A stretch of DNA of 64,000 bases. It comes from Streptomyces sp. TG1A-8 (lineage in GTDB: Bacteria > Actinomycetota > Actinomycetes > Streptomycetales > Streptomycetaceae). The notes beneath the pieces were generated by a model that did no database searches, had not been told where the DNA came from, and saw nothing but the letters and a program-made list of their open reading frames with translations. A program made the translations under genes and the position numbers. Location of the stretch: assembly GCF_030499535.1 (NCBI RefSeq), contig NZ_JASTLB010000001.1, positions 2,914,001 through 2,978,000 of the forward strand. Reading direction: 5' to 3'. This document shows positions 1 through 64,000 of the stretch, in pieces (the stretch's first letter is position 1; the number at the start of each line of letters is the position of its first letter).

Positions 1-936
1 GCAGATGGAGCCGGGGCCCACACCGACCTTGATGCCGTCGGCGCCCGCGTCCACCAGGGCCTGGGCGCCGTCGCGCGTGGCCACGTTGCCGCCGATGACG
101 TCGACGCCGGAGGAGTTCGACTTGATCTTGGCGATCATGTCGCCGACGAGGCGGGAGTGGCCGTGCGCGGTGTCCACGACGATGAAGTCGACGCCGGCCT
201 CGATCAGCGCCTGGGCGCGCTCGAAGGCGTCCCCGGCCACGCCGACCGCCGCGCCGACCAGGAGGCGGCCCTCGGCGTCCTTGGCGGCGTTCGGGTACTT
301 CTCCGCCTTGACGAAGTCCTTGACGGTGATCAGGCCCTTGAGCACGCCCTCGTCGTCGACCAGCGGCAGCTTCTCGATCTTGTGCTTGCGCAGCAGCTGC
401 ATGGCCTCCGGGCCGGAGATGCCGACCTTGCCGGTGACCAGCGGCATCGGGGTCATGACCTCGCGCACGCGACGGCTGCGGTCGGTCTCGAAGGCCATGT
501 CACGGTTGGTGACGATGCCGAGGAGCTTCTTGTCGCCGTCGGTGACCGGGACGCCGCTGATGCGGAACTTGGCGCACAGCGCGTCGGCCTCGGCGAGCGT
601 GGCGTCCGGGTGGATCGTGATGGGGTCGGTGACCATGCCGGACTCGGAGCGCTTCACCAGGTCGACCTGGTTGGCCTGGTCCTCGATGGAGAGGTTGCGG
701 TGCAGGACGCCGACGCCGCCCTGGCGGGCCATCGCGATCGCCATGCGGGATTCGGTCACCTTGTCCATGGCGGCGGACAGCAGCGGGATGTTGACCCGCA
801 CGTTCCTGGAGACGTACGAGGCGGTGTCGATCTCGTCGGGCGCCATGTCCGACGCGCCCGGCAACAGCAGCACGTCGTCGTAGGTCAGCCCGAGTGTCGC
901 GAATTTTCCGGGCACTCCGTCGACGTTGGCAGTCAT
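1..936 (-). CDS. guaB: IMP dehydrogenase, N-terminal 312 residues (3' end outside window)
   Basis: Cytoplasmic enzyme that oxidises IMP to XMP with NAD+, the committed step of GTP synthesis. The reading frame starts at ATG 936 (MTANVDGVPGKFATLGLTYD) and runs off the window. It shows the N-terminal barrel strand with LTYDDVLLLPG, a tandem CBS (Bateman) insert at about residues 95-215 (PMPLVTGKVGISGPEAMQLL), then the barrel again with VDTAHGHS and IGGNVAT. The window edge falls exactly on the Cys codon of GPGSIC, the nucleophile that forms the covalent XMP intermediate (residue 312). It lies downstream of shbA on the same strand after a 163-bp gap. Confidence 0.97.
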   Translation of the reverse strand, partial: MTANVDGVPGKFATLGLTYDDVLLLPGASDMAPDEIDTASYVSRNVRVNIPLLSAAMDKVTESRMAIAMARQGGVGVLHRNLSIEDQANQVDLVKRSESGMVTDPITIHPDATLAEADALCAKFRISGVPVTDGDKKLLGIVTNRDMAFETDRSRRVREVMTPMPLVTGKVGISGPEAMQLLRKHKIEKLPLVDDEGVLKGLITVKDFVKAEKYPNAAKDAEGRLLVGAAVGVAGDAFERAQALIEAGVDFIVVDTAHGHSRLVGDMIAKIKSNSSGVDVIGGNVATRDGAQALVDAGADGIKVGVGPGSIC

Positions 937-1028
937 GACACCTTCCCCAAATGGCCTTGCTCGGTGCGGATGTCCATGCTAACGGGAAGCACGGTCGGCG
1001 CATTCCACGATGCGGGGCCGCTAGCGGC

Positions 1029-1046
1029 TTCGTATTTTCATACGAA
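1029..1046. promoter_or_regulatory. AT-rich inverted repeat between shbA and guaB
   Basis: Perfect 7-bp arms TTCGTAT / ATACGAA are separated by 4 nt. This is a conspicuously AT-rich palindrome in very GC-rich surroundings. It lies 53 bp after the shbA stop and 93 bp before guaB. It could be a transcription-factor operator for guaB or a weak terminator of shbA; the sequence does not decide between them. Confidence 0.4.
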
Positions 1047-1099
1047 AACACTCGTGCGGCGGTTCGACGGCGGGCCAAGGGCGGTCCCACACAGGGGTC

Positions 1100-1777
1100 T
1101 TACTGTTCGGCGAGGGCGCGCAGCCGGCTCAGTGCCCTGTGCTGGGCAACGCGGACCGCCCCCGGTGACATTCCCAACATCCGTCCGGTCTCCTCCGCGG
1201 TCAGGCCCACCGCGATGCGCAGCAGGAGCAGCTCGCGCTGGTTCTCCGGCAGGTTGGCCAGCAGCTTCTTGGCCCACTCGGCGTCACTGCTGAGCAGGGC
1301 GCGCTCCTCGGGGCCGAGGGAGTCGTCGGGGCGCTCCGGCATCTCGTCCGAGGGGACGGCCGTGGAGCCCGGGTGGCGCATCGCGGCGCGCTGGAGGTCG
1401 GCGACCTTGTGCGAGGCGATGGCGAAGACGAACGCCTCGAAGGGGCGGCCGGTGTCGCGGTAGCGGGGCAGGGCGAGCAGGACCGCCACGCAGACCTCCT
1501 GGGCGAGGTCCTCGACGAAGTGGCGCGCGTCCCCGGGCAGCCGGGACAGCCGGGTACGGCAGTAGCGCAGCGCGAGGGGATGCACGTGGGCGAGCAGATC
1601 GTGCGTGGCCTGCTCGTCCCCCTCGACGGCACGGTGTACGAGCGCGCCGATCGCCCCGTGGGCCGTGCCCGCCTCGTCGTCGCGCATCGGTCCATGGTGC
1701 CCTGCGGCCCTCCGGTCCGCCGCATCGTGCTCGTGGTTGTGCACCGAAGCGTTATGAGCAGGTGCGCCGGCACTCAT
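1100..1777 (-). CDS. shbA: RNA polymerase sigma factor ShbA (sigma-70 family, ECF-like)
   Basis: The protein has a region 2 helix set ([39 protein letters not shown]) and a region 4 HTH ([40 protein letters not shown]). Position between guaB and bldM is the conserved Streptomyces location of ShbA, the sigma factor known to drive hrdB transcription and so set the level of the principal sigma factor. The ATG at 1777 is preferred (225 aa) because GGAGGG sits about 8 nt upstream. A GTG at 1828 (242 aa) has no evident ribosome site, and an ATG at 1687 is a shorter alternative. The N-terminal 45 residues are His/Ala-rich and probably variable. Confidence 0.87.
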
Positions 1778-2068
1778 CCCCTGCGCCCTCCCCTTCCGCT
1801 CGACCGACTCGTCCCCGAGAGACTCCACATCTCAAGGATGCGGCATCGGCGGCGGAACGAGCACCGGGCGTCCGGCGGGTCGCCTTGCGCCGCACCTGTC
1901 GGCCCGTCCGGCGCATCCCGGCGTCCACCGGGGTGCGCCGCGCGGCCGCGCGCCCCGGGCGCGTACCCCGTGGGCACCGCCGCCCGGCCGCCCCGGGTGG
2001 CCCGGCCGCCGGGAGTTCGCGGCCGGGGCACCCGGGCGGCGGTGCGCCGTGCCGCCGTGGCGCACGTC
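1778..2068. other. Intergenic region between bldM and shbA
   Basis: This roughly 290-bp GC-rich stretch lies downstream of bldM and upstream of shbA, both on the minus strand. It should hold the shbA promoter and any bldM terminator. Short inverted GC tracts are visible near 1985-2050, but no convincing -35/-10 pair or other gene was recognised. Confidence 0.4.
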
Positions 2069-2680
2069 CTACCGGACCAGTCCCCAGCGGAAGCCGAGTG
2101 CCACCGCGTGGGCCCGGTCCGATGCGCCGAGCTTCTTGAACAGGCGGCGGGCGTGCGTCTTGACGGTGTCCTCGGAGAGGAACAGCTCGCGGCCGATCTC
2201 GGCGTTGGAGCGGCCGTGGCTCATGCCCTCCAGGACCTGGATCTCGCGCGCGGTGAGCGTGGGCGCGGCGCCCATCTCGGCCGAGCGGAGCCGGCGGGGG
2301 GCCAGGCGCCAGGTCGGGTCGGCCAGCGCCTGCGTCACCGTGGCGCGCAGTTCCGCCCGCGAGGCGTCCTTGTGCAGGTAGCCGCGCGCGCCGGCGGCGA
2401 CCGCGAGGGCCACCCCGTCGAGGTCCTCGGCGACGGTGAGCATGATGATGCGTGCGCCCGGGTCCGCGGACAGCAGCCGGCGCACGGTCTCGACGCCGCC
2501 CAGGCCGGGCATGCGTACGTCCATCAGAATGAGGTCGGAGCGGTCGGCGCCCCAGCGGCGGAGGACTTCCTCGCCGTTGGCCGCCGTCGTCACACGCTCG
2601 ACGCCGGGCACGGTCGCGACCGCGCGGCGGAGCGCCTCTCGGGCAAGCGGGGAGTCGTCGCAGACGAGGACGGATGTCAT
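2069..2680 (-). CDS. bldM: Orphan response regulator BldM (LuxR/NarL family)
   Basis: A 203-aa regulator with a receiver domain (MTSVLVCDDSPLAREALRRA; acidic D8/D9; candidate phospho-site D54 in ILMDVRMPG) and a C-terminal LuxR-type HTH (LTAREIQVLEGMSHGRSN, DTVKTHARRLFKKLG). Length, order and motif spacing match BldM, needed for aerial mycelium formation in Streptomyces. It is known to activate one promoter set as a homodimer and another as a heterodimer with WhiI, and to be controlled independently of phosphorylation. It is divergent from whiD and preceded by a textbook BldN-type promoter. Confidence 0.96.
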   Translation of the reverse strand: MTSVLVCDDSPLAREALRRAVATVPGVERVTTAANGEEVLRRWGADRSDLILMDVRMPGLGGVETVRRLLSADPGARIIMLTVAEDLDGVALAVAAGARGYLHKDASRAELRATVTQALADPTWRLAPRRLRSAEMGAAPTLTAREIQVLEGMSHGRSNAEIGRELFLSEDTVKTHARRLFKKLGASDRAHAVALGFRWGLVR

Positions 2681-3060
2681 GACCGCCCTCCGCAGCTGAT
2701 GCGCGTCACCTTGAGCCTCCAGGCTGGTACGGAATCGTCACCTGTGCGGTCGACCGTCTCGGACGCCTGCCCGAGCGCTTCTGTTTTCAACCGCCTCCGC
2801 ACTCTCAACGACGGTCACTCGAAAGAGTTACGGGGACGCACCCCGCCTTCGGCACTCCAGGTGAGTGCTCCGACACGGTGCAGACACGTTCGACGGAGCC
2901 GCAACTTTTCCTCACGTCCCGTGCCCCGTTCAGCCGCTTTTCTTCCCGTTTCGTAGTGTTCGGGGCTAGATTCGCAATGAGTCATATTTTCATCTTCTTG
3001 GACCGGAGATGCAGGGTTTTCGGCACCGTATCGCCCAGAACGGCTACAAGGGGTCACGCA
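2681..3060. promoter_or_regulatory. Divergent bldM-whiD control region
   Basis: A 380-bp gene-free region feeds bldM leftward and whiD rightward. The bldM side carries the BldN-type promoter at 2805-2832. The whiD side is locally AT-richer (around 2960-3000, with TAGATT and CATATT as possible -10 elements), but no single promoter can be assigned. The whiD ribosome site AAGGGG lies about 7 nt before ATG 3061. Confidence 0.6.
2805..2832 (-). promoter_or_regulatory. Sigma-BldN-type promoter of bldM
   Basis: On the minus strand CGTAAC (2827-2832) and CGTTGA (2805-2810) are separated by exactly 16 nt. This equals the reported -35/-10 consensus of the developmental ECF sigma factor BldN, for which bldM is the classical target. 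The -10 lies about 125 bp upstream of the bldM start. Confidence 0.88.
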
Positions 3061-3390
3061 ATGGCAGATTTCTCCCGCCTTCCCGGACCGAACGCTGACC
3101 TGTGGGACTGGCAGCTGCTGGCCGCCTGCCGCGGGGTCGACAGCTCGCTCTTCTTCCACCCGGAGGGCGAGCGCGGGGCGGCTCGGAGCGCTCGCGAGAA
3201 CTCGGCCAAGGAGGTCTGCATGAGGTGCCCGGTCCGCGCGCAGTGCGCGGCGCACGCGCTGGCGGTGCGCGAACCGTACGGCGTGTGGGGCGGCCTGACC
3301 GAGGATGAACGCGAAGAACTGATGGGGCGGGCACGCAACCGTCTGGTGTCGGCCTCTACCACCAACGGCGACACCGCCCCCAACGACTGA
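3061..3390 (+). CDS. whiD: WhiB-like iron-sulfur protein WhiD
   Basis: A 109-aa Wbl protein. The four [4Fe-4S] ligands are visible at C23, C53, C56 and C62 (KEVCMRCPVRAQC), followed by the family turn GVWGG and a basic C-terminal segment. Cysteine numbering and length agree with WhiD, required for late spore maturation. Wbl proteins bind region 4 of the principal sigma factor. ATG 3061 is chosen over upstream in-frame starts because AAGGGG precedes it and the N-terminus then matches the family. Confidence 0.93.
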   Translation: MADFSRLPGPNADLWDWQLLAACRGVDSSLFFHPEGERGAARSARENSAKEVCMRCPVRAQCAAHALAVREPYGVWGGLTEDEREELMGRARNRLVSASTTNGDTAPND

Positions 3391-3533
3391 AGGAACGTTT
3401 CTGCATATATGTTCCCGCCGGGCACGCCGCACGTGCCCCCGACGTCGGCACACGGGTCCGTTCCTCCGTGACGCCCGTGCAGGGGACGCCGACGCGCGCC
3501 ACCGGCCCGGGAGGACTTCCGGCCGGATCCCCG

Positions 3534-4430
3534 CTATCGCCCGGCCGCCCGGGCCAGCTGTTCCAGCGTCGCCGCCACGGCCGGCACCCGTGCCAGGTCG
3601 GGCAGGGTGAGGGCGACGATCTCCCGCCGCACCGCCGGCTCCAGCCGCACCGCCCGCACTCTCCTGGGCCGTACCGCCTCCACCGCGAGCTGCGGCAGCA
3701 CCGCCACTCCGAGGCCCGCGCCGACCAGGCCGACCACCGCCGGATAGTCGTCGGTGGCGAAGTCGATGCGCGGCGTGAATCCGGCGCTCTCGCAGGCCGC
3801 CACCAGCTGGCCGCGGCAGCGCGGGCAGCCCGCGATCCAGGGCTCGCGGGCCAGCTCCCCGAGGGCGACGGACTCCGCGCGCGCGAGGCGGTGCCGCTCG
3901 GGCACCAGAGCGATCAGACGGTCCGTCAGCAGGGGGCGCACGATCAGGTCGTCCCAGTCCTCGGTGACCGCCGCGCCCTCGTAGCGGAAGGCGAGCGCCA
4001 GGTCGCAGTCGCCCTCACGCAGCAGCTCGGCCGACCTCGGGGGCTCGGCCTCCTCCAGCGAGACCCGGGTGCCGGGGTGGGCGGCGCGCAGGGCGGCCAG
4101 GGCGGTGGGGACCAGGGTGGAGCTGCCGCTGGGGAAGGAGACCAGCCGGACCCGGCCGGCCCTCAGGCCCGCGATGGCGGCGACCTCCTCCTCGGCCGCG
4201 GTGAGTCCGGCGAGGATCCCGGAGGCGTGCCGGACGAGGGTCTCGCCGGCCTGGGTCAGGCGCATCTCCCGGCCCCCGCGGACCAGCAGCGGTGTGCCGA
4301 CGGAGGCCTCCAGCGCCTTCATCTGCTGGCTGACGGCCGGCTGGGTGCAGCCCAGTTCGCGCCCCGCCGCCGAGAAGGACCCGGTGGCGGCGACGGCGCG
4401 CAGGACGCGGAGATGACGGGCCTCGATCAC
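3534..4430 (-). CDS. LysR-family transcriptional regulator
   Basis: A 298-aa protein with an N-terminal winged HTH at residues 5-64 (GSFSAAGRELGCTQPAVSQQ) and a LysR substrate-binding domain at about 90-290 (VRLVSFPSGSSTLVPTAL; GAGLGVAVLPQLAVEAV). The start is GTG. It is divergent from the MOSC gene, 80 bp away, the usual arrangement for a regulator and its target. The effector cannot be read from the sequence. Confidence 0.93.
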   Translation of the reverse strand: MIEARHLRVLRAVAATGSFSAAGRELGCTQPAVSQQMKALEASVGTPLLVRGGREMRLTQAGETLVRHASGILAGLTAAEEEVAAIAGLRAGRVRLVSFPSGSSTLVPTALAALRAAHPGTRVSLEEAEPPRSAELLREGDCDLALAFRYEGAAVTEDWDDLIVRPLLTDRLIALVPERHRLARAESVALGELAREPWIAGCPRCRGQLVAACESAGFTPRIDFATDDYPAVVGLVGAGLGVAVLPQLAVEAVRPRRVRAVRLEPAVRREIVALTLPDLARVPAVAATLEQLARAAGR

Positions 4431-4510
4431 CTGTCGAGCATAAGCCCGGCTTGGGCGCGGTGCCTGATTCCGCTTCGACGCTTTGGGTCCCGCTCACGTA
4501 CCGTGCGGGC

Positions 4511-5179
4511 ATGAAGCTTCTCTCGGTCAACCTGGGCCGTCCGCAGCCGGTGCCGTACACCGACCAGCCGCAGGGCCTGACGGGCATCGACAAGCGGCCG
4601 GCCGGCGGGCCGGTGCGGGTGGCGGCCCCGGGTCCCAAGGGGACCGGCGGGAGCGGGCTGGCCGGGGACGCGGTGTGCGAGCTGCGCCACCACGGCGGGA
4701 ACGACCAGGCGGTCTACGCCTTCGCGCGCGAGGACCTCGACGAATGGGAGCGGGAACTGGACCGCCGGCTGGCCAACGGCTGTTTCGGCGAGAACCTGAC
4801 GACGGACGGTCTGGACGTGTCCGGGGCACTGATCGGCGAACGGTGGCGGATCGGTCCCGACGTGGTGCTGGAGGTGACCTCGGGGCGGCTTCCGTGCCGC
4901 ACCTTCCAGGGCCATCTGGGCGTAGGCGGCTGGGTCAGGAGGTTCACCCGGAAGGGCGCCACCGGTGCCTACCTGCGGGTGATCGAACCGGGTGAGATCC
5001 GGGCGGGCGATCCGATCGAGATCGTGCACCGGCCGGACCACGGGGTGACGGCGGCACTGCAGTTCCGCGCGGTCACCACCGAGCGGGAACTGCTGCCCCG
5101 GCTGCTCGCGGCGGGCGAGGCGCTGCACGGCGAGACGCTGGCCGCGGCCCGCGAGTACGTGGCCGGAAAGGAACGCTGA
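4511..5179 (+). CDS. MOSC domain-containing protein (YiiM-like)
   Basis: A 222-aa protein dominated by a MOSC fold (about residues 20-165) with the conserved Cys in GRLPCRTFQGH, preceded by HHGGNDQAVYAFAREDLD and NGCFGENLTTDGL. MOSC proteins handle molybdenum cofactor/sulfur; the YiiM branch reduces N-hydroxylated bases. No ribosome site is evident before ATG 4511, so a short leader or leaderless mRNA is possible. It may be controlled by the divergent LysR gene. Confidence 0.9.
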   Translation: MKLLSVNLGRPQPVPYTDQPQGLTGIDKRPAGGPVRVAAPGPKGTGGSGLAGDAVCELRHHGGNDQAVYAFAREDLDEWERELDRRLANGCFGENLTTDGLDVSGALIGERWRIGPDVVLEVTSGRLPCRTFQGHLGVGGWVRRFTRKGATGAYLRVIEPGEIRAGDPIEIVHRPDHGVTAALQFRAVTTERELLPRLLAAGEALHGETLAAAREYVAGKER

Positions 5180-5255
5180 GGGCCGGTCGGGCGGATCCCG
5201 TGCGACGGGCGCCGCCAGAACGGGCGCCGCCGGTCCGGGTCACTACCCTTGGGCC

Positions 5256-6029
5256 ATGACAAGGGCTCTGATTACGGGATCGACCACGGGCATCGGTGCC
5301 GCGTTCGCACGGCGGCTGGCGGCGGACGGGCATGACCTCGTCCTGGTCGCCCGGGACACCGAGCGGCTGCGCGAGCAGGCGACCGAACTGCACGACCGGC
5401 ACGGGATCGAGGCGGAGGTGCTGACCGCCGACCTGGCCGGGGACGAGGGCATCGAGGCGGTGGCCGCCCGTCTGGGCGACCGCCGCGATCCGGTCGACCT
5501 GCTGGTCAACAACGCCGGCTTCGGCAACCGGGGCCGCTACCTCGAAACGTCTATGTCCGACGAGCTGAGGATGCTGAAGGTGCACTGCGAGGCGGTGCTG
5601 CGGCTGACCTCGGCGGCCACCGCGGCGATGCGGGAGCGGGGCCGCGGCGGGGTGGTGAACGTCGCCTCGGTGGCGGCCTTCCTGCCCCGGGGCACCTACG
5701 GCGCGTCGAAGGCGTGGGTCGTGCAGTTCACGCAGGGCGCGGCGAAGGACCTGGCCGGCAGCGGAGTGCGGCTGATGGCGCTGTGCCCGGGGTTCGTGCG
5801 CACCGAGTTCCACGAGCGCGCCGAGATTGGTACGGACAACATCCCCGGCTGGATGTGGCTGGACGCGGACAAGCTGGTCGCGGCGGCGCTGGCCGACCTC
5901 GCGCGCGGCAGAACGGTGTCCGTCCCGGACCCCCGGTACAAGACGCTGATGGGCCTGGCGAAGGTGGCCCCGCGCGGACTGCTCGCCGGGATCGACTCCC
6001 GGACGGGCCGCAAGTACGGGCCGCAGTAG
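5256..6029 (+). CDS. Short-chain dehydrogenase/reductase
   Basis: A 257-aa classical SDR. It has the glycine-rich NAD(P) motif GSTTGIG at residues 8-14, NNAG near residue 88, and the active-site YxxxK in TYGASKAW preceded by a Ser in VVNVASVAA. The substrate is unknown; the C-terminus (GRTVSVPDPRYKTLMGLAK) resembles SDRs acting on lipid-like ketones. It follows the MOSC gene by 76 bp. Confidence 0.92.
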   Translation: MTRALITGSTTGIGAAFARRLAADGHDLVLVARDTERLREQATELHDRHGIEAEVLTADLAGDEGIEAVAARLGDRRDPVDLLVNNAGFGNRGRYLETSMSDELRMLKVHCEAVLRLTSAATAAMRERGRGGVVNVASVAAFLPRGTYGASKAWVVQFTQGAAKDLAGSGVRLMALCPGFVRTEFHERAEIGTDNIPGWMWLDADKLVAAALADLARGRTVSVPDPRYKTLMGLAKVAPRGLLAGIDSRTGRKYGPQ

Positions 6030-6170
6030 CGGACGGGGGCGCCGCGGCAGGAGGAGGACCGGCACCGGACCGGGGGCCGGGGCCGCCGACGGCGGGACGG
6101 CCGGGACGCGGTGGCCGGCACGACCGGCCGGGGGCGCCGGACGGGCGGGGAGCGGCGGGCGGACGACGCG

Positions 6171-6205
6171 AAGGCCCGGCACCCCTCGGCGGGGTGCCGG
6201 GCCTT
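6171..6205 (-). terminator. Terminator of groES-groEL1
   Basis: A perfect 15-bp GC-rich stem (AAGGCCCGGCACCCC and its complement) with a 5-nt loop sits 18 bp beyond the groEL1 stop. It is symmetric and lacks a T-run, so it could also stop transcription from the SDR gene on the other strand. Confidence 0.85.
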
Positions 6206-6223
6206 CGTCAGCGGTCCGTCGGC

Positions 6224-8279
<2,056 letters not shown>

Positions 8280-8378
8280 GATCCGACCTCCCCCTTCGGA
8301 GATCTCACGGGGTTAACTGTCTGAGGTGGCGACCAGGTCGATCCGTCGTCGCGGGTGCCGGACCTGCCCGTCGCTTTG

Positions 8379-8405
8379 TTGGCACTCTCCTGGGGGGAGT
8401 GCCAG
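8379..8405. promoter_or_regulatory. CIRCE operator 1 (HrcA site), leader-proximal
   Basis: Half sites TTGGCACTC and GAGTGCCAG are separated by exactly 9 nt, matching TTAGCACTC-N9-GAGTGCTAA with two substitutions in the outer bases. It lies just downstream of the -10, around or just after the expected transcription start. Confidence 0.93.
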
Positions 8406-8410
8406 ACCTG

Positions 8411-8440
8411 AGACTATGACCGCGATTAGCACTCGGTCAA
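8411..8440 (-). promoter_or_regulatory. Vegetative promoter of groES-groEL1
   Basis: On the minus strand TTGACC (8435-8440) and TAGTCT (8411-8416) are separated by 18 nt. The -35 hexamer lies inside the 9-nt spacer of CIRCE 2 and the -10 lies between the two operators, so HrcA bound at either site would block RNA polymerase. Confidence 0.82.
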
Positions 8441-8452
8441 GCGGAGTGCCAA
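8426..8452. promoter_or_regulatory. CIRCE operator 2 (HrcA site), overlapping -35
   Basis: Half sites TTAGCACTC (identical to consensus) and GAGTGCCAA (one substitution) are separated by exactly 9 nt. The spacer contains the -35 element of the groES promoter. Confidence 0.95.
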
Positions 8453-8695
8453 TGCGCGCGGCGCGTCGGCGGAAATCGGACGTCCGCAACCGGCGGGGAC
8501 GGTGCCCGCGCCGGACCGCCGCCGCCGGGGGCCGGCCGTCTCCGCAGCCCCCGCTCCGGCCCCGGACGGGCCGCGCCCCCGGCCGCCGGACGGGCCCGGT
8601 CGCCACCGGGACCGGACGTCCGGTCCCGGCCGGAGCGCAGGGCCACCCGGCCGGGTGCGCCGCACGCGCCCGGCGGCCGTCCGGCGGCACGGCGC
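8453..8695. other. Gene-free GC-rich spacer
   Basis: Between CIRCE 2 and the deacetylase gene there are about 240 bp of extremely GC-rich sequence. No reading frame with family character, RNA gene or clear promoter was found; short complementary GC tracts may terminate the deacetylase transcript. Confidence 0.4.
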
Positions 8696-9544
8696 CTACA
8701 GGTAGTCCTCCAGGCGCGCCACCGTGAGCCCGGCCCGCTGGAGCATGCGCAGCAGGCGGATCGTGCGGGCCCTCGGGCCGGGGGCCGCGGGCCCGCCGGG
8801 GTCCACCAGGACGACGTCGCCGGGGCACAGGTGCCGCGGGCCCCTGGTGTAGGTGAGGCCGGCGCCGGTGAGGGTGGCGCGGTGGAGGACGAGCGCCGAC
8901 AGGGCGCAGTCTGCGGCGGCGCGCAGGGTGGTGCCGTCGTAGGCGCCGTGGGGCGGGCGCAGGAGGCGGGGGCGGGCGCCCAGGCGGGAGCGCAGGCGGT
9001 CCTGCTGGCCGCAGATCTCGGCGCGCTGGCCGGAGTAGGGCAGTGCGGGCAGGGCGGGGTGGTGGAGCGTGCGGTTCTGGAGGCCGGCGCCGGCCGCGCG
9101 GAGGCGGGCGAAGCGGCCGTGTCCGGGGCCCGCGGCGCTGCCGGTGAGGAAGAAGCTGACCGGCAGACCGAGTTCGCGGACCATGTCGGCGAAGCGCGGG
9201 TCGCGTTCGGCGCCGTCGTCGTAGGTGAGGAAGACGACCCGGTCGGCGGTGGGGACGCGGTCCACGACCCGGGGCAGGGCGGTGTCCGCTGCGGCGCGGC
9301 CCGGCCGCGGCCGGGCCGGGTGGCTCGGCGGGGCGGCGAGCGGGGCGGCCAGGCCCCAGCGGCGGTAGGCCCGCTCCGCGTGCGGGCGCGGCGGCCGCAC
9401 CTCCTCGGCCGCCCTCCTGCCCAGGCGCTCGATGGGGTCCACGGACTGCGCGCAGCCCGTCAGGAGGGCGGTCGAGGCGAGGACGGCGGCCAGGGCGGCC
9501 CGCGCTCCCGCGGCACCGCCCCCGGACCGCCCCCGGCGGCTCAC
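8696..9544 (-). CDS. Polysaccharide deacetylase-like lipoprotein with degraded metal motif
   Basis: A 282-aa secreted lipoprotein (signal ending in the lipobox LLTGC) with a NodB-like fold paralogous to the adjacent upstream gene; both end VARLEDYL. Motif 1 is present (FLTYDDGAERDP). Motif 2 reads LQNRTLHHP where the neighbour has LDNHTLTHP, so the first metal-binding His is Arg. Motif 3 is RPPHGAYDG instead of RPPYGNYNQ. It starts at a GTG whose bases overlap the upstream stop (GTGA), so translation is probably coupled. Catalysis is doubtful; a binding or regulatory role is possible. Confidence 0.86.
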   Translation of the reverse strand: MSRRGRSGGGAAGARAALAAVLASTALLTGCAQSVDPIERLGRRAAEEVRPPRPHAERAYRRWGLAAPLAAPPSHPARPRPGRAAADTALPRVVDRVPTADRVVFLTYDDGAERDPRFADMVRELGLPVSFFLTGSAAGPGHGRFARLRAAGAGLQNRTLHHPALPALPYSGQRAEICGQQDRLRSRLGARPRLLRPPHGAYDGTTLRAAADCALSALVLHRATLTGAGLTYTRGPRHLCPGDVVLVDPGGPAAPGPRARTIRLLRMLQRAGLTVARLEDYL

Positions 9545-10482
9545 AGGTAGTCCTCCAGGCGCGCCACGGCGTAGCCCTCGCGGGTGACCTTGTCCAGGAA
9601 GCGGCGCATGTCGTCGACCATCGTGCCGTCCCAGTCGCCGCGTCCGCGGAAGTGGGTGAGCACGATGTCGCCGCGACGCAGCCGCTGGTCGTCCTCGCGG
9701 TACTCCCAGTGGTCGACGTAGACCTCCTCGTTCCAGATCGGCGCGTACCGCACGCCGCAGGACTTGGCGGCGCGCAGGGTGTCCTGGTTGTAGTTGCCGT
9801 AGGGCGGGCGGAAGACCTCCGGGCGCCTGCCGAACTGCTCCTCCATGACGTCCTGCATCCCGCAGATCTCCCGCCGCTGCTCCTCGTAGGACAGGCCCGG
9901 CAGGTACGGGTGGGTCAGGGTGTGGTTGTCGAGGGTGTTGCCGTAGGCCTGCACGGTGCGGAAGTAGGCGTAGTCGTCCTTCACCAGGTAGTCGCTGAGG
10001 AAGGCGGTGTACGGAACCTTCAGCTCCCGCATCATCCGCAGGAACCCGGGGTCCTTCTCGGCGCCGTCGTCGATCGTCAGGAAGACGATCTTCTGCTCGG
10101 TGGGGACGGTGGTGAAGACCGGCGGCAGCCCCCACTCGTCCTGGTGGTCCACCTCGAACCCGGCGCGGGCGGTGATCCTCGGCTTCCTCGCGGGCGGTGG
10201 CGGAGGCGTCAGCGGTGCCCGCTCCAGCCCCCACCGCCTGGCGGCGGCGACCAGGCGGGCGTGCTCGGCGGCGAGGCGGGCGGCGGTGTCCGCGGGCCCG
10301 GCGGGGGCGCCCTGCCGGCCGGGGGCGGAGCGGGCGCCGGGGGCCGTGCCGGGAGCGGGGCGGGTACCGGGGTCGGCGCAGCCGGCGGCGAGGGCGGCGA
10401 GGGCCAGGGCGGCCGTCCCGCAGCGGAGGACGACCCCACGGACGCGTGCCCGAATTTTGTCATTTTGTACTACAGCTCGCAT
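9541..10482 (-). CDS. Polysaccharide deacetylase lipoprotein (NodB homology domain)
   Basis: A 313-aa lipoprotein: N-terminal signal with lipobox LAAGC, a Pro/Ala-rich linker to about residue 75, then a NodB domain with intact motifs FLTIDDGAEKDP (catalytic Asp and metal Asp), LDNHTLTHP (metal His pair) and FRPPYGNYNQ. It probably removes acetyl groups from a cell-surface glycan such as peptidoglycan or chitin-like polymer. ATG 10482 has GAGGA about 9 nt upstream. It overlaps its paralogue by 4 nt, so the pair arose by tandem duplication and is cotranscribed. Confidence 0.92.
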   Translation of the reverse strand: MRAVVQNDKIRARVRGVVLRCGTAALALAALAAGCADPGTRPAPGTAPGARSAPGRQGAPAGPADTAARLAAEHARLVAAARRWGLERAPLTPPPPPARKPRITARAGFEVDHQDEWGLPPVFTTVPTEQKIVFLTIDDGAEKDPGFLRMMRELKVPYTAFLSDYLVKDDYAYFRTVQAYGNTLDNHTLTHPYLPGLSYEEQRREICGMQDVMEEQFGRRPEVFRPPYGNYNQDTLRAAKSCGVRYAPIWNEEVYVDHWEYREDDQRLRRGDIVLTHFRGRGDWDGTMVDDMRRFLDKVTREGYAVARLEDYL

Positions 10483-10572
10483 GGTGCCGGATCCTCGCAG
10501 GCCCGCGCCCCGCGGCCGCCCCGACACCGCCGCCGCGGGCGCACCGTCCACCGGCTGGCCCACAATGACCGG

Positions 10573-11739
10573 GTGAACGACCTCGCTCTGCTCCTCACCC
10601 CCGAAGGCCGCGCCCTCCTCGACGAGGTGCGCGGCACCGACCCCGTACGGGAGCTGGCCGTGGCCACCCGGCTGCGCCGCACGCATCCCGCGGAACTGGT
10701 GTCGGCCGCGCTCGGCCAGGCCCGGCTGCGGCAGCGGGCGCACGCCAAGTTCGGGGCCGAGGACGCGGAGCGGATGTTCTTCACGCCGAACGGGGTCGAG
10801 CAGTCGACGCGCAGGAGCGTGGCGGTGCACCGGGCGGGCCGGCTGCGGGAGCTGGGGGTGACCTCGGTCGCCGACCTGTGCTGCGGCATCGGCGGTGACG
10901 CGATCGCGCTGGCGCGGGCCGGGATCCGGGTGCTGGCCGTGGACCGGGACCCGCTGACGGCGGCCGTGGCGCGGGCGAACGTGGCGGCGCTGGGACTCGG
11001 CGGGCTGGTCGAGGTGCGGGAGGCGGACGTCACGGAGGTCGACACCGCGGGCTACGACGCCGTCTTCGCCGATCCGGCACGGCGGGGCAGACGGGGCCGG
11101 ATCTTCGATCCCGAGGCGTACTCACCGCCCCTGTCCTGGGCGGTCGCCGCGGCCCTCCGGGCGCCCCGCGCCGCCCTGAAGGTGGCCCCCGGCATCCCGC
11201 ACGAGGCCGTCCCCGCCGAGGCCGAGGCCGAGTGGATCTCCGACGGCGGCGACGTGAAGGAGGCGGTGCTGTGGTTCGGGGCCGGAACGCCCGGCGGGGT
11301 CCGCGCCACCCTGCTGCCGGGCCCGCGGACGCTGCACGGCCGGAACCTGCCCGACCCCGCGGTGCGCCCGGTCGGGCGGTACCTGTACGAGCCGGACGGC
11401 GCCGTGATCCGCGCCCACCTGGTCGCGGAGGTGGCCGAGGAGCTGGACGGCGGACTGGTGGACGCGACCATCGCGTACGTCACGGCCGACGAACTGCGCC
11501 CGACGCCGTACGCCGCGGCCTACGAGATCACCGACCGGCTCCCCTTCAACGTCAAGAGGCTCAAGGCCCTGCTGCGGGAGCGGGAGGTCGGCACGCTGAC
11601 CGTGAAGAAGCGCGGGTCGGCGGTCGAACCGGAGGAACTGCGCAGGAAGATCAGGCCCCAGGGGCCCCACGCGGCCACCGTGTTCCTGACCCGGGTGGCC
11701 GGGGCACCCACGATGCTCGTGGGCCGGCCCGCCCGGTAG
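10573..11739 (+). CDS. Class I SAM-dependent methyltransferase (THUMP-like type)
   Basis: A 388-aa protein with a Rossmann methyltransferase core. The SAM motif I is VADLCCGIGGDAIALARAG with VLAVDRDPLTA, and an acidic/Pro motif IV is AVFADPARRGRRGR. The C-terminal half (FNVKRLKALLREREVGTLTV, KKRGSAVEPEELRRKI) is the THUMP-like domain found with these proteins in actinobacteria, suggesting an RNA substrate, which is unproven. Start at GTG 10573 follows the family; no strong ribosome site precedes it. Confidence 0.88.
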   Translation: MNDLALLLTPEGRALLDEVRGTDPVRELAVATRLRRTHPAELVSAALGQARLRQRAHAKFGAEDAERMFFTPNGVEQSTRRSVAVHRAGRLRELGVTSVADLCCGIGGDAIALARAGIRVLAVDRDPLTAAVARANVAALGLGGLVEVREADVTEVDTAGYDAVFADPARRGRRGRIFDPEAYSPPLSWAVAAALRAPRAALKVAPGIPHEAVPAEAEAEWISDGGDVKEAVLWFGAGTPGGVRATLLPGPRTLHGRNLPDPAVRPVGRYLYEPDGAVIRAHLVAEVAEELDGGLVDATIAYVTADELRPTPYAAAYEITDRLPFNVKRLKALLREREVGTLTVKKRGSAVEPEELRRKIRPQGPHAATVFLTRVAGAPTMLVGRPAR

Positions 11740-11781
11740 GGGTCCGCGGGGGATCCGCCGGGCCGGCGCGGAAGGCGCCGC

Positions 11782-12099
11782 TCAGGCCGGTGCCCCGGCG
11801 GCCCGGCACCGCAGCAGCCGGCGTTCGCGTGCGTTGCGGGCCGGTCCGGCCGCCCGGGTGAACCCGGCGCGGGCCTCGGCCGTGCGGCCGAGGCGGGCGA
11901 GCAGGTCGCCGCGGACGCTGGGCAGCAGGCGGTAGCCGCGCAGGACCGGTTCGGCGGCGAGGGCGTCGACGAGGGCGAGCGCCGGGCCGGGCCCGTCGGC
12001 CATCGAGACGGCGACGGCCCGGTTCAACCCGACCACCGGGGACGGGGCGCGGGCCGCGAGCAGCGCGTACAGGGTGGCGGTGGTCCGCGGCCGCTCAGC
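11782..12099 (-). pseudogene. Remnant of an ECF sigma factor (C-terminal DUF6596 part)
   Basis: An open frame of about 105 codons reads ATLYALLAARAPSPVVGLNR, AVAVSMADGPGPALALVDAL, YRLLPSVRGDLLARLGRTAE and ARNARERRLLRC. This is the conserved C-terminal repeat region of SigJ/DUF6596-type ECF sigma factors, normally preceded by about 300 residues with sigma regions 2 and 4. Here the frame is cut off where it meets the LCP stop codon. It lacks any DNA- or core-binding part and a credible start, so it is a truncated relic. Confidence 0.85.
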
Positions 12100-13138
12100 G
12101 CAGGGAAGCCCACAGCGCGGCGGCCTGGGGTTCCCGCGCCACCACCCGGTTGGGGTCGGAGGGCGCCGTGACGACCGGCATCGTCACGGTCCGGACCCGG
12201 CCGGCGGTCAGGCCCCTCAGGCTCTGCCCGAGTCGGGCCAGCTCGGCCAGCGAGTCCAGGCCGGTGTCGGTGGTGAGGCTGGCGGTGACCGCGTCGGCCA
12301 CCCGGTACAGCGCGGCCGGGTCGGTGAGCAGGTCGGTGGCCGCCATCCGCTCCAGCAGGGCCTTGACCAGTTTCTGCTGCAGGCCTATCCGGCCCAGGTC
12401 GCTGCCGTCGCCTATGCCGTGCCGGGTGCGGGCGAGGGCCAGGGCCCGGGTGCCGTCGAGGTGGTGGGTTCCGGCCCTCAGGTGCAGGTGGCTCCTGTCG
12501 TCGTCGATGTCCTGCGAGGTGGTGACGTCGACCCCGCCGAGCGCGTCCACCAGCTCGGCGAAGCCGGAGAAGTCGATTTCGAGGTAGTGGTCCATGCGGA
12601 TGCCGGTGACCGACTCGGCGGTCTTCACCGCGCACACCGGTCCGCCCACCGCGTAGGCGCTGTTGAACATCGCGCCGTACGCGACCGGCGTCGCGCCCCC
12701 GGAGGACAGCGGGCAGGAGGGGCGGGTGACCAGGGTGTCGCGCGGGATGCTGACGACGGTGGCGCCGGTGCGGCCGGCGTCGACGTGCACGACCATCGCC
12801 GTGTCGGAGCGGGCGCCGGAGCTGTCGCCACCGCCCAGCGCCTTGTTGGCGGCGCCGCTGCGCGAGTCGGAGCCGAGGACCAGGATGTTCAGGGCGCCGG
12901 ACGGCAGCGGTGCGGTGGACGCCGCGGCGCCCGCGGCCGGGGTGGCGGCCGGGACGGGGCGGTCCGCGCCGAGCGCGCCGTCGATGTCGACGCCGCGGAT
13001 GTTGTGGTCGAGATGCCAGTAGGCCCAGCCCGCGGCGGCGGCGCCCAGCACCAGCGCGCCCGCCAGGGCCAGACCGAGGGCCTTCAGCACTCCCGGCCGC
13101 CGGCCCGCCCGTCCGCCCCGCTCCTCGTGTCCCGTCAC
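12095..13138 (-). CDS. LytR-CpsA-Psr (LCP) family protein
   Basis: A 347-aa membrane-anchored enzyme: one N-terminal transmembrane helix (residues 18-45, ALGLALAGALVLGAAAAGWA), an Ala/Pro-rich linker, then an extracellular LCP domain with NILVLGSDSRSG, SDTAMVVHVDAGRTGATVVS, IPRDTLV and GRIGLQQKLVKALL. LCP enzymes transfer undecaprenyl-linked glycopolymers to peptidoglycan. The start is GTG. Its 3' end touches the sigma-factor relic, marking a deletion or recombination scar. Confidence 0.94.
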   Translation of the reverse strand: MTGHEERGGRAGRRPGVLKALGLALAGALVLGAAAAGWAYWHLDHNIRGVDIDGALGADRPVPAATPAAGAAASTAPLPSGALNILVLGSDSRSGAANKALGGGDSSGARSDTAMVVHVDAGRTGATVVSIPRDTLVTRPSCPLSSGGATPVAYGAMFNSAYAVGGPVCAVKTAESVTGIRMDHYLEIDFSGFAELVDALGGVDVTTSQDIDDDRSHLHLRAGTHHLDGTRALALARTRHGIGDGSDLGRIGLQQKLVKALLERMAATDLLTDPAALYRVADAVTASLTTDTGLDSLAELARLGQSLRGLTAGRVRTVTMPVVTAPSDPNRVVAREPQAAALWASLR

Positions 13139-13212
13139 GGACAGGAACGTAAGTCCGAATCATGAGCGGCCGGTTAGCGGAAGCGGCCGGTTCCGGTTTT
13201 CTTGTGGAATTC

Positions 13213-13329
13213 TCATCCCGGCGTCACGGCGGGCACCGGATCGCTCACGCTCCAGGACCCGTCGAACCCGAACGCCACCGGACCGCCGTCCGGGACGGTG
13301 CCGTCGCGGGAGGCGTCCCGGCGGGACAC
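13213..13329 (-). pseudogene. Remnant of a carbohydrate-binding module family 2 (CBM2) C-terminus
   Basis: On the minus strand the frame ending at TGA 13213-13215 reads DGTVPDGGPVAFGFDGSWSV then SDPVPAVTPG. This matches the end of CBM2 modules (tVPaGGsvsFGFtGSWSgsNPvP) of secreted cellulases and chitinases, but stops before the usual NGt-C ending. Upstream the frame becomes low-complexity up to the LacI stop, with no catalytic domain. It appears to be the decayed tail of a secreted glycoside hydrolase gene beside the LacI regulator. Confidence 0.72.
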
Positions 13330-13465
13330 CGCCGTGCCCGGCCGGGTGCGGGCGGGGACGCGGGGGACGGGCCCGTTCCCGCCGTCCCCGTCGCGGGTGC
13401 CCGCGGAAATCCCGGCCGGGGAACCGGCCGGCTCCGGAGCGGTGCGGGGCGGGCCCCGGCGCCCG

Positions 13466-14512
13466 TCAGTGCGCGGACCGCCGCTCGTGCGCCGGCTCCG
13501 CCGTGCTCGACCGCACCACCAGGCTCGTCGCCAGCTCCACCCGGGTCGCGGCCCGCTCGTCGTCGGCGCGGCCCATCTCCAGCACCAGCCGGGCCGCGGC
13601 CTCGGCCATCTCCGTCAGCGGCTGCCGCACGGTCGTCAGCGGCGGACCGACCCAGCGGGCCACCGGAAGATCGTCGAAGCCGACCACGCTCAGGTCCCCC
13701 GGGACACGCAGGCCCAGCTCGCGCGCGGCCTCGTACAGGCCGAGCGCCTGCAGGTCGTTGCCCGCGAAGACCGCGGTGGGCCGGTCCGGGCGGCGCAGCA
13801 GTTCCAGGCCGAGGCGGTAGCCGGCGTCGTGGTGGAAGTCGCCGGCCACGACGAGCGAGGGGTCCACGGGCAGCCCGGCGGTCTCCAGCGCGGCCCGGTA
13901 CCCGTCGACCCTGGCCCGGCTGCACATCATCCGCGAGGGCCCGCTGATCGCGCCGATGCGGGTGTGGCCGAGTTCCACGAGGTGGCGGGTGGCGGCGAGG
14001 CCGCCCTGCCAGTTGGTGGCACCGATGGAGGGCACGTCGGGGCCCGGGTCGCCGGCCGGGTCCATCACCACGAACGGGATGGAGCGGCTGGTCAGCAGCG
14101 CCCGCTGGGACTCGTCGAGCCCGGACAGCACCAGCACGACGCCGTGCGGACGGCGGGCGGCGACCTGGTCGGCCCAGCTGCGGCCCGGGGTGAGCCGCCC
14201 GGCCGACTCGGACAGCACGACGCTCAGCCCGGCGTCGCGGGCCACGTTCTCCACGCCCCGGATGACCTCCATCGCCCAGGCGCTCTCCAGTTCGTGGAAG
14301 ACGAGGTCGATCAGCGGCGACCGGGAGGCCTCGGCGCGGCGGCGCCGGTAGCCGTAGGCGCGCAGCAGTTCCTCGACGCGGGCGCGGGTCGTCGGGGCGA
14401 CGTCGGCGCGGCCGTTGAGCACCTTCGAAACAGTCGGGGCGGACACCCCGGCCTCGCGGGCGATCTCGGCGAGGGTCGCCGTCTGCGTGTCTGCGGGCTT
14501 CGAGGGTTTCAT
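13466..14512 (-). CDS. LacI-family transcriptional regulator
   Basis: A 348-aa regulator: N-terminal HTH (ATLAEIAREAGVSAPTVSKV, LNGRADVAPTTRARVEELL), then a periplasmic-binding-protein-like sugar sensor (PLIDLVFHELESAWAMEVIR, GVENVARDAGLSVVLSESAG, VFAGNDLQALGLYEAARELG, VVGFDDLPVARWVGPPLTTV). ATG 14512 gives the family N-terminus. It is probably a repressor of a carbohydrate gene; its former target may be the CBM2 gene now reduced to a relic downstream. A palindrome at 14590-14599 upstream is a candidate autoregulatory operator. Confidence 0.94.
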   Translation of the reverse strand: MKPSKPADTQTATLAEIAREAGVSAPTVSKVLNGRADVAPTTRARVEELLRAYGYRRRRAEASRSPLIDLVFHELESAWAMEVIRGVENVARDAGLSVVLSESAGRLTPGRSWADQVAARRPHGVVLVLSGLDESQRALLTSRSIPFVVMDPAGDPGPDVPSIGATNWQGGLAATRHLVELGHTRIGAISGPSRMMCSRARVDGYRAALETAGLPVDPSLVVAGDFHHDAGYRLGLELLRRPDRPTAVFAGNDLQALGLYEAARELGLRVPGDLSVVGFDDLPVARWVGPPLTTVRQPLTEMAEAAARLVLEMGRADDERAATRVELATSLVVRSSTAEPAHERRSAH

Positions 14513-14589
14513 GCCCGCGATCGTAACCTTGTGGGGCGGCGTGACGAAGGCCCTCGCACCCCAGGAGTTCACCGGCACATTCGGATCAC

Positions 14590-14599
14590 GTTTCGAAAC
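14590..14599. promoter_or_regulatory. Candidate LacI-type operator
   Basis: The perfect palindrome GTTTCGAAAC lies 78 bp upstream of the LacI start, followed closely by a second palindromic TTCGAA (about 14600-14606). GAAA/TTTC-type palindromes are common operators of Streptomyces LacI sugar repressors, so autoregulation is plausible. Confidence 0.5.
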
Positions 14600-14648
14600 A
14601 TTCGAATACCGGGCGGAAGACAGGGGACGGGAAGCCTGCGCAACGAGA

Positions 14649-14682
14649 ACACCCCGCCCCCGGTGAACCGGGGACGGGGTGT
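14649..14682 (-). terminator. Terminator of the tRNA-Gly gene
   Basis: A 15-bp stem (ACACCCCGCCCCCGG against CCGGGGACGGGGTGT, one mismatch) with a TGAA loop begins 3 nt after the CCA end of the tRNA on the minus strand. Confidence 0.85.
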
Positions 14683-14685
14683 GTG

Positions 14686-14758
14686 TGGAGCGCCGGGCAG
14701 GCCTTGCACCTGCATCTCCCCGCAGGAAGCGGGACGTCTTTCCTTGGACCACCAACGC
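14686..14758 (-). tRNA. Atypical tRNA-Gly (anticodon UCC)
   Basis: The minus strand folds into a complete 73-nt cloverleaf. The acceptor GCGTTGG pairs with CCGGCGC (two G-U pairs), followed by U73 and an encoded CCA. The D arm has A14, A15, G18, G19 and A21 with a 3-bp stem. The anticodon stem TCCCG/CGGGG carries the loop CTTCCTG, giving UCC at 34-36. The variable loop is AGAT; the T stem GCAGG/CCTGC carries the loop TGCAAGG. Glycine identity elements (U73, C2-G71, C35, C36) are present. Unusual are G55 in place of the near-universal U55, pyrimidine 37, and possible C32-G38 pairing. It has its own promoter and terminator. Confidence 0.85.
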
Positions 14759-14800
14759 ACTGCGTCCGGTGCCGTTGTTCCGGCCGTTCGCGTTGTGATG

Positions 14801-14830
14801 ATCATAGCGCAGTGGCGGTGGATCCGCCAA
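14801..14830 (-). promoter_or_regulatory. Promoter of the tRNA-Gly gene
   Basis: On the minus strand TTGGCG (14825-14830) and TATGAT (14801-14806) are separated by 18 nt, a good vegetative promoter. Start of transcription would be near 14794, leaving a leader of about 36 nt before the mature tRNA 5' end. Confidence 0.78.
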
Positions 14831-14895
14831 ACGCGGCCGGTCCGGCTCCCGGTCCCGGCCGGCCGGGAGCCGGACGGGACCGGCTCCGGTCGGAC

Positions 14896-15153
14896 TCAGC
14901 CGTCCGCCACCGGCTCGAACCGCCACCGGTGCACCGCCCGGGTCACCAGCTCCCCGGACGGCTCGGCCAGCTCCGGCAGGTCGGCGTCGTACGGGGCGTC
15001 CCACCAGGTGATGACCAGGACCCGGTCCTGCGGGGCGCGGAAGGTCTCCCGGCGCAGCGGCTCGGGTGCGAGCCGCTGCGCGCGCGCCCACGCCAGCAGG
15101 TCCGCGCCCCGGCCCGCGACGGCACGGGCCTCCCACATCAGGGCGACGCTCAC
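14896..15153 (-). CDS. Small conserved protein downstream of tsaD
   Basis: An 85-aa soluble protein ([37 protein letters not shown]) with no recognised family; the length and beta-alpha pattern faintly resemble ferredoxin-like monooxygenase domains, a weak guess. Its GTG start overlaps the tsaD stop (GTGA), so it is translationally coupled to the tsaB-rimI-tsaD operon and is very likely a real gene. Confidence 0.75.
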
Positions 15154-16235
15154 GGGTACAGGTTCTCCCCGCCGGCCTCGTGCACGTGGTCATGGGCCGG
15201 CACGTGCGGGTCGGTGACCGGCAGGGAGGAGTCGGCGGACAGGTCCCAGCCGGACGCGGCCCGGTTGCGGGCGACCATCTCGGCGCCGAGGGCGGCGACC
15301 ATCGCACCGTTGTCCGTGCACAGCTTGGGGCGCGGGACGCGCAGCCGGATGCCGGCCGCCTCGCAGCGCTCCTGGGCCAGGGCGCGCAGCCGCGAGTTGG
15401 CGGCGACGCCGCCGCCGATCATCAGGTGGTCGACACCCTCGTCCCTGCAGGCGCGGACGGCCTTGCGGGTGAGCACGTCCACGACGGCCTCCTGGAAGGA
15501 CGCGGCCACGTCCCGCACCGGGACCTCCTCCCCCGCCGCCCGCCTGGCCTCGATCCAGCGGGCCACGGCCGTCTTCAGACCGGAGAAGGAGAAGTCGTAC
15601 GCCGGGTCGCGCGGGCCGGTCAGACCGCGCGGGAAGGCGATCGCGTCCGGGTCGCCCTCCCTGGCGTAGCGGTCGATGACCGGGCCGCCGGGGAAGCCCA
15701 GGTCCAGCACGCGGGCGATCTTGTCGAAGGCCTCGCCGGCCGCGTCGTCGATGGTGGCGCCCATCGGGCGGACGTCGGAGGTGATGTCCGAGGACAGCAG
15801 CAGCGAGGAGTGGCCGCCGGACACCAGCAGGGCCATGGTCGGCTCGGGCAGCGGGCCGTGCTCCAGCTGGTCCACGCAGATGTGGGAGGCGAGGTGGTTG
15901 ACGCCGTACAGGGGCTTGCCGAGCGCGTAGGCGTACGCCTTGGCCGCCGAGACTCCGACGAGCAGGGCGCCCGCGAGGCCGGGACCGGCGGTGACCGCGA
16001 TGCCGTCCAGGTCCCCGGCGACGACCCCGGCCTCCTTCAGCGCGCGCTCGATGGTGGGGACCATCGCCTCCAGGTGCGCCCGGGACGCCACCTCGGGGAC
16101 GACGCCGCCGAAACGGGCGTGCTCGTCGACGCTGGAGGCGACGGCGTCCGCCAGCAGGGTGGTGCCGCGGACGATGCCGACGCCGGTCTCGTCGCAGGAG
16201 GTCTCGATGCCGAGGACGAGGGGTTCGTCAGTCAT
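15150..16235 (-). CDS. tsaD: tRNA N6-adenosine threonylcarbamoyltransferase TsaD
   Basis: A 361-aa Kae1/Qri7 family enzyme that transfers the threonylcarbamoyl group to A37 of ANN-decoding tRNAs with TsaB and TsaE. It shows [15 protein letters not shown], the metal-binding HxxxH in [19 protein letters not shown] and [16 protein letters not shown] short acidic/His C-terminal extension ([18 protein letters not shown]) goes beyond the family core. ATG overlaps the rimI stop by 8 nt. Confidence 0.98.
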
Positions 16236-16746
16236 TGATCTCGGTTTCTCGTACGGAGGGGGAACCGGCGGCGGGGCCGCTGTCGGACGGTGTGGCCAGG
16301 CGCATCACCAGCGCGTCGACGTTCCCCGGCTGGTAGTAGCCGCGCCGGAAGCCGACGGGGACGAAGCCGAAGCGCTCGTAGAGCTTCTGGGCGCGGATGT
16401 TGTCCACCCGGCACTCCAGCATCACCTCGGCGCACTCGAAGGCGGTGGCGGCCCGCAGCAGTTCGGCCAGCAGGCGCCCGCCGAGCCCGGTGCCCTGGTG
16501 GTGGCGGGCGACGGCGATGGTCTGGACGTCGGCCAGCTCGCCGGCGGCGGCCAGGCCGGCGTACCCGGCGATGCGGCCGTCGGCCTCGGCGACCAGGTAG
16601 CGCCGGGTCGCCTCCGGGCCCCGGGAATGGGCCAGCTCGGACCAGAACATGCCCCGGGACCAGGCGTCCTCGGGGAAGAGGTCCTTCTCCAGGACCAGCA
16701 CCGGGTCGATGTCCCACCAGCGCATCTCGCGCAGTCGCACGGTCAC
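16228..16746 (-). CDS. rimI: Ribosomal protein alanine N-acetyltransferase RimI (GNAT)
   Basis: A 172-aa GNAT acetyltransferase. The acetyl-CoA motif is [19 protein letters not shown], followed by [20 protein letters not shown] and [13 protein letters not shown], characteristic of RimI. It acetylates protein N-termini such as S18. GTG 16746 overlaps the tsaB stop (GTGA), which decides the start and shows tight coupling in tsaB-rimI-tsaD. Confidence 0.93.
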
Positions 16747-17399
16747 TTGGGCGTGACCACCTTGTAGTTCTTCGGCACCTGCGCGTCGGGGCGGCGCAGG
16801 TACAGCGGGCGCGGCGCCGGCAGCTCCTCGCCCGCGGCCAGCCTGGCGGCGGCCAGCGAGGCGAGCGCGGCGGCGGACACGTGCCCGGGCTCGTGGACGT
16901 TCGGGAAGGCGTCCGGGTAGAGCAGCGCGCCCGCGCCGACCGCCGGGAGCCCGGCGACCCGCTCGGCGATGTCGGCCGGGCGGTCGACGGCCGGGTCGGT
17001 CAGCCGGGTGCGGGAGTCGGCGTACGTGGCCCAGTAGACCTCCTTGCGCCGGGCGTCGGTGGCCACGACGAAGGGGCCCTCGGCGATGTCGGCGGCGTGG
17101 GCGAGGCCGTCCAGCGTGCACACGCCGTGCACGGGGACGCCGAGCGCGAGGCCGAAGGTGTCGGCGGTCATCAGGCCGACGCGCAGACCGGTGTACGGGC
17201 CGGGTCCGATCCCCACGACGATGCCGGTGACGGCGTCCAGCGCGAGCCCGGCACCGGCGAGGACGCGGTCGACGGCCGGCAGCAGCAGCTCTCCGTGCCG
17301 GCGCGCGTCCACCTGGCTCGACGAGGCGACGACGTCCGTGCCGTCGTGCAGGGCGACGGTGACGGCGGGGGTGGCGGTATCCAGAGCGAGCAAGAGCAC
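16743..17399 (-). CDS. tsaB: t6A complex dimerisation subunit TsaB
   Basis: A 218-aa inactive paralogue of TsaD that scaffolds the t6A complex: LLLALDTATPAVTVALHDG at the N-terminus, GIGPGPYTGLRVGL near residue 65, and DARRKEVYWATYA. It is first gene of tsaB-rimI-tsaD-small protein; tsaE is encoded separately about 1.1 kb upstream on the same strand. Confidence 0.96.
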   Translation of the reverse strand: MLLLALDTATPAVTVALHDGTDVVASSSQVDARRHGELLLPAVDRVLAGAGLALDAVTGIVVGIGPGPYTGLRVGLMTADTFGLALGVPVHGVCTLDGLAHAADIAEGPFVVATDARRKEVYWATYADSRTRLTDPAVDRPADIAERVAGLPAVGAGALLYPDAFPNVHEPGHVSAAALASLAAARLAAGEELPAPRPLYLRRPDAQVPKNYKVVTPK

Positions 17400-17502
17400 G
17401 CGAACAGCCTACGGCGCCCGCGGCCCATGCACGCCCGCCCGGGCTGGACCGTCACCTACTGCTACGGTTCGTACGAAGTGCGGCATATCGGACAAGGCAG
17501 GG

Positions 17503-18057
17503 ATGGTGCGCGTGGCGGGGACCAGTGCGGGGATCGTGGCCGGCCTGACCGCGCTGGCCGTCGGAGTCGTGGGCCTCCTCGCCCACCAGGCGCACACCAC
17601 CGTTCCCGCGGGCCTGCGCGGCGCGGCCCGGGCGGCCGGGGCCGTCAAGGCGCCCCGCGACCGGCACGACCCGGCGGCGCTGCCGGACCGTTCCGGCACG
17701 GGCGAGCGCGTCGTGTACTCGGTCGACGACGACCGGGTCTGGCTGGTCGGGCCGGACAACCGGGTCGGGCGCACCTTCCCGGTGCGCCCCGGCGGCGTCG
17801 ACCCGCTCCCGGGCACGTACTGGGTGTCCTCCCGCTCCAACGCGGTCACCGGTTCCGACGGCGCGCCGGTCGAGCACGTCGTCCGCTTCACCAGCATGAA
17901 CGGGGTGGCGATCGGGTTCAGCGCGGCGGTGGGCAGCGCGCCGGCCCCGGCGTCCGACGCGGACACCCGGACGGGCGGCATCCGCGAGAGCCGCGAGGAC
18001 GGGGAGGCGATGTGGCGGTTCGCGACGATCGGCGTGCCGGTCGTGGTGATCCGCTAG
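17503..18057 (+). CDS. Membrane-anchored protein resembling the N-terminal half of a YkuD domain
   Basis: A 184-aa protein with one N-terminal transmembrane or signal segment (residues 5-25, GTSAGIVAGLTALAVGVVGL) and an exported domain: RVVYSVDDDRVWLVGPDNRV, GRTFPVRPGGVDPLPGTYWV, VRFTSMNGVAIGFSAAV. The pattern recalls the start of L,D-transpeptidase (YkuD) domains, but no HG...SxGC catalytic segment follows and the protein has no Cys. A cell-wall-binding or non-catalytic role is only an inference. AAGGCAGG precedes ATG 17503. Confidence 0.72.
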   Translation: MVRVAGTSAGIVAGLTALAVGVVGLLAHQAHTTVPAGLRGAARAAGAVKAPRDRHDPAALPDRSGTGERVVYSVDDDRVWLVGPDNRVGRTFPVRPGGVDPLPGTYWVSSRSNAVTGSDGAPVEHVVRFTSMNGVAIGFSAAVGSAPAPASDADTRTGGIRESREDGEAMWRFATIGVPVVVIR

Positions 18058-18181
18058 GCCGTGCCACCGCACCCGCGCCGTGCGCCCGGAGGACGGGGAG
18101 TGCGCCGACCGGGCCCCGGCGGCCGGGGTACCGGCCGGGGCCTTCCGTCCGGATCGGGCCGGACCCGCGGGCCCGGCAGGA

Positions 18182-18367
18182 TCAGCGCGAGCGACCCTGG
18201 GCGGCTTCGCGGTGCCGCCCGGCCGGGGTGCCCGGCCGGGCCGCCTCCGGCGCGCGCGGCGGCCTGGAGACCGCGTCCGCCGCCGCGCACGACGCCAGCA
18301 GGTCGCGCATGGACACCCCGGCGCACGCGGGCCGGGCGAGGGGTGCCGTGGGTCGGGGAGCGGGCAT
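18182..18367 (-). CDS. Small protein behind an iron-box-like palindrome
   Basis: A 61-aa ORF with core MRDLLASCAAADAVSRPPR and a Pro/Ala/Arg-rich remainder; no domain recognised. It starts at ATG 18367 with a perfect AGGAGG ribosome site 6 nt upstream, unusually strong for this window and good evidence that it is translated. An in-frame ATG exists at MRDLLA. A GGTTAGGT/ACCTAACC palindrome 30 bp upstream suggests regulation by a DtxR-type iron repressor. Function unknown. Confidence 0.62.
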   Translation of the reverse strand: MPAPRPTAPLARPACAGVSMRDLLASCAAADAVSRPPRAPEAARPGTPAGRHREAAQGRSR

Positions 18368-18397
18368 GGACGCCTCCTGAGATGCGGGGGCGGGCGC

Positions 18398-18415
18398 GGT
18401 TAGGTAGACCTAACC
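18398..18415. promoter_or_regulatory. DtxR/DmdR-like iron-box palindrome
   Basis: GGTTAGGTAGACCTAACC has perfect 8-bp arms around a 2-nt centre. Its TTAGGT-N4-CTAACC core matches the spacing of the DtxR-family consensus TTAGGTTAGGCTAACCTAA at 12 of 19 positions. It lies 30-48 bp before the small ORF at 18182-18367, where it would overlap that promoter. Confidence 0.6.
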
Positions 18416-18462
18416 ACGAGCTGGGTACCATGTGACCACGCCCGGTACGTCCCGCGCAATAC

Positions 18463-18485
18463 GTTTCCGACAACTTGTCGGAAAC
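18463..18485. promoter_or_regulatory. 23-bp perfect inverted repeat after tsaE
   Basis: GTTTCCGACAA and TTGTCGGAAAC flank a single central C. It lies 13 bp beyond the tsaE stop and about 50 bp upstream of the iron box. Very long arms and minimal centre are typical of a TetR-like operator, but as RNA it would form a 9-bp hairpin with a 5-nt loop and could terminate tsaE; there is no U-run. Confidence 0.55.
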
Positions 18486-18497
18486 CGGGGCGGGGGG

Positions 18498-19016
18498 TCA
18501 GGCCGTGAGCGTCTCCAGGCCGGCGTCCGTCCACCGCCCGCCGAGCCCGGTCAGCGTCACGTGCCGCACCTCGTCGGTGGTGTCCCCGGCGGCCCGGTGG
18601 ACGACGACCTGGAGCCGGTCCTCGGCCAGCTCCTCGACCTTGCCCTCGCCCCACTCCACGACCACCACCGAGTCGGGCAGCGAGACGTCCAGGTCGAGGT
18701 CCTCCATCTCGTCCAGGCCGCCGCCGAGCCGGTAGGCGTCGACGTGGACGAGCGGCGGGCCGTCGCCCAGGGAGGGGTGCACCCGGGCGATCACGAAGGT
18801 CGGCGAGGTGACCGCGCCCCGCACGCCGAGCCCCTCGCCGAGCCCGCGGGTCAGCGTGGTCTTGCCGGCGCCGAGTTCCCCGGTCAGCATCACCAGGTCG
18901 CCCGCGCGCAGCAGCTTGGCGAGTCTGCGGCCCAGTTCCCGCATCCTCTCGGGAGAGGTGACGGTCAGCCGGGTCTCAGCGGGGTGGCGCGGTGGTGCTG
19001 CTGGTTCCATAGCCAC
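18498..19016 (-). CDS. tsaE: t6A biosynthesis ATPase TsaE
   Basis: A 172-aa P-loop ATPase (MLTGELGAGKTTLTRGLGEG; VTSPTFVIARVHP; LVHVDAYRL; VVVVEWGEGKVEEL) that drives turnover of the TsaB-TsaD complex. Start is GTG 19016 in an overlap of 41 nt with the 3' end of the upstream hydrolase gene, so the two are cotranscribed. Confidence 0.95.
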   Translation of the reverse strand: MAMEPAAPPRHPAETRLTVTSPERMRELGRRLAKLLRAGDLVMLTGELGAGKTTLTRGLGEGLGVRGAVTSPTFVIARVHPSLGDGPPLVHVDAYRLGGGLDEMEDLDLDVSLPDSVVVVEWGEGKVEELAEDRLQVVVHRAAGDTTDEVRHVTLTGLGGRWTDAGLETLTA

Positions 19017-20235
19017 TTACGGTAGCCCCTGCGGGCACGGCACCCGCGCGGGTGAGCAGGTCGGCGAGGCGGTCGGTGACCGTTTCCGGGTGCTCCAGCA
19101 TGACCAGGTGCCCGGCGTCGGGCACGAGCACCAGTTCGGCCTCCGGCAGCAGGCCGGCGATGGCCTCGCTGTGCTCGCTGGGGGTCACCAGGTCCTGCAC
19201 CCCGGCCAGCACGAGCACCGGGAAGTCCCGGAAGCGGGCGAGCGCGTCCGTCTTGTCGTGGTCGGTGAAGGCCGGGTAGAACTCGGCGACCACGTCGATC
19301 GGCGTGGACTCGATCATCCGCTCGGCGAACCGCGCGACCGCGGGGTCGACGTCCCGGCCGGCGAACGAGTACCGCTCGATGATCCCGGCGAACAGGTCCG
19401 CCGTCGCCCGGCGCCCCTTCTCCACCAGTTCCGCCCGCTGCCCGAGCGCCTTCAGCACGCCGGGGAGGATGCGGCGCACCGCGTTGACGCCGGCCACCGG
19501 GAGGCCGAAGTTGACCTCGCCGAGCCGCCCGGACGAGGTGCCCACGAACGCCGTGGCCACGACCCGGTCGCGGATCAGTTCCGGGTACTGGGCGGCCAGC
19601 GCCATCACCGTCATCCCGCCCATGGAGTGGCCGACCAGCACGACCGGCCCGTCCGGCACGGCCGCGTCCAGGACCGCCTTCAGGTCGCGGCCCAGCTGGT
19701 CGATGGTGACGGGGGCGCCGTCGCGGGTCTGGGCCGTGCCGCGCGCGGAGCGCCCGTGGCTGCGCTGGTCCCAGTGCACGGTCCGGACGACCCCGCGCAG
19801 GGCCGCCCGCTGGAAGTGCCAGGAGTCCTGGCTGAGGCAGTAGCCGTGGCAGAAGACGACGGTGACCGGAGCGGGGGCCTTGCGCCCGAAGAGCCGCCGG
19901 CGGCGCGGGGAGACGCCGGGGCCGGTGTCGGGTTCGACGTCGTCGACCTCGTAGTACAGCTCGGTGCCGTCGTCGGAGCGGGCCGTGCCGGGGGTGCCGC
20001 GCAGGGTGCCGTACGGCCCCGTCGAGTCGAGCGCCAGCCGGGCCTTGCGGCGTATCCCGCGGCCCACCGTCATGCGCTCGACGGCGACCCCGGCGGCGGC
20101 GCCCGCGGCGAGCACGCCCAGCGCGGCGCCGGCGACGCCGGTCGCCCGGCGCCAGCTCCCGGCCGCTCCCGCGGCGGAGGCGGCGGCCGCCGCGGCGACG
20201 GCGTCCGCCACGGCCTCCGCGCTGCTCTCGCTCAC
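18976..20235 (-). CDS. Alpha/beta hydrolase
   Basis: A 419-aa hydrolase: N-terminal Ala-rich hydrophobic segment (about residues 15-50), then an alpha/beta fold with oxyanion HGYCLSQDSW, nucleophile elbow VGHSMGG and catalytic His in PDAGHLVMLEHPE. Substrate unknown; a membrane-associated esterase or lipase is likely. GTG 20235 is chosen because GGAGAGGAG lies about 7 nt upstream. It follows alr by 161 bp and leads into tsaE, a conserved actinobacterial alr-hydrolase-tsaE-tsaB-rimI-tsaD neighbourhood. Confidence 0.9.
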   Translation of the reverse strand: MSESSAEAVADAVAAAAAASAAGAAGSWRRATGVAGAALGVLAAGAAAGVAVERMTVGRGIRRKARLALDSTGPYGTLRGTPGTARSDDGTELYYEVDDVEPDTGPGVSPRRRRLFGRKAPAPVTVVFCHGYCLSQDSWHFQRAALRGVVRTVHWDQRSHGRSARGTAQTRDGAPVTIDQLGRDLKAVLDAAVPDGPVVLVGHSMGGMTVMALAAQYPELIRDRVVATAFVGTSSGRLGEVNFGLPVAGVNAVRRILPGVLKALGQRAELVEKGRRATADLFAGIIERYSFAGRDVDPAVARFAERMIESTPIDVVAEFYPAFTDHDKTDALARFRDFPVLVLAGVQDLVTPSEHSEAIAGLLPEAELVLVPDAGHLVMLEHPETVTDRLADLLTRAGAVPAGATVSGYGTSSTTAPPR

Positions 20236-20396
20236 GTACCGCTCCTCTCCGTGGGGCCGCCGGCGCCGGGTGGCTGCCGTGGCCGGTGTCGCCGGACGTG
20301 CGTCACCGCCGCGGTGACCCGTGCTTGGCGTGTTGCCCGTCGCGGCGGGGGCAACCGGGGGCGGGGCGCCCGGTTGCGGGCCGTCTCGGGGGGCGG

Positions 20397-21563
20397 TTAC
20401 CCGTCTTGTTCCCCGTTCACGTGGACGCGGGGGACCCGGGTTCCGATCCGGGTGACGATCTCGTAGGCGATCGTGCCGCAGGCCCGCGCCCAGTCCTCGG
20501 CGGTGGGCTCGCCCCGGTCGCCGGGGCCGAACAGGACCGCCTCGCTGCCCGCCCCGGGCTCGTCCCCGCCCAGGTCGACCACGAACTGGTCCATCGCCAC
20601 CCGCCCGGCCACGGTCCGCCACTTGCCGCCGGCCAGCACCGGGCCGGTGCCGGAGGCGTGCCGGGGGATGCCGTCCGCGTAGCCCACCGGCACCAGGCCG
20701 AGGGTGGTGCCGCCGGGGGTGACGTAGTGGTGGCCGTAGCTGACGCCGTGGCCGCCGGGCGCGTGCTTGACCAGGGCGAGGGAGGCGCTGAGCGTCATCA
20801 CCGGGCGCAGGCCGAAGTCGGCCGGGGTGCCGAGGTCCGGGCTGGGCGAGACGCCGTACAGGGCGATGCCGGTGCGGACCAGGTCGAAGTGGGCCTCGGG
20901 GAGGGTGAGCGCGGCCGGCGAGTTAGCGATGTGCCGTACCTCGGGGCGTACGCCCTGCTCCTCGGCGTACGCCAGCATCTCCCGGAAGCGGTCGAGCTGG
21001 GCGCCGGTCGCGGGGTGGCCGGGTTCGTCGGCGCAGGCGAAGTGGGACCACACGCCGGTGACGCGGATGAGTCCCTCGGCCTCGGCGCGCAGGGCCGAGG
21101 CCACCAGCTCGGGCCAGTCGGCGGGCTGGCAGCCGTTGCGCCCGAGCCCGGTGTCGGCCTTCAGCTGCACGCGTGCGGGCAGTCCCGACCGCCGGGCGGC
21201 CTCCGTCACCTCCCGCAGGGCCCACATCGCGCTGACGCCCACGTCGATGTCCGCCTCGACGGCCTGCCGCCAGGGTCCGCCCGGCACCCACAGCCAGCAC
21301 AGGATCCGTCCCGGCAGACCGGCGGCGCGCAGCGCGAGGGCCTCCTCGGGGGTGGCCGTGCCCAGCCAGGTGGCGCCCGCCTGCAGGGCCGCCCGCGCAC
21401 ACGGCACCGCCCCGTGGCCGTACGCGTCGGATTTGACGACGGCCATCAGGGCGGCGCCCCCCGTCCGGGCGCGCAAGGCCCGCACGTTGGCGCGCAGGGC
21501 GGCCAGGTCGATCTCGGCGCGGGCGCGCAGGGGCGCGGTCGGCGCGGCAGCAGTCTCACTCAT
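20397..21563 (-). CDS. alr: Alanine racemase
   Basis: A 388-aa PLP enzyme making D-Ala for peptidoglycan. The PLP lysine motif is MAVVKSDAYGHGA near residue 43; GVSPSPDLGTPADFGLRPVM precedes the second-domain residues HGVSYGHHYVTPGGTTLG, and RVAMDQFVVDLG follows. Family length is normal. Upstream in the region lie glmM, glmS, acpS and nnr. Confidence 0.97.
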   Translation of the reverse strand: MSETAAAPTAPLRARAEIDLAALRANVRALRARTGGAALMAVVKSDAYGHGAVPCARAALQAGATWLGTATPEEALALRAAGLPGRILCWLWVPGGPWRQAVEADIDVGVSAMWALREVTEAARRSGLPARVQLKADTGLGRNGCQPADWPELVASALRAEAEGLIRVTGVWSHFACADEPGHPATGAQLDRFREMLAYAEEQGVRPEVRHIANSPAALTLPEAHFDLVRTGIALYGVSPSPDLGTPADFGLRPVMTLSASLALVKHAPGGHGVSYGHHYVTPGGTTLGLVPVGYADGIPRHASGTGPVLAGGKWRTVAGRVAMDQFVVDLGGDEPGAGSEAVLFGPGDRGEPTAEDWARACGTIAYEIVTRIGTRVPRVHVNGEQDG

Positions 21564-21665
21564 GGCGCACCCAGTGTCTCAGAGACGCGCGACGGCCCCT
21601 TTGCGCAGGCCCCGCGTCCCCGGCCGCGGCCGGTCCCCCGGCCGCGCACGACCCGGCCGGCCGCG

Positions 21666-21725
21666 CACGCCGGGGAGGCGCACGCCGGGGAGGCGGGCGG
21701 CGGGGAGGCGGGCGGCGGGGCGGGG
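21666..21725 (+). repeat. Short GC-rich direct repeat
   Basis: Three to four imperfect copies of a 15-bp unit containing GGGGAGGCGGGCGGC follow one another in the 234-bp gap between alr and nnr. It is simple repeat material with no coding potential seen and may vary in copy number between strains. Confidence 0.6.
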
Positions 21726-21797
21726 CGAGGCACGCGCAGGCCCCTGGGGCGCGGGCCCGGCACGCCCCGTCCCGCCCGGCCTGCCGGCGCGCGCCGG

Positions 21798-23228
21798 TCA
21801 GCCGCGCACGTCCCGCCACGCGTCCGGGATGCGGGCGGCGATGTCGTGTGCCCCCGCCGGGGCGCCGTCGGCGGCGAAGCGGCCCGCGAGGCCGTGCAGG
21901 TAGGCCGCCGCGCTCCCCGCGTCCAGGGCGGACAACCCCGAGGCCAGCAACGAGCCGGCGAGCCCGGACAGCACGTCACCGCTCCCGGCGGTGGCCAGCC
22001 ACGGCGTCCCCGTGGCGTTCACGCGCACCGGTCCGCCCGCGTGGTCCGCGACCAGCGTGGTCGATCCCTTCAGCAGCACCGTCGCCCGGTACGCGGCGGC
22101 CAGCTCCCGCACCGCGGCCAGCCGGGCCCCCTCGACCTCCTCCCGCCGCACCCCGAGCAGTGCCGCCGCCTCCCCGGCGTGCGGGGTCATCAGCGTCGGT
22201 GCCGTACGCCCGCGCACCGCGTCCCGCTCCGCCAGCCGCAGCCCGTCGGCGTCGAGCAGCACCGGCACGTCCGTGTCGAGCACCTCGGCCACGCCCGCCG
22301 CGTCGTCCCCGGCGCCGGGCCCGGCCACCCAGGCCTGCACCCGCCCCGCCGCGGCGGGACCCCGGTCGGAGACCAGTGTCTCGGGGAACCGCGCGATGAC
22401 CGCGTCCCCGGCCGGCCCGACGTACCGCACGGCCCCCGCGCCGCCGCGCAGGGCACCGGACACGGCGAGCACGGCCGCGCCCGGGTACCGCGCCGACCCG
22501 GCGGCGATGCCCACCACTCCCCGCCGGTACTTGTCGCTCTCCGCCGCGGGCTCCGGCAGCAGCCGGGCCACGTCGGCGTGCTGCAGGGCCTCCAGCTCGG
22601 CCCCGGCGGGCAGTGCGAGCCCGATGTCGACCAGCCGCACCGATCCGGCGTACGCGCGCGCCGGGTCGATCAGCAGCCCCGGCTTGTGCGTCCCGAAGGT
22701 CACCGTGAGGTCGGCCCGCAGGGCGGCCCCGCGCACCTCCCCGGTGTCCGCCTCGACGCCGCTGGGCAGGTCGACGGCGACGACGCGGGCCCGGGACCGC
22801 GCCACGGCCCCGGCCAGCGCCTCCGCGTCCGGCCGCAGTCCGCCCTTCCCGCCGATCCCGACGATCCCGTCCACGACCAGGTTGGCCCGCGCGACCACCG
22901 CCTCCGCGCCCCCGGCCGCCACGACGGACCCGCCGGCCCGCCGCAGCGCGGCGAGGCCCCCGGCGTGGGCCCTCCCGGGCGTCAGCAGCACGGCGGTGAC
23001 GCCCGCCCCGCGCCGCGCCAGCCGCGCTCCCGCGTACAGGGCGTCGCCGCCGTTGTCCCCGCTCCCGACCAGCAGCACGACCCGGCGGCCGTACACCCGC
23101 CCGAGCAGGTCCGCGCAGGCGGCGGCCAGTCCGGCGGCGGCCCGCTGCATCAGCGCGCCCTCCGCGAGCCGCGCCGCCGACTCCCGTTCGGCCGCCCTCA
23201 CCGTCTCCACACCGTACGCAGTCCGCAT
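21798..23228 (-). CDS. nnr: Bifunctional NAD(P)H-hydrate epimerase / dehydratase
   Basis: A 476-aa fusion that repairs hydrated NAD(P)H. The N-terminal YjeF epimerase domain (about 1-215) has LLVGSGDNGGDALYAGARLA and VAVDLPSGVEADTG. The C-terminal ribokinase-like dehydratase domain (about 230-476) has LMTPHAGEAAALLGV, TVLLKGSTTLVADHAGGPVR, and the loop TAGSGDVLSGLAGSLLASGL. ATG 23228 begins MRTAYGVETVRAAER, the family start. It is downstream of acpS with a 51-bp gap. Confidence 0.95.
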   Translation of the reverse strand: MRTAYGVETVRAAERESAARLAEGALMQRAAAGLAAACADLLGRVYGRRVVLLVGSGDNGGDALYAGARLARRGAGVTAVLLTPGRAHAGGLAALRRAGGSVVAAGGAEAVVARANLVVDGIVGIGGKGGLRPDAEALAGAVARSRARVVAVDLPSGVEADTGEVRGAALRADLTVTFGTHKPGLLIDPARAYAGSVRLVDIGLALPAGAELEALQHADVARLLPEPAAESDKYRRGVVGIAAGSARYPGAAVLAVSGALRGGAGAVRYVGPAGDAVIARFPETLVSDRGPAAAGRVQAWVAGPGAGDDAAGVAEVLDTDVPVLLDADGLRLAERDAVRGRTAPTLMTPHAGEAAALLGVRREEVEGARLAAVRELAAAYRATVLLKGSTTLVADHAGGPVRVNATGTPWLATAGSGDVLSGLAGSLLASGLSALDAGSAAAYLHGLAGRFAADGAPAGAHDIAARIPDAWRDVRG

Positions 23229-23279
23229 GGATTCGAGTCTGCCCCGCAACGGCCGCCCGCCACACACCCGGAGGGCGGC

Positions 23280-23651
23280 TCAGCCCTCCGCGACCACCAC
23301 GGCCGAGGCGATGCCCGCGTCGTGACTGAGCGACACGTGCCAGGACCGCACGCCGAGTTCCGCTGCCCGCGCGGCCACGGTGCCCCTCACCCGCAGCCGG
23401 GGCCGCCCGCTGTCCTCGACGTACACCTCCGCGTCGGTCCAGTGCAACCCCGGCGGCGCCCCGAGGGCCTTGGCCACGGCCTCCTTGGCGGCGAAGCGCG
23501 CCGCGAGGGAGGCGGTGCCGCGCCGCTGCCCGTTGGGCAGCAGCAACTCGCTCTCCACGAACAGCCGCTGGGCCAGTCCGGGCGTCCGATCCAGCGACGC
23601 CCGGAACCGGTCGATCTCGGCAACGTCGATCCCGACCCCGATGATGCTCAT
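23280..23651 (-). CDS. acpS: Holo-[acyl-carrier-protein] synthase
   Basis: A 123-aa phosphopantetheinyl transferase that activates ACP. The Mg/CoA motifs [18 protein letters not shown] and [16 protein letters not shown] and the closing [17 protein letters not shown] are intact. It lies between nnr and glmS on the same strand. Confidence 0.96.
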
Positions 23652-23703
23652 GCGGGCACCCTACGGCCGTCCGCTCGAGGAACCGGGAAGCGTCCCCGCC
23701 CCC

Positions 23704-25551
23704 TCACTCCACCGTGACCGACTTGGCCAGGTTGCGCGGCTGGTCCACCTCGTTGCCCCGGGCCGTGGCCAGTTCGCAGGCGAAGACCTGCAGGGGGACG
23801 GTGGCGACCAGGGGCTGCAGGAGGGTCGGGGTGGCCGGGATGCGGATCAGGTGGTCCGCGTACGGGACCACCGCCTCGTCGCCCTCCTCCGCGATGACGA
23901 TGGTCCGCGCGCCCCGCGCCCGGATCTCCTGGATGTTGGAGACGATCTTGTCGTGGAGGACGGACCGGCCCCGGGGCGACGGCACGACCACCACCACGGG
24001 CAGGTCCTCCTCGATCAGGGCGATCGGCCCGTGCTTCAGCTCGCCGGCCGCGAAGCCCTCGGCGTGCATGTAGGCGAGCTCCTTCAGCTTGAGCGCGCCC
24101 TCCAGGGCCACCGGATAGCCCACGTGCCGGCCCAGGAAGAGGACCGTGCCCTTGTCCGCCAGGGACCGCGCGAGGACCCGTACCGGCTCCATCGTCTCCA
24201 GCACCCGGTCGACCTCGACGGAGATGCGGGAGAGGTCCTTGATCACGGAGTGGATCTCGTCGCCCCACTTGGTGCCCCGCACCTGGCCCAGGTACAGCGC
24301 CACCAGGTAGCAGGCGACGAGCTGGGTGAGGAACGCCTTGGTGGAGGCGACGGCCACCTCGGGCCCGGCGTGCGTGTACAGCACCGCGTCCGACTCGCGC
24401 GGGATGGTCGAGCCGTTGGTGTTGCAGATGGCGAGCACCTTGGAGCCCTGCTCGCGGGCGTGGCGCAGGGCCATCAGGGTGTCCATGGTCTCGCCGGACT
24501 GGGAGATGGCGATCACCAGGGAGCGTCCGTCCAGGATCGGGTCCCGGTACCGGAACTCGCTCGCCAGCTCCACCTCGCACGGGATGCGCGTCCAGTGCTC
24601 GATGGCGTACTTGGCGATCATGCCCGCGTGGAAGGCCGTACCGCAGGCGACGATCACGACCTTGTCCACCTCGCGCAGCTCGGAGGCGCTGATGCGCACC
24701 TCGTCCAGCGTGAGCGACCCGGACGGGTCGATCCGGCCCAGCAGCGTGTCGGCGACCGCCTTGGGCTGCTCGGCGATCTCCTTGAGCATGAAGTAGTCGT
24801 ACCCCCCCTTCTCGGCGGCGGACGCGTCCCAGTCGACGTGGTACGAGCGGACCTCCGCCAGGCGGCCGTCGAACCCTGTCACCGTCACGCCGTCGCGGCG
24901 CAGCTCCACCACCTGGTCCTGGCCCAGCTCGACGGCGGACCGCGTGTGGGCGATGAACGCGGCCACGTCGGAGGCCAGGAACGCCTCGCCCTCGCCGACA
25001 CCCACCACGAGCGGGGAGTTCCGGCGCGCCCCCACCACCACGTCCGGCTCGTCGGCGTGCACCGCGACCAGGGTGAACGCCCCCTCCAGCCGGCGGCACA
25101 CCAGCCGCATCGCCTCCGCCAGGTCCGCGCAGGAGGAGAACTCCTCGGCGAGGAGGTGGGCCACGACCTCGGTGTCCGTCTCCGAGGCCAGGCCGTGGCC
25201 GCGCTCGGCCAGCTCCGCCCGCAGCACCGCGAAGTTCTCGATGATCCCGTTGTGGACGACGGCGACCCGGCCGGCGTTGTCGAGGTGCGGGTGCGCGTTC
25301 GCGTCGGTCGGACCGCCGTGGGTGGCCCAACGGGTGTGCCCGATGCCCGTGGAGCCCGTCGGCAGCGGGTGCTCCAGCAGCTCCTTCTCCAGATTGACCA
25401 GCTTGCCGGCCCGCTTCGCCGCGGCCAGCCCGCCGTCCGCCAGTACGGCGACGCCCGCCGAGTCGTACCCCCGGTACTCCAGCCGCTTCAGCCCCGCCAT
25501 CACGACATCGAGCGCCGACTGCGCCCCCACGTATCCCACGATTCCGCACAT
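23704..25551 (-). CDS. glmS: Glutamine--fructose-6-phosphate aminotransferase (isomerising)
   Basis: A 615-aa enzyme making glucosamine-6-phosphate for murein. The glutaminase domain begins with the N-terminal nucleophile Cys (MCGIVGYVGAQSALDVVMAG) and has TRWATHGGPTDANAHPHLD. Two SIS domains follow (CGTAFHAGMIAKYAIEHWTR; ISQSGETMDTLMALRHARE; FLGRHVGYPVALEGALKLKE), ending NLAKSVTVE. ATG 25551 is fixed by the need for Cys at residue 2. No leader ribozyme was recognised in the 168-bp gap to coaA. Confidence 0.97.
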   Translation of the reverse strand: MCGIVGYVGAQSALDVVMAGLKRLEYRGYDSAGVAVLADGGLAAAKRAGKLVNLEKELLEHPLPTGSTGIGHTRWATHGGPTDANAHPHLDNAGRVAVVHNGIIENFAVLRAELAERGHGLASETDTEVVAHLLAEEFSSCADLAEAMRLVCRRLEGAFTLVAVHADEPDVVVGARRNSPLVVGVGEGEAFLASDVAAFIAHTRSAVELGQDQVVELRRDGVTVTGFDGRLAEVRSYHVDWDASAAEKGGYDYFMLKEIAEQPKAVADTLLGRIDPSGSLTLDEVRISASELREVDKVVIVACGTAFHAGMIAKYAIEHWTRIPCEVELASEFRYRDPILDGRSLVIAISQSGETMDTLMALRHAREQGSKVLAICNTNGSTIPRESDAVLYTHAGPEVAVASTKAFLTQLVACYLVALYLGQVRGTKWGDEIHSVIKDLSRISVEVDRVLETMEPVRVLARSLADKGTVLFLGRHVGYPVALEGALKLKELAYMHAEGFAAGELKHGPIALIEEDLPVVVVVPSPRGRSVLHDKIVSNIQEIRARGARTIVIAEEGDEAVVPYADHLIRIPATPTLLQPLVATVPLQVFACELATARGNEVDQPRNLAKSVTVE

Positions 25552-25719
25552 GGGCGGCAGCCTACGGTCCGGGAAACGCGCGGAGGAGCCGCCGCGTGCC
25601 CGCAACCGGAAATTCCCACCGCCGTACGAGCCCCCTCCCGGCGGCGCCGGGGCGGGGGCCGGCGGGAGCGTGACCTAACCCACCCCACCGCCGCGTGCGA
25701 ACTCCGTTAACAATGGACT

Positions 25720-26709
25720 GTGATCCAACCGGTCCCCCCGATGCCCCGGAGCGCCCACCGGCACAGGCCGGAGGCGACTCCCTACGTCGACCTCACCCGC
25801 GCCGAGTGGAGCGCGCTGCGCGACAAGACGCCGCTGCCGCTCACCGCCGAGGAGGTCGAGAAGCTGCGCGGCCTCGGTGATGTCATCGACCTCGACGAGG
25901 TGCGGGACATCTACCTGCCGCTCTCCCGCCTCCTCAACCTCTACGTCGGCGCCACGGACGAACTCAGGGGGGCGCTGAACACCTTCCTCGGCGAGAAGGG
26001 CTCCCAGTCCGGCACGCCGTTCGTCATCGGTGTGGCCGGCTCGGTCGCCGTGGGCAAGTCGACCGTCGCCCGCCTCCTGCAGGCGCTCCTGTCCCGCTGG
26101 CCCGAGCACCCGCGCGTGGAACTGGTGACGACGGACGGCTTCCTGCTGCCGACCCGGGAGCTGGAGGCCCGCGGCCTGATGTCGCGCAAGGGCTTCCCGG
26201 AGTCGTACGACCGCCGGGCGCTGACCCGGTTCGTCGCCGACATCAAGGCGGGCAAGGAGGAGGTGTCCGCCCCCGTCTACTCCCACCTCATCTACGACAT
26301 CGTCCCGGGCGAGAAGCTCACCGTCCGCCGCCCGGACATCCTGATCGTCGAGGGCCTGAACGTCCTGCAGCCCGCCCTGCCCGGCAAGGACGGCCGCACC
26401 CGGGTCGGTCTGGCCGACTACTTCGACTTCAGCGTGTACGTCGACGCGAGCGTCGAGGACATCGAGCACTGGTACCTCAGCCGGTTCCGGAAGCTGCGCC
26501 GGACCGCCTTCCAGAACCCGTCCTCGTACTTCCGCAAGTACACCCAGGTCACCGAGGACGAGGCCCTCGACTACGCCCGCACCCTGTGGCGCACGATCAA
26601 CCGGCCCAACCTCGTGGAGAACATCGCGCCCACCCGGGGCCGCGCCACCCTGATCCTGCGCAAGGGCCCCGACCACAAGGTGCAGCGACTGCGCCTGCGC
26701 AAGCTGTGA
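25720..26709 (+). CDS. coaA: Type I pantothenate kinase
   Basis: A 329-aa kinase catalysing the first step of CoA synthesis. The P-loop is [20 protein letters not shown] near residue 105, with [33 protein letters not shown] and [14 protein letters not shown] 25720 has no ribosome site, but AACAAT (25709-25714) lies 6 nt upstream, so a leaderless mRNA is possible. ATG 25741 is the alternative. Divergent from glmS. Confidence 0.94.
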
Positions 26710-26731
26710 GGCCGCCTGTTAGAAAGGCGCC

Positions 26732-27670
26732 ATGCTGCATCTGCGCCTGATCAGCCCGGCCGGCCGCACCGACGAGGTGGTCCGCCTGATCGAGGGGACC
26801 GTCGGCACCGCGCACCTCGTGGTGCTGCCCGGCGCCGCCCGCGATCCCGCCGGGGACGTCGTCCTGTGCGACGTGGCCCGCGAGGCCGGTGACGGACTCA
26901 TCGACGCGCTGGGCGGGCTGGGGCTGGCCGAGACGGGGGCGATCGCCGTCGAGGACATCGGCCTCTCGCTGTCCCGGCGCGCCGACGAGGCGGAGCGGGA
27001 GGCGCCGGGCGAGGGCGCGGACGCGGTGCTGTGGGAGCACCTGACCGACGCGACGCACGAGGAGTCGACGCTGTCGGTCACCTACCTCGCCTTCATCACG
27101 CTGGCCACGATGATCGCGGCCTGCGGCGTGGTGCTGGACAACGCCATCCTGGTCGTGGGCGCGATGGCGGTGGGCCCGGAGTTCGGTCCGCTGGCCGGCT
27201 TCTGCACGTCCCTGGTGCAGCGCCGGCCCCGGCTCGCCCTGCGCTCGCTGGTGACCCTGCTGGTGGGCTTCGCGGTGGCGATGGCGGTGACGGTCGGCTT
27301 CAGCCTGTTCATGGACGGCCTCGGCTTGTTCCACCGCTCCGGCCTGGAGGGCAGGCGTCCCAACACCGCGTTCGTGTACGCCCCCGACGCGTTCTCGTTC
27401 GTCGTCGCCGTGCTGGCCGGTGCCGCCGGCACCCTGTCCCTGACCTCCGCCAAGTCGGGCGCCCTGGTGGGCGTGGCCATCTCGGTGACGACGGTCCCGG
27501 CCGCCGCCAACGCGGCCGTGGCCCTGGCCTACGGCGACACGGGCCAGACGCTCGGCTCCACGAACCAGCTCCTGCTGAACCTGCTGGGCATCGTCCTGGC
27601 GGGCACCCTCACGCTGCTGGCCCAGAAGTGGTTCTGGTCCGGTCGGCGCCGGCGTCCCGGCGCCGGGTGA
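26732..27670 (+). CDS. DUF389 integral membrane protein
   Basis: A 312-aa protein with a soluble N-terminal domain (about 1-110, MLHLRLISPAGRTDEVVRLI) and six or so hydrophobic helices (YLAFITLATMIAACGVVLDN, AILVVGAMAVGPEFGPLAGF, LVTLLVGFAVAMAVTVGFSL, VAVLAGAAGTLSLTSAKSGA). The pattern is typical of DUF389/TIGR00341 proteins of unknown function. It starts 22 bp after coaA with GAAAGG before the ATG, likely cotranscribed. Confidence 0.9.
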   Translation: MLHLRLISPAGRTDEVVRLIEGTVGTAHLVVLPGAARDPAGDVVLCDVAREAGDGLIDALGGLGLAETGAIAVEDIGLSLSRRADEAEREAPGEGADAVLWEHLTDATHEESTLSVTYLAFITLATMIAACGVVLDNAILVVGAMAVGPEFGPLAGFCTSLVQRRPRLALRSLVTLLVGFAVAMAVTVGFSLFMDGLGLFHRSGLEGRRPNTAFVYAPDAFSFVVAVLAGAAGTLSLTSAKSGALVGVAISVTTVPAAANAAVALAYGDTGQTLGSTNQLLLNLLGIVLAGTLTLLAQKWFWSGRRRRPGAG

Positions 27671-27746
27671 GGAGCCCCGCCGGGGTGCGGGACCGCGCGG
27701 CCGGCCGCGGCCCGCGCGGGGCGGTTCCCGGCGCCCGGTCCCGTGC

Positions 27747-29105
27747 CTATCCCAGTGCCGACTTCACCGCGTCGGCGAGCCGTCCGGCGACGGACCGGGC
27801 CTGGTCGATGTCCGCGGCCTCGACCATCACCCGCACCAGCGGCTCGGTCCCCGAGGGACGCAGCAACACCCGCCCCGTCTCCCCCAGTTCCCGCTCCGCC
27901 TCGGCCACCGCGGCGGCCAGGTCGGCGGACGTGCGCACCCGCGAGCGGTCCACGTCGGGCACGTTGATCAGCACCTGCGGCAGCCGCTCCATCACGGAGG
28001 CCAGTTCCCGCAGCGGACGCCCGCTCTGCGCGACCCGCGCCGCCAGCAGCAGCCCCGTCAGCGTGCCGTCGCCGGTCGTCGCGTGGTCCAGGACGATCAC
28101 GTGCCCGGACTGCTCGCCGCCCAGGGCGAACCCGTGCCGCTTCATCTCCTCCAGCACGTACCGGTCGCCCACGGCCGTCTGCACGAGCCGGATCCCGGCC
28201 CGCTCCATGGCCAGCTTGAAGCCGAGGTTGGACATGACCGTGGCGACGACGGTGTCGGCCCGCAGCTCGGAGCGCTCGCGCAGCGCCAGCGCGAGCACGG
28301 CCAGGATCTGGTCGCCGTCCACCTCCTCGCCGGTGTGGTCCACGGCCAGGCAGCGGTCGGCGTCGCCGTCGTGGGCGATGCCGAGGTCCGCCCCGTGCTC
28401 GACCACGGCGGCCTTCAGCCGGTCGAGGTGGGTGGAGCCGCAGCCGTCGTTGATGTTGAGCCCGTCCGGCTCGGCGCCGATCGTGACGACCTGGGCGCCG
28501 GCCCGCGCGAACGCCTCCGGCGAGACCCCCGCGGCCGCGCCGTGCGCCTCGTCCAGGACGACCCTCAGGCCGTCGAGCCGGTTCGGCAGCACCGACAGCA
28601 GGTGGCCGACGTACTGCTCGAAGCCCTCCTCGTACGACCGCACGCGTCCGACGCCGGCGCCGGTCGGCCGCTCCCAGGGCTCGCCGTGGCGGTGGGAGTC
28701 GTAGACGGCCTCGATCCGGTCCTCCAGCTCGTCGGCGAGCTTGTGGCCGCCGCGGGCGAAGAACTTGATGCCGTTGTCGGGCATGGCGTTGTGGCTGGCG
28801 GAGAGCATCACGCCGAGGTCCGCGCCGAGCGCACCGGTCAGGTGGGCCACGGCGGGCGTCGGCAGCACGCCGACGCGCAGGACGTCCACGCCCGCGCTGG
28901 CCAGGCCCGCGACCACGGCGGCCTCCAGGAACTCCCCGGACGCGCGCGGGTCCCGCCCGACCACCGCCGTCGGCTTGTGGCCCTCGAAGGTGCCCGCCTC
29001 GGCCAGCACGTGCGCCGCCGCGACGGACAGGCCGAGCGCCATCTCGGCCGTCAGGTCCGCGTTGGCGACACCGCGCACGCCGTCCGTGCCGAAGAGTCGT
29101 CCCAC
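27747..29105 (-). CDS. glmM: Phosphoglucosamine mutase
   Basis: A 452-aa enzyme converting glucosamine-6-P to glucosamine-1-P, the step after GlmS. The phospho-serine loop is [20 protein letters not shown] near residue 103, the Mg site is [11 protein letters not shown], the sugar loop is [10 protein letters not shown] and the phosphate site is [15 protein letters not shown] 29105 has AGGAGG 5 nt upstream and gives the conserved [15 protein letters not shown] start; an upstream in-frame start at 29237 is not needed. Confidence 0.97.
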
Positions 29106-29217
29106 TTGTCCTCCTGAGGAAGCGTCACTGCTGCTCGCATCATGCCAGGCACCAGAACATCCGATCACACCAGCCTTTGAGCGTCTTGTGTCGTTATACG
29201 CCCTTGGCCGGGATAAA

Positions 29218-29260
29218 CGAACGCCCCGGCAGCACACAGGGCGTGCCGCCGGGGCGTTCG
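29218..29260 (-). terminator. Terminator of rplM-rpsI
   Basis: A perfect 13-bp stem CGAACGCCCCGGC / GCCGGGGCGTTCG with a 17-nt loop sits 23 bp beyond the rpsI stop, ahead of glmM. Confidence 0.85.
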
Positions 29261-29282
29261 GGGTACAGCAGGCAGCTGCTGC

Positions 29283-29795
29283 TTAGCGCTTGCTGTACTG
29301 CGGGGCCTTGCGGGCCTTCTTCAGACCGGCCTTCTTGCGCTCGACCGCACGGTCGTCACGCGTGAGGAAGCCGGCCTTCTTCAGCGGGCCGCGGTTGTTG
29401 TCGACGTCGGCCTCGTTCAGGGCGCGGGCGACACCGAGGCGGAGCGCACCGGCCTGGCCGGAGACGCCGCCACCGGCGATGCGGGCGACGACGTCGTAAC
29501 GGCCTTCCAGCTCGAGCACCTTGAAGGGCTCGTTGACTTCCTGCTGGTGCACCTTGTTCGGGAAGTAGTCCTCGAGGGTGCGACCGTTGATCTTCCACTT
29601 GCCGGTGCCCGGGACGATCCGGACGCGGGCGATGGCGTTCTTGCGGCGGCCCAGGCCGGCGGCCGGCTGGGGCTCGCCGAAGCGGGAGGCCAGGGACTCC
29701 GAGGTGTACTCGCCCTCGACGGGGACCTCGGACTCGGTGGTGTAGCTGTCGATGTCAAGCTCTTCGAGCGGCTGCTCGGCAGTGGTCTCGGCCAC
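29283..29795 (-). CDS. rpsI: 30S ribosomal protein S9
   Basis: A 170-aa S9 with a long acidic actinobacterial N-terminal extension (about 40 residues, [20 protein letters not shown]) before the conserved core [34 protein letters not shown] and the terminal KAPQYSKR that reaches the ribosomal P site. Second gene of rplM-rpsI. Confidence 0.98.
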
Positions 29796-29837
29796 GATTC
29801 TCCTCAGATTCTCTTCGGTCTTAGGGGGTGGCCGGAC

Positions 29838-30281
29838 TTACTGCGCGACCTGGGTGATCTCGAACGGCACCGGCTGCTGGGCGGCGTGCGGGTGCTGGTC
29901 ACCCTTGTAGACCTTCAGCTTCGAGAGCATCTGACGGCCCAGGGAGTTCTTGGGGAGCATGCCCTTGACGGCCTTCTCGACGGCCTTCTCGGGGTTCTTG
30001 TCGAGCAGCTCGTCGTAGCGGACGGAGCGCAGACCACCCGGGTAGCCGGAGTGGCGGTACGCCATCTTCTGGGTCCGCTTGTTGCCGGACAGGTGCACCT
30101 TGTCGGCGTTGATGATGATGACGAAGTCACCAGCGTCGACGTGCGGCGCGTAGATCGGCTTGTGCTTGCCCCGGAGAAGGGTGGCTGCGGTGGTGGCGAG
30201 ACGGCCCAGGACAACGTCCTGGGCGTCGATGACGTGCCACTGGCGCGTCACATCGCCGGGCTTGGGGCTGTACGTACGCAC
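29838..30281 (-). CDS. rplM: 50S ribosomal protein L13
   Basis: A 147-aa L13: [83 protein letters not shown] 30281 gives the family start. First gene of rplM-rpsI, which lies outside the main ribosomal cluster as in other actinobacteria. Confidence 0.98.
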
Positions 30282-30616
30282 GGTTCGTAGCCTTCGCTTC
30301 GAGTGAATGGTCCTAGACAAGGTCACCGAAACGATCACGACAGCCTAGACCGCACGGCGGCGACGCATACCGCGTACGTGGGGTCGCTGGTCATCGGCCC
30401 GGTGGACCGGTGTAAGGGCCCGTCCCGTGAGAATGAGCAAGCCAATACACAACGAAGAAGTAGGTTACCGGGGCGCACCCGGACGGGTCAAAACGAGCCC
30501 GCCGGAAATCCCGTCGGCCGAGATGTTCCCCCGTGTGCCGAAGGTCCCCCTATCGGCGGTCGCGGGCCCGCGCGCGGGCGCACCGGTACCGTTCGCCCCC
30601 CTCTAAGATGCGCCCC
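30282..30616. promoter_or_regulatory. Divergent upstream region of rplM
   Basis: These 335 bp have no gene and separate rplM from the divergent membrane-protein gene. A minus-strand TAGGCT at 30342-30347 is a good -10 for rplM, but its -35 (GTATGC) is poor, so the assignment is tentative. No repeats or RNA genes were seen. Confidence 0.45.
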
Positions 30617-31492
30617 ATGAGTTACGGGCAGGGGGGACCCCAGTCTCAGTGGGATCCCTGGAAACCGCATTCCCAGCAGCCCTGGAGCAGCGGCGACGAC
30701 GGGACTCCGGACTGGGCCGCGCTGGCGGAGGCCTCGGAGACCCGGAACAAGCGCCGCAGGCTGCTGTTCGTCGGCGGGGGCGTGCTGGCCACGGTCGTGG
30801 TCGGCACCGCCGTCGCGCTGGCCGTCGTGTCCGCGAACGGCGACGACGACGCCTCCGGCGACCCCACCGGCCTGCCCGCCACCGCCTCCGGGCCGAGCGG
30901 CTCGGCGTCCGCGCCGTCCTTCGCGCCCACCAGCGCCCCGCCGCCGCTGGACCCGAAGGACTTCGTGTCCAGCGCGAAGAAGGACACGGCGCCGCTGAGC
31001 CCCCGGACGCTCTTCCCGGGCACCCGGCTGACCATGGGCAGCACGGTGTACGAGAAGGGCCCCACGGCCGACACCAGGAGCTGCGCCTCGGCCGCGGGCG
31101 GCACCCTGCCGCAGGTCCTCACCGCCAACGGCTGCACCCGCCTGATGCGGGTCAGCTACGTGAAGGACGGCATCGCGGTCACGGTCGGCGTCGCCGTCTT
31201 CGACACCGAGGCCCAGGCCGCCCGGGCCAAGGCGCAGACCGACGACAGGAGCATCGTGCAGTCCCTGTCCGGCAAGGGCGTCAAGCCGTTCTGCAACTCC
31301 GCCGTCTGCCGCTCGACCAGGAACTCCTACGGCCGCTACGCCTACTTCACGATCGCCGGCTTCACCAGCGGCAAGGACGTGACCACGAAGGACGCGAAGG
31401 TCTTCGCCACCGGCAACGACCTGGCGGAGTTCACCTTCGACCAGATCCGCCGCCGCGGCGAGGCCCAGGCGTCGGCGGCGGCGGACCGGTAG
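30617..31492 (+). CDS. Membrane-anchored extracellular protein of unknown function
   Basis: A 291-aa protein: cytoplasmic Gln/Pro/Trp-rich N-terminus (MSYGQGGPQSQWDPWKPHSQ), one transmembrane helix at about residues 47-70 (LLFVGGGVLATVVVGTAVAL), a Ser/Pro/Ala linker, then an extracellular domain of about 170 residues containing four Cys (DTRSCASAAGG, LTANGCTRLM, KPFCNSAVCRSTR). The Cys probably form disulfides. The architecture is common in Streptomyces, but no function is known. Confidence 0.85.
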   Translation: MSYGQGGPQSQWDPWKPHSQQPWSSGDDGTPDWAALAEASETRNKRRRLLFVGGGVLATVVVGTAVALAVVSANGDDDASGDPTGLPATASGPSGSASAPSFAPTSAPPPLDPKDFVSSAKKDTAPLSPRTLFPGTRLTMGSTVYEKGPTADTRSCASAAGGTLPQVLTANGCTRLMRVSYVKDGIAVTVGVAVFDTEAQAARAKAQTDDRSIVQSLSGKGVKPFCNSAVCRSTRNSYGRYAYFTIAGFTSGKDVTTKDAKVFATGNDLAEFTFDQIRRRGEAQASAAADR

Positions 31493-31493
31493 C

Positions 31494-32345
31494 TCAGCAG
31501 CAGCTCGCCACCGGCAGCGAACGCTTGTTGCGGGCCTCCTTGCTGCGCGCGGCCAGGAGGTCGTCGGCGGGGTAGCCGACCTCCTCCAGGGTCAGGCCGT
31601 GCGGCCGTACGACGTGCACGGCGGAGTCGCGGACGCCCGCGGCCAGGACCTCGCCGGGCCACCGCGGGTCCCGGTGCCCGTCCCCGACGAACAGCAGCGC
31701 GCCGATCAGCGAGCGGACCATGTTGTGGCAGAACGCGTCCGCCCGGACGGTCGCCGTGACGATCCCGTCCGCCCCCCGCTCCAGGCGCAGCTCCTGCAGC
31801 GTGCGGATCGTCGTCGCGCCCTCGCGCCGTTTGCAGTACGCGGCGAAGTCGTGCTCGCCCAGCAGGGCCCGCGCCGCCTCGTTCATCGCGTCCACGTCGA
31901 GCGGCCAGTCGTGCCACAGGACGTGGTGGCGCAGCAGCGGGTCCACTCCGCCGGGGTGGTCGGTGATCCGGTAGGCGTACCGGCGCCACACGGCCGAGAA
32001 ACGGGCGTCGAAGCCCTCGGGGGCCTCGGCCAGCCGCCAGATCCGCACGTCCCGGGGCAGCCGCCCGGCGAGCCGCTTGAGCAGCTTCTCGCGGTGCTCC
32101 GCCCACAGGTGCCCGGGCAGGTCGACGTGCGCCACCTGTCCGCGCGCGTGCACCCCCGCGTCCGTCCGCCCCGCCACGGTCAGCTCGTGGGTCTCCCCCG
32201 ACCGGGTCACCGTCCGCAGGGCGTCCTCGATCTCCCCCTGCACGGTCCGCCTGCCGCCGGCCTGCTTGGCCCAGCCGTGGAAGGCGGTGCCGTCGTAGGA
32301 CAGGTCGAGGCGGACGCGGACGTGGCCGGGCTGTACTTCACTCAC
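31494..32345 (-). CDS. truA: tRNA pseudouridine(38-40) synthase TruA
   Basis: A 283-aa pseudouridine synthase with catalytic Asp in [20 protein letters not shown] and conserved [33 protein letters not shown] and [17 protein letters not shown]. It ends in an unusual Cys-Cys (PVASCC). Stop codons of truA and of the convergent membrane-protein gene are 1 nt apart. It is the last gene on the alpha side, 91 bp after rplQ. Confidence 0.97.
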
Positions 32346-32386
32346 ACGCAGATCCTCTCAAGCTCCGGTTGCTGCCGGGTACGCGA

Positions 32387-32418
32387 AAGCGGGCCCGCCC
32401 CGAAGGGCGAACCCGCTT
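32387..32418 (-). terminator. Hairpin between rplQ and truA
   Basis: AAGCGGG pairs with CCCGCTT and an inner CGCCC with GGGCG around a CGAA loop. It sits 18 bp beyond the rplQ stop and 41 bp before truA, so it terminates or attenuates the alpha operon ahead of truA. Confidence 0.75.
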
Positions 32419-32436
32419 GACGCGTCGGGCAGGGCC

Positions 32437-32952
32437 TCAGGCGTCCTTGGACTCCTCGGCGGCGGCCTCGTCGGCCGGCGCCTCGGTGGCCTCGGTCTCC
32501 TCGGACCTGGTGTCCTCGGCCTTGGCCTCGTCGGACTCCTTGACCGCGCGCTTGGTGGCGGCCTCGGCCTCGCCCACGGCCTTCTGCTGCACCGTCAGCG
32601 CCTCGACCAGCTCGATGACGGCCATGGGCGCGTTGTCGCCACGGCGGTTGCCGATCTTGGTGATGCGGGTGTAGCCACCGGGACGGTTCTCGTACCGCGG
32701 GCCGATCTCGGTGAAGAGCGTGTGGACGACGCTCTTGTCCGTGATCACCTGGAGCACCTGACGGCGGTTGTGGAGGTCGCCCTTCTTCGCCTTGGTGACC
32801 AGACGCTCGGCGTACGGACGCAGCTTGCGCGCCTTGGCCTCGGTGGTGGTGATGCGGCCGTGCTCGAACAGCGACTTCGCGAGGTTCGCGAGGAGCAGCT
32901 TCTCGTGCGCGGCGCTGCCGCCCAGGCGGGCACCCTTGGTGGGCTTCGGCAT
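32437..32952 (-). CDS. rplQ: 50S ribosomal protein L17
   Basis: A 171-aa L17: the normal core ([60 protein letters not shown]) is about 120 residues. It is followed by an acidic Glu/Ala tail ([20 protein letters not shown]) seen in actinobacterial L17. Last ribosomal gene of the alpha operon, 199 bp after rpoA. Confidence 0.97.
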
Positions 32953-33125
32953 GGTTCTTCTCCTGTGTGTCTGCCCCGGCCGTATCAGGTACCGGGGTCA
33001 GTATCCGAGCAGGCGGTCGCCTGTCGGAGATCCGGGGCGTCCCCGAAGGGACACCCCGGAGGGGGCACGGGGTGCGGTGCGCGACCCCGTCGCCCGGAGG
33101 CGACGGGCCACGGCGCACCCGCGCC

Positions 33126-33151
33126 GGGTCCGGGCCGTCCGGCCCGGACCC
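33126..33151 (-). terminator. Hairpin immediately after rpoA
   Basis: A perfect 11-bp stem GGGTCCGGGCC / GGCCCGGACCC with a GTCC loop abuts the rpoA stop codon. It may stabilise the rpoA 3' end or attenuate rplQ; further GC hairpins fill the rest of the 199-bp gap. Confidence 0.7.
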
Positions 33152-34174
33152 CTAGTACTGCTCGGTCTCCACGAAACCGGCGTCGGCGTCGTCGTCGGCA
33201 CCGAACGCGTCCGCGGCGGCCGTCGGGTCGAATCCGGGCGGGCTGTCCTTCAGGGCCAGGCCCATGCCGGCCAGCTTCGCCTTGACCTCGTCGATGGACT
33301 TCGCACCGAAGTTGCGGATGTCCAGCAGGTCGGCCTCGGAGCGCGCGACCAGTTCGCCCACGGAGTGGATGCCCTCGCGCTTGAGGCAGTTGTAGGAGCG
33401 GACGGTGAGTTCCAGCTCCTCGATCGGCAGCGCGAGGTCGGCGGCCAGGGCGGCGTCCGTGGGGGACGGGCCCATGTCGATGCCCTCGGCGTCGATGTTC
33501 AGCTCGCGGGCGAGACCGAACAGCTCGACCAGCGTCTTGCCGGCGGAGGCCATGGCGTCGCGCGGACGCATCGCCTGCTTGGTCTCGACGTCGACGATCA
33601 GCTTGTCGAAGTCGGTGCGCTGCTCGACACGCGTGGCCTCGACCTTGTACGTGACCTTGAGGACCGGCGAGTAGATGGAGTCGACCGGGATGCGGCCGAT
33701 CTCCTGGCCCACCTGCTTGTTCTGCACGGCGGAGACGTAACCGCGACCGCGCTCGACGGTCAGTTCCATCTCCAGCTTGCCCTTGCCGTTGAGCGTGGCG
33801 AGGACCAGGTCGGGGTTGTGCACCTCGACACCGGCCGGGGGCGCGATGTCGGCGGCGGTGACCAGACCCGGGCCCTGCTTGCGCAGGTACATCACGACCG
33901 GCTCGTCGTGCTCCGAGGAGACGACCAGCTGCTTGATGTTGAGGATCAGGTCGGTGACGTCCTCCTTGACGCCCGGCACGGTGGTGAACTCGTGCAGGAC
34001 GCCGTCGATGCGGATGCTGGTGACGGCGGCACCGGGGATCGACGACAGGAGGGTGCGGCGGAGGGAGTTGCCGAGGGTGTAGCCGAAGCCCGGCTCCAGC
34101 GGCTCGATCACGAACCGGGAGCGGAACTCGTCGACGACCTCTTCGGTCAACGAGGGACGCTGAGCGATCAGCAT
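33152..34174 (-). CDS. rpoA: RNA polymerase subunit alpha
   Basis: A 340-aa alpha subunit. The N-terminal assembly domain has [20 protein letters not shown] and [20 protein letters not shown]; the C-terminal DNA/activator-binding domain has [20 protein letters not shown] and [20 protein letters not shown]; an acidic tail follows. In the order infA-rpmJ-rpsM-rpsK-rpoA-rplQ; rpsD is not between rpsK and rpoA, as usual in Streptomyces. Confidence 0.99.
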
Positions 34175-34320
34175 GTGTGGATCAGATCCTTCTTTCGTGG
34201 ACGCCCGCTATTTGACGTCCGACGGGGACCGCACCCGTGCGGGGCGCGGGTACTGCAAGGGTACGGGCGGCACGGCTCCTCGCGGAGGCGTGCCGCCCGG
34301 ACCCCGGGGACCGGCCGGCC

Positions 34321-34725
34321 TCAGACGCGGCGGCGCTTCGGCGGGCGGCAGCCGTTGTGCGGGGTCGGGGTGACGTCCTGGATGGAGCCGACCTCGAGGC
34401 CCGTGGCCTGCAGGGAGCGGATCGCGGTCTCACGACCGGAACCCGGGCCCTTGACGAACACGTCGACCTTGCGCATGCCGTGCTCCTGGGCGCGGCGGGC
34501 GGCCGACTCGGCGGCCATCTGCGCGGCGAACGGCGTGGACTTCCGGGAGCCCTTGAAGCCGACGTGACCGGCGGAGGCCCAGGAGATCACGTTGCCGGAG
34601 GGGTCCGTGATCGACACGATGGTGTTATTGAACGTGCTCTTGATGTGCGCGTGGCCGTGAGCGACGTTCTTCTTTTCCTTGCGGCGCACCTTCTTGGCAG
34701 CGCCCTGACGTCCCTTGGGGGGCAT
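34321..34725 (-). CDS. rpsK: 30S ribosomal protein S11
   Basis: A 134-aa S11: [60 protein letters not shown], and the C-terminal [16 protein letters not shown]. The gap to rpoA is 146 bp. Confidence 0.99.
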
Positions 34726-34790
34726 CCTTTATCTCCTACGGGAGGTGGTCGGTCCTACAGCGAAGACCGTGGACAGGTGTCCGCTGCGGA

Positions 34791-35171
34791 CTACTTCTTG
34801 CCCGGCTTCTTCTTGCCGGCGATGGCGCGACGCGGGCCCTTGCGGGTACGGGCGTTGGTGCTGGTGCGCTGACCGCGGACGGGCAGACCGCGACGGTGAC
34901 GGAGACCCTGGTAGGTACCGATCTCGACCTTGCGGCGGATGTCGGCCTGGATCTCGCGACGGAGGTCACCCTCGGTCTTGATGTTGCTGTCGACGTACTC
35001 GCGGATGGCGACCAGCTGCTCTTCGGTCAGGTCGCGGACGCGGGTGTTCGGGTCGACGCCGGTCGCAGCCAGCGTCTCCTTCGAGAGGGTCCGGCCGATG
35101 CCGAACACGTAGGTGAGGGCGATCTCCACGCGCTTGTCGCGCGGGATGTCGACACCGGAAACGCGTGCCAT
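34791..35171 (-). CDS. rpsM: 30S ribosomal protein S13
   Basis: A 126-aa S13: [40 protein letters not shown], and [20 protein letters not shown] near the C-terminus. It lies 198 bp after rpmJ and 65 bp before rpsK. Confidence 0.99.
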
Positions 35172-35369
35172 TCAATGGCTCCTGGTGAATCTTCGGAGGT
35201 CTGCCACAGGACCGGCTCCCGGCCCGCCGTACCAGGTACGGACCGGGTCCCCGGCCTCCGACCGGGGGTGTCGAGCCGCGATGCCGCTCGGGCCCTGCGT
35301 ATGAACATATTCAGCTCGCGTCGCGCGAAACTCTGCGATAGCGGTGCAGAGGGAGCGGTCGGTCGTGCG

Positions 35370-35483
35370 TCAGCCCTGGCGCTGCTTGTGGCGCGGGTTC
35401 TCGCAGATGACCATGACCCGGCCGTGACGGCGGATCACCCTGCACTTGTCGCAGATCTTCTTGACGCTCGGCTTGACCTTCAT
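35370..35483 (-). CDS. rpmJ: 50S ribosomal protein L36, zinc-binding form
   Basis: A 37-aa [23 protein letters not shown] ... [10 protein letters not shown]. The zinc ligands C11, C14, C27 and H32 are all present, so this is the C+ form. The position between infA and rpsM is canonical. Confidence 0.98.
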
Positions 35484-35542
35484 GGGGTGAGGTTCTCCGG
35501 GTCAGTGCCATCGCTCCGGGAGGCCCGGGGCTCGGGCAAGAT

Positions 35543-35764
35543 CTACTTGTACCGGTAGACGATCCGGCCACGCGTCAGGTCGTACGGAGACAGCTCCACC
35601 ACGACCCGGTCGTCAGGGAGGATGCGGATGTAGTGCATGCGCATCTTGCCGCTGATGTGTGCCAGGACCTGGTGGCCGTTCTGGAGCTCGACCTTGAACA
35701 TGGCGTTCGGCAGAGACTCGACGACAGTGCCCTCGATCTCGATGGCACCTTGCTTCTTGGCCAC
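35543..35764 (-). CDS. infA: Translation initiation factor IF-1
   Basis: A 73-aa OB-fold protein ([57 protein letters not shown]) that occupies the ribosomal A site during initiation. GTG 35764 gives the family start. A minus-strand TAGACT at 35857-35862 about 95 bp upstream may be the -10 of the alpha operon; its -35 is poor, so this is tentative. Confidence 0.98.
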
Positions 35765-35965
35765 GCTTCGCCCTTCGAATCGACTACCTTGATCGACTCT
35801 CATGCTTTCCCTCGCGGGAGCATGCGGACATGCGGGTGCACGAGAGCCGACGAGTCAGTCTACGTCAGCGCACCCGGAAAAACGAATCGGGGAAGTCTGC
35901 CCCGTGCCGCCGCGCCCTAAGCCAAAGGACCGGGAGCGACCTGCGCACCGTGCTCACGCGACCGC

Positions 35966-36000
35966 GCCGGCCCGGGGGACCTCACGGCCTCCGGGCCGGC
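35966..36000 (-). terminator. Terminator of secY-adk-map
   Basis: A 10-bp stem GCCGGCCCGG / CCGGGCCGGC with a 15-nt loop lies 16 bp beyond the map stop, upstream of infA. Confidence 0.72.
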
Positions 36001-36015
36001 GGTCGCGGCCCGCGG

Positions 36016-36852
36016 TCACGCGAGGGGGTCGGGTGCCGCCGTGACGCCGTGCTCCGCCAGCTTCGCCCTGCCGCCGTCCGGGGCCGTCAGGACCAGGGGG
36101 CCCTCCTCGGTGAGGGCGACCGAGTGCTCCCAGTGGGAGGACCAGGTGCCGTCCGTGGTGATGACCGTCCAGTCGTCTTCCAGGACCTCGGTGCGGGGGG
36201 TGCCGAGGGAGACCATCGGCTCGATCGCCAGGCAGAAGCCGGGCACCAGCTTGGGGCCCTTGCCGCGGCGGCGGTCGACGTAGTTCAGCAGGTGCGGGTC
36301 CATGTGCATCTCGGTGCCGATGCCGTGGCCGCCGTAGTCCTCGATGATGCCGTAGCGGCCGCCGCCCGGCTTGGGCTGGCGGCGGATGTACGTCTCGACG
36401 GCCCGGGAGATGTCGACCAGCCGGTTGCCCTGCTTCATGGCCGCGATGCCGGCCCACATCGACTCCTCGGTCACCCGGGACAGCTCGATCAGCTCGGGGG
36501 CGTGCCCGGAGCCCACGAAGGCCGTGTAGGCCGCGTCGCCGTGCCAGCCGTCGACGATCGCACCGCAGTCGACGGAGATGATGTCGCCGTCCTTGAGGAC
36601 GACGTCGCCGGAGGGGATGCCGTGGACGACCACGTCGTTCACGGAGGTGCAGATGGTGGCGGGGAAGCCGCCGTAGCCCAGGAAGTTCGACTTGGCGCCG
36701 TGTTCGGCGAGCACCTTGCGGGCGACCTCGTCCAGGTCCCCGGTGCTGGCGCCGGGCACCGCGGCCTCCCGGGTGGCCGCGTGGATCGCGGCGACGACCA
36801 GCCCTGCCGCCCGCATCTTCGCGATCTGCTCGGGGGTCTTGATCTGCACCAT
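36016..36852 (-). CDS. map: Type I methionine aminopeptidase
   Basis: A 278-aa enzyme that removes the N-terminal Met from nascent proteins. Metal ligands are seen in ISVDCGAIVDGWHGDAAYTA, GGHGIGTEMHMDPHL, LAIEPMVSLG and LTEEGPLVLTAPDG. ATG 36852 gives the standard MVQIKTPEQIAKMRAAGLVV; an upstream GTG at 36879 is possible. Third gene after secY and adk. Confidence 0.97.
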   Translation of the reverse strand: MVQIKTPEQIAKMRAAGLVVAAIHAATREAAVPGASTGDLDEVARKVLAEHGAKSNFLGYGGFPATICTSVNDVVVHGIPSGDVVLKDGDIISVDCGAIVDGWHGDAAYTAFVGSGHAPELIELSRVTEESMWAGIAAMKQGNRLVDISRAVETYIRRQPKPGGGRYGIIEDYGGHGIGTEMHMDPHLLNYVDRRRGKGPKLVPGFCLAIEPMVSLGTPRTEVLEDDWTVITTDGTWSSHWEHSVALTEEGPLVLTAPDGGRAKLAEHGVTAAPDPLA

Positions 36853-36975
36853 GGGGGGCCTGCGCTCTCCGTCACTCACGTCGACTGGGTTACCAACACA
36901 ACAGTACGGCCGCGGCGCCCTGGGGGTTCCCCCGGACGGGTCCGGGGAGGGCGCCGCGGCCGGAGGAACCGCGAT

Positions 36976-37641
36976 CTACTTGTTCTCGGCCTTCTCGCGC
37001 CTGAGCGCCTCCAGCGCCCGCTGCGTGATCTCGTCCACGGGGCCCAGGGAGGAGATCGTCACGACCAGGCCCTGCGCCTTGTAGTAGTCGATGATCGGCT
37101 CGGTCTGCGTGTGGTAGACCTCCAGCCGGGTGCGCACGGTGTCCTCGGAGTCGTCGTCGCGCTGGTACAGCTCACCGCCGCACAGGTCGCACACGTCCTC
37201 CTGCTGCGGCGGGCTGTACGTCACGTGGAAGACGTGGGCCGAGTCGTTGCGGCAGATGCGCCGACCGGCGATCCGCTTGACGACCTCCTCCTCCGGCACC
37301 TCCAGGTCCAGCACCGCGTCCAGCGTGATGCCCTCGCTCTCCAGCAGCTCGTCCAGGGCCCCGGCCTGCGAGACGTTGCGCGGGAAGCCGTCCAGCAGGA
37401 AACCGCCCTCGGCGTCCGGCTGCTCCATGCGGTCCTTGGCCATCGCTATCGTCACCTCGTCGGGGACGAGGTTGCCGGCGTCCATGTAGGACTTGGCGAG
37501 CTTGCCCAGCTCGGTCTGCCGGCTGATGTTGGCCCGGAACAGGTCGCCCGTGGAGATGTGCGGGATGGCCAGCTTCTCTGCGAGACGAACGGCTTGCGTT
37601 CCCTTACCGGCACCCGGCGGCCCGACGAGGACGATACGCAT
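36976..37641 (-). CDS. adk: Adenylate kinase
   Basis: A 221-aa long-type kinase (AMP + ATP to 2 ADP): P-loop VGPPGAGKGTQAVRLAEKLA, AMP site FLLDGFPRNVSQAGALDELL, and a LID (AGRRICRNDSAHVFHVTYSP, DVCDLCGGELYQRDDD) with three Cys where zinc-type enzymes have four ligands. The ATG overlaps the secY stop by 1 nt (TGATG), so translation is coupled. Confidence 0.98.
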   Translation of the reverse strand: MRIVLVGPPGAGKGTQAVRLAEKLAIPHISTGDLFRANISRQTELGKLAKSYMDAGNLVPDEVTIAMAKDRMEQPDAEGGFLLDGFPRNVSQAGALDELLESEGITLDAVLDLEVPEEEVVKRIAGRRICRNDSAHVFHVTYSPPQQEDVCDLCGGELYQRDDDSEDTVRTRLEVYHTQTEPIIDYYKAQGLVVTISSLGPVDEITQRALEALRREKAENK

Positions 37642-38954
37642 CAGCGGAGGAACCCTTCGTAATTGCGCTGCTGGAGCTGGCTCTCAATCTGCTTCACCGT
37701 TTCCAGGCCGACACCCACGATGATCAGGATGCTGGTCCCGCCGAACGGGAAGTTCTGGCTTGCCCCGAAGCCCACCAACGCCATTGTCGGTACGAGAGCG
37801 ATCAGACCCAGATACAGCGAACCCGGCCAGGTGATCCGGTTGAGCACGTAGCTGAGGTACTCAGCGGTCGGTCGGCCAGCCCGGATGCCCGGGATGAAGC
37901 CACCATACTTCTTCATGTTGTCGGCGACTTCCTCGGGGTTGAAGGAGATCGCCACGTAGAAGAACGCGAAGAACACGATGAGCAGGAAGTACAGGGTGAT
38001 GTAGAGCGGGTGGTCGCCCTTGGTCAGGTTCGCCGTCACCCACTGCTTCCAGCCGGCGTTGCCGCCCGCGAACTGCGCGACCAACGCGGGGATGTAGAGC
38101 AGCGAGGAGGCGAAGATCACGGGGATCACGCCCGCCTGGTTCACCTTGAGCGGGATGTACGTGGACGTACCGCCGTAGGAACGGCGCCCGATCATGCGCT
38201 TCGCGTACTGCACCGGGATGCGGCGCTGGGCCTGCTCGACGAAGACGACGAGCGCGACCATGACCAGGCCGACCAGGATGACGGTGCCGAACTCGATCCA
38301 GCCGCCGGCCAGGGTGCCCTGCTTCTTGATGGCCCACAGCGCGGACGGGAAGGTCGCGGCGATCGAGATGAACATCAGGATCGACATGCCGTTGCCGATG
38401 CCGCGGTCGGTGATCAGCTCACCGAGCCACATGACGACGGCCGTACCGGCGGTCATGCAGATGACCATCGTGATCGTCGTGAAGATCGCCTGGTCCGGGA
38501 CGATGCTCGACGCGACCGTGCAGCCGTTGAACAGGGCGCCGCTGCGGGCGGTGGCGACCAGGCCGGTGCCCTGCAGGATGGCGAGCGCCACGGTCAGGTA
38601 GCGGGTGTACTGCGTGATCTTCGCGGTACCCGCCTGGCCTTCCTTCTTCAGGGCTTCCAGGCGCGGGATGACCACGGTCAGCAATTGGAGGATGATGCTC
38701 GCCGTGATGTACGGCATGATGCCGAGCGCGAAGATCGTGATCTGGAGCAGCGCGCCGCCGCTGAACATGTTGACGAGACCGAAGAGGCCCTGGTTGCCGG
38801 ACGCCTCGTTCACGCAGGTCTGGACGGCCTTGTAGTTGACGCCGGGGATCGGGATGTGGGTACCGACCCGGTAGACCACGATGATGCCCAGCGTGAAGAG
38901 CAGCTTCTTGCGCAGGTCGGGCGTCCTGAACGCCCGGGCGAACGCGGTGAGCAC
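37641..38954 (-). CDS. secY: Preprotein translocase subunit SecY
   Basis: A 437-aa membrane channel of the Sec pathway, with ten predicted helices including LLFTLGIIVVYRVGTHIPIP, LFGLVNMFSGGALLQITIFA and LGIMPYITASIILQLLTVVI. Cytoplasmic loop RRSYGGTSTYIPLKVNQAGV is intact. GTG 38954 has GCAGGAGG upstream. A strong hairpin separates it from rplO, so secY-adk-map may be its own transcription unit. Confidence 0.99.
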   Translation of the reverse strand: MLTAFARAFRTPDLRKKLLFTLGIIVVYRVGTHIPIPGVNYKAVQTCVNEASGNQGLFGLVNMFSGGALLQITIFALGIMPYITASIILQLLTVVIPRLEALKKEGQAGTAKITQYTRYLTVALAILQGTGLVATARSGALFNGCTVASSIVPDQAIFTTITMVICMTAGTAVVMWLGELITDRGIGNGMSILMFISIAATFPSALWAIKKQGTLAGGWIEFGTVILVGLVMVALVVFVEQAQRRIPVQYAKRMIGRRSYGGTSTYIPLKVNQAGVIPVIFASSLLYIPALVAQFAGGNAGWKQWVTANLTKGDHPLYITLYFLLIVFFAFFYVAISFNPEEVADNMKKYGGFIPGIRAGRPTAEYLSYVLNRITWPGSLYLGLIALVPTMALVGFGASQNFPFGGTSILIIVGVGLETVKQIESQLQQRNYEGFLR

Positions 38955-39073
38955 GGTGCCTCCTGCGACCCCCGCGCAACTGCGTCAAGGGTGACGGTCT
39001 TGAGGTTCGACGGATAGGGAAAAGAACAGCGCAGGCCACCTTACCGGCGACACTGCCCCCCAAGGAACGACCA

Positions 39074-39107
39074 ACCGGGGATACCTCGATTGTGAGGTAT
39101 CCCCGGT
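39074..39107 (-). terminator. Strong hairpin between rplO and secY
   Basis: A perfect 14-bp stem ACCGGGGATACCTC / GAGGTATCCCCGGT with a 6-nt loop lies 39 bp after rplO; on the transcript it is followed by T-rich sequence (TTGGTCGTTCCTT). It is a good intrinsic terminator or attenuator inside what is classically one spc operon. Confidence 0.85.
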
Positions 39108-39145
39108 CGGGATCGTTTACGTCATCGAGGCGTCGTCCGAAGGAC

Positions 39146-39601
39146 TCAGACGAGCTCGGTGACCGTGCCGCCGGCGGCGGCGATCTTCTCCTTGGCGGAG
39201 CCGGAGACGGCGTCGACCGTCACCTGCAGCGCCACGGAGATCTCGCCCTGGCCGAGCACCTTGACGAGGCTGTTCTTGCGAACGGCACCCTTGGCCACCA
39301 GGCCCTCGACGGTGACCTCGCCACCCTCGGGGTACAGCGCGGCCAGCTTGTCGAGGTTCACGACCTGGTACTCGGTCTTGAACGGGTTCTTGAAGCCCTT
39401 CAGCTTCGGGAGACGCATGTGGAGCGGCATCTGGCCACCCTCGAAGCTCTCCGGAACCTGGTAGCGGGCCTTGGTGCCCTTGGTACCACGACCGGCCGTC
39501 TTACCCTTCGACGCCTCGCCACGACCCACACGGGTCTTGGCGGTCTTGGCGCCCGGGGCGGGACGGAGGTTGTGGATCTTCAGCGGGTTGTTCTCCGCCA
39601 T
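39146..39601 (-). CDS. rplO: 50S ribosomal protein L15
   Basis: A 151-aa L15: [60 protein letters not shown]. It is two bases from rpmD and last before the hairpin that precedes secY. Confidence 0.99.
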
Positions 39602-39603
39602 GA

Positions 39604-39786
39604 TCAGTCGACCTCCTCGACCGTCACGAGGTGGCGGACGGTGTGCACCATGCCGCGGAACTCGGGGCGGTCCTCCTTGACGACCACGGTGTTGATCCCC
39701 TTGAGACCAAGCGACCGCAGGGTGTCACGGTGGTTCTGCTTGCTGCCGATGTAGGACTTGACCTGCGTGATCTTGAGCTGCGCCAT
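39604..39786 (-). CDS. rpmD: 50S ribosomal protein L30
   Basis: A 60-aa L30: [56 protein letters not shown]. It sits between rpsE and rplO with gaps of two bases each. Confidence 0.98.
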
Positions 39787-39788
39787 GA

Positions 39789-40394
39789 TTACGCACCCGC
39801 CCCGGCACGCGCACGCAGCAGAGCCGCGGGAGCGACGTCCTCGAGCGGCAGACCGCGGCGGGCCGCGATCTCCTCGGGACGCTGCAGGCCCTTGAGGGCC
39901 GCCACGGTCGCGTGCACGATGTTGATGGCGTTGTCGGAGCCGAGCGACTTCGACAGCACGTCGTGGATACCGGCGCACTCGAGCACGGCGCGCACCGGAC
40001 CACCGGCGATCACACCGGTACCGGGCGACGCGGGCTTGAGCAGCACGACGCCGGCGGCCTTCTCACCCTGGATGGGGTGCGGGATGGTGCCCTGGATGCG
40101 GGGGACCTTGAAGAAGTGCTTCTTGGCCTCCTCGACACCCTTGGCGATGGCGGCCGGCACCTCCTTGGCCTTGCCGTATCCGACACCCACGGTGCCGTCA
40201 CCGTCGCCCACCACGACCAGCGCGGTGAAGCTGAAGCGACGACCACCCTTCACAACCTTGGCGACGCGGTTGATCGCGACGACGCGCTCAACGTACGCGG
40301 TCTTCTCGGCGGCAGCAGCGCCGCCGTCACGGCCCTTCCGGTCCCGCCGCTCGCCGCCACCGGCACCGCCACCGCGGCGCTGGGGTCCAGCCAT
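39789..40394 (-). CDS. rpsE: 30S ribosomal protein S5
   Basis: A 201-aa S5 with a Gly/Arg-rich N-terminal extension, then [40 protein letters not shown] and [20 protein letters not shown]. Canonical spc order rplR-rpsE-rpmD. Confidence 0.99.
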
Positions 40395-40431
40395 TGGATT
40401 TACCTCTCTCTTTTCCGCTAGCTACGGCGGC

Positions 40432-40815
40432 TCAGAACCTGAGCCCGGCTTCGCGGGCGGCGTCCGCCAGGGCGGCGATGCGCCCCGCGTACTGGTTGCC
40501 ACCACGGTCGAACACGACAGCCTCGACACCGGCGGCCCGGGCGCGCTCGGCGACCAGGGCGCCGACCTGCTTGGCCTGCGCGGACTTGTCGCCCTCGGCA
40601 CCGCGGATCGACGCGTCCAGGGTGGACGCCGACGCCAGGGTGTGGCCCTTCAGGTCGTCGATCACCTGCGCCACGATGTGGCGGTTGGAGCGGGTCACGA
40701 CCAGACGGGGGCGCTCGGCGGTACCCGAGACCTTCTTGCGGATCCGGATGTGGCGACGCTTGATAGCGGCACGCTTGTAGGCGTCGCCCTTGAGGATCTT
40801 CTGCCCGTATGCCAT
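40432..40815 (-). CDS. rplR: 50S ribosomal protein L18
   Basis: A 127-aa 5S-rRNA-binding L18: [60 protein letters not shown]. It starts 3 nt after rplF. Confidence 0.99.
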
Positions 40816-40818
40816 GGC

Positions 40819-41358
40819 TTACTTACCCGCCTTTCCGACCTTGCGGCGGATGACTTCGCCCTCGTACTTGACGCCCTTGGCCTTGTACGGGTCGGGCTTG
40901 CGCAGCTTGCGGATGTTGGCCGCAACCTCGCCGACCTTCTGCTTGTCGATGCCCTCGACCGAGAAACGGGTCGGGGTCTCCACCTTGAAGGTGATGCCCT
41001 CGGGCGCCTCGACGGTGATCGGGTGGCTGTAGCCGAGCGCGAACTCGAGGTTCGAGCCCTTGGCGGTCACGCGGTAACCGACACCACTGATCTCGAGCTT
41101 CTTCACGTAACCCTGGGTCACGCCGGTGATCATGTTCGCCACCAGCGTGCGGGACAGGCCGTGGAGGGCCTTGTTCTGACGCTCGTCGTTCGGGCGGGTG
41201 ACGCTCAGGACGCCGTCCTCACCCCTGACGATCTCGATCGGTGCCACGACGGTGTGGGTCAGCTCGCCCTTGGGGCCCTTGACCTTGACCGTACGGCCGT
41301 CGATGGTGACGTCCACGCCGGCGGGAACCGCGATGGGGAGCTTGCCGATGCGCGACAT
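40819..41358 (-). CDS. rplF: 50S ribosomal protein L6
   Basis: A 179-aa L6: [60 protein letters not shown], and the C-terminal [20 protein letters not shown]. Confidence 0.99.
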
Positions 41359-41382
41359 AGCTGTTTCCTCCGTTCCCTTCTG

Positions 41383-41781
41383 CTACCAGACGTAGGCGAG
41401 GACTTCCCCACCCACGCCCTTCTTGCCGGCCTGCTTGTCGGTGAGGAGCCCGTGCGACGTGGAGATGATCGCCACGCCCAGGCCGCCGAGCACCTTCGGC
41501 AGGTTGGTGGACTTCGCGTACACCCGGAGACCGGGCTTGGAGATCCGCTTGATCCCCGCGATGGAGCGCTCACGGTTGGGGCCGAACTTCAGCTCCAGGA
41601 CGAGGTTCTTGCCGACTTCGGCGTCCTCGACCTTCCAGCCCGTGATGAAGCCCTCCTGCTGGAGGATCTCAGCGATGTGCGACTTGATCTTCGAGTGCGG
41701 CATCGCCACGGAGTCGTGGTATGCCGAGTTCGCGTTCCGCAGACGCGTAAGCATGTCTGCGATCGGATCAGTCATGGTCAT
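41383..41781 (-). CDS. rpsH: 30S ribosomal protein S8
   Basis: A 132-aa S8: [26 protein letters not shown]-type segment in [20 protein letters not shown], and [23 protein letters not shown] 41781 is preferred over the next Met because AAGG lies 7 nt upstream. Confidence 0.99.
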
Positions 41782-41890
41782 GAATTGGCCTTCGGCCTCT
41801 CTCGCCGGGGTTTCCTGGTGCGCCATCCCTCTCCCCGATCCGAGACGGGACGGGTGCGGCGCGGTGGACCTACGGCGTAGTAAGTCGTAA

Positions 41891-41952
41891 GGGCGGCAGC
41901 AGACGCCCAACCCCACAAGCCTAAGGCATGCGGGCTGGGCATTCTGCCGCCC
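41891..41952 (-). promoter_or_regulatory. Large stem-loop between rpsN and rpsH
   Basis: GGGCGGCAG (41891-41899) pairs with CTGCCGCCC (41944-41952); inside, CGCCCA pairs with TGGGC. It lies in the 211-bp gap of an otherwise tightly packed operon. It could be an RNA-processing site, attenuator, or ribosomal-protein binding site. Confidence 0.55.
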
Positions 41953-41992
41953 CGGTTGCTTACCGAGAGCTTCAGGAATCCCCGGAGGGGGA

Positions 41993-42178
41993 TTACCAGG
42001 AGCTCTTGGTCACGCCCGGCAGTTCGCCACGGTGAGCCATCTCACGAAGGCACACGCGGCACAGGCCGAACTTGCGGTACACGGAGTGCGGACGACCGCA
42101 GCGCTGGCAACGGGTGTAGCCGCGCACACCGAACTTGGGCTTGCGGGCAGCCTTCGCGATGAGAGCCTTCTTCGCCAT
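41993..42178 (-). CDS. rpsN: 30S ribosomal protein S14, type Z
   Basis: A 61-aa zinc-ribbon S14: [60 protein letters not shown]. Four zinc Cys (C24, C27, C40, C43) make this the C+ form; actinobacteria often have an unlinked zinc-free paralogue used under zinc starvation. Confidence 0.98.
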
Positions 42179-42183
42179 CTCGC

Positions 42184-42741
42184 TCACGCCTCCTTGAAGG
42201 GGAAGCCGAGGTGACGCAGCAGGGCACGGCCCTCTTCGTCGTTGGTCGCCGTGGTGACCACGGTGATGTCCATACCCCGGACGCGGTCGATCTTGTCCTG
42301 GTCGATCTCGTGGAACATGACCTGCTCCGTGAGACCGAAGGTGTAGTTGCCACGGCCGTCGAACTGCTTCGGGGACAGACCGCGGAAGTCGCGGATGCGC
42401 GGCAGCGCGAGCGACAGGGTGCGGTCCAGGAACTCCCACATGCGGTCGCCACGGAGCGTGACGTGGGCACCGATCGGCTGACCCTCGCGCAGCTTGAACT
42501 GCGCGATGGACTTGCGGGCCTTGGTGACGGCCGGCTTCTGACCGGTGATGGTGGTCAGGTCGCGGATCGCGCCCTCGATCAGCTTCGAGTCACGGGCGGC
42601 GTCGCCGACACCCATGTTGACCACGATCTTGACGAGGCCGGGAACCTGCATGACGTTCTCGTACTTGAACTGGTCACGCAGCTTGCCCGCGATCTCCTCG
42701 CGGTACTTCTGCTTCAGACGCGGAGTGGTGGTGGTAGCCAT
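42184..42741 (-). CDS. rplE: 50S ribosomal protein L5
   Basis: A 185-aa L5: [80 protein letters not shown]. It starts within the last base of rplX. Confidence 0.99.
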
Positions 42742-43064
42742 CAGATGTCCTCACCCGTCCGCTTGGCAACGCGGATCTTGTTGCCCTCTTCGTCGAAGCG
42801 GTAACCGACACGCGTGACGACCTTCTGACCGTCCTTCTCCACGACCAGCTGGACGTTGGACACGTGGATGGGGGCCTCGGTGGTCACGATGCCGCCGGCC
42901 TGGGAACCGCGAGCGGTCGGGCCGGCCTTGGTGTGCTTCTTGACCCGGTTGACACCCTCGACCAGAACGCGCTCCTCGCGCGGGTAAGCGGCAATGACCT
43001 TGCCCTGCTTGCCCTTGTCCTTGCCGGTGATGACCTGGACCAGGTCGCCCTTCTTGATCTTCAT
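42741..43064 (-). CDS. rplX: 50S ribosomal protein L24
   Basis: A 107-aa KOW-domain L24: [40 protein letters not shown], and [20 protein letters not shown]. It follows rplN by two bases. Confidence 0.99.
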
Positions 43065-43066
43065 GC

Positions 43067-43435
43067 TTACAGCACCTCCGGCGCGAGCGAGATGATCTTC
43101 ATGAACTTCTTCTCGCGCAGCTCCCGGCCGACCGGGCCGAAGATGCGGGTGCCGCGAGGGTCGCCGTCGTTCTTCAGAATGACGGCGGCGTTCTCGTCGA
43201 AGCGGATGTACGAGCCGTCCGGACGGCGGCGCTCCTTGACGGTGCGAACGATGACCGCCTTGACGACGTCACCCTTCTTCACGTTGCCACCGGGGATCGC
43301 GTCCTTGACGGTGGCGACGATGACGTCACCGATGCCCGCGTAGCGGCGACCGGAGCCACCGAGCACACGGATGCAAAGGATCTCCTTCGCACCAGTGTTG
43401 TCGGCGACACGCAGTCGCGACTCCTGCTGGATCAC
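43067..43435 (-). CDS. rplN: 50S ribosomal protein L14
   Basis: A 122-aa L14: [60 protein letters not shown]. First gene of the spc block; the 94-bp gap before it carries two hairpins. Confidence 0.99.
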
Positions 43436-43463
43436 GTCTATCTCCTGATCGTCTGCCGGTTCC

Positions 43464-43491
43464 CCGGGGGCCGCGCTTCAGCGGCCCCCGG
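43464..43491 (-). terminator. Hairpin at the S10/spc operon boundary (distal)
   Basis: A perfect 11-bp stem CCGGGGGCCGC / GCGGCCCCCGG with a GCTTCA loop between rpsQ and rplN. Together with the hairpin at 43508-43527 it marks the S10-spc boundary. Confidence 0.7.
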
Positions 43492-43507
43492 AGCCTGGCG
43501 GAACTGT

Positions 43508-43527
43508 CCTGCGGGACACCCCGCAGG
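43508..43527 (-). terminator. Hairpin at the S10/spc operon boundary (proximal)
   Basis: A perfect 8-bp stem CCTGCGGG / CCCGCAGG with an ACAC loop immediately after the rpsQ stop. Confidence 0.65.
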
Positions 43528-43529
43528 AA

Positions 43530-43814
43530 TTACTTGGCCTTCTCGAGGATCTCGACGACGCGCCAGCGCTTCGTCGCGGACAGCGGCCGGGTCTCCATGA
43601 GGAGGACGCGGTCGCCGACGCCCGCGGCGTTCTGCTCGTCGTGGGCCTTGAGCTTGTTCGTACGGCGGATGACCTTGCCGTACAGCGCGTGCTTGACACG
43701 GTCCTCGACGGCGACGACGACGGTCTTGTCCATCTTGTCGCTGACGACGAGACCCTCACGGGTCTTGCGGAAGCCGCGCGCTTCCTTGTTCTCAGTCACG
43801 TTGCTCTCGCTCAT
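43530..43814 (-). CDS. rpsQ: 30S ribosomal protein S17
   Basis: A 94-aa S17: [60 protein letters not shown]. It overlaps the rpmC stop by 4 nt (ATGA). Last gene of the S10 operon. Confidence 0.99.
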
Positions 43815-44035
43815 GCGTTCTCCACCGTTTCGATGCCCAGCTCACGCTCGCGCATCAGGGTGTAGATCCGCGCGATGTCCTTGCGGACCGCCTTCAGACG
43901 GCCGTGGTTCTCGAGCTGGCCCGTCGCCGCCTGGAAGCGGAGGTTGAACAGCTCTTCCTTGGCCTCGCGGAGCTTCGCCAGAAGCTCCTCGTTGCCCAGC
44001 TCGCGCAGCTCGGACGCCTTGGTACCGGCCGACAT
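43811..44035 (-). CDS. rpmC: 50S ribosomal protein L29
   Basis: A 74-aa coiled-coil L29: [63 protein letters not shown] 44035 overlaps the rplP stop by 1 nt; a GTG one codon earlier is less likely. Confidence 0.98.
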
Positions 44036-44454
44036 CACGCTTCACCTGCCTCGCGCTTGACGATCCGGCACTTCATCGGCAGCTTGTGGGCCGCACGGGT
44101 CAGCGCCTCACGGGCGATCTTCTCGTTGGGGTACGACAGCTCGAACATCACACGTCCGGGCTTGACGTTGGCGATCCACCACTCCGGAGAACCCTTACCG
44201 GAACCCATGCGGGTCTCGGCCGGCTTCTTGGTGAGGGGACGGTCGGGGTAGATGTTGATCCAGACCTTGCCGCCACGCTTGATGTGGCGGGTCATCGCGA
44301 TACGGGCCGCCTCGATCTGGCGGTTCGTCACGTAGGCCGGGGTCAGCGCCTGGATGCCGTACTCGCCGAACGCAACCTGCGTCCCACCCTTGGACATACC
44401 GTTGCGCTTCGGGTGGTGCTGCTTGCGGTGCTTGACCCTACGGGGGATCAGCAT
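44035..44454 (-). CDS. rplP: 50S ribosomal protein L16
   Basis: A 139-aa L16: [80 protein letters not shown]. Five bases separate it from rpsC. Confidence 0.99.
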
Positions 44455-44459
44455 GACGG

Positions 44460-45281
44460 TCAGGCCTCCGTTCCGGTGCTCTCAGCCGGAGCGGCGGCGG
44501 GAGCCTCGGCCTTGGGGGCCTCGGCACCGGCAGCCTGCTGCGGCTTGCGACCGCGCCGCTCGCCACCGCGGCCACCACGGGCCGGGCGGTCGGCGCCACC
44601 GCGGGCCGGGCGGTTGCCCGCACGGGCGGCAGCGTTCTCGGCGCGGACCTCGGCGATGTTCTTGACGTCGCCCTTGTAGATCCAGACCTTCACGCCGATG
44701 CGGCCGAAGGTCGTCTTGGCCTCGAAGAAGCCGTAGTCCACGTTCGCGCGGAGCGTGTGCAGGGGCACGCGGCCCTCGCGGTAGAACTCCGAGCGGGACA
44801 TCTCGGCGCCGCCGAGGCGGCCGCCGCACTGGATCTTGATGCCCTTGGCGCCGGCCTTCATCGCGGACTGCATGCTCTTGCGCATGGCCCGGCGGAAGGA
44901 GACGCGGGAGGAGAGCTGCTCGGCGACGGCCTGGGCGACCAGCTGGGCGTCGGTCTCGGGGTTCTTGACCTCGAGGATGTTCAGCTGGACCTGCTTGCCC
45001 GTGAGCTTCTCGAGGTCACCGCGGATGCGGTCGGCCTCGGCGCCGCGGCGGCCGATGACGATGCCCGGACGGGCGGTGTGGATGTCCACCCGCACACGGT
45101 CACGGGTGCGCTCGATCTCCACCTTGGAGATGCCGGCGCGCTCCATACCGGACGTCATCATCCGGCGGATGGCGACGTCTTCCTTGACGTAGTCCTTGTA
45201 GAGCTTGTCGGCGTACCAACGCGACTTGAAGTCGGTCGTGATGCCGAGTCGGAACCCGTGCGGGTTTACCTTCTGGCCCAT
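44460..45281 (-). CDS. rpsC: 30S ribosomal protein S3
   Basis: A 273-aa S3: [20 protein letters not shown], the KH-domain motif [20 protein letters not shown], and [20 protein letters not shown]. An Ala/Gly/Arg-rich tail of about 55 residues goes beyond the E. coli protein, as in other actinobacteria. ATG abuts the rplV stop. Confidence 0.99.
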
Positions 45282-45628
45282 TACCGGGTTCCTTCCTTGC
45301 TGCTGACGACCACGGTGATGTGGCTGGTCCGCTTGCGGATCCGGTAGGCACGGCCCTGGGCGCGCGGACGGAACCGCTTCAGGGTCGGGCCCTCGTCGAC
45401 GTAGGCCTCCGAGATGAAGAGGCTGTCGACATCGGTGTGGTCGTAGTTGTGCGCGGCGTTGGCGATGGCGCTGTCCAGCACCTTGCCGACCGGCACGCTC
45501 GCGGCCTGCGGGGCGAAACGCAGGACCGCCTGAGCCTCCGTGGCGTCCATGCCACGGATAAGGTCCACCACGCGGCGGGCCTTCATGGGCGTGACGCGGA
45601 TGTACCGCGCCTGGGCCCTGGCTTCCAT
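45281..45628 (-). CDS. rplV: 50S ribosomal protein L22
   Basis: A 115-aa L22: [60 protein letters not shown] (exit-tunnel hairpin). ATG 45628 has GGAAGGA 5 nt upstream, so the in-frame Met at 45658 is not used. Confidence 0.98.
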
Positions 45629-45670
45629 GGTTGTCCTTCCAGTGTCTGTCATGGTCATTCCACCCCGCTA

Positions 45671-45952
45671 CTAGCGGCGCTTCGACTTCCGGTCGTCCTT
45701 GACGTGACCCCGGAAGGTGCGCGTCGGCGAGAACTCGCCGAGCTTGTGGCCGACCATCGACTCGGTGACGAACACCGGAATGTGGGTCTTGCCGTTGTGC
45801 ACCGCGATCGTGTGGCCGAGCATGGCCGGGACGATCATCGAGCGACGGGACCAGGTCTTGATGACGTTCTTGGTACCGGCTTCGTTCTGGGCGTCCACCT
45901 TCTTGATCAGGTGGTCGTCGACGAAGGGTCCCTTCTTCAAGCTACGAGGCAT
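45671..45952 (-). CDS. rpsS: 30S ribosomal protein S19
   Basis: A 93-aa S19: [60 protein letters not shown]. Located between rplB and rplV. Confidence 0.99.
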
Positions 45953-45964
45953 CTCAACCCGTCC

Positions 45965-46801
45965 TTAGCGCTTCTTGTTCGTCTTGCGGCGGCGGACGAT
46001 GTACTTGTTCGACGCCTTCTTGGGCGAACGAGTACGGCCTTCCTTCTTGCCCCACGGGGACACGGGGTGGCGGCCACCGGAGGTACGGCCCTCACCACCA
46101 CCGTGCGGGTGGTCGACCGGGTTCATGACGACACCACGCACGGTCGGGCGAACGCCCAGCCAGCGCTTGCGGCCCGCCTTGCCCCAGTTGATGTTCGACT
46201 GCTCGGCGTTGCCGACCTCACCGACGGTGGCGCGGCAGCGCGCGTCCACCATGCGGATCTCGCCGGACGGCATGCGGAGCGTCGCCATGGCGCCCTCACG
46301 CGCCAGCAGCTGCACGGAGGCACCTGCGGAGCGGGCGAGCTTGGCACCGCCGCCGGGACGGAGCTCGATCGCGTGGATCGTGGTACCGACCGGGATGTTG
46401 CGCAGGGCCAGGTTGTTGCCCGGCTTGATGTCGGCCCCGGGACCGTTCTCGACGCGGTCGCCCTGCTGCAGGTGGCGCGGGGCGAGGATGTAGCGCTTCT
46501 CGCCGTCGGCGTAGTGCAGCAGCGCGATGCGCGCGGTGCGGTTGGGGTCGTACTCGATGTGCGCGACCTTCGCCGGCACGCCGTCCTTGTCGTGACGACG
46601 GAAGTCGATCACTCGGTAGGCGCGCTTGTGTCCGCCACCCTGGTGGCGAACGGTCACACGACCGGCGTTGTTACGGCCGCCCTTGCTGTGCAGCGGGCGG
46701 ACCAGCGACTTCTCCGGCGTGGACCGCGTGACCTCGACGAAGTCGGCGACGCTGGCGCCACGACGGCCCGGCGTAGTCGGCTTGTACTTGCGGATTCCCA
46801 T
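45965..46801 (-). CDS. rplB: 50S ribosomal protein L2
   Basis: A 278-aa L2: [60 protein letters not shown] with the peptidyl-transferase-proximal His. Canonical rplW-rplB-rpsS order. Confidence 0.99.
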
Positions 46802-46839
46802 TTCTCAGTCCTCGTCCGATATCGGACGATCCGACCCGC

Positions 46840-47259
46840 TTACGCGGTCGGACCGCCGAAGATGTCGATACGGTCGCCCTCGGCGAGGGTCACGATCGCC
46901 CGCTTGCTGCCGGCACGCTGACCGAAGCCGGTCTTCGTGCGCTTGCGCTTGCCCTGACGGTTGATCGTGTTGACCCCGGTGACCTTGACGTCGAAGACCG
47001 CCTGGACGGCCTGCTTGATCTGGGTCTTGTTGGCGTTCGGGTCGACGATGAACGTGTACTTGTTCTCGTCGAGAAGCGCGTAGCTCTTCTCGGAGACGAC
47101 CGGCTTCAGCAGGACGTCACGGGGGTCCGTGTACGACTTGCTCAGCGGCGTCTCGACGGTGTTCTTGCCCTCGGTGGCGTGGCGGCGCGCCTTGGCGACG
47201 CGCGCGGCCTTGGCGGCCTTGGCGGCCTTCGAGGCGATAGCGGGGTGACGGATGGCCAT
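46840..47259 (-). CDS. rplW: 50S ribosomal protein L23
   Basis: A 139-aa L23: a basic Ala/Lys-rich N-terminal extension (about 35 residues, [20 protein letters not shown]), then [40 protein letters not shown] and [14 protein letters not shown] loop [23 protein letters not shown] overlaps the rplD stop by 1 nt. Confidence 0.97.
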
Positions 47260-47909
47260 CAGACCTCGCTCCCTTCGGTGTCGGCGGCCTTGGGGCCAGA
47301 CACGAAGGACTCGAACGCGGCCTGGGTGAAGACCACGTCGTCCGAGACGAGAACGTCGTACGTGTTCAGCTGGCCCGGCTCCAGGATGTGGACCTGGGGC
47401 AGGTTGCGGGCGGAGAGCCATGCGGCCTCGTCGGAGCGCTCGACGACCAGGAGCAGGTTCTTGCGCTCGCTGATCTTGCCGAACAGGCTCTTCGCGGCCT
47501 TGGTGGAGATCTCGCCCTCGACCACGCCGGAGACGACGTGGATGCGGTTGTGACGCGCCCGGTCGGTGAGGGCACCGCGCAGGGCGGCGGCCTTCATCTT
47601 CTTCGGGGTCCGCTGCGAGTAGTCACGCGGCACGGGACCGTGCACGACGCCACCGCCGGCGAACTGCGGCGCGCGGGTCGAACCCTGACGGGCGCGGCCG
47701 GTGCCCTTCTGGCGGTACGGCTTCTTGCCGCCACCACGGACCTCGCCACGGGTCTTCGTCTTGTGCGTGCCCTGACGGGCAGCGGCCAGCTGTGCGACGA
47801 CGACCTGGTGGATCAGCGGAACGCTGACCTTGGCGTCGAAGATCTCCGCGGGGAGCTCGACGGAACCGGCCTTGTCGCCCGCCGGCGAAAGGATGTCAAC
47901 AGTGCTCAT
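47259..47909 (-). CDS. rplD: 50S ribosomal protein L4
   Basis: A 216-aa L4: [60 protein letters not shown] (tunnel loop). In proteobacteria L4 represses its own S10 operon through the leader; the long leader here makes that question relevant. Confidence 0.99.
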
Positions 47910-47917
47910 CGGTTACC

Positions 47918-48562
47918 TCAGGCCCCCTTGGCCGCGGTGCGGACCAGGACGAGGCCGCCGTTCGGACCGGGAACCGCGCCCTTGATGAGCAGCAGACCCT
48001 TCTCCGCGTCAACGGCGTGGACGGTCAGGTTCTGGGTGGTGACCCGCTCGTTGCCCATGCGACCCGCCATGCGGAGGCCCTTGAACACGCGGCCCGGGGT
48101 GGCGCAGCCACCGATGGAACCGGGCGAGCGGTGCTTGCGCTGGGTGCCGTGTCCGGCGCCGAGGCCCTTGAAGTTGTGACGCTTCATGACACCGGCGAAG
48201 CCCTTGCCCTTGCTCTTGCCGGTCACGTCGACCTTGATGCCGGCCTCGAACACCTCGGCGGTGATCTCCTGGCCGAGGGTGTACTCGCTGGCGTCAGCGG
48301 TACGGATCTCGACGAGGTGGCGGCGGGGAGTGACGTCGGCCTTGGCGAAGTGGCCCTTGAGGGGCTTGTTCACCTTGCGCGGGTCGATCTCACCGAACGC
48401 GATCTGAACGGACTCGTAGCCGTCGACGTCGTTCGTGCGGACCTGGGTGACGACGTTGGGGCCGGCCTTGACGACGGTGACCGGAACAACACGGTTGTTC
48501 TCGTCCCACACCTGCGTCATGCCGAGCTTCTCGCCCAGGATGCCCTTGATCTGCTTAGCCAT
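47918..48562 (-). CDS. rplC: 50S ribosomal protein L3
   Basis: A 214-aa L3: [80 protein letters not shown]. Confidence 0.99.
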
Positions 48563-48579
48563 TCTCAGATCACCAGCCC

Positions 48580-48888
48580 TCAGAGCTTGATCTCGATGTC
48601 GACACCGGCCGGGAGGTCGAGTCGCATCAGAGAGTCAACGGTCTTGGGGGTCGGGTCGAGGATGTCGATCAGGCGCTTGTGCGTGCGCATCTCGAAGTGC
48701 TCGCGCGAGTCCTTGTACTTGTGCGGCGACTTGATGACGCAGTACACGTTCTTCTCAGTGGGCAGCGGCACCGGGCCCGCGACCGACGCACCAGTGCGGG
48801 TCACCGTCTCGACGATCTTCTTCGCCGAGGAGTCGATGACCTCGTGGTCGTAGGCCTTGAGCCGGATGCGGATCTTCTGTCCCGCCAT
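48580..48888 (-). CDS. rpsJ: 30S ribosomal protein S10
   Basis: A 102-aa S10/Nus[61 protein letters not shown]. First gene of the S10 operon, behind a leader of about 385 nt. Confidence 0.99.
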
Positions 48889-48956
48889 GGCTACTCAGTA
48901 GTCCTGTCTCTCTACAGCTCTGGAACCCGGTGTCCGGTCCTCTGTTTTTCCGCCTT

Positions 48957-48980
48957 CCGACCCACGCGGTCGGGCGTGTC
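48957..48980 (-). promoter_or_regulatory. Shared leader stem-loop, S10 operon copy
   Basis: On the transcript this reads GACACGCCCGACCGC then GTGGGTCGG. The CCGACC/GGTCGG arms form a 6-bp stem with loop GCGTG. It matches 23 of 24 positions of the element in front of rpsL (56318-56341). Downstream both leaders also share GTTCCAG and AGCTGTA. It lies 69 nt before the rpsJ start. Confidence 0.72.
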
Positions 48981-49278
48981 GCACTCTCGCTGACACGGAT
49001 GCCCCTTGTCCGGACATCCCTGCGGGGAATGCGCACGGCCCTTCCGGAACCGCAAGCCGGGGGCGGAAGGCCCACCGGGTGCCTGGCCGGTGCCGCGCCC
49101 ACGCTTCCCGGAAGATTCCCGTACGTCCGCCCCAGCGCTGCCGTCAGGCAGTTAGGGCGACGAGTACTGTGGGACTCGCTTCCGGTCCTCCCGGCGGGAG
49201 GCGCGCAGCATCAACACTCGGCCGAGCAACTCGGACAGTCTGCCACACGGGGCGGGTGCCTGGCCAATCGAGCCGAAG

Positions 49279-49306
49279 AGATTACCCCGGGAGTGACGTA
49301 GGTCAA
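49279..49306 (-). promoter_or_regulatory. Promoter of the S10 operon
   Basis: On the minus strand TTGACC (49301-49306) and TAATCT (49279-49284) are separated by 16 nt. Transcription would start near 49272, giving a leader of about 385 nt that contains the shared stem-loop. The 627-bp gene-free region 48889-49515 holds no other recognisable gene. Confidence 0.75.
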
Positions 49307-49515
49307 ACCCGGGCCGCCCGCCGCGGGAGCGCCGGCCCCGCGAGGCGTGCGCCACGAAGCCCGCCCGCGCTCCGCCCGCCGTCGCACGCACGTCCGCCGC
49401 CCACCCGCGCGTTCCGCCCCGACAACCCCGGACACGCCGGACAGCCTCCGGACAGTGACCGTACGCACCCGCCGAGTCGCTCCTCGCGGTCCGCGCACAC
49501 CGCCACGCCGGGTGG

Positions 49516-50016
49516 CGTGAACCGGAGGACCGCCGACTCCGCCGCTCCCGTCCGCACCTTCACCGCACGGCTCTCCCCCACCCCGCGCGGCGCCCGTCTC
49601 GCCCGGCTGCTCGCGACCGAGCGGCTCCGCTCGTGGGAGGTGCCGCTGGACCCGGCACGCCAGATCGTCGCGGAGCTGGCCGCCAACGCGGCCCCGCACG
49701 GACGCGTACGGGGCCGCGGCTTCCGGCTCACGCCCCGGGCCGTCGCCGGCACGCTCCGCGTCGAGGTCGCCGACACGCGCGGCGAACGGCTCCCCCGGCC
49801 GCAACGGCCCGCCCCCGACGCCGGGTCCGGCCGGGGCCTGCTGCTCGTCGAAGCGCAGGCGGACCGCTGGGGGTGTCCGGGGGCCGCTTCCCCCGCAAGA
49901 CCGTGTGGGCGGAAGTGCGCCTCACACCGCCGGACCCCGTCCCCCGCGCTCCGGTGCCGACGGCGCCCGCCCCCGGGGAGCGCAACCTGCTTAAGCGCGC
50001 CTTAAGTACGGGTTAA
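49516..50016 (+). pseudogene. RsbW-like ATP-binding protein gene with a single-base frameshift
   Basis: The first frame (GTG 49516) encodes an HATPase_c_2 domain: ARLLATERLRSWEVPLDPAR, QIVAELAANAAPHGRVRGRG (N box), LRVEVADTRGERLPRPQ and GRGLLLVEAQADRWG. At the G5 run 49869-49873 the family sequence continues in another frame (VSGGRFPRKTVWAEVRLTPP) to a stop at 50016. One extra G would restore a single protein of about 165 aa. The new frame contains a rare TTA Leu codon near its end. Such proteins are anti-sigma-like kinases in Streptomyces. It is a fresh pseudogene or a sequencing error. Confidence 0.8.
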
Positions 50017-50236
50017 CCGGTCTCCACACCGTCTTAGGGCGTGGCGTCGGCGCAGCTCAGGGGCGGTCGAGGGACCAATCGGGCAGTTGGCCGAGGGGTG
50101 GGCCGTCCGTAGCATCCATCACGGCCGCACACGGCCGGTCAACTTCCCACAGCAACCCCCATCGCCCCCTCCCCGTTCCCCCCACTCACTCTGTCCCCCC
50201 CATCACTGCACCCCCCACAGACAAGGTGTGTTCACC

Positions 50237-51517
50237 ATGGCTGCTCATCGCGCGCGCCGCTGGTCACTCGGCGGGCTCGTGCTGCTCGTCTGCGCCTCCG
50301 TCGTGACGGCGCTCGTCCTCACCGCCACCGGGTCGAACGCCAACCGCGCCAACGCGGCCACGGCCGCCGTGACCTGGTCCGACGACTTCAACGGCGCCGC
50401 CGGCAGCGCCCCGGACCCGGGCAAGTGGACCCTGGAGACCGGCGGCAGCGGCAACGGCAACAGCGAGCTGCAGTACTACACGAACAGCAGGGACAACGCC
50501 GCCCTCGACGGCAACGGCAACCTGGTCATCACCGCCCGCAAGAACACCGACTCCGGGCTCCAGTGCTGGTACGGCTCCTGCCAGTACACCTCCGCCCGCC
50601 TCAACACGGCCCGGACCTTCACGCAGGCGTACGGCCACTTCGAGGCCCGCATCAAGATCCCCCGCGGTCAGGGCATGTGGCCGGCGTTCTGGATGCTCGG
50701 CAACGACCTGGGCACCGCCGGATGGCCCAACAGCGGCGAGATCGACGTCATGGAGAACATCGGCAAGGAGCCCGGTACCGTCCACGGCACCATCCACGGT
50801 CCCGGTTACTCCGGCAGCGGCGGCATCGGCGCCCCGTACACCCTGCCGAACGGCAAGGCCTTCGCGGACGACTTCCACGTCTTCGCGGTCGACTGGAGCC
50901 CCAACTCCATCAAGTGGTCCGTGGACGGCCAGACGTACCAGACCCGCACCCCCGCCGACGTCGGCGGCAACAAGTGGGTCTACGACCACCCGTTCTTCGT
51001 CATCCTGAACCTCGCCGTCGGCGGCAGCTGGCCCGGCAACCCCGACGCCAGCACCCAGTTCCCGCAGACGATGACCGTCGACTACGTGCGCGTCTCCGCC
51101 TCCGACAGCTCCGGCGGCGGCACCGGCGGCACCACCGCGTCCGGCGCCATCAAGGGCATCGGCGGCATGTGCGTCGACGTCGCCGGCGCCTCGACCGCCG
51201 ACGAGACGCCGATCCAGCTCCACAACTGCACCGGCGTCGACGCCCAGAAGTGGACCGTCGGCAGCGACGGCACCGTCCGGGCGCTGGGCAAGTGCCTCGA
51301 CGTCCGCGCCGGCTCGACCGCGGACGGGGCCCGCGTGCAGCTCTACACCTGCAACGGCACCAAGGCCCAGCAGTGGACCTACACCGGCGCGCACGACCTC
51401 ACCAACACCGGCTCCGACAAGTGCCTCGACGCCACGGGCAACTCCGCGGCCGACGGCACCCCGTTGCAGATCTGGACCTGCACCGGTGCCGCCAACCAGA
51501 AGTGGACCGTCGGCTGA
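50237..51517 (+). CDS. Secreted GH16 endo-beta-1,3-glucanase with CBM13 lectin domain
   Basis: A 426-aa secreted enzyme. Signal peptide about residues 1-36 ([20 protein letters not shown] then ANRANA). GH16 laminarinase domain about 40-285 with the catalytic ExDxxE signature E168-I-D170-V-M-E173 ([11 protein letters not shown]) and [21 protein letters not shown] Ser/Gly/Thr linker leads to a ricin-type beta-trefoil at about 300-426 with QxW repeats ([29 protein letters not shown]). It probably degrades fungal or plant beta-1,3-glucan. AAGGTGTG precedes ATG 50237. It sits alone between the S10 and str operons. Confidence 0.95.
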
Positions 51518-51548
51518 GCCGTCCCCGCACCGTCCCGCACACCGCCAC

Positions 51549-51588
51549 AAGCCCCCGGTTCGCGCCAGCAGGCCCGAACCGGGGGCTT
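51549..51588 (+). terminator. Terminator of the glucanase gene
   Basis: A perfect 14-bp stem AAGCCCCCGGTTCG / CGAACCGGGGGCTT with a 12-nt loop 31 bp after the stop. The rest of the interval 51589-51841 is GC-rich with no gene seen. Confidence 0.85.
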
Positions 51589-51841
51589 CGGCGTACCGGC
51601 CCGGGCCACCGGCCGGGAGCGGGCGCCCGGGGCGGGCCGGCGGCCCCGGGCGGCACGCCCCCACGGCCGTCGGCTCCTGCCGCGGGACCCACGCCCCGGG
51701 ACGCACCGCGCTCCGCGTGTCCGGCCCGGGGCCACCCGCACCGGGCGCACGCGGCAGCCGGGCGCGAAGCCGCCCCACCCGGCCGGGCGGAGCCCCCGGG
51801 AGCCGTCCGGCGGCGGCCGCGCAGCCGTGCCGCCCATGCGA

Positions 51842-51875
51842 AGAGGCCCGCACGACCGGAGTCGTACGGGCCTCT
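51842..51875 (-). terminator. Terminator of tuf
   Basis: A 15-bp stem (AGAGGCCCGCACGAC against GTCGTACGGGCCTCT, one A-C mismatch) with a CGGA loop 31 bp beyond the tuf stop. Confidence 0.82.
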
Positions 51876-51906
51876 CCCGGGTCAGGCGACCCGAAGCAAG
51901 CGGAAC

Positions 51907-53100
<1,194 letters not shown>

Positions 53101-53203
53101 TGGGGTCCTCCTGTGGAGTGGTTCTGTACGCCTTACTTCATCGGCGCCAGGTGATCTTTGCTGTTAAGTCCCGGAACCCGGGGCGAACACCCGTGTTTGC
53201 GGC

Positions 53204-53231
53204 TGTTTGCCCCGTGAGGCTCCGGAGTCAA
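53204..53231 (-). promoter_or_regulatory. Internal promoter of tuf
   Basis: On the minus strand TTGACT (53226-53231) and CAAACA (53204-53209) are separated by 16 nt in the 156-bp fusA-tuf gap. A separate tuf promoter at this position is known in Streptomyces; the -10 assignment could shift by 1-2 nt. Confidence 0.62.
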
Positions 53232-53256
53232 GCCTAAGGCGTGGGAACGCGGTGCG

Positions 53257-55383
53257 TTACTCGCCCTTGGCCTTCGCGATGATCTCCTCGGCGACGTTCC
53301 GCGGAACCTCGGCGTAGGAGTCGAACTGCATCGAGTAGCTTGCGCGACCCGACGTCTTGCTGCGGAGGTCGCCGACGTAGCCGAACATCTCCGACAGGGG
53401 CACGAGGCCCTTCACGACGCGGGCACCAGCCCGCTCCTCCATGGCCTGGATCTGGCCACGGCGGGAGTTGATGTCGCCGATGACCTCACCCATGTAGTCC
53501 TCGGGCGTGGTGACCTCGACGGCCATCATCGGCTCCAGGAGCACGGGCGAAGCCTTGCGCGCGGCCTCCTTGAAGGCCTGCGAACCGGCGATCTTGAAGG
53601 CGAGCTCGGAGGAGTCGACCTCGTGGTAGGCGCCGTCGTGGAGGATGACGCGCACGCCGGTCATCTCGTAACCGGCGAGGATGCCGAACTGCATGGCCTC
53701 CTGCGCACCGGCGTCCACCGAAGGGATGTACTCCTTCGGGATGCGGCCACCGGTCACCTTGTTCACGAACTCGTACGAGGTGTCGCCGCCCTCGAGGGGC
53801 TCGATGCCGATCTGCACCTTCGCGAACTGACCGGTACCACCGGTCTGCTTCTTGTGGGTGTAGTCGACGCGCTCGACGGCCTTGCGGATCGTCTCGCGGT
53901 ACGCCACCTGCGGCTTGCCGACGTTGGCCTCGACCTTGAACTCACGGCGCATGCGGTCGACCAGCACCTCGAGGTGCAGCTCGCCCATGCCGCCGATGAT
54001 GGTCTGGCCGGTCTCCTCGTCCGAGTGGACCTGGAAGGACGGATCCTCCTCGGCCAGGCGCTGGATCGCGACGCCCAGCTTCTCCTGGTCGCCCTTCGAC
54101 TTGGGCTCGATGGCGACCTGGATGACCGGCGCCGGGAAGTCCATGGACTCCAGGATCACCGGCTGCTTGTCGTCGCACAGCGTCTCGCCGGTCGTGGTCT
54201 GCTTCAGGCCCATGACCGCGACGATGTCGCCGGCACCCACCGACTCGATCTCCTCACGCTTGTTGGCGTGCATGCGGTAGATCTTGCCGATGCGCTCCTT
54301 CTTGCCCTTGACGGAGTTCAGCACCTGCGTGCCGGACTCCAGGCGGCCCGAGTAGACCCGGACGAAGGTGAGCTTGCCGAGGTGCGGGTCGCTCATGATC
54401 TTGAACGCCAGCGCGGACAGCGGCTCGTCGTCGGACGGCTTGCGCTTGACGACCGTCTCCGGGTCCTTGACGTCGTGGCCCTCGATGGCCTCGATGTCGA
54501 CCGGGGACGGCAGGTAGCGCACGACCGCGTCGAGCAGGGGCTGGACGCCCTTGTTCTTGAACGCGGTGCCGCAGAACACCGGGGTCACCGTGGTGCCGGT
54601 GCCCTTGCCGGACGCGATGGTGATACGACGGATCGCGGCGTACAGCTGCTCCTCGGAGGGCTCCTCGCCCTCCAGGTACAGCTCCATGATCTCTTCGTCG
54701 TTCTCCGCGACGGCCTCGAGCAGCTTGCCGCGCCACTCCTCGGCCGCCTCGGTGTGCGTGGCCGGGATGTCGACGACGTCGTACATCTCGCCCTTGGTGG
54801 CCTCGGCGGACCACACGAGCGCCTTCATGCGGACCAGGTCCACGACGCCCTTGAAGTCGGCCTCGGCACCGATCGGCAGCTGCATGACGATCGGCTGCGC
54901 GCCCAGGCGGTCGCTGATCATGTCGACGCAGCGGTGGAACTCGGCACCGGTTCGGTCGAGCTTGTTGACGAAGCAGATGCGCGGAACGCCGTAGCGGTCC
55001 GCCTGACGCCACACCGTCTCGGACTGCGGCTCAACGCCGGCGACGCCGTCGAACACCGTCACGGCACCGTCGAGGACGCGCAGGGAGCGCTCCACCTCGA
55101 CGGTGAAGTCGACGTGACCCGGGGTGTCGATGATGTTGATGGTGTGGTCGACGTCCTCCAGCGGCCAGTGGCAGGTGGTGGCAGCAGAGGTGATCGTGAT
55201 GCCACGCTCCTGCTCCTGCTCCATCCAGTCCATGGTGGCAGCGCCGTCGTGGACCTCACCGATCTTGTAGGACACACCGGTGTAGAACAGGATCCGCTCG
55301 GTGGTGGTCGTCTTGCCCGCGTCGATGTGGGCCATGATGCCGATGTTGCGCACCTTGGCCAGGTCAAGTGAAGTGGTAGCCAT
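53257..55383 (-). CDS. fusA: Elongation factor G
   Basis: A 708-aa translocase GTPase: [20 protein letters not shown] (G1), [20 protein letters not shown] (G3), [12 protein letters not shown] (G4), and C-terminal domains with [20 protein letters not shown] and [20 protein letters not shown]. It lies 39 bp after rpsG. Confidence 0.99.
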
Positions 55384-55422
55384 AAGGCTTCGGTCTTCTC
55401 TCGGTCTCGATGTGGGTAGCGA

Positions 55423-55893
55423 CTACCAGCGGTAGTGCGCGAAGGCCTTGTTGGACTCGGCCATCTTGTGGGTGTCCTCGCGCTTCTTCACGGCCGCACC
55501 GAGGCCGTTGGAGGCGTCGAGGAGCTCGTTGAGGAGACGCTCGGTCATGGTCTTCTCGCGACGGGCGCGGGAGTAACCGACCAGCCAGCGCAGCGCCAGG
55601 GTGTTGGCGCGGCCGGGCTTGACCTCGACCGGCACCTGGTAGGTGGCGCCACCGACACGGCGGGACTTGACCTCGAGGGTCGGCTTGATGTTCTCGAGAG
55701 CGCGCTTGAGCGTGATGACCGGGTCGTTGCCGGTCTTGTCGCGCAGGCCCTCCATGGCGCCGTAGACGATGCGCTCGGCGGTGGAGCGCTTGCCGTTCAG
55801 CAGCACCTTGTTGATCAGGGAGGTCACCAGAGGAGAGCCGTAGACCGGGTCGATGATGACCGGACGCTTCGGGGCGGGGCCCTTACGAGGCAT
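55423..55893 (-). CDS. rpsG: 30S ribosomal protein S7
   Basis: A 156-aa S7: [60 protein letters not shown], and [20 protein letters not shown]. It starts 2 nt after rpsL. Confidence 0.99.
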
Positions 55894-55895
55894 TC

Positions 55896-56267
55896 TTACT
55901 TCTCCTTCTTGGCGCCGTAACGGCTGCGAGCCTGCTTGCGGTTCTTGACACCCTGGGTGTCGAGCGAGCCGCGGATGATCTTGTAGCGAACACCCGGCAG
56001 GTCCTTCACACGGCCGCCGCGCACGAGCACGATGGAGTGCTCCTGCAGGTTGTGTCCCTCACCCGGAATGTAAGCAGTGACCTCGATGCCGCTGGTCAGA
56101 CGCACACGCGCGACCTTGCGGAGGGCCGAGTTCGGCTTCTTCGGGGTGGTCGTGAACACACGCGTGCAGACGCCGCGACGCTGGGGCGAACCCTCGAGTG
56201 CGGGCGTCTTGTTCTTCTCGACCTTGTCCTGCCGGCCCTTGCGGACCAGCTGCTGGATCGTAGGCAC
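55896..56267 (-). CDS. rpsL: 30S ribosomal protein S12
   Basis: A 123-aa S12: [40 protein letters not shown] (streptomycin-site Lys wild type), [20 protein letters not shown] (second site Lys wild type). No resistance substitution is visible at the classical positions. GTG 56267 has GGAGA 4 nt upstream. First gene of rpsL-rpsG-fusA-tuf. Confidence 0.98.
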
Positions 56268-56317
56268 TACTTCTCCGGTTTCTGTGTGCCGATGAGTACA
56301 GCTAACCTGGAACATCT

Positions 56318-56341
56318 CCGACCCACGCGGTCGGGTGTGTC
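56318..56341 (-). promoter_or_regulatory. Shared leader stem-loop, str operon copy
   Basis: The transcript reads GACACACCCGACCGC then GTGGGTCGG, one base different from the S10 copy (48957-48980), with the same CCGACC/GGTCGG stem. It lies 51 nt before the rpsL start and downstream of the promoter at 56462-56490, so it is transcribed. Confidence 0.72.
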
Positions 56342-56461
56342 GAATCCGCCAGACTCCCGCCGCAAGGCGAAATGGGCGCGAATTACGGTGGCCGGTCACG
56401 ACTCGCCGTACGGTTTCAAGGCACGCACGAGAGCCAGGGCACACCCCAGGCACAAGGTCTG

Positions 56462-56490
56462 AGCGTACCTACCTCATTGGCTGCGGTCAA
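56462..56490 (-). promoter_or_regulatory. Promoter of the str operon (rpsL)
   Basis: On the minus strand TTGACC (56485-56490) and TACGCT (56462-56467) are separated by 17 nt, followed by a leader of about 185 nt to the rpsL start. Confidence 0.78.
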
Positions 56491-56539
56491 AACAAATGGG
56501 GGTGGGACCGACACGCCGTGCCCTACCGGGTTGCGCGGT

Positions 56540-56962
56540 TCACCCGCCCGCTTGCCCCGGGTAGTCGCGGATCAACTCGATGTCATCCTGATCCTTCTGC
56601 CCGCCGAGCCGCTCCTTCCAGGTCAAGACCCCGCTCAGCGGCGAGAAAGGAATGCCCTGCGCGCATTCGGCGGCCTCGATCATGCGATCGGGCCCGGGTG
56701 AATCGGGAAGCCAGCGATCGAAGATTTCCAGGTCCCCTGCGAACAGCGTCACCATGCTCCCGTGCCCCGAAGGCGGTACCTGGGGGTCTCCGAGCTCAAG
56801 CACGGTCTTCCGGGCAGCGCCTCGGGCGACGATGTCGAGGTCGTCGACGACGTCGCGCAGGCCGTGCGCCAGAAGTGGGCCGCTGCCCGCCACCACATAG
56901 TCGGCCACGGGCGGTTCCAAGGAGCGCAACTCGCGGACGAAAGGGTGCCTGGTCAGCTCCAA
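56540..56962 (-). CDS. Nucleotidyltransferase-fold hypothetical protein
   Basis: A 140-aa protein: DYVVAGSGPLLAHGLRDVVD then DLDIVARG, an AGSGPxLAxG...DxD signature like minimal nucleotidyltransferases, with ERLGGQKDQDDIELIRDY at the end. This kind of protein occurs as a stand-alone gene in many actinobacteria; its target is unknown. Start assigned to TTG 56962 with a GGGGGA upstream, overlapping the end of the degraded frame above by 10 nt. A GTG or ATG start was not found in frame. Confidence 0.68.
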   Translation of the reverse strand: MELTRHPFVRELRSLEPPVADYVVAGSGPLLAHGLRDVVDDLDIVARGAARKTVLELGDPQVPPSGHGSMVTLFAGDLEIFDRWLPDSPGPDRMIEAAECAQGIPFSPLSGVLTWKERLGGQKDQDDIELIRDYPGQAGG

Positions 56963-57466
56963 GACATCCCCCGGCGTCGCTGGAGGGCCGGCAGCCCGAC
57001 CGCCGAGCGCGCCACCACGCTCATCGCCAGTGCTGCGATGACACTGGGCAGCGTACCGGTCAGGAAGTGTTCGAACGCGTACTTGCCCTGCTCGGCGCTG
57101 GGGACCCTGGCGAGTGGCTTGGCTGCGAGGACCAGGGCGGCCGCTTCGGGCTGGCCTGTTGCGGGGAACGCGAACAGCGGACCCCGCTCAAGGCGCCCGA
57201 TGTCCCTCCCACCGCTGATGAACTCCATCGCGGCCCGCCCGCTGGGGGCCTTCCTCCAGTGCCTCTACCACCGCCGCACTGGCTGTGTGACGGCCCTCGT
57301 CAGGGTGCCGCCACCGAACACCGAGATGAGCAGGGCGGAGAGGGACACGGCCGTACGATCGCTGTCCAGCAGCGCGAGGAGCAGCGCTGCCGTCTCCTCG
57401 CCGGCTGTTCACACGGACAGGAGCATCGCAGCGCCCACGGCCACCGCGGCGGCTCCCTCGGGTGCG
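56953..57466 (-). pseudogene. Degraded membrane-protein gene with two in-frame stops
   Basis: One frame reads about 170 residues with family character but is broken by TGA at 57409-57411 and TAG at 57265-57267. The segments are AAPEGAAAVAVGAAMLLSV, then TAGEETAALLLALLDSDRTA / LLISVFGGGTLTRAVTQPVR, then GGRDIGRLERGPLFAFPATG / QPEAAALVLAAKPLARVPSA / FEHFLTGTLPSVIAALAMSV. The last part resembles the IGxLER...AAKxxAR...GTLxS membrane signature of DUF3307-like proteins (inferred). The part from ATG 57228 is an open 91-aa ORF that could still be expressed. Confidence 0.6.
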
Positions 57467-57468
57467 GC

Positions 57469-57743
57469 TCACATTCCCGGCCGCCGGAACTGCATGTCCC
57501 AGAAACCGTGGCGCCACGGCTCGGCCTCCGCCGGGTGCTGCCAGAGAATCACCCCGAGGGCAACCAGAACAGTCGCGCCCAGGGCGATCCACGGCCGCAC
57601 GTGGTCCATGGGGGGAAGACGGCATAGGCGCCGTAGCCAAGCACCACAAGGGCGGCCGGTCCGGGCCGCGAGCGTTGCCAGTCCAGGCCCAGTGGGACCA
57701 CGAGGCATGCCGCCAAGCCGCACAAGACACGAGCCGTCTCCAC
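57469..57743 (-). pseudogene. Small membrane-protein gene split by a frameshift
   Basis: GTG 57743, with GGGGAG about 7 nt upstream, opens ETARVLCGLAACLVVPLGLD / PGPAALVVLGYGAYAVFPP, a two-helix membrane protein. At the six-base homopolymer 57610-57615 the frame leaves the family path. The frame beginning MDHVRPWIALGATVLVALGV continues with another helix to the stop at 57469. A single inserted base would join them into about 90 aa. Function unknown. Confidence 0.55.
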
Positions 57744-57810
57744 CGATCGCTCCCCGATTCCCCTGCGGACCAGTCGGTTGACCGTGTGGACCGTACGGTC
57801 CGAACACGCC

Positions 57811-57848
57811 GAAGGGCGGCCACTTCCTGCCGGAAGTGGCCGCCCTTC
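57811..57848 (-). terminator. Terminator of rpoBC
   Basis: A perfect 17-bp stem around AAGGGCGGCCACTTCC with a TGCC loop begins 12 bp after the rpoC stop. One of the strongest hairpins in the window. Confidence 0.9.
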
Positions 57849-57859
57849 ATGCTGCTCGC

Positions 57860-61759
<3,900 letters not shown>

Positions 61760-61817
61760 TATGCGTCAATCCCTCTCAGGGTTGTAAGTCTTTGGTCTGA
61801 TACGGGGGCCTGGGGGT

Positions 61818-61848
61818 CGGCGGGGCCCTGTGGGCGAGGGCCCCGCCG
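61818..61848 (-). promoter_or_regulatory. Hairpin between rpoB and rpoC
   Basis: A 12-bp stem CGGCGGGGCCCT / AGGGCCCCGCCG with a GTGGGCG loop sits 8 bp after the rpoB stop. It may be an mRNA stabiliser or processing site that sets the beta:beta' ratio. Confidence 0.6.
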
Positions 61849-61856
61849 GACTCCCG

Positions 61857-64000
<2,144 letters not shown>

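Follow-up and report, generated by a model that had tools for sequence, protein, structure and literature searches.

A mobile tRNA-Gly(UCC)-like gene family of Streptomyces and its possible use as a glycine donor outside translation

Introduction

Does an atypical tRNA-Gly(UCC) gene of Streptomyces serve the ribosome, or does it supply glycine to another enzyme? The gene lies on the minus strand of a 64,000-nt stretch of the Streptomyces sp. TG1A-8 genome, which we analysed whole and call the window. A first-pass annotation had described a stand-alone tRNA with its own promoter and terminator and had offered two uses: a cell-wall donor reminiscent of the non-proteinogenic tRNA-Gly of Staphylococcus, or translation as the only UCC isoacceptor. 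In Staphylococcus aureus, the excerpted text of two sources describes non-proteinogenic tRNA-Gly(UCC) as charged and poorly used by EF-Tu (PMC8007984, PMC4052509). As far as the excerpted sources go, it is apparently an unsettled question how glycyl-tRNA is withheld from EF-Tu for non-ribosomal chemistry outside Staphylococcus. Among the titles and abstract openings that full-text searches of the open-licence literature brought up, none describes an RNA like the one in the window.

Results

The window encodes a complete, atypical tRNA-Gly(UCC)

The features of the locus are as follows, with the evidence for each in brackets.

13466..14512 (-): LacI-family regulator, an ordinary downstream neighbour (gene comparison)
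14649-14682 (-): predicted terminator hairpin, 15 bp, -34 kcal/mol, z -5.55, poor U tract (folding)
14686-14758 (-): complete tRNA-Gly(UCC)-like gene (ARAGORN call tRNA-Gly(TCC))
14686..14687 (-): CA of the encoded CCA end (CCA present in 91/223 copies)
14688..14758 (-): RNA core of 71 nt, tRNA positions 1-74, the conserved family body (ARAGORN, alignments, covariation)
14689 (-): discriminator U73, then C74 (both in 83/83 BLAST copies)
14707 (-): G55 of the T loop UGCAAGG, replacing U/pseudouridine 55 (G in 83/83 BLAST copies)
14711 (-): A51, paired with U63 (14699), replacing the strong EF-Tu pair G51-C63 (A-U in 82/83)
14725..14727 (-): anticodon UCC (C35-C36 in 223/223 copies; position 34, position 37 and loop size variable)
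14756..14758 (-): acceptor-stem G1-C2-G3, partners 14690-14692, glycine identity (unchanged in 40/40 distinct A3 sequences)
14762-14791 (-): leader hairpin between promoter and RNA (folding against shuffles of family leaders)
14801-14811 (-): predicted promoter, extended -10 TGCGC-TATGAT, TGCGCTATGAT (sequence)
15150..16235 (-): tsaD (tRNA threonylcarbamoyltransferase), upstream neighbour (beside the RNA in 10/81 loci, window included)

The RNA has a 7-bp acceptor stem, a 3-bp D stem (10-12/23-25), a 5-bp anticodon stem with a possible C32-G38 pair, the anticodon loop CUUCCUG with U37, a 4-nt variable loop, U73 and an encoded CCA. Its score against the tRNA model RF00005 is 37.3 bits, above the cut-off of 29, and together with the ARAGORN call and the covariation described below this places it among tRNAs. 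These results bear out the complete minus-strand cloverleaf of the first-pass annotation and each departure that it had named (G55, pyrimidine 37, possible C32-G38 and the 3-bp D stem), and the observation as a whole is confirmed. In Infernal-type scoring the RNA passes the RF00005 cut-off, near the bottom among the genome's tRNAs, and is absent from the output of a fast Rfam cmscan at the gathering threshold. Taken alone, the thermodynamic fold of the RNA is not special (z -1.06).

The glycine identity set reported for bacteria in the excerpted text of PMC9976931 comprises U73, G1-C72, C2-G71, C35 and C36, and all of these marks stand in the window sequence. The same excerpt reports U16 as an identity element for Thermus GlyRS (PMC9976931), and U16 is missing here. 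The earlier statement that all glycine identity elements are present is thus right for the common bacterial set.

The RNA forms a cassette with a promoter, a leader hairpin and a terminator

We compared the window with a non-redundant set of 223 cassettes. The search pattern behind this set prescribes G55, CGCTC and parts of the D arm, so that only the anticodon region and flanks are free to vary in it. In 187 of the 223 a -10-like box can be assigned; the box itself is imposed by the promoter search, and TG at -5/-4 and G at -2 precede it in 80-83% of the 187. The commonest distance from the end of the -10 to the RNA is 41 nt. The 179 distinct leaders have a mean folding energy of -15.6 kcal/mol against -9.8 kcal/mol for their mononucleotide shuffles, and 99.4% of them are more stable than their own shuffles are on average. 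Terminator-like hairpins with T tracts follow 91/223 copies, compared with 1 in shuffled sequence and 0 in an upstream control. A strict terminator scan of the window found no terminator at the RNA gene because the U tract is poor. The promoter and terminator proposed by the first-pass annotation were both found in the sequence, the latter with a weak U tract. Since leader and terminator hairpins are kept despite differing sequences, it is apparently the transcript that is maintained rather than a DNA repeat, and selection seems to act on that transcript.

No fixed partner gene accompanies the cassette. Neighbours were compared over 81 loci (80 stretches of at most 20 kb plus the window), with genes delimited by a codon-position rule and clustered by BLASTP, and each protein family accompanied at most 12 of them at a distance of 6 kb or less. 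The upstream tsaD was not taken as part of the system. A riboswitch or attenuator acting in cis was rejected, since no downstream or neighbouring gene family is common to the loci (at most 12/81 within 6 kb).

Charging marks are fixed while decoding marks vary

Covariation in two alignments supports the fold; the first-pass annotation had named a lack of its conservation as a refutation. Alignment A3 (41 matches, 40 of them distinct) was fitted to the model and is hence biased toward it; 12 of its 21 pairs change on both sides, a number reached by 0/500 shuffles. In the unfitted alignment A2, two-sided cells number 7 where 1.7 would be expected, every one of them located in the anticodon stem, and its cell measures beat all shuffles; its number of two-sided pairs (2) was reached by 48/500 shuffles and its pair types by 497/500, neither being exceptional. 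Acceptor pairs 1-72, 2-71 and 3-70 are constant in 40/40 distinct sequences of A3, whereas two-sided changes occur at 5-68 and 6-67. The glycine identity elements G1-C72, C2-G71, G3-C70, U73, C35 and C36 are invariant in the aligned copies, and the stems around them covary.

The anticodon loop behaves differently. With maximal pairing, the 223 copies carry UUCCU (173), UUCCC (29), CUCCAA (9), AACC (4), AGCC (3), AUCC (2), and AUCCAA, UCC and CUCCU (1 each). Position 34 is U, G or A and the CC that follows is always retained. U33 is present in 203/223 and lacking in 20/223, position 37 is a pyrimidine in 203/223, and the loop, counted on a 5-bp stem, has the usual 7 nt or, in 19/223, one nucleotide fewer (6 nt). 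A kissing contact between the D loop and the anticodon loop (AGGAA with UUCCU) was considered and rejected, as the D loop AAGGAAA persists when the anticodon loop is AACC, AGCC or CUCCAA.

Outside the anticodon arm, G55, U73 and C74 were counted on 83 BLAST copies (the window copy included, several copies per genome) because the pattern behind the larger set fixes G55. All 83 have G55, so the departure in the T loop, whose conservation was another check proposed for this RNA, characterizes the family. Pair 49-65 is G-C in 81/83, and G18-G19 is retained (GG in 32/32 sequences of alignment A1). According to the excerpted text of PMC4052509, G49-U65 and G51-C63 are strong EF-Tu pairs, and Staphylococcus non-proteinogenic tRNAs have A-U pairs instead. 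The family departs from a canonical elongator in its T loop (no U54-U55-C56), in the base at position 37 and in the lack of a 7-nt anticodon loop in all copies. Read together, the alignments suggest that charging identity is fixed and that decoding and EF-Tu features are altered, and conserved in the altered state.

A canonical tRNA-Gly(UCC) makes the mobile RNA dispensable for reading GGA

We catalogued the tRNAs of the source genome (G000). RF00005 gave 78 matches at E up to 10, and the DNA around 76 was examined, the two left out of the reading scoring 18-19 bits. ARAGORN made 75 predictions on these loci, some plainly false, and missed three RF00005 matches, which were read separately. The glycine tRNA genes comprise three GCC, one CCC, one canonical UCC, four copies of the family under study and one second atypical UCC gene.

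The canonical tRNA-Gly(UCC) lies at G000:C1:4734850-4734921. It shares its anticodon, the acceptor start GCG and U73 with the mobile RNA and differs in its TTCG T loop, 4-bp D stem, A37 and G51-C63; it also has G49-U65 (pairs assigned by hand). Every one of 121 Streptomyces genomes has one full-length match that is 90-100% identical to it, with the anticodon not read in each. The option that the window RNA is the only UCC isoacceptor, under which it would act in translation, is therefore refuted, and the mobile RNA is dispensable for reading GGA. The proposed count of other UCC genes brought up the canonical and the second atypical gene. If the mobile RNA does act outside translation, tRNA-Gly(UCC) gene counts in Streptomyces may combine RNAs of both uses.

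The second atypical tRNA-Gly(UCC) (G000:C1:3867121-3867192(-), or L056:485-556) scores 53.5 bits and was missed by ARAGORN. Like the mobile family, it has a UCC anticodon, a possible C32-G38 pair and an irregular T arm with UGCAA, and is extra to the canonical gene; its T arm, GCAGTGTGCAATTCCTGT, cannot make a regular 5-bp stem. It differs in that only one copy occurs in the DNA read, placed first in a group with two tRNA-Gly(GCC) genes, and in its canonical-like acceptor (GCGGGTG), A37 and A18-G19 (hand alignment). Searches with R1, a covariance model of the mobile family, recovered three relatives in other Streptomyces genomes (L354-L356, positions 301-372), mutually identical over 72 bases and 94% identical to this gene, and a plasmid search with the gene itself gave only two matches, at 76%. 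This second gene may be a better candidate for a housekeeping cell-wall tRNA, or at least an equally good one.

Three genomes also have an exact 44-base piece of the 3' part of the canonical tRNA-Gly(UCC) at a distance of 6-10 kb from the gene (G019:C1 2826722, G030:C13 183059 and G112:C355 11480), a trace such as integrative elements might produce.

The family is multicopy, patchy and often carried on plasmids

Model R1, built from 23 distinct copies and run with stricter search filters under which weak matches may be lost, matches 62/121 Streptomyces genomes at 1-6 places per genome, some of them distant relatives. BLAST with the 73 bases finds 66/121, with full-length matches 76-100% identical; four of these genomes (G035, G066, G104, G115) have short weak matches that R1 did not confirm. 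In an order-level sample the family is present in 109/197 genomes and confined to one of six genera. A class-level sample has matches in 20/296 genomes, 16 of them Streptomyces; the four outside (34-37 bits) are tRNAs with U55 and anticodon UCU and were rejected. A pattern scan of genome contigs returned at least 120 stretches, and among the matches listed 79/80 records are Streptomyces and one is, by title, Actinacidiphila. Of the distant relatives, L357 still has G55; the T loop of L352 is normal.

Plasmids carry many copies: 71 plasmid records have 137 matching places, two of these records being Streptantibioticus, and the S. clavuligerus plasmid records (16 among the matches listed) have 4-8 places each. 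The source genome itself has four copies. Apart from the one in the window, all are on the 518-kb contig C4 and show 96% identity. An inverted repeat of ~14 kb with nearly identical arms, resembling the termini of a linear plasmid, holds two of them in its arms; the third has only 557 bp in common with these two. Elsewhere copies lie among unrelated genes, as with three inside 3.3 kb in S. mangrovisoli, and also near chromosome ends. A few are partial (G024:C53, G040:C1:254438, G095:C51). RNA-positive genomes exceed RNA-negative ones in size (median 9.1 vs 7.9 Mb, p 3e-7). The family is thus mobile, multicopy, patchy and often plasmid-borne. A phage origin was rejected, with the pattern in 0 viral contigs and 0 phage records.

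A charged RNA kept from the ribosome is the leading, tentative explanation

Starting from the observed gene family, its fold, the promoter, leader and terminator cassette, the invariance of the identity elements, the redundancy with a canonical UCC tRNA and the patchy, plasmid-borne distribution, we tentatively favor a stand-alone mobile glycine tRNA that would be charged by GlyRS, used poorly or not at all by EF-Tu and the ribosome, and employed as the glycine donor for a non-ribosomal transferase. The RNA would be transcribed from its own promoter, receive tRNA-type 5' and 3' processing, and have its CCA completed in copies that do not encode it. The genome has one GlyRS, of the dimeric type (gene at C1:4850103), and the identity elements predict glycylation by this enzyme. 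G55, A51-U63 and the anticodon-loop changes would make for poor use by EF-Tu and the ribosome, so that the charged RNA could form a separate glycyl-tRNA pool from which a transferase draws. A T-box search brought no link to GlyRS: the one match, at C1:5230055, is half-length (40.3 bits vs a cut-off of 93) and does not lie at the GlyRS gene. If the donor account is true, this is an unusual case of a tRNA behaving as a mobile accessory gene. A family with fixed charging marks and altered decoding marks is a natural test set of more than 50 sequence variants.

The likeness to Staphylococcus non-proteinogenic tRNA-Gly appears partial. As drawn from features published for S. aureus in the excerpted sources rather than from a sequence comparison, the shared traits are extra UCC genes beside a canonical one, an altered T loop, A51-U63 and a low tRNA score. 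In the same excerpts, Staphylococcus has UU or CU where the Streptomyces RNA keeps G18-G19, and A-U at pair 49-65 where the Streptomyces RNA has G-C. Variable anticodon-loop size and a mobile, plasmid-borne, patchy gene also set the Streptomyces RNA apart. The suggested Staphylococcus-like option thus appears to hold in kind, with charging identity fixed and decoding and EF-Tu features altered, and the two differ at G18-G19 and pair 49-65; charging and poor EF-Tu use are themselves predicted for the Streptomyces RNA.

Invariant contacts with GlyRS would also suit a tRNA-Gly mimic that donates no glycine, a regulator or decoy that binds GlyRS or a protein or toxin attacking glycyl-tRNA. The changed shape of the anticodon loop and the lack of a recurrent partner gene fit such a mimic, and mobile, plasmid-borne, multicopy carriage would suit protection against a tRNA-targeting agent. 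Glycine specificity occurs among GNAT toxins. That GNAT toxins acetylating aminoacyl-tRNAs exist, as the excerpted text of PMC9177977 states, also counts for this explanation. However, C74 in 83/83 copies and an encoded CCA in 91/223 suggest that aminoacylation matters, and no toxin or immunity family was found among the recurrent neighbours, which were clustered and not all named. We therefore regard a mimic as possible yet unlikely.

Decoding by the mobile RNA is still conceivable, since U33 and a formal 7-nt loop with N34-C35-C36 occur in 203/223 copies and C32-G38 could open. It might then be an auxiliary translational tRNA-Gly(UCC) that adds capacity for GGA/GGG or acts under special conditions. 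Against this, the canonical UCC tRNA is always present (121/121), position 37 is mostly a pyrimidine, some copies lack U33 or have a short loop, G55 is fixed and A51-U63 is nearly so. Such features are not expected to persist in a decoding tRNA, and an auxiliary translational role is accordingly improbable.

A regulatory small RNA, in which a C-rich hairpin loop pairs with Shine-Dalgarno regions and the cloverleaf is just a stable scaffold, would agree with the exposed, C-rich loops UUCCU and UUCCC, with the cassette's own promoter and terminator, and with the lack of fixed neighbours. An antisense loop should give the reverse of the observed pattern, namely a constant loop and a variable acceptor. 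Here loop sequence and size vary (AGCC, AACC, CUCCAA), but acceptor pairs 1-3, U73 and G55 are constant, which makes this explanation highly improbable. Finally, the family might be a functionless tRNA-derived repeat, decaying or selfish, that transposition has dispersed. The scattered short cassettes, the plasmid and chromosome-end copies and the few partial copies might suggest this, but it is scarcely credible, because leader and terminator hairpins are kept despite divergence and the 76-100% identical bodies (full-length matches) carry compensatory changes, which points to selection on the transcript.

FemX-type transferases are candidate users of the glycine

If the mobile RNA is a glycine donor, the most likely type of user is a FemX/FemAB-type transferase. 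The excerpted text of PMC4052509 and PMC12945691 names FemX, VanK and Orf11 of BD-12 as users of Gly-tRNA outside translation. FemX/VanK and the FemABX-like transferases of Streptomyces would be possible partners, not relatives, of the RNA, and these excerpts mention no dedicated tRNA for them (PMC4052509, PMC12945691).

FemAB is universal in our sample (121/121 genomes), whereas the RNA is present in 62/121 and so does not occur wherever FemX does. The share of genomes scored as having two FemAB genes, on the basis of 4 or more match pieces, does not depend on the RNA (37/62 with it vs 30/59 without it, p 0.36). Only 1/81 RNA loci (L149, genome G092) has a FemX-like gene at a distance of 10 kb or less. 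These data are evidence against a role in the housekeeping bridge, and they leave the cell-wall donor role put forward by the first-pass annotation weakly supported.

A second FemX paralogue fares better. In the source genome it lies at G000:C4 216440-217558 (L372), amid Tn3-type and other transposase genes on the plasmid-like contig C4, which also bears three of the four copies of the RNA. S. clavuligerus pSCL4 holds a close relative. Among the matches listed, relatives of the C4 copy have 72-87% identity in 36 other genomes, and the next group has 64-69%. At 72% identity or more, the paralogue is present in 30/62 RNA-positive and 7/59 RNA-negative genomes. The association has p 1.2e-5 raw and p 0.015 when permuted within strata of clade marker and genome size, the clade control, built on identity classes of the canonical tRNA, being crude. 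The RNA is also present on every one of the 17 plasmid records whose paralogue reaches 85% or more; 16 are S. clavuligerus and one is Streptomyces sp. BHT-5-2.

The paralogue is missing, however, from 32/62 RNA-positive genomes and 54/71 RNA-bearing plasmid records, and the number of RNA copies shows no relation to it (p 0.84). Comparison of 20 stretches around the paralogue shows that many chromosomal copies have a common gene neighbourhood; therefore, common descent perhaps explains part of the co-occurrence. Cyclodipeptide synthase, another user of aminoacyl-tRNA, has the reverse trend (16/62 genomes with the RNA vs 27/59 without), so larger genomes alone do not create the association. The paralogue is a weakly supported candidate for the transferase and the best that we found.

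One may go further and suppose that the mobile charged tRNA, kept off the ribosome, and the second, sometimes transposon-borne FemX paralogue together divert glycine to an accessory cell-wall or peptide modification. The two would act in trans and move separately, and the chromosomal atypical tRNA-Gly(UCC) could serve the housekeeping bridge. We consider this two-part arrangement doubtful.

Other unusual RNA genes and cell-wall genes

Several further elements were noted in passing. On a plasmid (NZ_CP030074.1, L375 5923-8711), a FemAB gene adjoins murJ and a two-component system, forming a cell-wall module. In the window, an L17 ribosomal protein leader (RF03132, 72.5 bits) lies at 32971-33027 (-), and an ARAGORN prediction of tRNA-Ala(CGC) at 48964-49054 (-), without RF00005 support, is probably false.

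Allo-tRNAs are unusual tRNAs with a long variable arm and serine-type features. They share with the mobile RNA that they are unusual, multicopy tRNA genes, and they differ in that long variable arm and the serine-type features: the variable loop of the mobile RNA is 4 nt long, and its features are of the glycine type. The source genome has six allo-tRNA-like genes (G000:C1 476864, 514876, 985676, 1777831, 1826227 and 4669214), with a long variable arm, a GGAGAGGTGCCCGGAG-type start, differing anticodon regions and scores around the tRNA cut-off. A 54-bit tRNA-like match at G000:C1 3641995-3642080 (+) (L052:51-136) has an odd insertion after the anticodon region and is uncalled by ARAGORN. Predictions of tRNA-Leu(CAA) at G000:C1 5289864 (-) and tRNA-Leu(UAG) at 4504296 (+), 74-76 nt long, have short variable loops unlike those of other leucine tRNAs. 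At G000:C1 4904402 (+) (L064), a degenerate tRNA-Met(CAU)-like gene of 38 bits with an altered D arm lies ~3 kb from a normal tRNA-Met.
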